Shown: positions 1-64,000 of the stretch, in pieces | Layout of the letters: each line of letters starts with the position of its first letter | Position numbering within the stretch: position 1 is the first letter of the stretch | Origin: Asterella californica | Lineage: Eukaryota; Streptophyta; Marchantiopsida; Marchantiales; Aytoniaceae | Assembly: GCA_036924285.1 (NCBI GenBank) | Contig: JAYKYS010000001.1 | Coordinates: forward strand, 1,907,501-1,971,500 | DNA: 64,000 nucleotides | Direction: 5' to 3' | Notes under the pieces: generated by a model | Database searches by the model: none | Told to the model about the DNA's origin: nothing | Seen by the model: only the letters and a program-made list of their open reading frames with translations | Program-made: the position numbers and the translations under genes

Positions 1-996
1 CTACTAACTACACTCTCTAGAGAGAGTATAAAAGCAAATCCACCCAATGGGGTTTCAAACATAGGGCCCGTCATACACCGACTCACTCCGCGACGAGGTC
101 TATTGTCATCGTCCATGAATGTCAAATGGACGAGTGGCAGACATGAGTAAGTGAAATACGTTGACAGAACTTTTATTTGCGTTTTAAATCAATGCAATTA
201 ATCACAGCCGTGGACTAAGTAACTCAATCTATGATCAATGACTAAAGCGTCGAGTCTGTCCCAAGTCGTTACGGACAAACGCTTGACTCGTCACGAGTCT
301 ATATTTGAAACCTCTAATATGGAGTGTCCAAGTTGAGAGATAAATATTCTTCTAATCGCGAAGAGAAAAGAAACCGTAATATTGCAATAGTTAACTTTGT
401 ATGGAAGCGCGACAGAGTCTGAGTCACGTTTGTGACTGAGACATCATAAACTTTTTCAATTAATTTTTTTCAGTTTTGACACTCAAGATAATTATTCAGA
501 GTAGTAGATATTCTACTGCAACAATAAACGGACAAAATGGATGAATAGTTGTTAAGAAAACAACCGCGAGTGTTTTCCTACGGATGTCAGGAAAAAACAA
601 CTGTCAAGGTTTGACTGAAATCATAATTCCTTCTAGCGGGTGTAGAATCTTTCAGAAAAATTCCTAACTTTTACACCCTAATAGTCCGGACTGCTATCCC
701 GGTTTTTATTTATACCCGATTACTTCTCCCACGGTCTAGCCTGTCACAGTCGTGAATGAAACAAAAGAAATCCGCGGACATCACGTTTAGCAAAAAAAGT
801 GAGAAATGACACCCCCTGATGTTCTATCAAGGAACCATTACCGCGGCAATTTCATAGTAAAGTACCGCGGGAAGCAGTGCATCCATGTTTACTTCCGGCA
901 AGTTGCAACATCCGGACGTATGCTTCCTTGGATTGGAAGGATACGTCCAGATGCTGCCAAATGTCAAATAGAGTTAGATCAGAAGCCAAACGTATC
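1..996. other. Left-edge non-coding stretch
   Basis: AT-rich sequence with no convincing gene. The only open frame over 60 codons (806-1006, +) runs into the tRNA and resembles nothing known to me. I looked here for the missing first exon of the downstream alpha-tubulin gene (about 31 codons ending in an EHGIQ-like sequence) and did not see it. Confidence 0.5.
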
Positions 997-1068
997 GGCC
1001 CCGTAGTCTAGTGGTTAGGACATTGGACTCTGAATCCAGTAGCCCGAGTTCAAATCTCGGCGGGGCCT
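997..1068 (+). tRNA. tRNA-Gln (anticodon CUG)
   Basis: A complete 72-nt cloverleaf can be drawn by eye. The acceptor stem GGCCCCG (997-1003) pairs with CGGGGCC (1061-1067) and the discriminator base is T. The D arm is GTCT/GGAC. The anticodon stem TTGGA/TCCAG encloses loop CTCTGAA, placing anticodon CTG at 1030-1032. The T arm is CCGAG-TTCAAAT-CTCGG. No intron and no encoded CCA, as expected for a nuclear eukaryotic tRNA. A-box and B-box internal promoter sequences are present (TAGTCTAGTGG and GTTCAAATC), and a TTTT tract about 8 nt downstream can end Pol III transcription. It lies about 0.9 kb before the first visible alpha-tubulin exon, so it may sit inside that gene's first intron or simply upstream of a broken gene. 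Confidence 0.95.
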
Positions 1069-3782
<2,714 letters not shown>

Positions 3783-6024
3783 TTAGGCCACTATCACTTC
3801 CTCGTTCTCTAGCTCCTTGTCTCGTTCAGACTGACTCAATTGTTTGAAGAAGGAAGCTTTGGTAGATCACTATCTCCTCCATCTACACGGATCGACCATT
3901 GTGAAGGAAGAATAATAGATGAAGGTACGCATAAGCAAGTCGTCGATTGTTCGTCTTCAAAATGGTAGAAGTTTTGAATATGGTTCACTATACTATCAAG
4001 CATGATATCATGATCACTCACTATTTGACCCTGACTTAGCTTCTTTCAGAGAACCAAGTAAAAGAATGTTCATGTGGACACTCATACACGTCGATTCATT
4101 GAGTAGTACGTAATAAAGCTTAATTAAAAGGATTCGACCATTCTTTGAATCGAAACTCACGAGGAGGAATGAGAATCCAGAAGAGGAGAACATGCATATG
4201 GTGTAGATATATCAATATTTCTGAATGCCAATGATCTCTAGATCTCGAGCTCTCATCATTTAATTATGCAAGACCCAGATAGCACATGTTAGTGTCAGCT
4301 TGATGTTTGAGCCGTCAAACACATGTTTGTTTAGCTCCCAAAGCACGTGATAGAAGTTTTCTGAGTTCTTACTGTTTCAGTTCTAATGTTGCATCAGTCG
4401 ACCTCGAAGTCAACACAATATTATAAAAGTACAAACAAATATATATACTTTTATTTTATTGCACACATGGACCCCCTCTAGCATCCTTGGATCTTGACGT
4501 GAAATGAGAGTATGAGCTTATGCATTTTGTAAAACTAACTCAATGAAAACATCGGTTATGCATGTGTGTTTGCATTGTCCAAATATTGATGATAAAACCT
4601 TAAATACATAGAAAAATCTTGATGGGGTCTTCCACCTGTTTGTCATTCATCGCGTCGCTTCTTTCAATACATAGAAAAATACCTAGAAAAAGTTCTTGAA
4701 GTTTAAGGTTACATACGAAGTGTACGAAAGGCAAAATAAACTTTGAGGTGGATTGGGATTGACCATGAAGTAAATGATTTGGTGTAGATCTTTACTGCAC
4801 TTGTATTCAGTCATACAATGAGAGCATGCAAAAAAAATTCTTTAAATGTAGTATTCAATGAAGCAAATCTTTCGGTAATTAAGCATACTAAAAACAAAAA
4901 TGCAGAAATGACGTCAGGATCGCTGGTGTAGTTAAATCTCAGTCATCCAAATTAGTCAAACTTCCGAACTAAATAAGAAAAATTAGAGAAAAGATAAAAT
5001 AAAGTGTGAGAAGATATATGATCCAACAGAAAAAAGAACCAAGGAGCTACAGTTGCAATGGAATTGCGAGACTATGCGTTACCGAGTTATCCAGATCTAT
5101 CTCTTTTCTTTCTGTTTCCGGTGTTCACACATCTCCATCCGTCTGGTCCCATTACTTCTATTCTCTTTCCGGTTTTCACAACGAACCCATCTGGTACTCT
5201 ACACGACAAAACAATTCCTCCTTTCCTTTCGGCTATTTCTATCCTAACACATAGCAAAAATGGATGCGCATAGTGCCTTACACCAGCCTCTGCGTTCCCC
5301 CGTGCCCCGGAATGCTAGTCGTCCATCGAGAACCTGTTCGACTTGGCATGACCAGTACAAGCCAACTCTCGCCTACAACACGATTTGAAACTCCAAACCT
5401 GAACTTCCTAGGTCGAGGATAAGATTTGATAATTCTGAACAGATTTCTTGTGTAAAGCTCTCTAGTTATACTGTTCCACTCTGAGCTACGTACTCGATGG
5501 GAGCTTCGTGTTTTCCGCTGATTGAGAGGAGAGGAGAGAGTGAGACGAGAAAAGACTTAGCTGCAATTCGTAGCAGGTACTGCATGTGGGAACTTTCGAA
5601 CCTCAAGACCGGTCTCCCGCCTGTTCTCCTAGGTTTCTCACTCGAGACTCTTCCAAAGAAAAGCATCGGCTGTCAGTGAGTGTTACCAACCCTAACATGC
5701 TCTGTCGGTTCAGATCGGCCCTCGGACTGAATACTGTTAGATCGGGCTTGAATTGGGACAATGTTCTACGTCTCACTGAGACCTACCGTCTTGCACTCCA
5801 CCACATTGTTCTGCTTCATAGACTACCCTCGCATTGCATTGCGAGGGTATTGCACAAGCGAGCACCAGAAAAAGAAACTTACTCCCTCGTATTTTCGGTG
5901 GCTTTGAGTTACGGTTCCAAGCTTCGAGTGGACATACCTCCAACACAAGTTTTGAAGCTGGTTCCAACTCACGAGGACATGATCCTTTCCAGTCGTAGGC
6001 TTCTTGGTCACTTCGCATTCCAAC
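3783..6024. other. Intergenic stretch with a low-complexity repeat copy
   Basis: Downstream flank of tubulin, AT-rich with no gene recognised. Around 5030-5265 there is a pyrimidine-rich unit with short inverted ends (ACTATGCGTTA near 5071, and ACACATAGCAAAA near 5249). It resembles a second copy near 38790-39210. The remainder up to the LINE is unassigned and may include its 5' UTR. Confidence 0.35.
5040..5262. repeat. Dispersed repeat, copy 1 (partner near 38.8-39.2 kb)
   Basis: Shares an ordered set of words with the 38.8-39.2 kb region: ATGGAATT.C followed by GCTATGC/ACTATGC and GTTA, then a long T/C-rich core, a CTACACGACAA word, and an ACACATAGCAAAA end. The ends are loosely inverted relative to each other, which suggests a small non-autonomous DNA element. 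The match is diverged and the borders are uncertain. Confidence 0.35.
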
Positions 6025-6780
6025 ATGGATTTTGAAGGGATTGGAAAATTGTCTGCCTTGCTTTCACGCTCTCCTCTCTCCATCGTCCCTACTAGGCACA
6101 ACATTCCTATACAACGAGAACCTACAACTGTTCGCATCCGACCTGAAGTGCTCTCGCAACAGTTAAACGAGATCTACAAAGGGAAGGTAGTGCTCAGCTT
6201 ACAGGGAAGGGCCACAACACACATTGCCAAGACGAGGTTAAAACCGTATAACCATTGTTCTGGACACATATTGACTTACGTCAAAATGCTTCTCAACTTT
6301 CTTCATCTCATACAAGTGGAAGGAGGATGTGCTGAAGAGACGACCAAAGCGTTGATCCACACCTCATCCCTCTATGCTGCCAACACATTTGCAGTTGTCA
6401 GATCATATTCACTTGTTTTCAGTCTCGCAAGTCCGTTGGGATTGAAACATATCATTGTGATCAGAATTTCCTGTTAACCAGTTCATTTTTTACCTGCTGG
6501 ACTACATCTTGCAGGACGTGGGTGTTGTTTGTGAAAAGCATTTGGTCGAGAACGGTCACGATTGGGAAATCAAGACTGTGGTGGAGATATCCTGCACAAC
6601 TTTGCTCTGCTCTCTCGCATCCCTTTTTCAGAGGATAACATGTTAACAATCGAACTAAAATACGAAGGTATGTGGTTTATGTGTGTTCAGTATGGAGTGG
6701 ATGACCATCAATCAGACAAGTGTTTGATCTCGTCCATAGCTCCCTCGACTCGAGATGCTCCCAAAGCTCTGTCCCCATGA
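6025..6780 (+). pseudogene. LINE ORF1 remnant (nucleic-acid-binding protein)
   Basis: An ATG at 6025 opens a frame continuing to 6477; a shifted frame covers 6562-6780. Near the end the sequence LKYEGMWFMCVQYGVDDHQS followed by DKC reads like the last part of plant LINE ORF1 proteins, where a CX2CX4HX4C knuckle follows a short strand. Here the second knuckle Cys is Tyr, so the motif is degenerate. Such proteins coat the LINE RNA. The N-terminal part is not recognised. Stops and frame changes show it is inactive. Confidence 0.5.
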
Positions 6781-8021
6781 CAGTAGAAGAAAGCTCAAAA
6801 GGAGTGCTCAGCTTCTTCAGTAGCACCTTCTAGATACAACAGTTCCTAATCAGCTCAAGAGGCAACACTTTCATCCATGGCTACAGGCGGTTCTTCTTAT
6901 ATATACAGAAGACGAGATATCAGAAGAAGTTACTCTACTAAGAGATCTTCTCGGAAGCAAAAAGCTCCCCCGGCAGAAGAACGGCCGCTATCAGCGAAGA
7001 ACGGAACTTTGGCACTGAAATAGCTTCACGAAGAGGAACCCCGACCTAGTAATCATGAAGAAGGCTTGGTGATTCGCCACAATGGTGAACATACCAACTC
7101 TGTCATCCAAGGACTCTGTCTTCCACTAGTAGGAACAACCAGGCTATCAAACGGTCTCCTGTTCACATGTGACCAACCGACAAACAACTCGGTGCCTTTG
7201 GTTTTCTCCAGCTCGGATTCCAAATCTACGCATTCATCAGTTTTGTACAAGGGGGAGGAATGTTGCAGTGTCCGCAAGTTCTCTTCTTTGCAGCTGTCTC
7301 AACCACTTCCCGTTGAGGACACCCAGCTGGGCAAGAGGAAACAAGAACAGTCGTCTTTACACTCTCTCCTTCACTCCAAGAAATTCAAGGGGTTTCTTCA
7401 GAAACTAGGATTCTACTACAAGCATTGGAGCTCACACATCAACAGGAAGACAAAAGCAATGAAGCTCAACATCATTACGTTCAATGTCGAGGACTTAACA
7501 TCCAAGACAACCAAACAAAGACTCAAGCAGTACATCCAACAACTGGAAACGCCACCGGACATTCTCCTCTTATAAGACCACAAGCTCCGACATTCATAAC
7601 TCAAATTTCTGAAGAACCAAATATGGTTTAGGGGACATTTTCATAGTCTTTCAGCGACAGATGGTGTGTATGCAAAAAGGAATTACTTCATGAGAGCGAG
7701 AAAAGGAGGAATCACAACAGCAGTCATATCACAACTCACCAAGTAAGTGAAAGCTAAAGGTCTCCTCTAAAGAAACAGAGGTCATTGGTTGACCTTTGTT
7801 TTGGTCTATTAAATGTCTATGCTCCTAATTCCTCACAAGATAGAACGATATTGTGGAACGAGATCCTACAGACATTAGATATCTCCATCCCTTGGATATT
7901 CGTAGGTGATTGGAATATGATTACCTCAGTCAAGGATCAGTATGGGGCACTCCAACTACCATCACGGGAGCGGAATTTGAAGCATGGAGCCAGATGGTTA
8001 AAGCTTTCAAACAGAGATTTA

Positions 8022-8145
8022 CTTGATCCACCCCCAGATAGAATCCCGGACTTGATCCACCCCCTCTTAACGATACCCTTCTTGATCAACCCCCAAACTG
8101 GCTACCGCCCGCTCTGTAAGTGACTTTGCCACATGGACGTCCAGT
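8022..8145. repeat. Left terminal inverted repeat
   Basis: About 124 bp, matching the reverse complement of 10277-10401 with only a few mismatches and one indel. It contains three tandem variants of CTTGATCCACCCCC (near 8022, 8050 and 8090, the last as CTTGATCAACCCCC), a plausible set of transposase-binding sites. The extreme end is CTTGATCC next to the flanking TA. Confidence 0.9.
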
Positions 8146-8335
8146 TGAACGGGAAGAAAGTTGACGTGCGACCTGACGCGGGTCAGATGTCAGTTTGTAA
8201 TGTCCGACGTGGTACAATGTTAGATTAATGCGCGGGAAGACAAGAAGGACTGTGCAGCAGAATGTTACATTGCGTAGAGTTTAGTGCAGCACGTTAGCGT
8301 TGAAGTTTTAGAGTGCTCGGCTCATATTCTCGTCG

Positions 8336-9109
8336 ATGGCTGGGCAGATTATTGCTCTTCGTGAATTTTACGATGAAATGGAAACGATTGGGAAAAATGT
8401 AGAACCACGATGGACCAGATGCGCGATAGTGAAAATCGTCCGCAGCTGCAATGGTTCCATGACTTATCAGGCTTGCGCCAGATGTTTGAAAGCTACCGGA
8501 GGAGTTCTTAAACCAAAAGAATTCTTATCTCCTGGAGCAAACTCTCCAAGTCCAAGCAGTTGTTGTTCTCATGTTCGTAGTGTTCGAGCTTGGAGATTCA
8601 GTATGTCATTGATGGACTCGTCAACAAAGGAATGGAAGGTTGAAGACTGTGGTGTTTTCACAGTGTGGCAAGCCGAGAATGAACTCTTAGGCATGACAAC
8701 GACAGATTTTTCCATTTTGTCTGAAGGGGAACAGAAGGAGCTTATCCAATCTACTATTTTGCGAGGATTTTGGGAGCTGCAAATCGATCTCAGTCGTAAA
8801 AATAGAGAACGCACAGTGTTCGCAGCGCGTAGAGTAGGATGTTCAGAAGCAATTTCTGATGTTATCGAGCGAGTTGGGGTACAGTCTATTGTTTGGGACA
8901 TGGACCGATTGGTGATGGAAGAACCTATAGTCATAATTAAACATGTTGATCATTGCCGGGACGTATTGACTAGGTTTCGCAAAGTTAGAGATCATATTGC
9001 AGAGGTGAAAGACCGAACTGTGGGTCTGTGTGAAGAAATAAAGAATACACTCTGTGTGTGCGAAGATGCAATTGAAAACCTCGAGAAATTATACAGTTTG
9101 TTAGAGTAG
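8336..9109 (+). CDS. RPA1-like zinc-ribbon/OB-fold protein inside a transposon
   Basis: An intact ATG-started frame of 257 residues. The layout follows the third DNA-binding domain (DBD-C) of replication protein A large subunits: a YQACARC half of a zinc ribbon (residues about 44-50), a CC pair about 26 residues later that may supply the second half, then a beta strand and SLMDSSTKEWKVE (the D-x-T/S turn of the OB barrel), an F-x-V-W-Q strand, AENELLGM (the A-E-x-L-x-G helix), a helical segment around SEGEQKELIQ, and strands ending FAARRVG. The C-terminal 80 residues look helical or coiled-coil (DHIAEVKDRT, ENLEKLYSLL). Such proteins bind single-stranded DNA; plant Helitrons sometimes carry RPA1-like genes, but this host element has long inverted repeats instead. 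AATAAA occurs 43 nt past the stop (9152-9157). Assignment is by fold pattern only; the zinc ribbon is irregular. Confidence 0.65.
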   Translation: MAGQIIALREFYDEMETIGKNVEPRWTRCAIVKIVRSCNGSMTYQACARCLKATGGVLKPKEFLSPGANSPSPSSCCSHVRSVRAWRFSMSLMDSSTKEWKVEDCGVFTVWQAENELLGMTTTDFSILSEGEQKELIQSTILRGFWELQIDLSRKNRERTVFAARRVGCSEAISDVIERVGVQSIVWDMDRLVMEEPIVIIKHVDHCRDVLTRFRKVRDHIAEVKDRTVGLCEEIKNTLCVCEDAIENLEKLYSLLE

Positions 9110-9116
9110 TGGAAGA

Positions 9117-9240
9117 GTCTATTTTGATAACAATGTTGGGTAATATTGCGGAATAAAATATATCTTCTTCTATATATGTTGTTATCTATTTCGATAACAA
9201 TGACGGGTAATTTTGCGGAATAAAGTGTATGTTGTTATTT
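9117..9240. repeat. Short tandem duplication with poly(A) signals
   Basis: Two imperfect copies of a unit of roughly 70 bp reading TTTYGATAACAATG..GGGTAAT.TTGCGGAATAAA. Each copy ends in AATAAA (9152-9157 and 9219-9224), so the 3' flank of the OB-protein gene has a duplicated polyadenylation signal. Confidence 0.7.
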
Positions 9241-9390
9241 TGTTTCGAATGGTTTTAGAAATGAATGCGTTTTCGAACTTCAAACGGAACAAACTGAACT
9301 TCAAAAGCTTCAATATCCTTTCTCAGACTTCCTTCAGAAAGTCGGGAGAAATTAAGGCTACTTCAAGCTTTCGATTCACTTTAAGCTTTC

Positions 9391-9480
9391 GATTCACTTC
9401 CTCACACCCTTTCGAGTAGGAGAGTTTCTCACGTTTTGATTCACTTCCTCACACCCTTCCAGTAGGAGAGTTTCTCACGA
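9391..9480. repeat. Two-copy 47-bp tandem repeat
   Basis: The unit starting GATTCACTTCCTCACACCC occurs at 9391 and again at 9438, each followed by AGTAGGAGAGTTTCTCACG. It is followed by a purine-rich GAGAGGAGAG tract to about 9620. Confidence 0.8.
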
Positions 9481-9703
9481 GAGCCAAAATAGTCGAGAGG
9501 AGAGTGGAGAAGTTCAATCGAGAGGAGAGTCGAGAACATTCGAGGAGGAGATCGGAGAGGTATCGATAGAGGAGAGGTTTCGAGGAGGAGATCGGAGAGG
9601 TTTCGATAGAGTGAGGCTGCGAGGGCTAAGCGAGGCTGCGAGCTCTGAGTGAATAAGGTTGTTGTAAAATTGATCTAACTCTGAGCGATTTTGAATCGCT
9701 GTG

Positions 9704-9865
9704 ATGAAAACGAGAGGAGTTCCAATTCGAGGTCGAGGCGGAGGAAGAGGACGAGAGGGAGGCGTTGGAAGAGGACGAGAGAGCGGAGGGTACCACGATG
9801 TACCCATCGAAGTGTCGAGAGAGCGGAGAGTACCACGACGATCCTGTGAGTTAACTAGATGCTAG
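9704..9865 (+). CDS. Short Arg/Gly-rich open frame
   Basis: A 53-codon ATG-started frame whose first half is an RGRGGGRGRE-type sequence similar in composition to RGG RNA-binding tails. A GTGAGT at 9846-9851, shortly before the stop, could act as a splice donor, so this might be the first exon of a longer product; a second GTGAGT follows 48 bp later because the segment is duplicated. It may also be chance translation of the purine-rich tract. No function is proposed. Confidence 0.25.
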   Translation: MKTRGVPIRGRGGGRGREGGVGRGRESGGYHDVPIEVSRERRVPRRSCELTRC

Positions 9866-9941
9866 AAGCGAATGTGTTTATCGATTGGAATTTGTGAGTT
9901 AAGTAGATGCTAGAAGTGCATGTGTTTATCGATTGGAATTT
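9845..9941. repeat. Two-copy 48-bp tandem repeat
   Basis: The unit beginning TGTGAGTTAA and ending CGATTGGAATT occurs at 9845 and 9893 with a few substitutions. Each copy contains a GTGAGT splice-donor-like word. Confidence 0.85.
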
Positions 9942-10073
9942 TGTTTTTCATGTTAAGGTTGCGAAACGAACATGTTTCGCGAGTAATTGGTGCAATTGGC
10001 AAAGCGGAACACGTTAGTTCCGCTTTAGACAAGGGCGATACATGATGTATCGTCTATTTGCTTTGCATTCAGC

Positions 10074-10181
10074 AGGGCGATCCATGCTGTTTCGCCCTGT
10101 TGGAGGGCGAAACAGCATGGATCGCCCTCCCACAGAAGAAATTGTTCTTACTGGGCAGGGCGAAACAGCATGTATCGCCCT
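10074..10181. repeat. Subterminal palindrome cluster
   Basis: A 25-bp unit AGGGCGAAACAGCATG.ATCGCCCT occurs as an inverted pair (10074-10098 and 10104-10128, perfect arms, 5-nt spacer) and again in direct orientation at 10157-10181 with one change. A more degenerate copy lies near 10032. The inverted pair can fold into a long hairpin. It lies just inside the right terminal repeat, where transposase or replication-protein binding sites often cluster. Confidence 0.9.
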
Positions 10182-10276
10182 CCCATAGAGGCAATTGATC
10201 GCACTAGGATCACACGTCACCTTTCAGCTCAGCTTTCTTCACACATCAGCTTTCTTCCCGCTGACAGGACTACCTG

Positions 10277-10401
10277 ACTGGACGTCCATGTGGCAAAGTT
10301 ACTTACAGAGCGGGCGGTAGCCAGTTTGGGGATTGATCAAGAAAGGTATCGTTAAGAGGGGGTGGATCAAGTCCAGGATTCTATCTGGGGGGTGGATCAA
10401 G
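10277..10401. repeat. Right terminal inverted repeat
   Basis: Reverse complement of the left repeat, including the three CTTGATC(C/A)A-type blocks. It ends GGATCAAG next to TA (10402-10403). Confidence 0.9.
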
Positions 10402-11346
10402 TAAGCTCAGACTCGTGGGTACCGAGGTTCATTCCGCACAGTCTCTACAATACTCTCACAGTACACTTGGGACAATGAGATACTCAAGCGCTTGGACAGA
10501 TGCTACTATTCAGAATGATTGATTAGTACAGAGGATGTCAATCACACAATGTTGGCCAGTAGCATCTCCTCTGACTGCTCGTCAAAGGTCTAGATGCTCA
10601 AATGGTCCTTAAAACTTGTCTCAAGAATGCCAAGAAGACAGTGTTATTGTGGGATAAGCAGCAGATAGTTCTTCACAGACAGAGGGAAGACCGTTGGACA
10701 TTTCAACTCCCCGCTCTCTCCTCACGGCTTCAAGACAACATTGGAGACCTGTCCCTTCAGTTGCAGATAAGTGAGTTGAACGAAAATCTCCAAGACTACG
10801 AGAACTCCAAAGCAAAATGGAAACAAGAGACTTTACAAGCCAAATGGCTTAGAGAGAGCAACTTTTGTTCTAAGAGTTCTTTCGCATCCATTCAAATGTG
10901 TCACAAGGAGACTCTCATCCTACATCTTGTGAACGATGCCGGTGTCTTGACTGAAGATTGGGATGAAATGGCCAGCATTGCTACGGATTTCTTGAGCCAA
11001 ACTCGACCATCAGACTTGGAAGAACAAAAACTCCAAGAATCGTTCATTCTGGAGAATGTAAAGAATCACTACTGAACACATAGAGGTCTTGGAAGCACCC
11101 CTCATTGGAGATGAACTTGAAGTTACGACCCATGCAATCGGTAAGTTCAAATGCACTGATCTAGACTATGTTTTAGTGAAATTCTATGTTAAAATGTGGA
11201 ATACAATCGTATATCTTTTGTTCCTTGCTCTCAACAAAGGGATGCAAAGGCAAAGATTGCAAGATAACATCACGGTCGGAGACATCATTCTGATCTCAAA
11301 AAATAATGATCTTTCGCGTACCTACCGCATTGTTGCAACAACGTAA

Positions 11347-11703
11347 GCTCTTACTCAATAGACCGCGAAACTCACAACGTTAGTCTGCAAATCACAATCA
11401 CACATTAACATCCATACACCACTTACATTTATCTCATTTAATCCGGATTGAGTCGGACTGTCTCCCTAATTCTCATGCTCAGCATTCCCTAGATCTATAC
11501 CTAGACCCAACTAGGTCGTTCTCAAAACATGAGCAAGTCACAACGTGACACGTGGCGGACTTCTCATAAGTCTAGGTCCTAAACAATGTCTCCAACATAC
11601 CTAACTGTCCAACCGCACGTGATGTCCGTCGAGGTCCAAGCTCCCAAACGATGGTTAAACCGCCGTCTCGTCTCCTAGTCTTGCTCCAGTCCTTGGGTCA
11701 TTT
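11347..11703. repeat. Dispersed repeat R, copy 1
   Basis: Non-coding sequence sharing long ordered matches with 13050-13250 (same direction) and with about 53830-54190 (opposite direction). The best core is AAACATGAGCAAGTCACAAC followed by GTGAC. It also shares AATCACAATCACAC and GGTCCAACCG-type words. Probably an LTR or other end of a retroelement family distinct from the gypsy element at 13.5-22.2 kb. It is cut at its right end by the diverged LTR that starts at 11704. Confidence 0.65.
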
Positions 11704-12529
11704 TGTAAAGCGTCTGCGGTCCTATCAATCAACTATCATCTCTCAACCTCCACGATAGTCAGCGATCAATCTGCAACATGTCAGACATGTCTCTCACTCA
11801 AGTCATCTCTGATGGCTTTGATGGAAGCACACCATTAACTTGAAGAGAAAAATGTTAAGTTCAGTCTTTCACAAACTCATAAACTCATAAACTAAATTTC
11901 TCTATTCTAACGACGTCTCTTAAGTTCTCACATTCTGAAATCTCACACACTCTCTCTATATTGCTGAAATGACATTACGACGATGTGAATTCTCTACTAC
12001 TCTATTTATAGATTCTAGAGTTTTACTTTGTTATCTTCGATAACTCAATCGTAACTATTTTATCGAGTTTTATTAAAGATAAAAGCACTAATCACATGTG
12101 TTTCTTATCTATTCACATGGACTTATTCCTCCAAAGACAACAATTTCTAGAAGGATCTTAGAATATTTTCAAGAGATCTCAAATTTCCATCCCTTTCTAC
12201 TCTAAGATCTACTAAAAGATGACATGTGCAATCTCTTCTTGTTTTTGATGCTCACAAAGTCAATAACTTAAGTCCCATCATTAATATCAAGTCAAAAAGA
12301 AGATAAGGGATATTTTCCACCCTTTCTACCTTTTAAATAAGATGACAAGATAATAGTGTTCACTATTTAAGAAGTATCAAAATTTTCTCCGAAAATATAG
12401 CTAAGTTTAACCATAATTAACTTGAGCTAGTCATAGTACTTGAGCAACAAATAAACATTCTCTACACTTAGTTATAACTAAACATCTTACTAATAAACAA
12501 ACTTCATATGTATAACATAAGTCGTTACA
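11704..12529 (-). repeat. Diverged LTR of the gypsy family
   Basis: About 826 bp starting TGTAAAG and ending GTTACA, collinear with the 915-bp LTRs at 13473 and 21322 but with many substitutions and deletions. Shared landmarks include GATGGCTTTGATGGAAGCAC, TCTAACGACGTCTCT, CTCTATTTATA (TATA box on the minus strand) and the CGTTACA end. It is a much older copy of the same LTR family. Confidence 0.85.
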
Positions 12530-13049
12530 GTTCTCAAGTCTAGACATCCAAGTCTAGATCAGAATGCACCTTGATACTGGCCCTGTCATCACTTCATGCC
12601 CCTCGAGTACACCCGCCAAACTCTTTGCGCCGCTGCATTTCCACCACAAACTCTTCAGTTGATGTTGTCGTGTTCTTGGTCGTGCTGATGTAGAACTCCC
12701 TGCAAGAGTCAAGTCAAGAGATCATTCTAGCTCACTTATGGTTTCTCACCAACACTCTATCAATCGTCTAGTCTTTCACGTCCGTGTGTATCTTGAATGA
12801 TTTGTGAAACTCCGACCGCTTCAATACTAGCGCTTGTGAAAAAATGGATTTGATCTTCGGAACAGATCATCTACCTCTTTGGTCCAACTTACATGTGCGT
12901 CTTTTCCCGTCCATTCTATTAGCGACGTGATCTTTGAAAACTTCATCGCATACTTACGGCAGAACTGCGCTAGTCCTAAGAACCACCGTATCTTCTTCAC
13001 TATAGTAGGAGGATTCAGCATCAATGCACCACTTATTTTATTCTTTTAT
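12530..13049 (-). pseudogene. Fragment of a gypsy pol gene (post-RT region)
   Basis: On the minus strand 12827-13024 reads PPTIVKKIRWFLGLAQFCRK and on to FSKITSLIEWTGKDAHVSWT, the stretch after the RT catalytic core of Ty3/gypsy polyproteins (KxxRxFLGLxxFYRxxI...FSxIxxPL). Only about 60 residues remain and no catalytic motif is kept. The rest of the interval holds nothing I recognise. Confidence 0.7.
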
Positions 13050-13250
13050 TTTAGTCCGGACCGGAGCCAAACTGTCTCTATAACCCTCAAGCTCAACATA
13101 CCTTAGGTCCCGACCTAGACCCAACTAAGTCGGTCCCAAAACATGAGCAAGTCACAACGTGACTTGGGACAGACTTCCCATAAAGTCTAAGGTCTTAAAT
13201 GATGCCTTCAATACACCTACCGGTCCAACCGCTATCGCGTTGTGACACGG
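13050..13250. repeat. Dispersed repeat R, copy 2
   Basis: Same direction as the copy at 11347-11703, sharing the CCCAACTA.GTCG block, the AAACATGAGCAAGTCACAAC core and GACTT.CCATAAAGTCTA. Confidence 0.7.
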
Positions 13251-13472
13251 CTCACATGTGAACTTAGTGTAGAACTTGTATTGTGTTTTGTTTTCTATGT
13301 TTCGTGAACCTTCTCATGTAACTCGTCTGAGAGCGTATTAGGTGTCATGTTCACAGTTATCTGGGATGTAAGATCACACGATAATGAGACATGTCGGCTC
13401 AGTGATCCGTGGACATTCCCGTGAGTGGTTTTTGTTGTCAAATTTGGGTATAAGATAGAGGGTAGAAGGTTC

Positions 13473-14387
13473 TGTAAACCCTCCGCGGTCCTAACGATCA
13501 ACTACCCCCCGATCTCTTAACCTCCACGATCGTCATCCACGAATCTGCAACTGTCGGGCCTGTCTCTCACTCAGGGGTCACCTCTGATGGCTTTGATGGA
13601 AGCACACCATGAATCTTGAAGAGAAAAATGCTAAGTTCACTCTCATTCATACACCCACAAACTTATCAACTAAAATCTCCATAATCTCATCCACTAAAAT
13701 CCTCCATTCTAACGACGTCTCTCAAGTTCTCACATGCTAAAAATGTCCCACACTCTCTATATTACTCAAGTTGTCATTACGACAATGTGAAAACAAGGAT
13801 GAGGAGCTCTTCTCTACTCCTCTATTTATACATTCTAGGTTTTTACTTTGGTACCCTCGGTAACTCAGCCGTAACTACTTTTACCGGGTTTTACTAAGAT
13901 ATTACTTAAGGTAAAAGCATTGATCACATGGGCTTTTTACCTTTTCACATGGGCTTATTCCTTCAAAGTCAACAACTTCTAGAAGGATTCTGGAATATTC
14001 TCAAGGAATCTCGAATTTCCACCCCCCCTCTACACTAGGACCCACTAAAAAGGAAACATGTGGAATCTCTTCTTGTTTTTAATGCCCACAAAGTCCACAA
14101 CTTTAATCCAACCACTAATATCAAGTCAAAAAGGAGATAAGAGATACTTTCCACCTCCTTTCTACCTTTTAGACAAGATGACAAGATAGTAGTGCTCACT
14201 CTTTAGCAAATATCTGAATTCTGCCAAAAGTACAGCTAAGTTTAACCATAACTAACTTTTAGCTAGTCATGACTAACTTGATACCTCCTAAAAGTACTTT
14301 GGCAGCAAATAAACATTCTCAACCCTTAGTTATAACTAAACACCTTACTAATTGACAAACTTCCTATGTGTAACATAGGTCGTTACA
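13473..14387 (-). repeat. 3' LTR of the gypsy element
   Basis: 915 bp, starting TGTAAACC and ending GTTACA on the plus strand. On the transcribed minus strand it runs TGTAACGACC to GGTTTACA. It is identical by eye to the other LTR. Confidence 0.95.
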
Positions 14388-14399
14388 TTTTACCCCCGG
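14388..14399 (-). other. Polypurine tract
   Basis: On the minus strand CCGGGGGTAAAA sits directly against the 3' LTR, the normal position of the plus-strand primer for LTR retrotransposons. The Gag-Pol stop codon (14401-14403) lies within 2 nt of it. Confidence 0.85.
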
Positions 14400-14400
14400 A

Positions 14401-17400
14401 CTAAATTTTCGCTCCGTCCTCGGAGTGAAGAGAGAACTTTCGTTGATGAAACAACTTCAACTTGTCATGATTTACCCGATCGAATCTCCTTCCTCCCAGC
14501 TCCTGAAGGTCATATGTGAAGTTGCTCCACACCTTATCTACAACAAAAGGACCAAAATATCTCGGAAGAAACTTCTTCCTAGCCCTCTTGAATCTGATAG
14601 CATCATACAACATAACCCAATCTCCGACTTGAAAAGGTTTTACCTCCCTCTTGCCCAACCTTTTGTCGTAACTCTTCTTTTGATACGCTTGAGCTCGTTC
14701 CATCCGGATCATCGCTATCGCTCGGGTCTCTTCCAACTCCATGAGTTGCTCCCTTCTTGATCTGACCACGTCTTCTCCTCTCGACCTCTTCAACTTTCGT
14801 TGAATAGTTTGAAAAGTATCCAATTCGAATTGGATGGGCAACTTGGACTCCACTCCATAAACCAGTCGAAATGGAGAGTACCCAGTAGAAGTCTTTGTTG
14901 TCGTTCGGTACTCCCATAAGATGGCATGTAGCCTCTTATCCCAAGTATGTTTCGCAGTCTCAACACCAGCATCTTTGGCGAGCATCATACAAAGTGTAAG
15001 ATTGGTCTTCTCCGCAAGACCATTAGCATTTGGCTTGTATGAGGTCGTTACTCGTGCCTTGATAGAAAAGTGTTGTAGCATAGCAGTAGTCATGCTCCCT
15101 ACAAACTCTCCTCCTCTATCCGAGACCAACTCTAACGGACATCCAAATCTGGTGATGATCCTCTCCCATAAGAATCTACCGACTTCTGTTTCATTGGTCT
15201 CTCTCAAAGGTCTAGCCTCTACCCACTTGGTACAATAGTCAGTGGCGACTACAATGTATCTATTTCCTCGAGGTGTCTTATTGAGAGGACCTACAAAGTC
15301 AATACCCCACTTCTCAAATGGTCCTAATATTGGAATTGATCTTAACGGAGGTGTTCTAGTAGACTTCAGAGCAAATGCTTGACATACATCGCAAGTTTTG
15401 CAATAGTCTAAACACTCCTTGAAAATCCCTCTCCAGTGATAACCCGCATCCAAAATCTTGAAAGCTGTTATCTTACCAGCAAAGTGACCTCCGCAAACAG
15501 TGCCATCGTGAAACTCGTGCATCAGCTTGAACGCCTCCTTCTGACCAACTGCTCTCCTTAGTAAGCCATCTGCTCCTTGATGAAATAGAATTCCCTCCAC
15601 CATGGTGTAAGGTTTGCATCTCTTGATCAACGCGTTACGTTCTCGGGTATGCATACCTTCCGGAAAAGAGCCATCTGCAAGGAAACTCCAGATTTCCTTA
15701 TACTCGTCCGGTATCTCCTCAATGCTTGTGATGGTCATCAGATGCTCGTCTGGAAACGAATCGTCAAATGGTTCTTCTCCCTCATCATCATAAGCCCTCG
15801 ACAAAAGATCAGCATTCGCATGCTTTTTCCCTGGTCTATCTTCGATCACATAATCGTATTCTGTTAGAAGGATCTTCCAACGAGCAATACGACCTTCGGC
15901 ATTAGGCTTATTAAAGATATACTTTAAAGCCTTGTGATCTGTGACTATGGAAAATTTCCCTCCTAGCAAGTAATGTCGGAATTTCTTCAATCCAAAGATC
16001 ACCGCTAATCCTTCTCGTTCAGTCACGGAGTAATTCTTCTCCGCTGGAACCATCTGCCTACTAGCATAAGCTATAGGATGATCATGCCCATCTCCATCTA
16101 GCTGACTTAATGTACATCCGATTGCTACATTGGAGGCATCCGTATATAGAATAAATGCTTTACTCCACTCAGGTTTAGCAAGTATAGGAGCTGTCACCAA
16201 TGCCTTTTTCAGCTCCTCAAATGCTTCCTTTGCCTTCTGATCATGCACTATCAAGTCAAAATCAACTCCCTTCTTCATGTACATAGTCAAAGCTATTGCT
16301 TTGTTTGAGAAGGAAAAGACAAACCTACGATAATATCCAACCATGCCAAGAAACTGCCTCAACTTTGTCAAGTTGATCGGAAATGGAAGATCCACAATCT
16401 TCTTCACCTTTTCAGGATCTACCGCAATCCCATTCTTGGAAATGATGTGCCCTAACAGCAGACCTTCTTCGCAGCCAAAGATGCACTTCTCTGGATTCAG
16501 AGAAGCGTTAGCTTGCTCCAACCGCTGCAGAACTTTGATCACATGATCAAAGTGGTCCTCCTTTCTTCCGTACACACAGAAATCATCAATGAAATCACGA
16601 ACAAACTTTCCTATGAATGGTTCGAACACCTTGTTCATGAACCTCTGAAACGTGGCCGGAGCATTACACAGTCCGAATGGCATCACTCGAAATGCAAATG
16701 TTCCCCAAGGAGTAGTGAAAGTAGTCAACTGCTGGTACTCCTGTGCTATCTTGATCTGGTTGTATCCACTATAACCATCACCAAAGCTGTACCACTCATG
16801 ACCGGCAACTTCCTCCAAAATCTCATCTATAAATGGTAGAGGATAATAGTCCTTCTTGGTAACTGCATTCAGCTTCTTATAGTCTATGCACACTCGCAGC
16901 TTACCATTCTTCTTCTTGACAATCACAATGGGTGAAACCCATTCTGAGTTCTCCACCTCATAGATGAAACTCGCCTCCTTCAACTTGTCTATCTCCTCCT
17001 TGACCATCATTGCCGTTGTGGGATTGACCCTTCTCTGCTTCTGTCGAACTGGTCTTGCGTGCTCCTCCAATTCGATTCGATGAGTCTCGAGAGTCACCTC
17101 CTTCAAATCCTTGTAGCTGAAAGCAAACACATGGATATATTTTCGAAATATATCTAGGAATCTACTTTTCTCCTCTTGAGTGACATTGATACCAAACTTC
17201 AGGGTAGAGAGTCTTCTCACAATCTCTGCCTCACTCAACTCTTCTTTGTCAGGATCTTTCTCCACTGCTGGTCGAGGCAACAAGTCAATAGCACTAAGCT
17301 GATGTAATGATTCATCTCGACCAAATCCTTCGTCCTCAGACGAGGATTCTTGATCGTAAGAATCGCCGGTATCTACTTCTGAGACACTCTGATCGTCCTC

Positions 17401-19287
17401 CGTATCAGATTCCCAGTAGTCACTAGTGGGTCTATCAGAGTCAGAAGTCACAACTCCAACACCCGAGAGAGGAACTATCACTCTATGATCTCTAGGCCCA
17501 ATCCGTAAGTATCCCTTGTGCCACCTATCCGTGGTGCGCACAGCTCTCAACCAAGGCCTACCTAGGAGCAAATCATAACTAGAGTCCTTTAACACTTGAA
17601 AGGACATCAATGTTTGAACTCCCATCACAGACACGACCACCTTCTCTAACACGCCAAGAGGTCTTACCCGTTGCTTGTTAGCCATCCCCACGACAATGCT
17701 AGCCGGGCGAGTTGGTTCCATCCCCAACTTCTTCATCAATCTCTCCGATATGGCGTTTACAGCCGACCCTCCATCCACCAATACGTCAGAGACGTAGTGA
17801 CCATTCAATCGGACTTCAATCTTTGAAGCCCTAGTGCATACCTCTGAAGCATGCACATCCACCACACCAACTCCCACTGACTTTGATGTCTTGCTCTTGG
17901 GTTTCTTCTTCTTGCTTCTCTTAGAACTCAGTCCTCCTCTGAGTTCCCTTCGTAAGCTGGGATTAAGTGCGATCAGTTGTCCAACAGTGATGTTGGCTTT
18001 CTGAGCACCCACATCTTCAACCACATCATATCCCGCTTGGGAAGATGAAATGGTGAAATCCGCCATCCCCAGCTTCCTTCTTGGCTCCCTTGGTGTACTC
18101 GAAACATTACTCGAACGAGTACTTCTACTTGCTGACTCCTCCATGAAAACCGGTTCATCAGAAAATCGAGTTCTTTTTCTTTCTTGAGCTAAAAGCTCCA
18201 CCGGTGCATGAGAAGAGTTTGAACTCTCTCCTTTCTCGTAGATGGGATCTCGCACGACATCGATAGTAGCCACCCCTTTGTCTCGTCCTTGTGATGGATT
18301 TCCTCCACCCACATTCATTCTGACAGCTTCGGCACCTCTTGCTCCGTTGTTAGGACAATTTCGCTGGAAATGAGAACCTCCACACGTCCAACAAGTGATT
18401 CCTCCAAAGTTACCTTGGTTGCCTCCAAAGTTACCTTGATTTCCTCGGTTGGGATTGTTGTCGTAACCTCTTTGACCTCCTCCTCCACCTTTGTTCCTCC
18501 ATTCTCGTAACTGCACCACATTTATCTTGAGATCCGCAAGAGTGTCAGTGATGCTCTTCAGCTCGGCATGAAAATCAGAGGTGGCAGTAGACATCGTTGT
18601 TGGGACAAACGGTCTTGGCACCACCGTTGGAGTAGGAGCTGACGTTGAAGCAATCACCAATTGTGATGGTGCAGGTGCGATCGTTGTGACTACACCAGGA
18701 GTCGGAGTTGACACCAGAGCAACATGATGAGGTTGGATGATATCTCCTTCATCCAAACTCTCTTCCATGTTTGTCGCAATCTTGATGGCCTCCGCTTTGG
18801 TTGCTGGCTTCTCGTACCTCACTTGGGTTCGAATTGAAGGCCTCAACCCTCCCACCAAGTTCTTGGTCAACACTGCTCCAATCCCCGCCATCGTTAGCTC
18901 CACATTGTCTCCACTCTTCCGTAGGACCGTCCGAAACCGTTGCTCCAACTTATCCACCCTTTCGGCATATTGCCGAACTTTCTCGTCGTCACGTTGCTTC
19001 AAATGAGTAAGCTCCACCATGAGCTTCTCATAACTCTCTTCTGGAAGAAATTCTTCGATGAGTGCATTACTCAACGTCTCCCATGTGTCCTCAACTGCAC
19101 CAGGTGTCTGGCTCTTCACTCGGTCTTCATACCACGTAAGAGCAAAATCTTCTAAAAACTCTGGCAGTAACAACACCCATTCTTCCTTCCTTCTCACGTT
19201 GTTTCCGATGCAACCCCTTTTGAAGTCTCGAACAAACGGTTCTACATCTTCATTGTCCTTCCCATGAAACACGGGTAGCTTTCCCAT
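14401..19287 (-). CDS. Ty3/gypsy Gag-Pol polyprotein, intact
   Basis: One 1628-residue frame from ATG at 19287. Domains in order: retrotransposon Gag (about 35-125, with EWVLLLPEFL and ALTWYEDRV); a zinc knuckle at 299-311 of form CX2CX3HX4C, one residue shorter than usual; aspartic protease around 500-580 with VDGGSAVNAIS (Asp505; DGGS rather than the commoner DSG/DTG) and LLLGRPWL; reverse transcriptase about 770-950 with FRVMPFGLCNAP and catalytic FIDD (Asp901-Asp902); RNase H with YTDAS (Asp1050); integrase with an HHCC zinc site (about 1257-1302) and D1330, D1390, E1426, spaced DD35E; a GPF motif at 1579-1581. There is no chromodomain. Gag and Pol are fused without a frameshift. The LTR promoter on the minus strand should drive it. 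All catalytic residues are present, so it may be active. Confidence 0.97.
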   Translation of the reverse strand: MGKLPVFHGKDNEDVEPFVRDFKRGCIGNNVRRKEEWVLLLPEFLEDFALTWYEDRVKSQTPGAVEDTWETLSNALIEEFLPEESYEKLMVELTHLKQRDDEKVRQYAERVDKLEQRFRTVLRKSGDNVELTMAGIGAVLTKNLVGGLRPSIRTQVRYEKPATKAEAIKIATNMEESLDEGDIIQPHHVALVSTPTPGVVTTIAPAPSQLVIASTSAPTPTVVPRPFVPTTMSTATSDFHAELKSITDTLADLKINVVQLREWRNKGGGGGQRGYDNNPNRGNQGNFGGNQGNFGGITCWTCGGSHFQRNCPNNGARGAEAVRMNVGGGNPSQGRDKGVATIDVVRDPIYEKGESSNSSHAPVELLAQERKRTRFSDEPVFMEESASRSTRSSNVSSTPREPRRKLGMADFTISSSQAGYDVVEDVGAQKANITVGQLIALNPSLRRELRGGLSSKRSKKKKPKSKTSKSVGVGVVDVHASEVCTRASKIEVRLNGHYVSDVLVDGGSAVNAISERLMKKLGMEPTRPASIVVGMANKQRVRPLGVLEKVVVSVMGVQTLMSFQVLKDSSYDLLLGRPWLRAVRTTDRWHKGYLRIGPRDHRVIVPLSGVGVVTSDSDRPTSDYWESDTEDDQSVSEVDTGDSYDQESSSEDEGFGRDESLHQLSAIDLLPRPAVEKDPDKEELSEAEIVRRLSTLKFGINVTQEEKSRFLDIFRKYIHVFAFSYKDLKEVTLETHRIELEEHARPVRQKQRRVNPTTAMMVKEEIDKLKEASFIYEVENSEWVSPIVIVKKKNGKLRVCIDYKKLNAVTKKDYYPLPFIDEILEEVAGHEWYSFGDGYSGYNQIKIAQEYQQLTTFTTPWGTFAFRVMPFGLCNAPATFQRFMNKVFEPFIGKFVRDFIDDFCVYGRKEDHFDHVIKVLQRLEQANASLNPEKCIFGCEEGLLLGHIISKNGIAVDPEKVKKIVDLPFPINLTKLRQFLGMVGYYRRFVFSFSNKAIALTMYMKKGVDFDLIVHDQKAKEAFEELKKALVTAPILAKPEWSKAFILYTDASNVAIGCTLSQLDGDGHDHPIAYASRQMVPAEKNYSVTEREGLAVIFGLKKFRHYLLGGKFSIVTDHKALKYIFNKPNAEGRIARWKILLTEYDYVIEDRPGKKHANADLLSRAYDDEGEEPFDDSFPDEHLMTITSIEEIPDEYKEIWSFLADGSFPEGMHTRERNALIKRCKPYTMVEGILFHQGADGLLRRAVGQKEAFKLMHEFHDGTVCGGHFAGKITAFKILDAGYHWRGIFKECLDYCKTCDVCQAFALKSTRTPPLRSIPILGPFEKWGIDFVGPLNKTPRGNRYIVVATDYCTKWVEARPLRETNETEVGRFLWERIITRFGCPLELVSDRGGEFVGSMTTAMLQHFSIKARVTTSYKPNANGLAEKTNLTLCMMLAKDAGVETAKHTWDKRLHAILWEYRTTTKTSTGYSPFRLVYGVESKLPIQFELDTFQTIQRKLKRSRGEDVVRSRREQLMELEETRAIAMIRMERAQAYQKKSYDKRLGKREVKPFQVGDWVMLYDAIRFKRARKKFLPRYFGPFVVDKVWSNFTYDLQELGGRRFDRVNHDKLKLFHQRKFSLHSEDGAKI

Positions 19288-19500
19288 CTTGTAACTACTC
19301 TTTCTACTCTTCTAATCGTCGTGCAATAACTACTCGCTAAAAGAGTACGAACATCACCAATTCCATTCGCGAATAATCTACCATAGGTAAAATGAAAGGA
19401 AATGGTTGTAACAACACCTCTTGTGCCATCTCTTCTCCCAAGGTAATCATGAGTCTGAGTCGCATCACCGCCTTCTCCACCATTCGAATGACGATCTCCA

Positions 19501-19977
19501 TCACAACTCAACCGAGTCCTCTTTTGAAGTCGACAACTTCTCCGTCTCAGCTCTTTGAGTCTCGTCCAACTTCTCGACTACTGACGTAAGTAGGGCGGCC
19601 ACATCGACGCACTTGTGTCCTCTTGATAGATCACCCACTCCACAACTTGGACAAGGATCTTCGCCTAGAAGATGAATTGGCGCTGGTGACGATGGACCCA
19701 CTCGAAGACTTAAATCAGTAAACTCCCGCTTCCCTTTAGCTCTCTCGGTTCTGATTCTAGTTGGACAATTCACTACTTTATGTCCCAACCCTCTACAGAA
19801 ATAACACCACAAGTCGGTTTCTACTCTTCTCCTCGGAGATTCTACTTGAGGTTTTGTACTAGGGTTCTCAAACTCAACGATAATCTGTTTCGAGCTCTCT
19901 CCGACGCTTACTATGACATCTAAACCTTGAGGAAGGTTTCTAAGTCTAACTTTCCAATCTTTTGAATTTCCACTCAT
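19501..19977 (-). CDS. Extra leader ORF with zinc knuckle in the gypsy element
   Basis: A 158-codon frame upstream of Gag-Pol on the same strand. ATG at 19977 (MSGNSKDWKVRLRNLPQG) is chosen over an in-frame TTG further up. The protein has a canonical CX2CX4HX4C knuckle (CYFCRGLGHKVVNC) in its first half, then CPSCGVGDLSRGHKC, a second Cys/His cluster, and a charged C-terminus. The first 45 residues read like short beta strands with a nucleic-acid-binding look. It ends 213 bp before the Gag-Pol ATG. It could be a captured gene, a relic of an older gag, or an accessory nucleocapsid. An intact frame in a young element suggests it is maintained. Confidence 0.6.
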   Translation of the reverse strand: MSGNSKDWKVRLRNLPQGLDVIVSVGESSKQIIVEFENPSTKPQVESPRRRVETDLWCYFCRGLGHKVVNCPTRIRTERAKGKREFTDLSLRVGPSSPAPIHLLGEDPCPSCGVGDLSRGHKCVDVAALLTSVVEKLDETQRAETEKLSTSKEDSVEL

Positions 19978-20115
19978 GTTGCACCTTCTCAACCATTAAG
20001 TGGACAAAATATCATAGAGGAAAATAATTCTACATTACTTTCTTAACTCTTCCGAGCTTTATATTAGAAATCGTGCATTATACATGCTATACACGAAATA
20101 AAATCTAATCTAATA

Positions 20116-20433
20116 TTAACTATCAAAGATATGATCCTCCTCACCCTCGTTTGTACTCATCACAACAGACATCTTGAACTCACTCTTGTAAGGATCCAAC
20201 TCTATTTCACCAGGAGCATTCGTGGCCTCCATAGTGAATGATGCTTTAAACTCGACTTTCTTCAAATCTGTGCCAATTGTCGCGGAAGCTTCTTCGTATA
20301 GAGTAAAGAGGGCACCCCAAGTGCTATAGATGCGTGTTCGTAACTCATCTATACTTAACTTGGGCTTCTCCGTCTCTGTTCGAACTCCTAAACGTCTCTT
20401 CTTCCACCTCGTCATTCGAACTGGATTCCCCAT
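20116..20433 (-). CDS. Second leader ORF in the gypsy element
   Basis: A 105-codon frame from ATG at 20433. A basic N-terminus (RMTRWKKRRLGVR) is followed by a helical stretch (DELRTRIYSTWGALFTLYEE) and an acidic end. I recognise no family. It lies 138 bp before the zinc-knuckle ORF on the same strand, so both would be in the leader of the genomic RNA. It may be an independent accessory product or a 5' exon joined to the next ORF. Confidence 0.4.
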   Translation of the reverse strand: MGNPVRMTRWKKRRLGVRTETEKPKLSIDELRTRIYSTWGALFTLYEEASATIGTDLKKVEFKASFTMEATNAPGEIELDPYKSEFKMSVVMSTNEGEEDHIFDS

Positions 20434-20588
20434 GACGTATCTTCAAGACCTCCTTGTATGCCGAAACGTATCTCTCTTAGTTGGTAAGAGATCTCTCCAA
20501 GATTTTTGTGGTCTCCAGTAGCTCAACCTCCAAGCTACTAAATCATGAAATTTCAACAGAAACTTCCCTAATCAGAAGAGATGGTGAT

Positions 20589-21020
20589 GACTGTACAAAT
20601 TTTCAGAGAACTGAAATTTGTATATTTTCACTTCCCTCATGGTTGTCAACCCCCTCCACTTTGAAAAATCCTTTCTCCCTCTTCAGACCTCATCTTCTCA
20701 TGATTTCTTTTGTCCTGGATAGGTTATCAGCCACTCTAAAACACTGGAAAGTTTCTCAGGAAAATAAAATTCACAGAAAATCTGACACTGACTGTAAACT
20801 TTTTCCAGAGAACAGAATTCCTCAACTCTCACGAATAGACCCCCTCAATTTTGAAAAATCATTGCTCCCTCTCTAGACCACCTTTTCCTATGATTTCTTT
20901 TGTCTTAGATAGGTTATCAGCCAATCTAAAACACTGGAAAGTTTCACAGGAAAATAAAATTCACAGAAAAGTTGACAACGACTGTACAAATTTTCCAGAG
21001 AGCAGAATTTCTAAACTCAC
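20589..21020. repeat. Tandem repeat of about 190-200 bp in the gypsy leader
   Basis: The word GACTGTA followed by a CCAGAGA.CAGAATT-type sequence recurs at 20589, 20790 and 20980. Between the recurrences, GGTTATCAGCCA.TCTAAAAC and ACTGGAAAGTTTC are shared. That is a little over two copies, slightly diverged, in the untranslated leader just downstream of the PBS. Confidence 0.85.
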
Positions 21021-21300
21021 AAATTTCTCTCCTCTAATAACTTTTCTCTCCTCCTTTCTCTACAACTCTTGTTGCACCTTCTTTCAACTCTCCTCAAACC
21101 CTTTCTAAGTGAACAAGATGTAAAGAATGACTTCGAACGCGTCATATATCACTACGGGATACACGAAAGGTTCTAACGTTGCTAACATCGCGTTAGCTCT
21201 CTCTCCTCCCAACGTTCTCTCCATGTGCTCTCTCATAATCTCCTTTTGTCGAATATAGAACTGAACTCTAAACATCGTTCAACGATCCCTTCAAGTGAGG

Positions 21301-21317
21301 TCCCGGCAACGGAACCA
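21301..21317 (-). other. Primer-binding site of the gypsy element
   Basis: On the minus strand TGGTTCCGTTGCCGGGA starts 4 nt inside the 5' LTR. The CGTTGCCGGG core is the tRNA-Asp-like PBS common in plant Ty3/gypsy elements; the TGGTTC start differs from the usual TGGCGC, so the exact primer tRNA is uncertain. Confidence 0.75.
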
Positions 21318-21321
21318 AAAA

Positions 21322-22236
21322 TGTAAACCCTCCGCGGTCCTAACGATCAACTACCCCCCGATCTCTTAACCTCCACGATCGTCATCCACGAATCTGCAAC
21401 TGTCGGGCCTGTCTCTCACTCAGGGGTCACCTCTGATGGCTTTGATGGAAGCACACCATGAATCTTGAAGAGAAAAATGCTAAGTTCACTCTCATTCATA
21501 CACCCACAAACTTATCAACTAAAATCTCCATAATCTCATCCACTAAAATCCTCCATTCTAACGACGTCTCTCAAGTTCTCACATGCTAAAAATGTCCCAC
21601 ACTCTCTATATTACTCAAGTTGTCATTACGACAATGTGAAAACAAGGATGAGGAGCTCTTCTCTACTCCTCTATTTATACATTCTAGGTTTTTACTTTGG
21701 TACCCTCGGTAACTCAGCCGTAACTACTTTTACCGGGTTTTACTAAGATATTACTTAAGGTAAAAGCATTGATCACATGGGCTTTTTACCTTTTCACATG
21801 GGCTTATTCCTTCAAAGTCAACAACTTCTAGAAGGATTCTGGAATATTCTCAAGGAATCTCGAATTTCCACCCCCCCTCTACACTAGGACCCACTAAAAA
21901 GGAAACATGTGGAATCTCTTCTTGTTTTTAATGCCCACAAAGTCCACAACTTTAATCCAACCACTAATATCAAGTCAAAAAGGAGATAAGAGATACTTTC
22001 CACCTCCTTTCTACCTTTTAGACAAGATGACAAGATAGTAGTGCTCACTCTTTAGCAAATATCTGAATTCTGCCAAAAGTACAGCTAAGTTTAACCATAA
22101 CTAACTTTTAGCTAGTCATGACTAACTTGATACCTCCTAAAAGTACTTTGGCAGCAAATAAACATTCTCAACCCTTAGTTATAACTAAACACCTTACTAA
22201 TTGACAAACTTCCTATGTGTAACATAGGTCGTTACA
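21322..22236 (-). repeat. 5' LTR of the gypsy element
   Basis: 915 bp with the same sequence by eye as 13473-14387. It supplies the promoter for the element, which is transcribed leftwards in window coordinates. Confidence 0.95.
21671..21679 (-). promoter_or_regulatory. TATA box of the gypsy LTR
   Basis: On the minus strand TATAAATAG followed by AGGAG inside the 5' LTR is a textbook plant TATA box. The same word is present in the 3' LTR (13822-13830) and, as CTATTTATA, in the old LTR at 11704-12529. Confidence 0.7.
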
Positions 22237-23918
22237 GTTCGTGAAGTATTCTTCTTTAGGTGGTGTTTCGTGAGAGTGTCTTAGTGTCTTACGTGACGAG
22301 TTACGGATTTGTATTTATGGATGGAGGATTGATCCGAGTTCTAGATCTTTCATTTCCGAATCCATTCCATATCAAACTTCACTACATCCATCGTGATCAT
22401 TTTTGACAATGATTCGTTGTCTACTTTGGTGTGATGAGTGAGGAGAGTGATGGATTTGCCTACTCTAATAATCTTGCAGATCGTCTCTGATAATCTTGCC
22501 GATTGTCACATACAAAGAGAATAGAGACCTGACTGTGTACGTCTCACTTTGATGAGTGAATGGACTTGAACTTTCCAGCCAACATCCCTTTCAATGTTTG
22601 AGTGGACATCCAATGTCACTACCGACAAAAGATCAGCCATCGTACGCGAATTGTGAGGAACTTTGATAATCAAGTAATGGCTTCCTCATTCTTTTTTGCA
22701 GTACCTTCTATCATAGATCGATTCAAGGTCATCATCTTGACTTTGTGAATATCGTGTGTTTCTGTGTCATTATAATCTCTTCGTCTGACGAGAATGATTA
22801 TCCTAAGGTTGGGGTTTGAAGTATTTTGGTTTGAAAGGGTGAGATTGTTTTAGGATTAGAACTCGTTCTATGGTGCAAAGTAAGGATAAAGTGGTCTCCA
22901 ATCTCTTTTCTCATTGGTATATTTTTTATCAATTAAGTTCATCCAAGTCCCAATGATAGTTTTGGGATTTTGGAGGTATTCAGGGGGTCATTCACAAACT
23001 ATGAGGTCTCGTTGAAAAGCTCCCAAGTGGGACTACAATCTCTAGAGGAAGATCGATCGATTTAGAGCTCTGAGCGCGGTGTTAAGATCGTCCAAAGTCA
23101 AGGGGTAGAATTCGTTCACTCACTCTCTCGTTCTCAGTCGCTCACTCTTGCACCCTAAACACTCTCCTCTCTCTTCTAAACCCTCTTGTCTCAAGCTTAA
23201 CTCCTCTTCTACTCTTACCTCCGATCTCTTCTCCTTTCTCTCTCTCTTTTCAAAGCTCTTGCAAGAGATTCGTCATCTTTCTCCAATTTTATTTTTATGT
23301 TCGTGTCATCTTCCTCTCATATGCGAACATTGTATGCATACTGATTCGTTTCGAGTAGATGAAAACTTAATACACTGCTTAAATCAAATTCTTTTTATGT
23401 TAGATAAACTCAACATTATCAAGTTCTTGTATAAATTCATGTAAATACAAATGGCTATTGTTAACACACAAATGATGAATCTCGTATTGAGATCAGCTCT
23501 AACATAAAATCATAATGAGTTAACAGAGATATCAGTTAAACAATTTGCTCGTATCAACTTCATGATAGAAAAGAATTTCACACTAAATCAATGAAATCAA
23601 AAGCACTTTTGATTTCTTCTATCTCTCTTCCTGCTCTTGATTTCAGTGTAAAGAGTAATTTTCTGTTTCTTCACTTCTTCTTTTTTCTGAAGATTCTCTA
23701 GCCTTTCTTTTCTCGTCTAAAGATGTTTGCCTATAATCTAGAAAGACTTTTCTGTATTCAGTTTAGTCTTTCAAGCTCTCTTCGTAAGAGGAGAGAACAG
23801 AAGTTCTTTGGTTAGAACTATGAGCTTTATTACTCTTAGCAGATTCTGAAACAATCGAGTTTCATGACCTTGCTCAAATATGATAATCTTCTTGTTGTCT
23901 TGTTTCATTGGCTCGTCT
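22237..23918. other. Spacer between the gypsy and copia elements
   Basis: No gene recognised. The left part continues the sequence interrupted by the gypsy insertion (joined through GTTC). Around 23130-23330 it is pyrimidine-rich with many CTCTC runs; the 98-codon frame there (23148-23444) reflects base composition. Confidence 0.4.
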
Positions 23919-24199
23919 TGTTGAAGAATAATATATAAGTTCACGTTCGTTCTATGTGTGACTGTATAGTTTTTTGTGTGTAGTCAGTATCTGTCCTTAT
24001 GACCGTTCAGTTCTTATCTCAATTCCTATCTTCTTCTTGTGTACCTACGTTGTGACTCTCATTTGGTCTCATGTTCCTCACTGAGACACCTTCAATGACC
24101 TCGATCTCTGGAGATGATGACACCAATTGTCTGATCTCATTTTCGCAGCTTCAGTTGTGTGTGGGCTCTTGCAAGAACCTAACTCTTGCTTTATCAACA
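23919..24199 (+). repeat. 5' LTR of the copia element
   Basis: 281 bp with TG..CA ends. Diverged from the 3' LTR, including a deletion/insertion region around the CCTCGATCTCTGGAGATG word. Confidence 0.92.
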
Positions 24200-24211
24200 T
24201 GGTATCAGAGC
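24200..24211 (+). other. Primer-binding site (initiator tRNA-Met)
   Basis: TGGTATCAGAGC immediately after the LTR is the standard Ty1/copia PBS, complementary to the 3' end of initiator tRNA-Met. Confidence 0.95.
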
Positions 24212-24537
24212 TAGGTAGAGAGATGCAAGAGAGAGCTTTGCAAGGGGGCTTGACAGGAGGAACGGAAGTGGGTACATCCGTATTTCAAAATACCTTTCCA
24301 GCGAACATATTTTCGATCGATTCTGACCTCGTTTGAATCATCACCATACTTTGTCGAACTTTGTCCTCGATTTGAAGGTCTTCGAGGTCTTTTTGGGAGA
24401 AACTAAAATTTTACGAGTACTATCTCTACCCCACATCACATATATAGTGCGGTCTTACTTTCACTTTGTCAACCATCATACTAAGTTTCGTTTCATTTGG
24501 AGATTGTTTGGTTAGACCATGCTCGTGACAGTGCACA

Positions 24538-27500
24538 ATGACGTCAGTTATCATAAAGGACAATTTACTTTATGATTCTCATAAGTTGAATACTTCGAAC
24601 TACCCTATCTGGAAAGCTAAGGTACAAGTCATACTTGCTGGATATGACTTGTGAAAGTTTGTTATTGATTTACATGAGATACCTATTGTTCTTGAAAGAT
24701 GCTATTGTTTGAGACAGATGTGATCAGTTAGCACTTTCTGTTATCAAGATGGCAGTGAAAGATGTTGAACTAGTAGATATCTTAGATACAGAAACTTTGA
24801 AATCAGCATGGGATACTTTTACCAGAAAACATGAAGTGACCACTTCATGTTTTAAGAAAGAAGAAAAGTTGAGAGTTCTTAAGGGTAAGCTCGCAACCTT
24901 GCAAATGCAAGAGGGTCATTTTATGGCCCTCAAATCTCTCTTAGAGGACATCAAAACCCTAGGAAGAAGAGTTGAGGGTTCAGAGGCTAATCATTCGTTT
25001 CTTGAAAGTCTCCCCCTACCTATGAGGCATGTGTGAAGGCTATGGAGGTTTGTTCTGGAAAGATTGAGATGGACGAACTGGAGAGTTTGGTGCTGCAAGA
25101 ATAACTCAATATCGAACAGAAGAACAAACAAAAGGCAGCAACTGACGGATCAGTTTTGCTGCACATCAACAAACAGAGGGGAAACTTTCACGGGAAGAGG
25201 AAATCATTTCCTCCCAAAAAAAGGTAGAATAGGAGTGCTGGGTCAAGCAACCAAGGAGAAGGCTCTTCGACATATGCAGAAGATGACAGGAAGCGAAAGA
25301 CTGGAAACTGTCATTACATTGATAAATCAGGTCACTATGCTCGTGAGTGCAGATTGAAGACAAGACACGAAGGTCTTGGTAAGGACAAAAACAAAGCAAA
25401 TCTTGCTCAGACTAAGTCTCATGACAAAGATAATGAGCAACTATCTTTTATTGCTATGTACACCAATAAGTTAGATCATCCATGGTGGATAGATTTTGGA
25501 GCATCTAACCATATCTCTTCCATTCGAGAGTTGTTCCACAACTTCCAGGATCAGTGGAGCAATAGTCGGTCTAGGAGATGATGAGAGATACGAAGTTAAG
25601 AGACAAGGTGATATTCACCTCCAACTACCTACTAGAGCAGTATTTTGAGTTGACTGAGTTTGGTACATATCTGGTGTGGTGCATAACTTGCTCAGTGTTG
25701 AGAGGTTAGTCCAAGCTGGCTTTTACATCAACTTCAACAACAAAGGCGGCATCATACAAGACAATCAAGGTGTAGTAGCAAGAGACAATGTGGTAGGTCA
25801 TTTATATGAGCTTGAAGCTACTTTCTTACCTGAAGTTTTGCTTAGTGCTAATGTATAAGACAGATTTGTGACACAAAAGACTAAGTCACATGAGTTCAAA
25901 TAGAATGAACTTGATGTACAAGTTCAACCTAGTTGATGGAGTACATAAATTAGATTCTTTGCACAAGCCATGTGAGATCTGCTTGAAGGGAAAACACTTT
26001 CAGAAGAAGTTCCCTTCAGCAGCAAGAAGAGCTACAACTCCACTAGATTTATTGCATATAGATCTAGCAGGACCCATTGATCTCTCATCATTTGGTAGAG
26101 CTGAATATTATCTATTGATAGTTGATGATTACTCACGAAAAATGTGAGTGAGTTTTTTGAGGAAGAAGAATGAAGCTTTCACACACATGAAAGACTTCAT
26201 AACTGAAGTTGAGCTTCAGAATGATAGAAAAATTCAAAAAATCAGGAGTGACAAAGGAAAGGAGTTTTTGTCCAAAGCAGCGGAGGCTTTCTACAAAACC
26301 AAAGGCATCGTACGACAACTAAGTGCACTTTATACTCCAGAACAAAACGGAGTGGTGGAGAGGAAGAACAGAGTGGTTGCTGAAGTAACCAGATGTCTAC
26401 TCAAGGATGGAGGATTACCTAAGACGTTCTGGGTTGAAGCAGTTAACACTGCAGTTTATCTTCTCAACCGAAGTCCAACAAAGGTGATGGAAGGTATGAG
26501 TCATGAAGAGGCTTTCACAAGTATAAAACCTGATATCTCAAACCTTAGAGTTTTTGGGTGCAAGGTCTTTGTACTTGTGCCTAGAGAGTTAAGGAAGAAG
26601 TTAGACGATTTGACAATAAAGAGAAGATGGTCATTAGTAGAGATGTTCTCTTTGATGAGGCAAATCATACTGCTCATCTTGGGGTAGAGAAGGAGACTAC
26701 CATTACCTCCAATGGTATTAGTCTAGCTTTCAGATTTTCTCTTTCTGAAATGTTACAAGATAATAAGTCTGATGGGAATGTACCAGAAGCTGTTAGAGGT
26801 GGTGTAGATGTTGATTTTGATGAAACAGAAAATATCTTGCACTCACCTGAGTTGGTAGTAGATCTAGGAGATCTTGCCACACCAGTTACAGTTCCAGCTT
26901 CAGTACCTGAACAAGTGCTTCAACCACTTCCAGATCAAGTAAGAAGATCTACTCGAATCAAGAGGCTACCTGTTTGACTTGCTGAGATGTGGTTAGCAGA
27001 CGTGATTGATAAGAAAGAACCACTGAAGTTCGAAGATGCTATGAAGTTTGAGAAGTGGACAAAGGCAATGAAGGAGGAGTTTACTGCATCGCAGAAAAAG
27101 GTTACTTGGTTCTTGAAAACTCTTCTTGAAGAGAAGAAGTTGATTGGAACCAAATGGGTGTTTAAAATGAAGTACCATGCTGATGGTACAGTTCAGAATA
27201 AAGCTCGTCTTGTAACCAAGGGCTATCTACACCAACAAGAGGAGGACTATGATGAGACGTTTACTCCTCTAGCGAAAATAAGTTCTGTTAGGCTGCTAAT
27301 AGCATATTCTATGCTTCAGAACTGGAAAGTATGACAACTAGATGTGAAGAATGCTTTTCTGAATGATAAAATACAAGAGGGAGTATACATTCAGCAGCCA
27401 CAAGGTTTTCATGTTGCTGGAAAAGAACAGTTAATATACAAACTTCATAAAGTCTTGTATGATCTTAACTAGGCTCCTAGAGCTTGGTTTACTAAGAAAT

Positions 27501-28540
27501 ACAATTTTTTAAGGAAGAAAGGTTTCTCTTCTAGAAGAGGAGATCCTAATTTATATATCCTAGTTACAGCAAAAGGGAGAGTAGTGTTGCTACGATGTAA
27601 TCTTTTAGGCAGCGATGAAGAGACTATCTCTTTAGTGAAGTTACAGTTATCTACAGAGTTTGAGATGACTGACCTAGACAGACTTACCTACTGTCTTGGA
27701 GTTCATTTAGTCGAAGATGGAGAAGATCTGTACCTTGTACAAGATAAGTATATCAACGATACGTTGAAGGAGTACCAGATGCAGGATTGCAAGCAAGTGC
27801 CTACTCCAATGATACTTTCAAAGGATTGATCTACTCAACATGGATTTGACGAAGCGGTTGATAAAACTGAGTACATGAGACAAGTGGGGAAGCTGATCTA
27901 TTTGGTTGTAACGATCAAATCAGATCTAGCTTATGCTGTAAGTAAGCTTGACCAGGAGATGGAGGATCCAAGAGTTCCACATTTGAAGACAGCGAATTGA
28001 ACACTCAGGTATCTGAAAAGTACTACGTTTCATGGATTGAAGTTTACTTCAATTAGTTCTAAAGTTCTAACAGACTTTACGGATGTTGATTGGGTATATG
28101 ATGTCATAGACCAGAAATCAAGATCCGGTTATGCATTCCTGTTTGCAGGTGCAGTTGTTACTTGGCAAAGTATGAAACAGAAAGTTTCTTCTTTGTCATC
28201 CACAGAAGTCGAATATCCTGGACTGTGTAATGCAGTTCAGGAAGTGGTGTGGATAAGATGGATGCTGGAAGATATGAGAGAGGTTCAAAGAGAACCAACT
28301 ATCATTTTTACTGATAACATGAGTAGCATTGCTCTTGTCAGAAATCCAATCCATCATGCAAAGACAAAGCACATTGAGGTGCAGGTCCATTTTATTCGTG
28401 ACAAAATACAAAGTGGAGAGATATGTGCTACTTGGGTACGTACTGATGACTAACTGGTAGATATATTCACTAAACATTTGTCTAAACCTCAGTTTGACAA
28501 ACTGAGAAATGACCTTGGTATATGTGAATTACCCGTGATC
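24538..28540 (+). pseudogene. Ty1/copia Gag-Pol remnant
   Basis: ATG at 24538 opens Gag (LNTSNYPIWKAKV). A damaged knuckle with SGHYAREC lies near 25330. The protease WWIDFGASNHIS (near 25485) has Phe after the catalytic Asp where Ser or Thr is normal. The integrase zinc region ends at about 25990, its core has DLLHIDLAGP and later SDKGKEF and EQNGVVERKN (near 26340). RT begins KLIGTKWVFKMKY (near 27140) and keeps QLDVKNAFLN, but the YVDD region is replaced by VVLLRCNLLGSDEE (near 27585), so catalysis is lost. RNase H with SSTEVEYPG follows, and DIFTKHLSKPQFDKLRNDLG closes the protein. At least seven in-frame stops are visible, most one transition away from an expected Trp, Gln or Arg codon. 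Confidence 0.93.
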
Positions 28541-28550
28541 TTACGAGGGG

Positions 28551-28832
28551 TGTTGAAGAATAATATATAAGTTCACATTTGTTCTAGTGTGACTGTTCAG
28601 TTCTTTGTGTGTAGTCGGTACTTGTCTTTATGACCGTTCAGTTCCTATCTCAGTTGCTATTTCTCTCTTGTGTACATGCGTTGTGACTCTCACTTGTTCC
28701 TTCCTCTGTTCTTTCAAAGAGACACTCCAATGACGGGTCTCTGGAGATGATGACACCATTTGTCTGATCTCATTTTCGCAGCTTCAGCTTGGTGTGAGCT
28801 CCTGAAAGAACCTAACTCTTGCTTTATCAACA
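28551..28832 (+). repeat. 3' LTR of the copia element
   Basis: 282 bp preceded by a short purine run (ACGAGGGG), the remnant polypurine tract. It ends CTTTATCAACA. Confidence 0.92.
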
Positions 28833-30393
28833 CATCTCCCTCTCCAACAACATCTTCCTCTCTTTCACCCAAGTTTTCATGCAGTGTTGCAGCATGAGAA
28901 CGAAATGAACAGATCGTCCAAAGGCAGGAAAGTAACTATCATCGCATAACGATAAGGATCTGGTCACGTCTCAACATTTACATCACGACATCTTGGAGAC
29001 TTCATTACACTCGTTGCTCGGTGCTTGCCAGAGAAATAAACGCTTTGAGAGAATCTGGGGTTTGAAAGGATTGGGCATTCAGATCGAAGAGAAAACAGTC
29101 TGAGGGTCTCTACGGAAGACTACTGTTCGTCACAGAAGTCACGAGACAAACTCCTTCGTCTCGTGTTCTACACTTTCTTTGTTTCTCGTTAGAGTTATTT
29201 TTTCTGATAGCTCTTCCGCAGATTACATATAATCAGTGAGTGCAACTCGCTTCTGATGTGGTGTAAACAGACCATGCTCTCCGTCTTCCTTGGTGCAAGA
29301 TAAGTTCCTAGTTACTTTTAGATGTTCCTGTACCTTGGTTTCCCGGCCATCGTCCTCCGTATGTGGTGAGATGGTGCCGGTCGTCTATGATTCTTTGGGT
29401 GAGGCTTAACACCGAAAGGATGACCCTGTTGATGTGTCCCCCAGTTGATGACTCGTTATAAAATTCGTGTGATTCACACCAAAGAAAAGATTTGACGATT
29501 CTATGTCATGGAGACGACGCCGAAAAAAAGTCTAAAAACCCACGCTCCCAAACAGACTGATGACGATATCGGTTCGAAGCTAAAGTTGGGTCAAATATGA
29601 TTTATACTTTAGCAGAGTGCTATATTGTAGTAGCGTAAACCTCTCCCCATGGGCATGCCCATACACTATAAAACGGTGTGGAGACACCTAATTTGAAAAT
29701 AGTCTAGATACTCGCGCGACGGGTGTGATGCTCTGGACTCCAATCATACAAACGTAACATATTTAAACTTTGGGTTTCACTGAGCTGCGCTTCTGCATCC
29801 GGTCCGCCTGATGTTTGTGTATTACCGTCATATGATCAGTATTTTGAACTCAACGGATCAAGAAAAACTTGAAATCTCGGGACGGGCTGGACCAAAGCGA
29901 CGGTTACTTCAAATCCACAGCTTCCGCTAGGAGTCCGCACATTTCAGGGAACGTTGCTGTGAATGTTCCCCATTGAACGTTCGCGTCTGAATCAGCTGGA
30001 TCAACGTTAACATCCACCGGGAGCTGCGTCTCCTGGGGATGTTCGATCATGAGCCATGGCCAAGTGCTTGAAGAACATTGTGATTATAAGTATTCGCATT
30101 GACTGCAGAATCTGGACCTGTGCTCCTTGAAGGTTCAGCCATTTGCACCCATCTGCAAGCGTTTGCAGACATCTAGTGAGTGGAAGTGCTGGTATCTACT
30201 CGGGGTCCAGGCCCTGCGTTTCTGGATAGGTCGATCCATTCTACGCAGCTGCAATTGCTTGAAGAATATTGTAAATTTCGACACTAATCGGAGGACTGGT
30301 GTTTCCAAGGAGGTCGAGTTATTCTTCACAATTGCTACTCCCGTGCAGAACATCGTCAGTGAGAGCACTGACACTACATCAGGCCTCTTCATC
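28833..30393. other. Spacer before the coiled-coil gene
   Basis: No gene recognised on either strand. The frame of the downstream coiled-coil gene is open from 30127, but without an ATG before 30394 and with no family resemblance in that leader part, which may be 5' UTR or an upstream exon. Confidence 0.4.
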
Positions 30394-31299
30394 ATGGTGG
30401 ACGATCAGGAGGGGCCAGTGAGCGTTCTAAAGCCCAATCTTCTGGAGACAGTACAGAAAAATTACGATGACATGATAGAAACCTTCCGGGAATTGCAGAA
30501 TAATTTGAATAGCTTCGTGGCGAGAATACTTATGGCAGAGTTCCAGTTAACGAATGTGAGGGCGGAAACAAACGACTTGGAGAACCAAAACCGAGATCTG
30601 GAACAGAATCTCCGCAACATGAAGGAGAAGTACCAGAAGAATGACGGGGTTGTGACCGAGCTGCGGAAGGAGGTCACCTCATTGCGTGGGCAGGTAGCTG
30701 ACTTCCATCGGAGGGCACAAGAACTTAGCATAAGCCTTGCCTTGGTACAGCATGAACTCAACATGCTGCGCATGCAGGCAAGGCCACCGTCTTATTTTCT
30801 AGGTCTGAAGCAAAACGATGAAAAGAAAAAATCCTCTCAACCACAAGAGGAGGAGTGCAGCCAGGGAGCCAAAAAGCGCCTCAAGTCGGCTCGAGACAGC
30901 CAGAAGAAGAAGCCTGACTCGGGAACGCATGATACTGGTCCAGGAGACACCTCCGTTGAAGAAGAACAAGAAGAAGCTGGAACTGTTACACGAGAAGAAG
31001 GCGTCAACGGTCTACAGCAAGATACCAAAGCGGTCTCAGTTTCTGGCCCTTCTTCTTCGATGGAACCGCACAATGAATATCAGGGGAACTCGGCCACTGA
31101 AAAAGAAGCCAAACCTGCGCAAGAAGTGGATACCTTTCTCCCGGAAGGTCCTGTCAGTGAAGTCATTTCAGAGCCTGTTCCTGAAGCTTTTTCCCCCGAA
31201 TCGCCTACTCCTTCAGCTGTTGAACTATTGCAGAATCTTCAACTTCCAGCTAAAATTCCACGGCGTAGCATTCATCCACAACAGCCAGGCGACGCATAA
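30394..31299 (+). CDS. Coiled-coil protein of unknown function
   Basis: Starting at the first in-frame ATG (30394) the frame gives 301 residues. Residues about 15-125 are rich in heptad-compatible Leu/Val/Ile with charged positions (QLTNVRAETNDLENQNRDLE and onwards through LRKEVTSLRGQVADFHRRAQ), a long coiled coil. The second half is low-complexity: Lys-rich (KKRLKSARDSQKKK, a possible nuclear signal), then Glu/Ser/Pro-rich, closing with a basic IPRRSIHPQQPGDA end. The frame is open upstream to 30127, so a longer N-terminus or a 5' exon is possible. Overlapping frames on both strands reflect the repetitive composition. I recognise no family. The length and the clear coiled coil make a real gene likely, but it could be the last exon of a larger one. 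Confidence 0.55.
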   Translation: MVDDQEGPVSVLKPNLLETVQKNYDDMIETFRELQNNLNSFVARILMAEFQLTNVRAETNDLENQNRDLEQNLRNMKEKYQKNDGVVTELRKEVTSLRGQVADFHRRAQELSISLALVQHELNMLRMQARPPSYFLGLKQNDEKKKSSQPQEEECSQGAKKRLKSARDSQKKKPDSGTHDTGPGDTSVEEEQEEAGTVTREEGVNGLQQDTKAVSVSGPSSSMEPHNEYQGNSATEKEAKPAQEVDTFLPEGPVSEVISEPVPEAFSPESPTPSAVELLQNLQLPAKIPRRSIHPQQPGDA

Positions 31300-31512
31300 C
31301 TGCACATCTTCTGGGCCTCTCCGGTGCTGCGCCAAACTACTCATGAAATCTGCGTGACGTGACATGAACATCACGCAGATAGACTTTGTATATCGTCAGG
31401 TGCGATATGATCACGCATGGTACAACACTTTTACGTGATTTATTCTACGATATGCACTCGATATAACATGTCATAGGCGTCAACATTCTATCAGATCAGG
31501 ATCTAGACTATT
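31300..31512. other. Spacer between convergent genes
   Basis: A short stretch between the stop of the coiled-coil gene and the duplicated 3' end of the peroxidase gene. It holds an imperfect inverted repeat (CTGCGTGACGTGA / TCACGCAG near 31350-31378) that could form a small hairpin. Confidence 0.4.
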
Positions 31513-31885
31513 ACGTTCTCTCCTTCTGTTTTGGTACCTTCCAGTCGAGTTGATTAATCTCCAGGGATAAAAAAGGTAATATAAGAAATTTGCATACAAC
31601 TGATAAGAAGCGGAGTGAATGAGTGGTTATGATGATGTCATTACGTCAAGAATTGACATGTTAAAATTATCCATTTCAGTGATGTGTGAGTGACTTTGCC
31701 TGCTGTTTCTCGCTCTATCAACCAACTGCAAGTACATGTTTAACTGAAGAGAAGAATGTTTGTACAGAACAAGTTTGTAAGCTTCGAATTTAGTCATCAC
31801 CACACCACAACTCTTTGTCTGTTTTTAGAATGGTGATTAATGCTAATTCTAGTATTTTCTAACTAAGTCTGGAACTAAGGAGCAA

Positions 31886-32072
31886 TTACTTCTGCATGTC
31901 GGATACAAGCTCGATCAGTGGCTCCGAATCCTCCAAGCGGAGGGAGTTGGGCTTCCTACAGTTAAGTCGAATCTCTCCATTCTTTCCTTTGAGAATCTTC
32001 ATGTTCGACATTTTGAGCATAGAAGCTGTGAAATCTTGGAAGAACTGGGTCTGATTGTTGGAATATGTCTGA
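31886..32072 (-). pseudogene. Orphan copy of the peroxidase C-terminus
   Basis: The downstream copy of the 560-bp duplication repeats the peroxidase codons from about QTYSNNQTQFFQ to the stop (LIELVSDMQK). No peroxidase sequence precedes it, so it is an untranslated leftover beyond the functional stop at 32446. Confidence 0.85.
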
Positions 32073-32445
32073 ACGTTCTCTCCTTCTGTTTTGGTACCTT
32101 CCAGTCGAGTTGATTAATCTCCAGGGATAAAAAAGGTAATATAAGAAATTTGCATACAACTGATAAGAAGCGGAGTGAATGAGTGGTTATGATGATGTCA
32201 TTACGTCAAGAATTGACATGTTAAAATTATCCATTTCAGTGATGTGTGAGTGACTTTGCCTGCTGTTTCTCGCTCTATCAACCAACTGCAAGTACATGTT
32301 TAACTGAAGAGAAGAATGTTTGTACAGAACAAGTTTGTAAGCTTCGAATTTAGTCATCACCACACCACAACTCTTTGTCTGTTTTTAGAATGGTGATTAA
32401 TGCTAATTCTAGTATTTTCTAACTAAGTCTGGAACTAAGGAGCAA

Positions 32446-35052
<2,607 letters not shown>

Positions 35053-35146
35053 CTAGGCAGCTCCTCTGCAGCTAATCACGGTCTCAACTCCCTAAGTGAG
35101 TATCACTGGAGTGCGAGCTCTGGGTGGACTAAATCCCCGTCTGATG

Positions 35147-35154
35147 TTATTATA
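35147..35154 (-). promoter_or_regulatory. Possible TATA box of the peroxidase gene
   Basis: TATAATAA on the minus strand, about 130 bp upstream of the chosen ATG. Position and sequence are plausible for a plant core promoter; there is no other support. Confidence 0.35.
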
Positions 35155-36136
35155 CCAGTCCAGGAACAGGAGTGTTAGATCTCAAAGTAAGAATTCAATT
35201 TAACCTCATGAGTCTACGATTGACTTGAGTCACCCAAGCGGCCCCAGCTGGAGCCTCCGAGCCCCGGAGTACAGGTCGATAGTAGGTTGGCCTCTGTCCA
35301 TACTCCAGCAGTCGGTGTTCGCATCGTCATTGTTTTCCGGGCACCGTCCGAGCTGGAAATCTGTGAAAGAGTCCAGTGACCCACATAAGCAACTCCACCT
35401 CCACGTCAACATTATAAGTACAATGTCAAGCGAAAAGCTTTAAGAGGGTGCCCTCAATAACACCCTTGTGACTAGTAGAATATCCATAAATATACCGCCT
35501 CAGCTGTTGAACTTAACGTGAAACTCCGGTTACAAATGGTAGAATTATTACCGAACCTACTATTTCCAAGAAGCTGGAACCACAAAACGCTTGGTGCGCC
35601 TGGTCCCTTAGCCTAGAGAAGGTGGGACCGCTATCTATCGCTGGAAGAATTTCTCCGTTTTTGCTTCGGGCAACAACTTGATTTCCGGCAAACGGATCTA
35701 AACGGAAGATGCGGGATAAGATACTGCTTGGGGTATCGAAAACCGGGAACCAAACCGATGTGAACGCACCTTCATTCACTTGCTGAGGAAGGGGCCGCAG
35801 GATTACCGTTTGTGTTTCGCGATGATCTTCTGTCTTCTACGTACTTATGTCAAGCAGATGAAAGACTGTCAGAGCCCTGGTCGAGTTACAGTACAACCAG
35901 TATGGCCTCCCTCCACTTGGAAGAGACACAGTATAGTGAGGGAATCTTCTTATCTATGGGGATAACTCTCGTGTCTGGACGCGTGCTTGATCATGACATT
36001 CGATGAGTCACCCAGTTCGAGGAGTTCAAAATTCAAATTCCATCGCGCAAGTTGTTTAAAACCAAAATGAATCTTCTTCTAATAACTTTTCCAGCGGAAC
36101 TCCATAAATTAATTTCATGTAGAGATCAGAGGTCTT
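35155..36136. other. Upstream flank of the peroxidase gene, no gene seen
   Basis: Only short open frames lacking any family resemblance occur on both strands. No repeat recognised. Confidence 0.4.
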
Positions 36137-36198
36137 TTTGTTGGTAACTACGGTAAATGATTTGTTACAACAAATCATTTACCGTAGTTACCAACAAA
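36137..36198. repeat. 62-bp near-perfect palindrome
   Basis: Perfect 30-bp inverted arms (36137-36166 and 36169-36198) separated only by AC. The arm is TTTGTTGGTAACTACGGTAA followed by ATGATTTGTT. It would extrude as a cruciform in DNA or form a long hairpin in RNA. No coding sequence overlaps. Confidence 0.95.
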
Positions 36199-36339
36199 GT
36201 ATGTAACAGTTGGATTAACTAAACGGATCTCCAGTTTTAACTTTTATATTACACAAAATATGCACACCTTTCTATGAAAAATAACTGACATGAAAAAGTA
36301 ATGGGAGTGTCAAACTAGATAGCAGTAAATCCCAATTAA

Positions 36340-36405
36340 CAAAATGGACGTTAAACCAGTTTTTCCCCCTCCGCCGGGGGTAAAACTTGTTGAACGTCCA
36401 TTTTG
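36340..36405. repeat. 66-bp hairpin sequence
   Basis: Outer arms CAAAATGGACGTT (36340-36352) and AACGTCCATTTTG (36393-36405) are perfect. The inner arms (AAACCAGTTTTTCCCCC against GGGGGTAAAACTTGTTG) pair with a few mismatches around a TCCGCC loop. The stem is about 30 bp in total. It could be a tiny fold-back element or a small-RNA precursor. Confidence 0.85.
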
Positions 36406-38789
36406 CTCCCCCGGGGTTATATAGAATATTTCTTTTAGATTCTTTGTTTGAATTCAGCAAAAATTTTCAAAGGAAGAGTTTTCTTCGAATAATATAAAAA
36501 TTCAAATCTTAGATTACTGTTTTCTGGTATTATTTTAGAGTAATATTAAATTTATTTATCTTGTAGCGCTTTTTTCACTTTTTAATGCTAATTTCCACGT
36601 CAGATTTAGAAACCGAATGGAGACAACATGGACTGGCATGAATCGCTCTAGGTAACCAGGAGGAGCAATTTCGTAGCCACAGCCGCCAAAAGTAAAAGGT
36701 CAGGTTCAAGTATCAAGGGTTTAGAGACTGGTTCAACTGGTCATTCATATTTATTAATTTTGACTGTCAGCACACAAATTAAGACGTTGATAAAGTAACC
36801 TAGACAATATAGTCTTATAGTATACTACATAGGAGGTCTATAGTTTAAAGTATATAGATGCAAATGATAATGTTATGCCAATGTCTAAGTTTGTAATTAT
36901 GATAGAAATTGTTAATTGTCAATTTCTAGACCACTGCGCAAAAAAGGATGGGTTGACATCTGAAAAAGATCCGTTAGAGGGCGTCCTTTCTAACTGCACA
37001 CTGATTGGAGTATGTTGAGACTTGGAGCAGTACTGACTCAGCATGATGATGAGAAAAAGGAGTTTGTGATGACATATGTCAGTCGTTTCAACAATTCGAC
37101 GGAGGTGAGGAACAGTTCGTTCTTCTTGAGGTACCACACTTGGCAATGAGGCACCATTGAGGGGTGATCACATTACAACGACATCATCAAAGTGATCATG
37201 CAACCTCATAGTTTCGGATGATTTATTAAACAATACTCACATTGCGATGTTTTTGAGATAGCGACAGCAGAAGACGTCACTGTCACAATCTCAAACTGCT
37301 GACATTTACTTGATCGCAGATCGGTTACTATATTTAAATGAGCTGAGATGAGCGAAACACATGGACTCTGGAACAGGAAAAACCCATAAGCTCGGCAGGT
37401 TAAACCATAACCTATCCTACTAGAAATAATAGTCTTCTTGACAAATAAAAATAATCAGTTTTTTAGATACTTACCCTTCCTACGAGAAGGATTAGCTCTT
37501 AAATATACATCATGTACACTTCTAAGTGTACATGAGGTGGAGAAGCATGCATATATCATCCTCTTCCAAGTTTCGAAGAGGAAAAATATGCAGTCTCTTT
37601 AATTTATGTCCTAATCTTTCTCTGTTAAAGATTATGTTATAAATTAAATTTTTTAAATTTTAAATTTTTTACTTGTGCAAGGGAGAGGTGTTAATAGCAG
37701 GAGAAGGTTCGGTTTACGTTCAGTGGTTTTGGGTTTGTGACTGCTGTAACCATGTGTTATCAAGTGAATTGTTTTAATTTTGAAAATATAAATTAAGTAA
37801 TATAAATTTATTATGACAAATTTAAATAAAATTTATCACCTCCCTCTCTAAAATGTTTCTTCAGTCGAGCATGTCTTGTGATTTTCCCTCTAAGTCCGTG
37901 TTTTCCTATGTTGAATAATGTATTTGTTATTAATTTTTTCTGAAACCGATTGTAAGTCAATAATTCATTCATAATTTTCTGAGTGGTGTAAACACTTGTC
38001 TTTTTCCTTCCTCCGGCCAAAACTTCACTTTGCATGCATATTTTTTATCAGTATGATGTGAACGCTGCATGACATGCCGGAGATATCATTTTTGGAAAAC
38101 TCTAATGTGTATTAAACTTTTCGTACAGATAATCACTAGTAAACCGTTAAATTACCTTGTGGGGTTTTGAAAGAATACAAATAACCTCTAGATTCTTTCA
38201 ACTCTGGGAAAAAAACAGTTGTTGTCCCCACCAGCTTTGTAAGTAAATGATAAATCCAAAATGAAACCAAATGCGCGCCAAAAATTGTCAAATAAATGGT
38301 ATGGAGAACAGTAACCGGTCTAGTCAGAGGAGAAGGAGTCTAATCTAATCAATCAGAAATCTCATCTAATCTCATTAATTCCGTTTGTCCTGTCTGAACG
38401 TTTCAAATCAGCCATGGTCCAAATCGCGCGGCTAAACTCTAAGAACCGGGAACCGACGGCATCGGCCTCGTTACGGAGATTGCCGGTTGGTGCCCGCCAT
38501 GCTGATGACGGTTTGAGCGCGACGTGAGTGACTGGTTGCTTGTAAGTGGAGCAGTTGGTGACAGTTTTGACCACAGACGAAAATCATATCAGACCTAGGT
38601 CGCGCAACGGTTAGACTATTCGAAAGGGACAAAAAGTGCCTCCATCATTATGGACAGACTACCAAGCATCCCATGAGTTACGCACGGGAAGTGCCACGTC
38701 GAGGTATACACCACTATACTAGACAAAGAAAAACAAAAAGCATCACTATGCAAGTAGTACAAACCTAGTATTTGCCACCGTACCAGAAC
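36406..38789. other. AT-rich intergenic stretch
   Basis: No gene recognised. There is a short palindrome CATGTACACTTCTAAGTGTA.. near 37510-37533 and otherwise ordinary AT-rich sequence. Confidence 0.4.
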
Positions 38790-39210
38790 AACAAAAACAA
38801 AAATAACAAAGAGTTACGCTTGAAATCGAATTGTGGGGCTATACGTTAACGAATTTTTCGGATTTTTCTTTTATTTTTTACATTTTTCTTTTATTTTTCT
38901 TTTATTTTTTTATTTTTGTAATTGTTATTCGTTCATTTTTTACAAAAAACTCCGTTTGTAATGGAATTACAGGGCTATGCATTAGCTATTTTCTATATTT
39001 TATGTCTTTTTTGATTTTTATAAGACTCTATCCTTCAGTTCTTGCTACATTTTCACTTTCACCACAATTCTATCAGTCTATCCCACTACACGACAATAAA
39101 TTCTCACTTTCTTTCTATGTTTTCATAATTATCGCATAGCAAAAATCTTTTTTCTTTTCAGTTTTACTATCGACGTATAGCTATGCTAACACATAGCAAA
39201 AGATAAGACT
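38790..39210. repeat. Dispersed repeat, copy 2 (partner near 5.0-5.3 kb)
   Basis: Pyrimidine-rich unit containing GGGGCTATACGTTAACG near its left end, an internal echo GGGCTATGCATTAGC, CTACACGACAA, and ACACATAGCAAAA at its right end. The left and right ends are partly inverted (GCTATNYGTTA against TAACACATAGC). The CTATGC..TTA word pattern occurs more than once, as if a copy had been internally duplicated. The core contains long TTTTATTTTTC runs. Confidence 0.35.
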
Positions 39211-40283
39211 GGGTCTAGACAAAAAACTTCATTTGGTGTATATGGTTCCTCGAAATTGAGAGATGAACTCTTAAGATTTGTAAGTAAAGTTTCTCTCGGA
39301 CTTTCCCGGGTATTCTTTTGAGAAAAAGAATATCCGGGCATAAGCTCAATTTTGTGTGCATACACAAAATACTTGAGAGGATAGCCAAAATACCCCGGAG
39401 GATACCTAAATGGTCAACGTGAAAACGACTCAATGAATAACCAAAGGATGAGAATAACCCATCAAGCCTTACAAGAGAAAGAGAGACCCGAAGGACCAAG
39501 CAACCAATGCCTCTAAATAATCAATAGGAGTTTGGGTTTCAATGTTTGGGTTCTCAGTTCTCCTTGAGTCGATCAAGTTTAGAGATTCTCTTCTGACTCT
39601 CTTTTTCTCTAGTTCGTCAGGACTAGTTTCTCTAGTCCTGGCGTTGCCCATGGTTCCTCATTGCTCCGAACTATATCACCTTGCTACTCTCGCTTTCTTT
39701 CCTTACTCTGTTCCTTGGGTCTCCGCTCTCTCATTTCCACTTGTCATTTCTCCATGCTATCCGTTGGTATCTCAAGTGCCTCTCTCTTTCTCTCGTTCGT
39801 AGACGTCAAAGTACTCAATCCTAATTGTCAGCTGCTCTCTCTAATTGCGTATTCCTTCGCTTTTGTTCTCTCTGTCCCCCTAATCACATGTCCTTATTAA
39901 CTAAGTGTAGCTAATCACGGCTACTACCCCTCCTCCTGTCCGCGCGACTTCGCTCCCCTCCGCCTCTCTCCATCGTAGTCCACCTTGGGAAGTAAAGCTG
40001 AAAATATTTGACTCTAATCCATTCATATGATCATACAAAAAACAATGATTGGATACTTGGTCCACCAAAACTCACTGGGGAAACGTTGTGAACGGGCACA
40101 CCTATACACACAAAAGAAAACACAAGTGATGACGAACAAGACGGCAACAACCAGGACAAGAACAACCAAGGAGAGAAGGGAAAGAAAAATACACAGAATA
40201 GCTGGGCGAAACCTCTGAAGATGTTAGCGAGAACGTGATATAACCTCTACCTGAAAGGGCTGATTCTATTGACGAGGGCAGGA
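39211..40283. other. Spacer leading into the second LINE
   Basis: No family recognised. Open frames here (39469-39900) are short and mutually overlapping. The right part may be 5' UTR of the LINE, whose ORF1 begins at 40284. Confidence 0.35.
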
Positions 40284-41099
40284 ATGTCAGACGAAGAGTT
40301 GGTAGAGACGATTCAAAGCATACAAAAAAATCAACAACTTGGAGAACACAAACACGGGACGAGAGTAGACCTGGACAAGAATCTAGTTGAGAGTCGACTA
40401 GCCTTGCTGAAAATGACGGCGGTAGTAATGCCGACGGTAGACTGCAGCCCCTCTAGATACGCCTTTGAAATCTGGACCTCCAAAAGACTTGCGCATGGCA
40501 TGAGAGTACAGATAACACAACTTCGAATGTTAAACTGGAAAAATCTTATGGTAGTTCTCGCAACAAAACAACGAAACGTATTTTACAATGAGAGGATTGT
40601 GTTGGCCGCTCCTTGGACACAAGGGTTCAAGACTCAATCCAAAAATCCTAAGACGGTGGCAGTCTGGGTGGACCTCCCACTAGTAGACCCAACCTTCGAG
40701 ATCAGAGCGGACACCATGTTGACAGCAATTAGGCCGGTACTATACAAGTCTTCAACGAGAAGGACACACGCTTATCCACACATAAGAGGATGTGTATTGA
40801 TCGATCCCAAATCAGAACTGAAGGATCACCTGCAGATAAGGCTGGGAGTAGAGGAAATGATAGTACAGCTAATAATTTATCAATTGCTATCGGACACCTG
40901 CTTTGTGTGCAAAAGAAAAGGACATTATGCGCGAAACTGCCCCAAAAATGTCAAGAAAGGAGAAGGAGCACCAACGTGGAAAAGACAACGTGGAACTGTC
41001 GGCAGCACCAAGTGTAGCGAGGTACCAGCTCCAGTGGCGGAAGTCTCCCAGAAAGAGGACAAGGAGGACGAGTACACTCAAGTCTCAAAGAAAAAATGA
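40284..41099 (+). CDS. LINE ORF1 protein with CCHC knuckle
   Basis: An open frame of 271 residues from ATG at 40284 (MSDEELVETIQSIQKNQ); the frame opens at a TTG 15 nt earlier. The body (residues about 60-190) fits the RNA-binding region of plant LINE ORF1 proteins (DUF4283 type), with WTSKRLAHGMR and KTVAVWVDLPLVDP, where W-V-D/R-L-P is a hallmark. CFVCKRKGHYARNC is a canonical CX2CX4HX4C knuckle, followed by a basic, low-complexity tail. It is the one undamaged frame in this element, though more ORF1-like acidic sequence (41109-41426) follows after a stop, so the original protein may have been longer. Confidence 0.75.
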   Translation: MSDEELVETIQSIQKNQQLGEHKHGTRVDLDKNLVESRLALLKMTAVVMPTVDCSPSRYAFEIWTSKRLAHGMRVQITQLRMLNWKNLMVVLATKQRNVFYNERIVLAAPWTQGFKTQSKNPKTVAVWVDLPLVDPTFEIRADTMLTAIRPVLYKSSTRRTHAYPHIRGCVLIDPKSELKDHLQIRLGVEEMIVQLIIYQLLSDTCFVCKRKGHYARNCPKNVKKGEGAPTWKRQRGTVGSTKCSEVPAPVAEVSQKEDKEDEYTQVSKKK

Positions 41100-42173
41100 T
41101 CTAGACGAGTGAACCGATGGATGGAAGTTAAAAAACCTTCCAATCGCTACAACGTTTTGGAGGCGGAAGGGGATAGACAAGAGGTCACGGCAAAGGAAGG
41201 AGAGAAAGGAGATGAGACAAAGAAAGCGGACGAAATGAGAGCGACAAAAAGTAGTGAAGAGTGCTCAGCTTCTCCGGCTCAACTAGGGAAGGGGCTCAGA
41301 CAGACCAATCAAACTCTCATAGGCAGTGATGCAGGATCAGACCCCTACAAACGAATCAAAGAAGACCCTTTTGGACTGGAACTAGACAACGAGGAGCAAC
41401 CAACCAACAGAGACCAGACTGAATGAGAAAGCACAGGAACATGGAAGAGAGGAACCAACTGAAATGCAAACTGAGTGTCAAGAGGAAGAAAACATGAACA
41501 CTGAGCAAGGAAAGGAATGAGAGCAAAAGGAACAACAAGAAGACACGTCTAAGGGACAAGAGAAGGGAGAAATGACAGCTCCTGCTGACGAGGGGAAGAC
41601 CAGGGAGCAGACTAAAAAAAGAAAGAACGGAAGAGAGACGGAAGTAAGGAAGGGACAAGAGAAGTAGTGGGCCAACATCCTCTAGTGGAGAGGAACACCA
41701 ATTCCAAATTCTGGGTGACCTCAACAAGAGACGACAGAAAGGACATAACACCGAGAGACCTGATCACGCAGACGAACAAGGAAAAGAGGTGATAGAAAAG
41801 GAATGCACGTAGGAAGGTGAGAACCGGTGAAAGTTATGGTTAGAAACGCCGAGGCTGTGAGGTGGTCCGGCTGAATTCCTCAACTCCCAACCTCGCACTC
41901 AAGAACATTTAGCAGGAAGTACCACAAGAGCTAGTGTCCAACCTGATAGCAAGCCGAAGAGGAGCGAGGAAGGAACAAACTCCAAAGGTGATAGGCACCC
42001 AGACGAAGCCAACAGAGGGGCATAGGAAAAGTGCCCTTGAACAAAAGGAAGCCGACGAAGAAGGAGAACTTAGCAAGGGCTCGGAGCTTACTGGCGGCTA
42101 TGAATCCAACAAAATAAAAGGAGCCACTAAAGAGATGAACGAAAGGGAGGAGAACACATCAATTAAGTACAAG

Positions 42174-44925
42174 ATGCAGAACACACTTAAAATTTCTACG
42201 TGGAACGTGAGAGGACTAGATGACTTGCATCACATGACTATTCTATGCCGGTGGTTGGAGAGAGAAAGACAGCAAGCTGACTCATAGCCCTGCAAGAGTT
42301 GAAGACAGAGGAGCAAAGACTGGAGAATAACCTGAAGCAGTTACTGAATGATGGGACTAGAATAGCAGACTACACGGTGGGGTGGGTGAAAGTAAGAAGA
42401 ATCCTAATGGAAGAAAAAAGGATGGCGGGGCAGAGAGCGTCCTTCAAGATAGGTGTAGAAGCAGAACTGCAAAGACTGAGAGTCCTAGCCAGGGAAGACA
42501 ACTCTGAGGAACTAAAGATGAGACTACAAGAAACGGAGGAGAAATTAAGGAGGAGGCAACACCAAGATGCTATCTTATGGAGGAAGAGAAGTCGCATTCG
42601 GTAGTCGAAAGAAGAAGAAGCTCCCTCTCGCTATTTTTTCGCACAGCTCAAGACAAAACATGAAAGAGAGACTATGAAAGGGGTGGTGATGGAAAACGGA
42701 CTGATCACTAAAGATCATGAGGAAATCCTAGAGAGGGTACACAGATTTTACTCAGAACTATACTAGGAGGACGTAGAGGTGACAATGAACAGGGCCAAAA
42801 GAAAGGAGGTGCTGGAACTTACTTCTAAATGGATAATCGAAGCGGAGAACGCAAGTCTGATCGAGCCTTCGACACAAGAAGAAATAGAGGGGAAGTGTGA
42901 TGAACTTTCTTAAGGACAAATCGTCCGGAATGGATGAGATAACCTACTAAATGATGCAGGAGTGTTGGTCATTCATAAAGGAGGAATGTATGACGATGGT
43001 TAGAGAGTTCTGGAGGACAAAAATGATCGACGAGAAAACGCTACAGGGGGTCATTAAACTAATACTCAATGGAGGAGAAAGGAATGACCTTGAGAACTGG
43101 AGATCGATCTCCCTTCTCATCGCCACTTATAAGCTCCTTAGCAAGATATTGGCAGAGAGACTTAAAGCGGTGATAAGGAATGTCGTAGACAAGCAACAAA
43201 TCGGTTTCATACAAGGAAAAGACATATACGACAACATCTTAAGTTTCAAGCTGGGGCAAGAGATGGCTGAAAAAAGAGATGAGCATCCCTTTTCATGAAG
43301 ATTGACTTCATGAAAGCGTACAGTATGGTGTCTTAGATATACCTGTGGAAAATCGTGGAGCACATGAATTTCGATCCACACTTGTAGAACTGATAAAGAG
43401 CTTGGAGGAAGAAGGATAATCCAAAGTGCACGTTAATGGTGGCTTCACTGAAGGAATAGCCTTAGGGAGAGGAGTTAGATAAGGGTGTCTGGTTGCCCCC
43501 TTCTTGTTTGTCATCGCCACTCAGTCTCTGATGAATATGCTCAAGAAGGCTAAGGAACAAGACCTGATAGAGGGACTATGGACGGATGAAGCAACCCCTC
43601 TCCTACACCAGTTGTTTGTTGACGACACGAGACTTATAATCGAAAGTTCGAAGGAATGCTTCAAGGCAACACAAGATATCATTCATAACTAAACCCAAGA
43701 ATGATGGGGGCTTTGAGGTCGTTCCGTTCAGGAAGGTGGCACAAGCCCTTATAGCTAAACTACTCAACAATGGGAAACAAGACTGGATCAATAATGCGAG
43801 GTGGGACATCAAAGAAAACATAAGGAAAAAGAAGTACAAGAGGGAGGGTGGACCTCGGAGGAGTGCATCCTAATCATACCACGTCTCAGAGTTCGCAATC
43901 TCCTGAGCCTCGATAACATGCTCAAATGCTGGAAGGTTGTGACATGCATGATTGGGTTTGATGAGGAGAAGGTCCAACTCCCTGGGAATCTATCCTCACT
44001 GCTGGTGGTGGAGCTATGGCAAAAAGGGGAGTCGATAGACGACAGGGGAAGAAGGAGGTCTTGAGGGAGCTAAAAAGAAATAAACTGACCTCCCTTAATG
44101 TCCTAAAGCTAAAAGACCTACAAGACTCGATGAGGAGAACCTCTCGACTGAGAACTTATGACAATCAGAAAACAACTGAGGACTGTCCTCTAAACAAACT
44201 CACGAGGTGGGCGAGAGAGACACAAATATTACCCGGCGGACTACAAGAGAGTGAGAACTGGATCTGGAAGTGAGAGAACAACACCATAAGAGGATGGAAG
44301 CTCGACTTTAGGTCATGGAAGGAGCTGCTTCCGACAACCACGCCGAACCTCGACCTGCTGAATGTCAGATGAGGAATGAAGACTCCAGAACAATATGGAG
44401 AAATCGGTGGAGAAGGGTGTGGCAAGCTGGAGACACGATGAGAACGAATCTGTGGGTTTGGAGAATGCTAAATCATGACTTTTTCACGAACCGTCAGGCC
44501 CTGCAGATGAAGATCGATGATGGGAGGTGCTCGAAAGGATGCAATGCGTTGAAGAATATAGAGCATCTTTTCTAAGACTGCCATGTGGTGAGAGCTAGTG
44601 AGAAAGATTTAGGCTACAGGATCCCGACTGTGGTTTGCACTACACCGAAGGCAGCGGATTGCTAAAGACGATCGATAGGGCTCTTGAATTAAGGAAACAC
44701 AACCCCTCCCTACTATGTATCCTCGTGAAACATACTCAGGCCGCATGGGTAGAGAGAGCTGATAGGATTTTCATGCATCTCAAGACGGATCGTCCGGCTG
44801 CCAAGATCATGACCGAGGTGAGCAAGATGCTATGGACGGGTCTGAAAGAGGACACGAGCCAAGAAAATAGAAAAAGTTGGTCAAATGCAATGAAGACCCT
44901 AGGGACGATGCAGAGAAACTGACAA
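42174..44925 (+). pseudogene. LINE ORF2 remnant with deleted endonuclease core
   Basis: LKISTWNVRGLDDLHHM (from 42186) is the endonuclease start and LQELKT (near 42292) its second motif. After about 30 more residues the sequence passes directly into the pre-RT linker, so the middle and end of the endonuclease (roughly 180 residues) are missing. SRYFFAQLKTKHERE and FYSELY are linker motifs. RT follows with LENWRSISLLIATYKLLSKI, IGFIQGKDI, KIDFMKAYSMV, CLVAPFLFVIA and the active-site box FVDDTRL (near 43616, in place of F/YADD). Further on, LWVWRMLNHDFFTNRQA with a CSKGCNALKNIEHLF segment is the zinc-finger-like end seen in plant LINEs. Stops occur after each of these blocks. Confidence 0.85.
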
Positions 44926-45690
44926 GTCCGATCGAGAAATGACCAAGGGAGGATCGGCAACCCAACATCCTTAAATGACAAGCAAATCTAAGATCCAGAC
45001 TCGGTGCACCAAAAGGACGAGGGAAAGAAATACAACACCGGACAGGATGGACGTCGACAGATACATCGAGGGTAGTGCGAGACAGAAAGCAACTAGCCAT
45101 GCTCCAATTGGGACTCTCTCGTCTCCTTCCGATGAGACCAGAGCGATCAAGATCCAGAATACCTCGAAGACGACGAGGAGGGGTGGAGCTAGCAACTCCA
45201 GGGCTCTAGATCAGCCTGCGAAAGACACAATGAAGTTAGAAAAAAGCTCGAGGGAGGGGGGCAAAAGGAACCTTACATCAAAGCACGAGAGAAGTACTAA
45301 TTTCGAGAGAGGATCCAAGGTCGACGACCGAAGAGAAAACGCGACAGTGCCGAATTGCTCCAGGGGGAAGGTAATGATGACACGAGCAATAAAGACTCGA
45401 GGAAGTACGATCCAGAGCGCAGATCGAAAGAGATGATGACTAGCGACGGGCCTCGTTGCAACAACTCGAGTGGCACTCGGCTCGTGCAGACGGAAGACGA
45501 GAAGAAGGTCACCCAAACAGGGTTTAGGGAGGACTCAAACATGGACGAGGAATTGGGCGGGGCGTGAGGGGCGGAGGGGCGAGACTGCGACAGATTTAGG
45601 GATGGACACCGATCGGCTGTGACCGCTATCTTGTATAGGGTGGCTCCCTTAGCCTGGTAATAAACTACGGTGTAAGAATAAACACACATT

Positions 45691-47825
45691 ACCTTCGTCC
45701 ATGTTATCTGTCCATCATATACACATCTTTACACGCTAATCTTTTTGTATTAGGTGTTCACTCGACTGTTTCGGTTGTGTTTCTATTATACGTATTCGAT
45801 ATTTATACTATTTATATGATTTTTAGTGTTTTTAGTGAAATACTTGAAAGTTATTAACGTGGAATTATGGCTGATTATCCAATGTTTGGATGGTTACTAC
45901 CTGAGCTTCAAGGAATTCTTAGCGGTTTCATTCAAGTTTTACTTAGGAAATGGATCTGACATGCTTAGAAAACATAATGAAAAGAGGAAGTCAAACTCAC
46001 ACCATAAATCATCAAAAAATGAATCTATCTAAATTATTTGGGTTTCAACTTCCAGTTTCACTACAAATTTTTATTGGAATGAAAATGGTTGTTTATAAAT
46101 ATGTTTTGGTATAAATGTATCCTTAATACTCATGTATATATATCGAGCTTAGCTTAAAGAGCTAGGTGAATATAATGGATACCGTGAGATCTTGAAGATA
46201 TATAAAAAAAACATCTCCACTAGAATTCATTGAATTTATGTAATATTGGAGATCATGTTAAAGAGTTTCATTTCATGTTATTAATCTTTTATAATATTTG
46301 TGAGCAAGCTATAATTGTTCTACCTTGCTCGAAAAATTAAATGATGTTTACTTCTAAAAGTTTATTCCTTACTGCACTATATCGGTACATATCTAAAAAA
46401 ATCATAATTTCTGTATGATTTTCAGTGTTTGTGAATTAAATTTACTATCAATGCTAAATAAGTTTATGGGTTTCCAGAAAATATAAATTTCTGAGAATTC
46501 CTGATCCAAAAAACTGAAAAGGGTGCGTTTTTTACTCATTTTCTATAAATCATAATTATAGTTTTCAGGAAAAAAAATCAGATTTCCTTTGCGAGAGCGA
46601 GTACCTGATTGTGATGAGCAGCTGTTGATAATAATATAATATATATATATATATATGTTTTCCGATGTACTTCAACAGAATATTTAGAAGAAAAAGAGTT
46701 AAACATTATCTTTATTATATATATAAGAAATTTGACTATAGAAGTTTCTCTATGGAAATTTGTAATACATACAAAAGATTTAAGATGATACAATGTGCTG
46801 AAAAGCCTGAAATCATTCAAAGGGAAATACAATGTACTGTGTCAATTCGTTCTGGATTTGAATCGTAATTTTATTTCTTCTTTTGAATTTGACATTTAAT
46901 CATTTTTTGACCAAATTGATTTATTTATTCTTATCAAAATAGCTCATCTTTCATTGCACTCCAATCTGACATACAGGATTTCGTATTCTTCAATATCATG
47001 TAAGATCAACATTTAATAAGTGTAAGACATTAAAAAATACTATAATGTGTAACTTGATTTATCCTAAAACTGCAGAAAATGTCAAGAGTTCTTGCTATTA
47101 TTAGCGAGTACTCGGTTAGTATAATTTGCTGACTAAGTTACACCTCCATAAGATGCTCTCAGATTTGTGCAAGCTGCTAAGAACTGCCATCCACATCCTC
47201 TGGCCACCCTGATGTGGTCATCCCACAATGAGCGATGTGTTATCACTGACTTCTCATTATTTAATTTCGTGCAATTAGGAATCTTAAAAGCTAAATTTGT
47301 CTAAACTCTCGATAAATTTATGGTTGAGACGTTCATGGACCAATAAGTACCATTAAGAGTCGTTACGAAAGCATCGCTTATTGCTATGACTGAAAGCACT
47401 ACGTGATGCTTAAAGGAGGAGATTCACTGGGATATGTATATTCACTGGTTGTACAGTTTGGACGTCTCACTGCCGCTCTCTTCATTTCTCGTTATTCGAT
47501 TTTTTTAACGATACGATATTTCTGTTTTGGCTCATTTTTTCGTCCAACATTTTTTCTCCAGGTTAATATTGTACGTTTCTTTCCTTAACCGTTAAATAAT
47601 TTCGGTTCCCTGCAAGATGTTCTTCACTTCGAAAATTGGAGTTTCACATGCAAAGACAAACCGGCACCAGTTCATTTCTTTGTCACGAACCACTGGTTTC
47701 CTGACAAAGCCACCGGACGGATACTGCTCCATGTACGAGAGGAGAAAGGCTACGGTGAGCCAGCTTTATTTCATTCTGAATAAAAAAAGAACACAAGTCT
47801 CATATCCTTGAAGACACACAACAAT
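45691..47825. other. AT-rich intergenic stretch
   Basis: No gene recognised. It includes an (AT)n run at about 46632-46657. Short open frames are of random character. Confidence 0.45.
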
Positions 47826-47977
47826 AGACAGCTTGTCCAACTATACATCTACGTCTTCCAGAGCAGACAGTCACGCCTATGCGTATACTGTACTGGAGTC
47901 AAGACAGCTTGTCCAACTATACATCTACGTAAGAGCAGAGAGTCACGCCTATGCCTATACTATACTGGAGTGAAGAT
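47826..47977. repeat. Two-copy 76-bp tandem repeat next to the Rep gene
   Basis: The unit AGACAGCTTGTCCAACTATA.. followed by CATCTACGT and AGTCACGCCTATGC starts at 47826 and at 47902, each copy closing with TACTGGAGT.AAGA. It lies 85 bp beyond the end of the Rep-like gene, on its 3' side, and might be part of an element terminus. Confidence 0.85.
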
Positions 47978-48060
47978 TGTCCTCCGCAGCAAGAGCTATG
48001 CCAAGGGGAACGCCCATGTCGATAGTACAGTGGACTGAAGACGGTCCTCGCCACCAACAG

Positions 48061-49142
48061 CTACGTTCGAATTGGACTGCACACCCTGTCGGAGGCGTTG
48101 CCTGCGGGCAAAACATGAAGAAAAATATTAGAAAGATGAAAACGAGGCATACGGTATACAGTCGAACCGAAAAACTGGAATAGTTACCTTCAAACGCTCT
48201 ACTGCAGCTCATGTTTCTCTCCAACGCACTGCAAACAGGCATGTATTCTGGGAACGCATCCACTTCATTGAAATTTGGTACTGTTCTGTTGCGGACCGCA
48301 GGAGAAGCTGCAAGTATATACTCTTCTTCTTGCTGAATGTCCGCGTCTGGCTGTTCCACGGTGAAATAACGTGCTCGTGATTGCGCAAAGAACACATTAT
48401 CTATGTCTGCAATGGTAACTGTCTCAGGACGGATTATTGCTTTCCAGAGTGAGTCAGAACGTGCCTTCTGAATGCCACAAGCCATGAGCCATCTGCAAGA
48501 AGGATTATACTTACCAGATCGTATCATGGATCTTAAACAAGTTCGAAGAGTTGTACCTAGAGGATGCACACTACGATACTTATTAAACTGTAACGCTCGC
48601 TGCAATATATTGCTGTGATTCAGCTCGACTCTATTTTTCATATCTGCGGCACCAAACAGTGTGAACAGCTCTTCCCCATCTTGCAGCATGGACTCCGTAA
48701 TGTTTTTCATCGCTGATTCGTGGTGTAACTGCCCTTTGTCCTTCATACAATACCCCACCATGCCAACAAACGTGTGCAGACCTCTGTTAGTTAATAGTTT
48801 TACACACACCTGCCCACCAAGAGATCTGTCAGTGCCCTTCCATCCCAACACAGACAGTAGACGTTGCTTGACCTGTACAGTGCTAGTGACCTGGAGTGAA
48901 ATAACTCCCTGTATGTGCAGATGTAGTAAGGTTCCTCCCCTCTCTACAGATAATAACCCACTTGTACACTCATGATGGAGAAAGCGACACAAAGGCGGCC
49001 AGTTGCACATATCGAGATCTCCTCCTGTACAGTTCACAGTGAGTGACATCTCGAGAAGTTTGGGAGAAGGTACTCTACGCGTGCCTGGAAGAGGTTCTGG
49101 GACTGCAGCACGTCTCGCTCTGGCAGCTCGACAGAGTAACAT
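48061..49142 (-). CDS. Rep-like HUH endonuclease (replitron- or CRESS-like)
   Basis: The main exon 49142-48188 opens at ATG; an 86-bp GT-AG intron (48187-48102) removes a pyrimidine-rich stretch that would otherwise read as a false membrane helix, and a 41-nt exon ends at a TAG (48063-48061), giving 331 residues. Three Rep motifs appear in the right order and spacing: MSLTVN (residues 32-37, motif I), HLHIQGVISL with the His-hydrophobic-His metal site (H74, H76, motif II), and VGYCMKDKG with the candidate nucleophile Tyr131 and Lys134 (motif III). Such enzymes nick one DNA strand and attach to it through Tyr. The part after motif III (MKNRVEL, then LRSMIRSGKYNPS, SLWKAIIRP, DIDNVFF) matches my recollection of replitron Rep proteins. 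No Walker A helicase follows. A polypyrimidine tract and AG sit just upstream of the ATG, suggesting an earlier exon. Confidence 0.65.
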
Positions 49143-49479
49143 GACTCGGATGGTGTTTACAGAGAAAGGGAAAAATTACAAGATCGACGTCATCACAAAT
49201 ACAATGGACACAATTTAAACGATAGACAGCGCTAACAGTAGGCTTCAAGAGATGACGGTCAGTGGGAGAATGTATAAACTTTGGATAAGAGAAAACAAAC
49301 GAGTTACAGTCTCGGAGCACCAACCAACTTCCCTCCGACTGCACGTAATGAAACGGTCCTATCAATGCTTGAAGACAACAACTTGTGGTACAGAAGGAAA
49401 TACAAATCAAGACGAAATCCAAGGATGGAATAAGAAATTCGGGTAGAACTGTACAGAAGGGAAAGTCTAGGTAGATGTA

Positions 49480-49851
49480 TGCACGCTGTTTATATAGTTC
49501 AACGTCTCCAAATGAGACGCAAGTTCTAGAATAAAGTGGGTATGGTGGTGTACTATGAGGTCTCCGAAAGCGATCAACTGTGCAACGCTTTTGATGACTG
49601 CACACAGCTTCAAACTGATGGAAAGGAAAACTGTCGATCTTCAATGTATCATCTGTAGAGGTAGTATCACATGCGGGAGAGGAAGGAATAATGAGGGGCT
49701 CAGTAGATTCAGATGGCACGGAAGAATGAGGTGGGGTTGCAGGTATTGAATCCAAAAGATCGTCCTCCGATGATTCATTCTCTTCGGTTTCGGCAACTAT
49801 TTCCAAAGGAAGTCCTATAGGTTTCTCGTCCGACATGGTTTTCAATTCCAT
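49480..49851 (-). CDS. Probable upstream exon of the Rep-like gene (acidic N-terminus)
   Basis: ATG at 49851 opens a frame on the same strand. Residues 1-120 or so are sensible protein: acidic and Ser/Pro-rich (ENESSEDDLLDSIPATPP), then a Cys/His/basic patch (CSHQKRCTVDRFRRP). From about 49480 onwards the frame becomes hydrophobic and Cys-rich in a way typical of translated intron, although it stays open to 49075. The most economical reading is an exon ending at about 49480-49500, an intron of about 330 bp, and the acceptor just upstream of the Rep ATG at 49142. The exact donor is not settled; joining would add an acidic tail of unknown role to the N-terminus of Rep. It could also be a separate small gene. 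Confidence 0.4.
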
Positions 49852-50560
49852 ATGAAGAGAAGGAAGGCGACGGAGTACTTAGCTTATGCAAGAAACAAGT
49901 AGAAGTAGACCGCGAAGAGTCTCCATCGCAAAGAGAGGTTGTTGGTATCGCGAGGTAGGCTGACGCTTGGAAAAGCCCACCCAGTCCAGGCCCCTCCGTC
50001 CATACTCCGAATCCTACACGGAACAGAGCGATACGCATGAAATGCTGCTGTCGCGAGGCATGAGAAATGCAAAAAAGTGACCGCTCTAGACGAGGTCGTT
50101 GTTTCTCCCATGCTGTCTTGCCTCCAATTGGACATATGAGATGAGGCCGAGGAGTATTCCTCGTCATGACCTTACGGACGTCTCGTCTGGAACTGCAATC
50201 CCCTTCCCGGCCCGTACCCTGCAAGGCAGATGAATCACAAGGAGCCAATCAGTTGGCGAGCAAGAAAGAAATCACACGCTAGCGATTCCATCAGGACAGC
50301 GAGAAATCAATTCTGCTGGCTATCATCACTTCCCGTCTCCTCGTTTCTCAGAAGAATCCAGCAGCGAATGTACGCGATAGCATATCGATTGTAAAGAGTG
50401 CTTCTTGATTGTAAACGCAATCGTCAACAACGTGCGCACAGTAATCGGCAACAGCCTCTTGATTGTAAACGCACGGACGATAACCGTCGCATGCGATTTG
50501 AAACGACGAGATGCGATCACAGGATGGAAGAAAGAAAAACTCCCTTCCGTTTTGTCGCAC
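49852..50560. other. 5' flank of the Rep-like gene
   Basis: No other gene recognised. Around 50380-50500 the word CTTGATTGTAAACGCA recurs (near 50403 and 50459), with variants, in a stretch of short repeated motifs, possibly part of an element end. Confidence 0.4.
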
Positions 50561-50566
50561 GGAAAG

Positions 50567-50680
50567 GACCTGTTTGCCTTAATTCGCCCCTTCCCCTGCA
50601 GTAACTCGGAATTCCTGAGAAAAAGGCCCTGTTTGCCTTAATTCGCCCCTTCCCCTGCAGTAACTTGGAGTTCCCGAGAA
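50567..50680. repeat. Two-copy tandem repeat of about 60 bp
   Basis: CCTGTTTGCCTTAATTCGCC followed by CCTTCCCCTGCAGTAAC occurs twice (near 50569 and 50628), each followed by a TGGAGTTCC/CGGAATTCC..GAGAAAA variant. Confidence 0.9.
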
Positions 50681-53600
50681 AATTTTATGACAACATACTG
50701 ACGCACTGCCAGCCATTAACACGTTATTAACCAGCTAAACGGTCCGCTTACTACTGCACGGCTGAATACAACATAATGACGCTGCCTCGGAACGTTCAGG
50801 CAGCCGTCGTAAACCGTTTAAAACCAGCTAAACGGCCCGCGCCTCTTCTTTCTTGTCCTCTTCCTCCTTGTTGTACAAGGCGGTGGGGGAGGATATTCAC
50901 CTGAGAGAGGCATCATAATCACCCTGCCTTAGTTCGTTCATTATATTGAACACATATCATTTTTTAATTACAATTATTTTCATTTTTTCACGAATGGCGT
51001 GTTCTCTTCATTAGGTCTAGCACAAGCTAGAATGAATAAGTGACCTCCTTAACTTTTCGTTTTGTATTTCTTTTTTTTTACGATAAATTGTCACTTATTC
51101 GCTTTGTAGTTAATTTTAGCGCTTCGCAACTTTCAGTAAAGTTTTTTGGTCCGGAAGCTCTATGCAGGCTATTCTTTTCCTGGCAGCAGGATTCAAGCTC
51201 AAGTGGGAGAGATTCCAGACACGGTCTCTAACGAAGATAGCTATAGCTATACGTGATCATGTTAACTTCTTATAGCTAATTGTTGTCATTACATGGTCAA
51301 GTTAATATTATCACATAATGACAGTTCCAAGACTGTTTGTGATATTTGTCCCCAGCGCTCGTCACACAAACAACCATATCTCCCAATGACATCACGAGAT
51401 TTTCAGACCCTCCAAAATCGCGTGTCTTTTTCCTTGTTTCTAGAATAACGTCACTTTGGCTGCATATCTAGAATAACGTCACTTTGGCTGCATATTCACC
51501 TCATGTACGCTTAAGTAAATGCGGTGTACATTAATTTATGCTCTAACTCTTCTCAACAAAAAAATAAGATATAAATTAATGTTTTCAGAAAATGAAACTT
51601 TTTGAGGATAAGTGTACGAGACTTAAACCCCCAGCAGCGTATCAGTCAGGCCTTCACTTATGATTTATATTTTGATCCGCTTGCAACTCAGAGATCGATT
51701 AACATATATTAATTATGAATTAATTTTATCTTTCACAATAGCTTATTATAATATTACTTTATAAAATTTACACATTTTTTGATAAGAAAAAATGAAATTC
51801 AGTGTACAAGGCCGTGGAGAAGAATATTCACTACAAACTTGATCACTTTGGGATCATTCTTGTAAACCATGTGCCATATGAAACGTAAATAGTAGAGGAC
51901 TTATTCATACTAGCCAAACAGCCAATAGTAGATAATTATTTATAAGGCAAGAGTTTCATTATTGGGTATCTCAAGCTAGCTAGACTTGAACTATATGATA
52001 AGGTACTTCATAAGAGAGACGACTCTCACTTTGCGATGGAACTTTACTGTGCACATCTTCAACGCGTCCAAAGCTTGAGATCTACTTCATTATACACTTA
52101 TGCCCTGCAATTGGCTCTTAGCTATGGTAACGTGCGCAGATCTTTTTGATTTCTATCGCTTTGGTTACGCATTATTACCCCGGTTTCTTCCCTTTTCACT
52201 TTCTTTCTTTGGTTCTTCCTTCTACTACTCACCTAAGTATGTGTTTTATATACGTGCAATTGTCTTTTCACCCCACTTCTGTGTCAGTCATCACTTGAAA
52301 ATATGTTTGTGCGGTTGCTTTTCCAATTCTACGCCCTCTTGGATTATGGAGAACGCCACCCTTCTGTGCTAATTGTCCTCTGAGAGCACCTGAGCTTTTG
52401 ACGTATGTTGATGTGGGAATCAAAAACGGTGTGAAGCCGCACATCTTTCACTTTTAGGTTTGCTTTTTCCTTCAGGTCTCCTTAGACATGGCTTCCGATA
52501 CCTCGAAGACCGCCAATACGACTTCAAATCACTCGGTGATCACATATACGATAGATACGGCACCATTGGCTAAGATCCAATAAGTCTCAATTATTGAAGG
52601 TGGTGAGGTCAAAGCAGATGGAGTGCTTGTACAAGCAGAACTACATACATGGCTCAAACACCTTCGGATGTTCAATTAACAAGCCTTCTTTACGTTTTGT
52701 TTTGAGAGTGTCCTTACTCTGGAGATTTTTAGAGGATGGGTCACTGCAACCTGGATACGGTTCGTGTCGTGGATCGGCTTGTTGTTGAAAGGGAGGATTG
52801 GGAGACAAATTTTTCTGACCTTGCTCAAAATGTAAATTTGAGGACACCGTTATGTAAGATATGTTACGTAGACAAATTTGGTTCTTGAACCGACTCAAAT
52901 CTCAAATGTAGGTTAGACGGAAAGGTTATGAGAGGTTGAAAGTTTGACAAGTTGAGGAGACAATATGCTGACATGGCCGTCCGAGCACTAACATGTGACA
53001 CTTTGCTGACATGGAACATTCTGGAAAAAGTATTGATGTGGAAATTTGCTGACTAGATATTTTGCTGATATGGCATATTGTTGATTGTGCATTTTGCTGA
53101 CGTATAAATGTTGATTTGGTCAAATTCTTGACTTGATGATCTACTAAGGTGGTCATGTTCACTAGGCTAGGAGGGTGACATGACACTTAAGCGGCATGAT
53201 GTGATGTGGATTTTGTGATGAAGTATAAGGGTATTGTTATATGATGTTGAGGTGGAAGGATGGCAGATGTGACATCATGCATGCATGTCATGTGTGTCGT
53301 GATCTTCAGTCTTAATATCAGCTGCAGACGCGAACAACAGAACCCTAGCGGCCTTACGTTAGGTTATGAATGTTGCGAGTAAGACTTAACAGCTTGATCG
53401 AGAAGTCAGAACAGATGAACCTTAAGTGGTTTCTTGGACCAAGATTGGAACATTTGGTTAGGACATAGGGGTCTATCCCAATCTAGAGCTTGATCACGGT
53501 TCCTCAGAAAAATGTTAAATGTTGGATTGTGAGCGGAGCTCCATGTAAGATCTTGAATTGAACGAGGTATCATTGGAAATGTCTCGGCGATGATAATAGA

Positions 53601-53829
53601 AACATTTTGAATTGACATAGGAGTTGAGAATTATGACCAATCATGTGATTGAATTGTGTAAAATTTTCTAGGACCAAAGAGGAGAGCGAGGTCGTCGATC
53701 TCTAGAAGTATATATGACGGGATTCAATGACTGGGTGGACCAAGACGAGTCAACCGACCCCGCAAACAGACTCTAGGGGCATGAGGTGATGGTTGAAGCC
53801 GACACCACAGCGCATTTGGATCTAGATTT
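50681..53829. other. Long intergenic stretch, no gene recognised
   Basis: Contains a two-copy 28-bp tandem (TCTAGAATAACGTCACTTTG.., 51439-51494) and, at 52960-53130, several loose repeats of TTTGCTGA.(A/T)TGG. Many short open frames exist but none resembles a known protein. Confidence 0.4.
51439..51494. repeat. Two-copy 28-bp tandem repeat
   Basis: TCTAGAATAACGTCACTTTG followed by GCTGCATA occurs twice head to tail without a mismatch. Confidence 0.9.
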
Positions 53830-54190
53830 AGACGTATGGACTTGAGATCGATCCAAAGAAAGACTAAGGAACGAGATGTTGGATTAGACCACCATTTCGG
53901 AGTTTAGACCCAGATGGACATCGTAGGCGGTTGGACCGCTAGGTATGCTGGAGGTAAGTTTAAGACCTTAGACTTTATGAGAAGTCCGCTCCAAGTCACG
54001 TTGTGACTTGCTCATGTTTTGAGACCGACCTAGCCGGATATAGGTCGAGACTTAGGGAATGTTGAGCTTGAGAATAAAAGAGGCGGTCTGACCAACTGAG
54101 ATCAAGATAAGCGGTGCATGGTTACTAACGTGTGATTGTGATTTACATATTAGCATTTTGAGTTTCATGATCTATTGATCAAGATGCAGT
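53830..54190. repeat. Dispersed repeat R, copy 3 (inverted)
   Basis: The reverse complement matches 11347-11703 over most of its length and 13050-13250 over the core, including the AAACATGAGCAAGTCACAAC word and AATCACAATCACAC. It is the most complete copy, and shows sequence continuing past the point where copy 1 is cut by an LTR. Confidence 0.7.
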
Positions 54191-57100
54191 AGGTGCATAA
54201 AATGTGGCACGTTGCATGAGGTTCATGGCTGTGAGATATCGTGTGCTGAATAGAGATAAGAAAGAAAAAAACAACCACGAGAACAAGCTTCGCAAGATAT
54301 ACACTCCCGTTTATAACACAATAATTATTCATCAAACGGTCGCTATTTCAATCTCTTTGTCAATCATTGTCTTAAGAATCTTTGTGTATATTATGCTTGT
54401 ACTATACTGAATTGTTAACCTATCTTCTTGCAAAGAGAAGGGAATGAAGTTTTCTGCATTTTAAGTTTTTCATCTGATGTGGACTTAGAACTAGTCTAGG
54501 CACTCTCCAAGGTCCATTTCTTAGTTAGTTTTTTGTGCTCTACAAACTTTGTATTCGATTTTAGTACGAAAGTTGTTTCATTTACATGATGCTATCCTTG
54601 TGCATTTCCACAACAAATTTCTTTCATGGTCATCATGTTCTATCTTTTCAAATGTTTCACTATGTTCTTTTGTTTTTCTTTGTAGAAGTTTGTTTCTTTG
54701 CTTGTTTGGTTGAGCTCGTCATTTATAAATCTATGACAGAGTATCATAGATGTTTGTACTTGGAATTGAGAGAATTTTTCCACAAATGTATTTCCATGAT
54801 TGCATGAACTATATTCTTGTTTTAGATCTCTCGCATCAGCGTAGTGAATAACACTTGAAACAATTGTGTATGTATGTGTAGTGGGAATGACCTTCACTTA
54901 ATAAGATCATACTAGAATAAGATCTGAATACTAGTACTACTTACCATGAATCTTACATGTACTCGGATCCATCGAGGAAAGAAACAACATCACAAATCAC
55001 ATTCTTAACTCTAATACCATTTAGTGAGGAGTACAATCTTGGACTAAACACCATCATCATATTATCCAAGAAATTCACACACACACAAAAGAGTAGTCAC
55101 CTTCTCAACTAGAAGATCTAAGTTTATATAATCCACCTTCTGCTCTATATTTATTGCAAAGAGGTTTTATTTCACAAGAGAAAATAACACTCAACATCGA
55201 TAATATCTTAAAAAGTTCCTTCTATATAGTATTTGCATATGAATTCTTTTGGTGAAAATTTCTTTGCACAATATTTATTTTTGTGGTGAAATTTTTTTCT
55301 GAATATTCTCTTTGTGAATTTTAGAACAAACAACTGGACTGAATAATCCTGTCAAAAGCTCGTGATAGTTTTGTAATCAAAATGTATTATTCTTTTCATT
55401 TTCTTTTAACCATCACTACTCTATCAACGAGCTTCGTCAATACCACCTCTTTGATATGTTTCATTGCTCCAATATCTTACATCGTCGCTTGGAAGACTTC
55501 ACTACTTTGATATGTTCCATAACCACCTGAACACGCTTCATTGCTTCCATATGTTCCATTATCGCCTGGCTGAGTTCTGCTGACATCATCTCTTGGATGT
55601 GTTCTTTCGTTTTGTTTTCTTCTTCTGCTTCTTTCAACATTATCACCTCCAGCTGGACAAACTCGTCTATATATATTTTGTATCTCTCGATGTTTTTTTC
55701 TGGTTCATAGAGATTGATTCTTTCAGTATTATCGTTGATTGCTTGCAGGGATTTCATGGACATTATCACATGCAAGGGCTCCCTTTGACACATCCGGATC
55801 GTTGAGACTGCACTTCATTTTTCTGTGTGAAAAGAGTGTCAACGGAAGAATCTAATCATCTCCAATTTCTCGAAAAAATGAACTAAAGAATCTTGGGATT
55901 CTTTTTTCCCATTTGGGAAATAAAATTGTATCAAATCGAGAAAAGAAAAGAAATCTAACAATTCCAAACTTTTTCGTAAGAGAAAAAAGAGAATATGCAT
56001 GTAACTTGAATATCGCAACGAAGGAAGGGAAAAGAACACGTGAGAACTGCATATAAAATATGTTGAGTTATGTTAGTGATTACAAGTGATGGACTAACGA
56101 TTACTATCCATTCTGAGGAAAAAATCCTTAAATGCTTGAAGGAAGAATATTTAGCCAGGTTGAGGATTAGAGTGCGTTAAAAAAATTGATTAATTTTAGA
56201 CTCTCTAAGTTTGTCAATATTGAGATTAGACAAATGTATCTTGCACTTGTCCACAACAAGGATGGTCACAATAAACTCATCGACATGGTGTGAATAAAGT
56301 TTATTAACCATTCTCGATCAACCTTGAGGAACTTTTGCTTGTTTTATGTTAAAAGATATGACTGTTACATAAAATATGTATAGTAGGCTTGAATAGAAAT
56401 CATTATTAATGTGGTAGAATTGTTAAATATTAATCAAACCGGGAATAGCAGAAAATCCTTACAAACCCAATAAATGAAGTGCAAGGAAACGCGCTTCCAG
56501 ACCTATCAATCCAATTGCTTTGTAACTAAAAGAACAAATAAAAAGAATATATTAGTTTATTATATTGAGATGGATAACCATGAATATAGTGTGAAGAGGT
56601 GTTCTCAATCCAACACAATACTTTTGTCTCGAAATGAATGAAAAGTTATATATTCATTAATTTATGACTTAATTGTCCACGAGAAAGCGTTAGGTAATAA
56701 AGTGATGGTCTTTTCTTTTCTAAACTATAGGTTCCAAAACCAAGCCATTCCAACTTGTCCTCTCATTTGTTTTGATTAAAACTAACTATCCGACAGTGTT
56801 TTAATTTTGTTTAATAAAAAACATAAGACTTTACCTTGGTGAATTATTATTATGATCCATGCGTCCTCCTCTTCCTCCTCTTCCTCCTCTTTGTGGGAGG
56901 TGAAGGAAGGAGACGTTCATCAGCTAGTCATATTTTGTCCTTCATGTTATATCTTGGAGCAAGGAAGGAAAACTCAAAGTGAAGATATTCTAGACTATTT
57001 TACCAGAGCTTACATGACGTAACATGAACCTTTCACTAATAATAACATAATTCAAAAAAACACGGATTGATTTCAATTGATTAACAAATGTGAATAAATC

Positions 57101-58042
57101 ATATCGAATTACTTTCTCTTTTTCTTCATAAAGAATGACTAAAGAGATCATGATAGAGAGGGTTTCTTCGTGTATGTCGTGCAATTTTCAAGAACTGGTA
57201 AGTGGTATTGGGAGTGTGTAAGAGACGGCAAGTCGCAACTCAATAATAAGTCATATTAGACATAAAATTATTAATAAATTTTAAGTTTGTCGTTTGTTCG
57301 AAAAATTCTTCTCTCATTTTATAGAGTGATTTTAACGGATGACTATCGTATTCGGTTAAACCTCTAATAATACTGAGATGAACTTTAGCACTTCAGAATT
57401 CTTATGGTATTATTTATTGTAATGAAAGTTCTAACTGTGATTATATAGTATATTCACGTGATTAGATCAATCTGTTTATGTATCACAGTCTAGACATTTC
57501 TTAAAAGAAACAGAGTGATGGTATATATCCATGATCTTTTACTTATCATAAATTCTATAAAGCTTATTAGGTTGAGATGTCGGTAAGATCACATTTTTTG
57601 CAGCGTTACCACGTATGTGATTATGAGGAGGTGAAACCTCACCATGTAAGGTCACATCGCAAGGAACTGTATTGGACTTTGCTTTGCTTTGCTTTTCATT
57701 CTGACTTCGACGATGACAGTCTTGGAACGTAGTGCAGCATTCTGGCACTTGGGCGACAAGAGCAACAAACTGAACCTGCAGCCCCCCTGTGAAGTCCTCT
57801 GGAACACAATTTTGAGCTGGTTGAAACCAGTTCTTGGCAAACAGTCTCAGTCTTTCCGTGCACATCCAGCAGAACAGTAACATGTACAGCAACTTTGATC
57901 GGAACTCGCATTTGAAATCGAAACCAGACCACGAAATGCCCAAAGGCGAATTTGATTCAGTGGCTCAAATGGCTGGTTACTTCAATGACGGTGAAGCACC
58001 CCTTCCAAGTACTACGGTAGCCTCGTACACTATGATCCTTAC
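54191..58042. other. AT-rich intergenic stretch
   Basis: Apart from a weak 110-codon minus frame at 55461-55793, nothing gene-like is recognised. A CCTCCTCTTCCTCCTCTTCC run lies at about 56866-56890. Frames at 57539-58046 on both strands overlap each other and resemble no family; they may include the 3' flank of the DUS gene. Confidence 0.4.
55461..55793 (-). CDS. Hypothetical helical protein, weak
   Basis: A 110-codon frame from ATG at 55793. The second half is regular and helical (EFVQLEVIMLKEAEEENKTK, then EHIQEMMSAELSQAIMEHME) with an internally echoing VMEHIKVV/IMEHMEAM pattern, like a coiled coil. There is no family match, no splice or promoter support, and the surrounding sequence is AT-rich, so it could be chance. 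Confidence 0.2.
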   Translation of the reverse strand: MCQREPLHVIMSMKSLQAINDNTERINLYEPEKNIERYKIYIDEFVQLEVIMLKEAEEENKTKEHIQEMMSAELSQAIMEHMEAMKRVQVVMEHIKVVKSSKRRCKILEQ

Positions 58043-59806
58043 CTAAGCTTCGATCTTTTCCAGTTCGCTATTCTGTTCACTGCTCCAATCTGGCAGCTTA
58101 ATTTTCTTTGACGGGCGCCTCCGTATCATTCTCATTAGGCGATTTTGTTCCACAGCGTCCGGTATATACAGTGCAGTAGGTGACGCTGGTTTAGTGGCTA
58201 TTATTACAGGTAGCTTACCAGGCGGAGGTCTCCCATCTGGAAATTCTTGGCCGTTATAAGGTGAAAACAGAGGAGGGCCCCTGGCAATCAGCCGGTGCAG
58301 CAAGTCCCTCAAGTAATCAAGTGATATTCTGTACTGTCCTCTGTGCAGTTCGTCTCTCAAGTCCGTGTGATGTTGGAACCAGTAACTTGTTAGAAGCTTA
58401 AACATATGTCTAAGAACCATCCGCATGGGTACGGGATACTTAAGAACCAGGTCGAGATACTCTAAACACAACACTCTCTCATCGATGATCTTCAAGGATG
58501 GATTCGTGGGGTCTTGCTCCATGACTGTTCTATATCCTGCAAAGAGAGCCGGATTCTCCAACAGGGACTCGGCTGACATGACTCCATCCACTCTTGTAGC
58601 TGCCATGCAAGCTTCCACATCTTCCACCCATCTGATATTACCATTGGCAAGAACTGGGATCCTCACTGCTTCTTTCACTGACCTAATGGCATTCCAATCA
58701 GCCCGCACAAGTTGGCTCAACTTCTGCTCTCTAGTTCTCCCATGCACTGCCAGCAAAGAGCACCCTGCTGCCTCCAGCATTCGAGCATAGGCTACTGTAT
58801 CCTCCAGCTCCGGGAATATTCTAATCTTACAAGAAACTGGGACTGACAAATTAGATGCCAGGTGAGATACGAGTGAGTGGACGAGAGTCAAATCATCCAT
58901 CAAAAAAGCACCATAATTGCCCCTTCTGGCAATTCTCTGCGGGCACCCTAAGTTGATATCCACATAATCACACTGAGACTGCACTAGTAGAGCTGCTTGT
59001 AGGAGTGTTTCAGGATCATTCCCACAGAACTGCACTACGAGAGGACGATCCCCTTCGCAGGTCGAGAATTCATCCACTCTGTAATTTCTATCCTCCAGGA
59101 ACACCCGCGAATGGAGCATGGGAGTGTAAGCTGCTGTTGCTCCGTATTTCCTGCAGAGCATCCTGAACGGAAGCTCCGACTGATCTACCATAGGTGCTAG
59201 AATCAGCTTTGGGACTCCGAGCTTCCTCCAGTGCTCCCACGCGACAACAACTCTCCTCTCCCTTTCCTCTGCCGATGGAAAGGGAGAGGAGAGACTCCGG
59301 CTCGACGTTTCGTCCACTTCATAGTCACCTACTGGGCAACCTTCTCCTGTCAGATCACATTCATATTCTTGGCTCCCAAGATCGTCAACAGCAACCATAT
59401 TTGCAGTTGCCGACGTAAAGTTGTCCACTGCTTCCAAGTTAAAGCCTACTTTCTCACCCTCCTGATCTGATACCACTATACCCTCCGACTTAGCCCTAAC
59501 CGCACCACCACCATTGATTCCAAATTTCACTCCATATCCTAAACTTCCCTCCTGCGCTGTCAGTTCACGCTTAAGACAATTCTCCTCTGTGTGTGACTCA
59601 TTCTCGCGGGAGAAAGCACGAGTCACTCTCAACTCAGCGGTAGAAGGAGCTGCTGAACAGCGTATAATGAAACCTAAACTCGTTCTGCTGAAGGGAGCAG
59701 AAAAAGCAGGAAGCCATCTTCTACTTGATGGAGCTGGTCCCCGTCCTCGACCGTAAAACAGTTCGGGAGCGCTGATAAGAGCAGCACGCCCAATTACTGA
59801 CTCCAT
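58043..59806 (-). CDS. tRNA-dihydrouridine synthase, Dus1-like
   Basis: FMN enzyme that reduces uridine to dihydrouridine in the D loop of tRNA. One uninterrupted 587-residue frame from ATG at 59806. The catalytic barrel begins at about residue 198 with KLILAPMVDQSELPFRMLCR; VVQFCGNDP (258-265) and VDINLGCPQRIARRGNYGAF (282-301) follow, with the catalytic-position Cys288. VSCKIRIF, LLAVHGRTREQK (351-362) and IPVLANGNI (383-391) are the phosphate- and flavin-binding strands, and GVMSAESLLENPALF (408-422) closes the barrel. The 197-residue N-terminal extension is poorly conserved; its first 70 residues are Arg/Ser/Ala-rich with few acids, like a plastid or mitochondrial transit peptide. The ILAPMVDQSELPFR and RRGNYGAF forms fit Dus1 (positions 16/17). 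No intron is visible, notable for a plant gene of this size. Confidence 0.92.
   Translation of the reverse strand: MESVIGRAALISAPELFYGRGRGPAPSSRRWLPAFSAPFSRTSLGFIIRCSAAPSTAELRVTRAFSRENESHTEENCLKRELTAQEGSLGYGVKFGINGGGAVRAKSEGIVVSDQEGEKVGFNLEAVDNFTSATANMVAVDDLGSQEYECDLTGEGCPVGDYEVDETSSRSLSSPFPSAEERERRVVVAWEHWRKLGVPKLILAPMVDQSELPFRMLCRKYGATAAYTPMLHSRVFLEDRNYRVDEFSTCEGDRPLVVQFCGNDPETLLQAALLVQSQCDYVDINLGCPQRIARRGNYGAFLMDDLTLVHSLVSHLASNLSVPVSCKIRIFPELEDTVAYARMLEAAGCSLLAVHGRTREQKLSQLVRADWNAIRSVKEAVRIPVLANGNIRWVEDVEACMAATRVDGVMSAESLLENPALFAGYRTVMEQDPTNPSLKIIDERVLCLEYLDLVLKYPVPMRMVLRHMFKLLTSYWFQHHTDLRDELHRGQYRISLDYLRDLLHRLIARGPPLFSPYNGQEFPDGRPPPGKLPVIIATKPASPTALYIPDAVEQNRLMRMIRRRPSKKIKLPDWSSEQNSELEKIEA
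59251..59293. repeat. 17-bp inverted repeat inside the DUS coding sequence
   Basis: Perfect arms CTCTCCTCTCCCTTTCC (59251-59267) and its complement (59277-59293) around a 9-nt loop. It lies in codons for the low-complexity linker (SLSSPFPSAEERERR), and would fold in the mRNA. Confidence 0.9.
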
Positions 59807-60383
59807 GATAAGAAGGCAACTCTAGTTGCAACAGTAGAATTCCCTCTCAAAGTCCGAGCTCGCGTCCATGGAACACGAGTAAGGGTCAGGCCTGAATCAG
59901 AAGCATGACATCTGAACGAGGAAGTTCACGAGCAAGCAGAATGCGGGTTCAATACCTCACGCTCCTTCTGCCATCACTGATGTACGTACGTATCCAGCGG
60001 CAGTACTCAGATATTCACTCCCACGAAGCTCACGGCCCTAATTCTGAGCACCTGCAGAAGTTCGAGACAACGGGGGACTGAATAGTGTCGGTACTCTCCA
60101 AACTACTCTCCAAACCAGAGCCCGTCGTAGCTGAAACTTTCAATGTGGGTAATTTGGCAATTCCTGCATTCGACTGCCCTGTGAAATCTCAGGTGTGAGT
60201 TCCGTCTGAACCCTCAGGCGTCCAGAGATGCGTCAATGAGAGAAGAACAGTAAGTCCTGCAGACCTTTTCGAGCTTAGACTACTCTCAAATCTTGTTCCC
60301 GTCTTCGCATTTTCTTACACTTACTGGGCTTCAACGTCAGCTCTGCAGAATTCCATCGAAGAGAAGACGTCTGCTGTGATCTG

Positions 60384-60415
<32 letters not shown>

Positions 60416-62852
60416 CCGTGCCTGATAGCAGCGAACAGAGTCGGCGTTGCAGCGTTTGTCCTCTCAGCATGTAGTTCCTGACTTCCGTGTAACACGTGTC
60501 GTGCTAGTTTTGATGCAAGATATAAAGGAAAGGCTGTTGTGTTTCCCGTTTTGGGTCGTAGTTTATCTGCTCTTATAGAGTGGAGACCATAACTGACTAG
60601 AGACTAAGGACTAGAAAGGCTACCAAACACAAGACTTGTACACAGTCTGGACGCCACCATATGCTGTTCACATCCAGAGTGAGATCGGTAGTCATGTTTT
60701 AATTCCAACTGGGAAACATGAATTCTGAGCTGTGTTGAGGGCATTAAGTGTGATCGCTTTCCTCATGACTTGGTTTTATGCGCGAGTGGTTACTTTTCCT
60801 CTGTCTCGCCGGATGCTTGAGCAGCGCGAACAGGTTAGGTGAAATCATGCTTAGTCTGAAGTCATGCCTCAGGTCCTTCATGACCAGATATAACTGTTCC
60901 TTCTGAGAAGAACTCTGAAGCTTCAAGCGAGATTTTGTTGCCTTAAAATGTCCTGAAAGTGGTCTTCATAACCGTCCTACGTTCTCATGACCCCAACCTT
61001 CCCTAGTAAGCTTGTAAGAGACTAAACTGCAGGTCCGCTAAGAGCTTTCTACGCGGGAGGTCGTGGGTCAAATGGGCTGCTACCCTGACCATGGAACCAT
61101 GCAACTATGCAACTATGTTTGGAATCCGAATTCCCTATGTTGGCTTGGAATCAGCGAAGATGTCACATCTCCAGACTACAGCCAAAAGAATAAGTTCTTC
61201 TTTTTCTTGGGCACCACGAAAGGAGATTTGATTACAGTTCACCATCGTGTAATGCGGGATCTAGGACCATGCTGCACGCTGTACTTGTATGAAATTGGGA
61301 GTCTAAGTTGCACTCTTACTTCTAAGTTTTCGACGTAGCCCCTGAGCACATATCCAAATAGCTTACAATATTCTCTACTGCAAACGTACAAGTCCACGTA
61401 AAAAGGTGTGGACGCGGATGTCTCATAGCCTTCCTGGAAGAAAAGAAGAAAAGAGATTTACGGGCTGACATTGCTATGGAAGTAAATTTCTTAGTTACTA
61501 ATCAACTATGTTCGTACCGTTTGAGTAAGAACATATATTCATACGTCGAGAATGGCAGATTTTATCAAGGACCACTCTCTAGTACAGAGGGAAATTCGGG
61601 GCCAAGTCCATGGTAAGTATCCAGTAGGGGCCGAATGTGCGCTGAACTGTCAAGCGAAGTCAGCGAATTGTTTATAACCGAAGGGTGTGCCGATGGGAAT
61701 GTGCAGCAAGACGCACATACGTGCACCAAGGTTCCCCTTGGTATAGAGTGTGATGCAGAGCAATGCAACTGAGAAAGATGACATCAAGTGCAGAACGGGA
61801 AAAGCTGGAGATGAACTGAGAGCAGGAGTATAACCGAACGATAGTGTATGGAGTGAAGATCGTCGATGGCGAGCAAGAACGAGATAGTCAAGAACCCCAC
61901 GAAGAGGTTTGAATTTAAAGAGCAGAGTTTTATCGAGTGAAATGAGATATCAGGCAGGCCGAAGATATAGAAAACGAGAAGAGAATAGGGGTAGAGATTT
62001 GCCACAATGTCACTGATGCATATAGGCACTGAGTAGGTGTACACTCAGGAGCCTAATTACCACATAGTTACACTCAGAGCATGCAGCGGAACACCTTCCC
62101 GTCACATGCACCTCAACCAGCTCTCTGACTTCATCAGCACCCAACAGAGAGGGTTAGGCTGTAGATGAGTAGGGGAAGTGATCGACCGACTCATCCGTGC
62201 CTTGCCGGTACAGGAGTTTCTGTTCAGTTCCGGGACATCTGAGGGCAAGGTAAGAACATTTTGAGTAAGAACATAGTTGGTCTTTGGTCCTGTCTCCTGG
62301 TCTTCTAAAGGCCGGTTACTGTATATACGGCCTACTCTTCATGTCACCTTACGAGTGATGGAAAGCACGATCCACTCGCCAACCAATTCTTCTGGGCACA
62401 ATGTTTTCTCGACACTTCCACTCGGTATCCAGTCGATCGGTGTTCAGTATCTATTTTCTGCATCAAACTAAGATCAAGACTACCTGAAACAGCGCTCCTT
62501 GCGATACATTTAGTTGAAATAAGAAAGAAGCCCTTCGATGCTTACTCGAGAGTACTGTCCGATCATCTACTCTTCAAATGCTGACGGGTAAAAACGTATT
62601 ATTTCGTGTGAGTACACTCAAGCGTGTGCTGAGAATCTGTGTCACCACGCTGGGAATAGCTGTAATGAGCTTCATCTTTATTAACAAATTACAATTATGG
62701 CCTACCTCCATTGGCACCGATGTATGGCTTCGGCGAAACATTCCGTTGACTTCTTTCGTCAATTTTATTGTACCGCCAAGATCCAGCCGAGAAACGGATT
62801 TAACTCTACATGTGCGCAGGAGTCTATCATGCGAAGTTGAACGAGCAGCACC
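59807..62852. other. Spacer between DUS and 6PGDH genes
   Basis: Contains a (CT)n microsatellite (about 60384-60412) some 580 bp upstream of the DUS start, a typical plant 5'-flank feature. No other gene recognised. The part next to 62852 should include the 3' UTR of 6PGDH. Confidence 0.45.
60384..60412. repeat. (CT)n microsatellite
   Basis: About 14 uninterrupted CT units. Confidence 0.95.
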
Positions 62853-64000
62853 TTACAAGTTGGTCACCCTCTTGTTTTTCTGGGAGATTTTGTACCACTC
62901 GGTGTGGGACATTCCCTCCCTATCCGTACGTTCGTAAGTATGTGCACCGAAATAATCTCTCTGCGCCTGCAAAAGGTTTGCTGGCAAGCGCTCCCTACGG
63001 TAGGAATCAAAGTATGCAAGACTAGCACTCATACCTGGAGTACTGATTCCCACACCGATCGCTAAAGTTACAACACGCCGCCAAGCAGATTGGCGCTCCA
63101 CCATCTCCCTGGCAAACTCGGGATCTACGAGCAAACTTGCGATATTCGAATCCCGATCGTAAGCCCGTTTGATCCGATCTAAGAATTTCGCACGAATGAT
63201 GCAACCTCCCTTCCAGATCCTTGAGATTTCACCAAGATTTAGATTCCATTTTTTCTCGAGACCCTTGGCGCGGATAAGGTTCATCCCTTGCGCATAACTG
63301 CAGATCTTGGATGCGTACAGAGCTTTACGCACGTCATCAACCAGCTGCTTCTTGTCTACATCCTTCACAGCCAAGATATCTCCGACTCCGTACTCCTTGA
63401 AAGCACTCGCAGCTGCTACGCGCTCCTCTTTTAACCCACTTAGGAAGCGTGAATCCAAAGACGCAGCTATGGTGGGAACGGCGATTGACAGCTCTGCCGC
63501 TTGCTGGACAGTCCATTTACCAGTTCCCTTCATGCCGGTTTTGTCAAGGATTTTGTCGACCAGCTCACCTTCACCTTCCTCATCTTTCACACCAAAAATG
63601 TCAGCGGTGATTTCAATCAAGAAGCTCTCTAACTCTCCACGATTCCACTCAGTGAAAGTTTCATGCAACTCCTTGTTAGATAATCCCCCGACGGACTTCA
63701 AAACATCGTAAGCCTCCGAGATCAACTGCATGTCCCCGTATTCGATTCCGTTATGCACCATCTTCACGAAGTTTCCAGCGCCTCCAGGGCCGATGTAAGT
63801 CACGCAGGGGCCATCATCAACCTGCGCAGCCACCTTCTGGACGATATCCTCAATGTACTTGTAAGCTTCTAGTGTGCCTCCCGGCATCATCGAGGGACCC
63901 CTGCGGGCACCTTCTTCTCCACCCGAAACTCCCATTCCGAGATAGTGCAACCCTTTCTTCTGGACCAGCTCAGCACGCCTCTCTGTATTCTCGTACCACT
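62853..64000 (-). CDS. 6-phosphogluconate dehydrogenase, decarboxylating (3' part)
   Basis: Third enzyme of the oxidative pentose phosphate pathway: 6-phosphogluconate + NADP+ gives ribulose 5-phosphate + CO2 + NADPH. The frame is open to the window edge, so about the first 110 residues, including the NADP-binding GxGxxG, lie outside. The visible part (about 382 residues) holds MGVSGGEEGARRGPSMMPGG (substrate loop), YIGPGGAGNFVKMVHNGIEY with the catalytic Lys and the HNGIEY signature, and the helical C-terminal domain with GMNLIRAKG, IWKGGCIIRAKFLDRI and AQRDYFGAHTYERTDREG. The tail ends HTEWYKISQKNKRVTNL, without a peroxisomal SKI/SKL-type end. No intron in the visible part. On sequence alone it cannot be decided whether it is cytosolic or plastidic. 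Confidence 0.96.
   Translation of the reverse strand, partial: WYENTERRAELVQKKGLHYLGMGVSGGEEGARRGPSMMPGGTLEAYKYIEDIVQKVAAQVDDGPCVTYIGPGGAGNFVKMVHNGIEYGDMQLISEAYDVLKSVGGLSNKELHETFTEWNRGELESFLIEITADIFGVKDEEGEGELVDKILDKTGMKGTGKWTVQQAAELSIAVPTIAASLDSRFLSGLKEERVAAASAFKEYGVGDILAVKDVDKKQLVDDVRKALYASKICSYAQGMNLIRAKGLEKKWNLNLGEISRIWKGGCIIRAKFLDRIKRAYDRDSNIASLLVDPEFAREMVERQSAWRRVVTLAIGVGISTPGMSASLAYFDSYRRERLPANLLQAQRDYFGAHTYERTDREGMSHTEWYKISQKNKRVTNL

Follow-up and report, generated by a model that had tools for sequence, protein, structure and literature searches.

The occurrence of a rolling-circle type Rep (HUH endonuclease) gene in a plant chromosome raises the question whether the gene was captured from a virus, was adopted by its host or is the enzyme of a transposon. 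Such a gene was analyzed here in a window of 64,000 nucleotides from Asterella californica. Domains of a tubulin, a peroxidase and a dihydrouridine synthase are encoded elsewhere in the window and point to a plant host, and the LTR-retrotransposon genes found there read as Ty3- and Copia-like. A liverwort host is likely, judging from the closest relatives of the gene and from the hosts listed in a review (PMC10741241). In the initial annotation, the gene was ascribed either to a replitron-like element or to an old captured Rep. Replitrons, which were named in 2023 (founding paper Craig 2023, PNAS e2301424120), are eukaryotic transposons moving by a single-tyrosine HUH endonuclease without a helicase; to our knowledge, the details of their movement have yet to be established. 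The locus is very likely a copy of a true replitron of a two-gene variant, in which the endonuclease gene (ORF2) is accompanied by a separate, overlapping gene (ORF1) that is probably accessory. The positions of all features are given in Table 1.

Table 1. Features of the putative replitron and of its surroundings, in window coordinates.
Feature	Position	Strand	Basis
Complete replitron element, 3455 bp, with its gene-side 5′ end at 50896	47442..50896	-	Comparison of copies
Left direct repeat ATATTCAC (ATAT, then TCAC...)	47438..47445		Junction comparison
Right direct repeat ATATTCAC (element end ..GGATAT)	50893..50900		Junction comparison
Two 72-bp tandem repeats, 3′ region of the element	47826..47976		
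Predicted last exon of ORF2, NASDRVCSPIRT and stop	48061..48101	-	Splicing, alignment
Predicted ORF2 intron, 86 bp, GT..AG	48102..48187	-	Alignment of copies
ORF2 main exon, HUH endonuclease and C-terminal domain	48188..49142	-	Pfam, alignment
ORF2 key residues	E67, H76, Q78, H123, Y131, K134		Alignment with homologues
ORF1, about 245 aa, acidic N-terminus, conserved core	49114..49851	-	tblastn, selection analysis
ORF1 motif C217-I-C219-x11-C231-K-H233 (CxC-x11-CxH)	49153..49203	-	Alignment
Possible subterminal hairpin CCTTG-TTGTA-CAAGG	50866..50880		Folding
Open gag-pol frame, 1636 aa, read as Ty3-type retrotransposon	14401-19311		
Host genes: tubulin (C-terminal domain matched), dihydrouridine synthase	2423-3782 and 58043-59821		

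The three Rep motifs reported initially were confirmed to lie together and in order in one frame of the minus strand (49142-47955), namely MSLTVN at residues 32-37, HLHIQGVI at residues 74-81 and YCMKDKG at residues 131-137, counted from the ATG at 49142. The profile search was positive for the Rep/HUH class, with two replitron-specific Pfam families above their cut-offs: Replitron_HUH (PF21859; 55.8 bits, cut-off 28.5, E 7.6e-15) and Replitron_C (PF21860; 31.1 bits, cut-off 27, E 3.2e-07). In an AlphaFold model of moderate quality (mean pLDDT 71), ORF2 is predicted to adopt the Rep/HUH fold and matches viral Rep domains. The metal pair had been placed at H74 and H76, which is off by one pair: the conserved residues are H76 and Q/H78, a motif of the HUQ type as described for circoviruses (PMC9973303). 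The single tyrosine Y131 and K134 (YxxK) are present in the window and in all 27 homologues having a letter there; Y131 is lost in 3 of 23 copies or pieces from the own genome. The expectation that a Walker A helicase is lacking held as well, since the pattern GxxxxGK[ST] is absent from the six frames of 47442-50896, and no helicase family was found by Pfam in ORF1 or ORF2. Among about 5.8 billion database proteins, the sequences closest to ORF2 are proteins of the liverwort Riccia sorocarpa (36-50% identity in the top five matches, all of which are named 'Replitron HUH endonuclease domain...'), and in a tree of 23 chosen sequences the clade of the window stands beside three Riccia proteins with a support of 93/91.

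At the DNA level, a search through the 516.7 Mb of the own genome, in which the best 40 of 562 candidates were scored, returned at least 41 matches including the window itself; a search with the left end gave 6 matches from 5 candidates. Thus, both the other copies and the shared ends that the genome self-search had been proposed to look for were found. Homology with the other copies ends at 47434-47442 and at 50896-50902, and the direct repeat ATATTCAC is identical in 8 of 8 positions at both ends of the window copy. Both ends were found in 10 copies (window, L009, L010, L011, L013, L016, L018, L019, L020 and L026), in all of which the CAC or TCAC of the left end follows a TAT and the right end carries GATAT, the latter agreement being partly by construction because the search pattern included GATAT. 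The core of the terminal repeat common to these copies is only about TAT; L018 carries CAGGATAT on both sides. The sequence TGTACA occurs near each end (47450 and 50872), and no long inverted repeat linking the two element ends was reported. A target-site duplication of 2-8 bp, a further trait of replitrons, was not evident at the compared copies, and a 10-bp flank repeat of L010 does not abut the left end. The 50-nt right end folds at z-scores of -3.1 and -3.9 in the window copy, and the subterminal hairpin is not kept in every copy.

Some junctions have additional features. About 0.7 kb past the element, at 51571-51831, there is a further replitron right end in truncated form (TGTACAAGGCCGTGGAGAAGAATAT), to which L017 and L025 show matches. 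At 47424-47445 the left end is seemingly preceded by a partial tandem self-copy (ATTCACTGGGATATGTAT before ATTCACTGG); the left end of L012 looks similar, and L010, L018 and L026 have a right-end-like GGATAT at the left junction. These tandem-like left junctions could reflect a target preference or be a trace of tandem joining.

Two other origins were considered for the gene. A Rep gene captured from a CRESS DNA virus, i.e. an endogenous viral element, would account for the matching Rep fold and the HUQ-type metal motif, whereas the replitron-specific families, the lack of Walker A, the many copies with common ends and the linked ORF1 make such an origin extremely improbable; moreover, a pattern scan of viral contigs yielded 10 stretches, of which 0 were relatives by tblastn. 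Domestication as a single host gene, which had been considered on account of the clean reading frame, would likewise fit the ratio of non-synonymous to synonymous substitutions (dN/dS) of ORF2, which is 0.05-0.29 against the window. However, the element shares its ends with many other copies dispersed in the genome, and the selection spans the copies, as is expected from selection during transposition, so that domestication is very improbable. The old captured Rep and domestication are both disfavoured because the element around the gene occurs in multiple copies that have their ends in common, and the replitron-like reading is upheld by these copies together with the replitron-specific families. 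The clean frame had also been taken as a sign of recent activity. Stops or frameshifts occur in many copies and ORF2 is free of stops in some; very recent activity is not supported because the nearest other copy is 96% identical among the best 40 of 562 candidates that were scored.

The intron and C-terminus that had been proposed for ORF2 were compared with the other copies and with Riccia proteins. Splicing out 48187-48102 joins FEG to the last exon, and the predicted product, ending in ...FEGNASDRVCSPIRT at 48061, resembles the ...LEGVASNCICCN end of Riccia proteins, 6 of 7 of which (P0001-P0006) end with LEG or LER, followed by SNC and a Cys-rich end. Of 21 sequences (the window and 20 copies), 14 have GT and 7 have AT as donor, and 19 have AG as acceptor. 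Moreover, in 20/20 copies the similarity to the window is lower in the intron than in the last 313 bp of the exon ahead of it. These points speak for the length, the sites and the C-terminus proposed initially. On the other hand, no stop interrupts the unspliced stretch in the window (over 55 residues, counting from the sixth codon ahead of the intron) or in L009, L019 and L022, and the intron lengths of 83, 86 or 92 in the six sequences with a stop-free one-piece ORF2 differ by multiples of three. In L016 a stop is located just ahead of the intron, and the spliced tails of L017 and L022 are unlike that of the window. On balance, the stretch is still regarded as an intron, which is well supported but not proven. 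Five of the seven AT donors read GATAACTA; the AT donors might have arisen by C-to-T decay of the opposite strand.

Upstream of ORF2, position 49851 had been regarded as the start of an upstream exon of the HUH gene. This assignment was revised: the region holds a separate ORF1, starting at 49851 or 49836, in a frame other than that of ORF2 and under selection of its own. Its stop codon TAG is located at 49116-49114 in 17 of 19 sequences; in the window, ORF1 is open on to 49075 because the TAG reads GAG. The conserved core is GPFHY..SEGSWLVLRD....YPKF, and NCVHCIC-x11-CKH is found near the end. By tblastn, ORF1 is present beside ORF2 in 18 of 20 loci that had been selected by ORF2; it is absent from L014 and from the main copy of L028, and is present in the secondary copies of L011, L015 and L028. 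In a search of the own genome with the ORF1 protein, the best 150 of 2,056 candidates were scored and all 150 passed. From these, 15 places were hand-picked, mostly less similar ones, and an ORF2 match was found directly behind ORF1 in all of them (the L045 stretch contains too little ORF1 for tblastn). Stops or frameshifts interrupt several of these ORF2 matches, most of all that of L049. In the first three sampled loci, the identity to the window is 45-54% for ORF1 and 75-78% for ORF2.

Selection on ORF1 was evaluated in those copy pairs that exceeded 100 codons and for which dS could be computed and was above 0.15. The dN/dS ratio was below 1 in 184 of 184 pairs, with a median of 0.32, these figures and the pN/pS values below not being probabilities and the copy pairs not being independent. 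For the same DNA read in the two shifted frames, 21 comparisons each with the window gave medians of 1.21 (0.51-1.69) and 1.22 (0.86-1.81). For ORF2, the median was 0.17 in 222 copy pairs. That ORF1 is a passenger which only this subfamily captured from the host would agree with the finding that no ORF1 homologue was detected elsewhere, and is nevertheless improbable, as ORF1 is constrained and present in all sampled subfamilies of the own genome, down to about 37-45% identity. The pN/pS values by region, computed without L014 and L028, are 0.28 in the ORF1 frame and 1.04 in the ORF2 frame upstream of the ORF2 ATG, 1.64 and 0.21, respectively, in the overlap, and 1.46 and 0.47, respectively, from the ORF1 stop to motif I. 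The selected frame therefore switches from ORF1 to ORF2 at the ORF2 ATG. All 19 sequences that cover the stretch (window and 18 copies) have this ATG, as do 14 of the 15 loci sampled by ORF1 (Ile in L036), the conservation of both the ORF2 ATG and the ORF1 TAG being partly forced by the other frame. The ORF1 tail continues differently in the two subfamilies.

ORF1 and ORF2 might instead encode one protein, if the HUH protein acquired ORF1 as its N-terminal part through splicing or a frameshift. In the long N-terminus of P0015, a Riccia protein of 632 aa, residues of about 106-159 faintly resemble ORF1. This protein ranks at the top of 29 proteins searched with an ORF1 profile from which three frameshifted L023 pieces had been omitted; the E-value of 0.02 is only suggestive, and among shuffled sequences the score was reached by 2 of the 1430 reported out of 2000 and by 3 of the 3871 reported out of 5000. 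Furthermore, an AG, which could serve as splice acceptor, is located within 10 bases before the ORF2 ATG in 19 of 19 close sequences covering this stretch. In the second subfamily, by contrast, 11 of 12 copies have no AG between the CKH codons and the start, L042 being the copy with one. In the distant, broken copy L049 (G000:C207:31244700-31246050), a TGA of the ORF1 frame overlaps the ORF2 ATG, and the relative frame of ORF1 and ORF2 differs from that of the other copies, which therefore does not allow a fixed frameshift. In addition, several other Riccia HUH proteins carry AT-hook-like N-termini instead, and the change of the selected frame falls on the conserved ORF2 ATG. A single fused protein is thus rather unlikely. 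The conserved ATG and the subfamily-specific ORF1 tails favour an independent start of ORF2, which is inferred because the selected frame switches at this ATG.

The function of ORF1 was addressed by several searches. Its protein sequence gave 0 homologues among 126 word-sharing candidates at E<=0.001; Pfam gave nothing above noise (best FBD, 0.0047, in 1 of 11 members), the SWIM profile had no match at E<=1 in 11 ORF1 members though the CxC-x11-CxH pattern is present, PHROGs gave only noise, and the AlphaFold model was unusable (mean pLDDT 33). The pattern resembles that of SWIM zinc fingers. Because of the acidic N-terminus, the CxC-CxH motif and the fixed linkage, we would guess that ORF1 is an accessory DNA- or chromatin-binding protein; a parallel is provided by plant MULE transposons, which encode anti-silencing proteins. 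The weak match to P0015 suggests that ORF1 may predate this genome. On balance, we lean slightly towards ORF1 representing a new family of transposon accessory proteins (e.g. an end-binding, targeting or anti-silencing factor), which would define a two-gene replitron branch with the HUH protein translated from a second, overlapping frame, either on the same transcript or on an alternative one. No second replitron gene was found in titles or abstract openings of the literature searched, a body of text outside which the founding 2023 paper falls, and the two-gene replitron with ORF1 is provisionally regarded as new.

ORF2 is the single-tyrosine endonuclease of this replitron. By analogy with known HUH enzymes, it would bind the metal via E67, H76 and Q78, and Y131 would nick single-stranded DNA at the short ATAT-containing repeats of both ends, after which the freed strand would be joined to an ATAT-like target. 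Judging from the switch of the selected frame, translation of the HUH protein would begin independently, at the conserved ATG within the tail of ORF1. ORF1 would act as accessory protein, most likely in binding DNA or chromatin.

Among known systems, Helitrons resemble the element as HUH-driven eukaryotic transposons. The Helitron protein combines a helicase with an endonuclease that usually has two tyrosines; such a Rep-helicase fusion is absent from the window element, and the element ends differ. Viral Reps have a helicase domain, too: in CRESS Reps, an SF3 helicase follows the endonuclease domain, whereas the window element lacks Walker A and any helicase family, and the Rep domains of circoviruses, nanoviruses and geminiviruses are 9-20% identical over the ORF2 fold. 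The closest named sequences are the Riccia sorocarpa proteins P0001-P0006 and P0015 (33-50% identity to ORF2), which are alike in the C-terminal end common to 6 of 7. They are unlike ORF2 in that several have AT-hook-like KRRPGRPPG repeats at the N-terminus, that Asn replaces the first His of HLH in those covering this stretch, and that only P0015 has the faint ORF1-like stretch. According to the replitron section of a review (PMC10741241), replitrons are 0.9-4 kb long and have direct terminal repeats of 5-11 bp and no terminal inverted repeats. The window element agrees with that section in its HUH and C-terminal domains, its single-tyrosine motif and lack of a helicase, its 8-bp ATATTCAC direct terminal repeat, its length of 3455 bp and in that no terminal inverted repeat was found; it differs in the conserved overlapping ORF1, of which the section names no counterpart (PMC10741241). 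A two-gene replitron branch with mapped ends and stop-free ORF2 copies offers testable parts, which makes the questions of strand cutting, recognition of the ends and the contribution of ORF1 approachable, and with two genes overlapping in a eukaryotic DNA transposon, one may ask by what means the second frame is translated.
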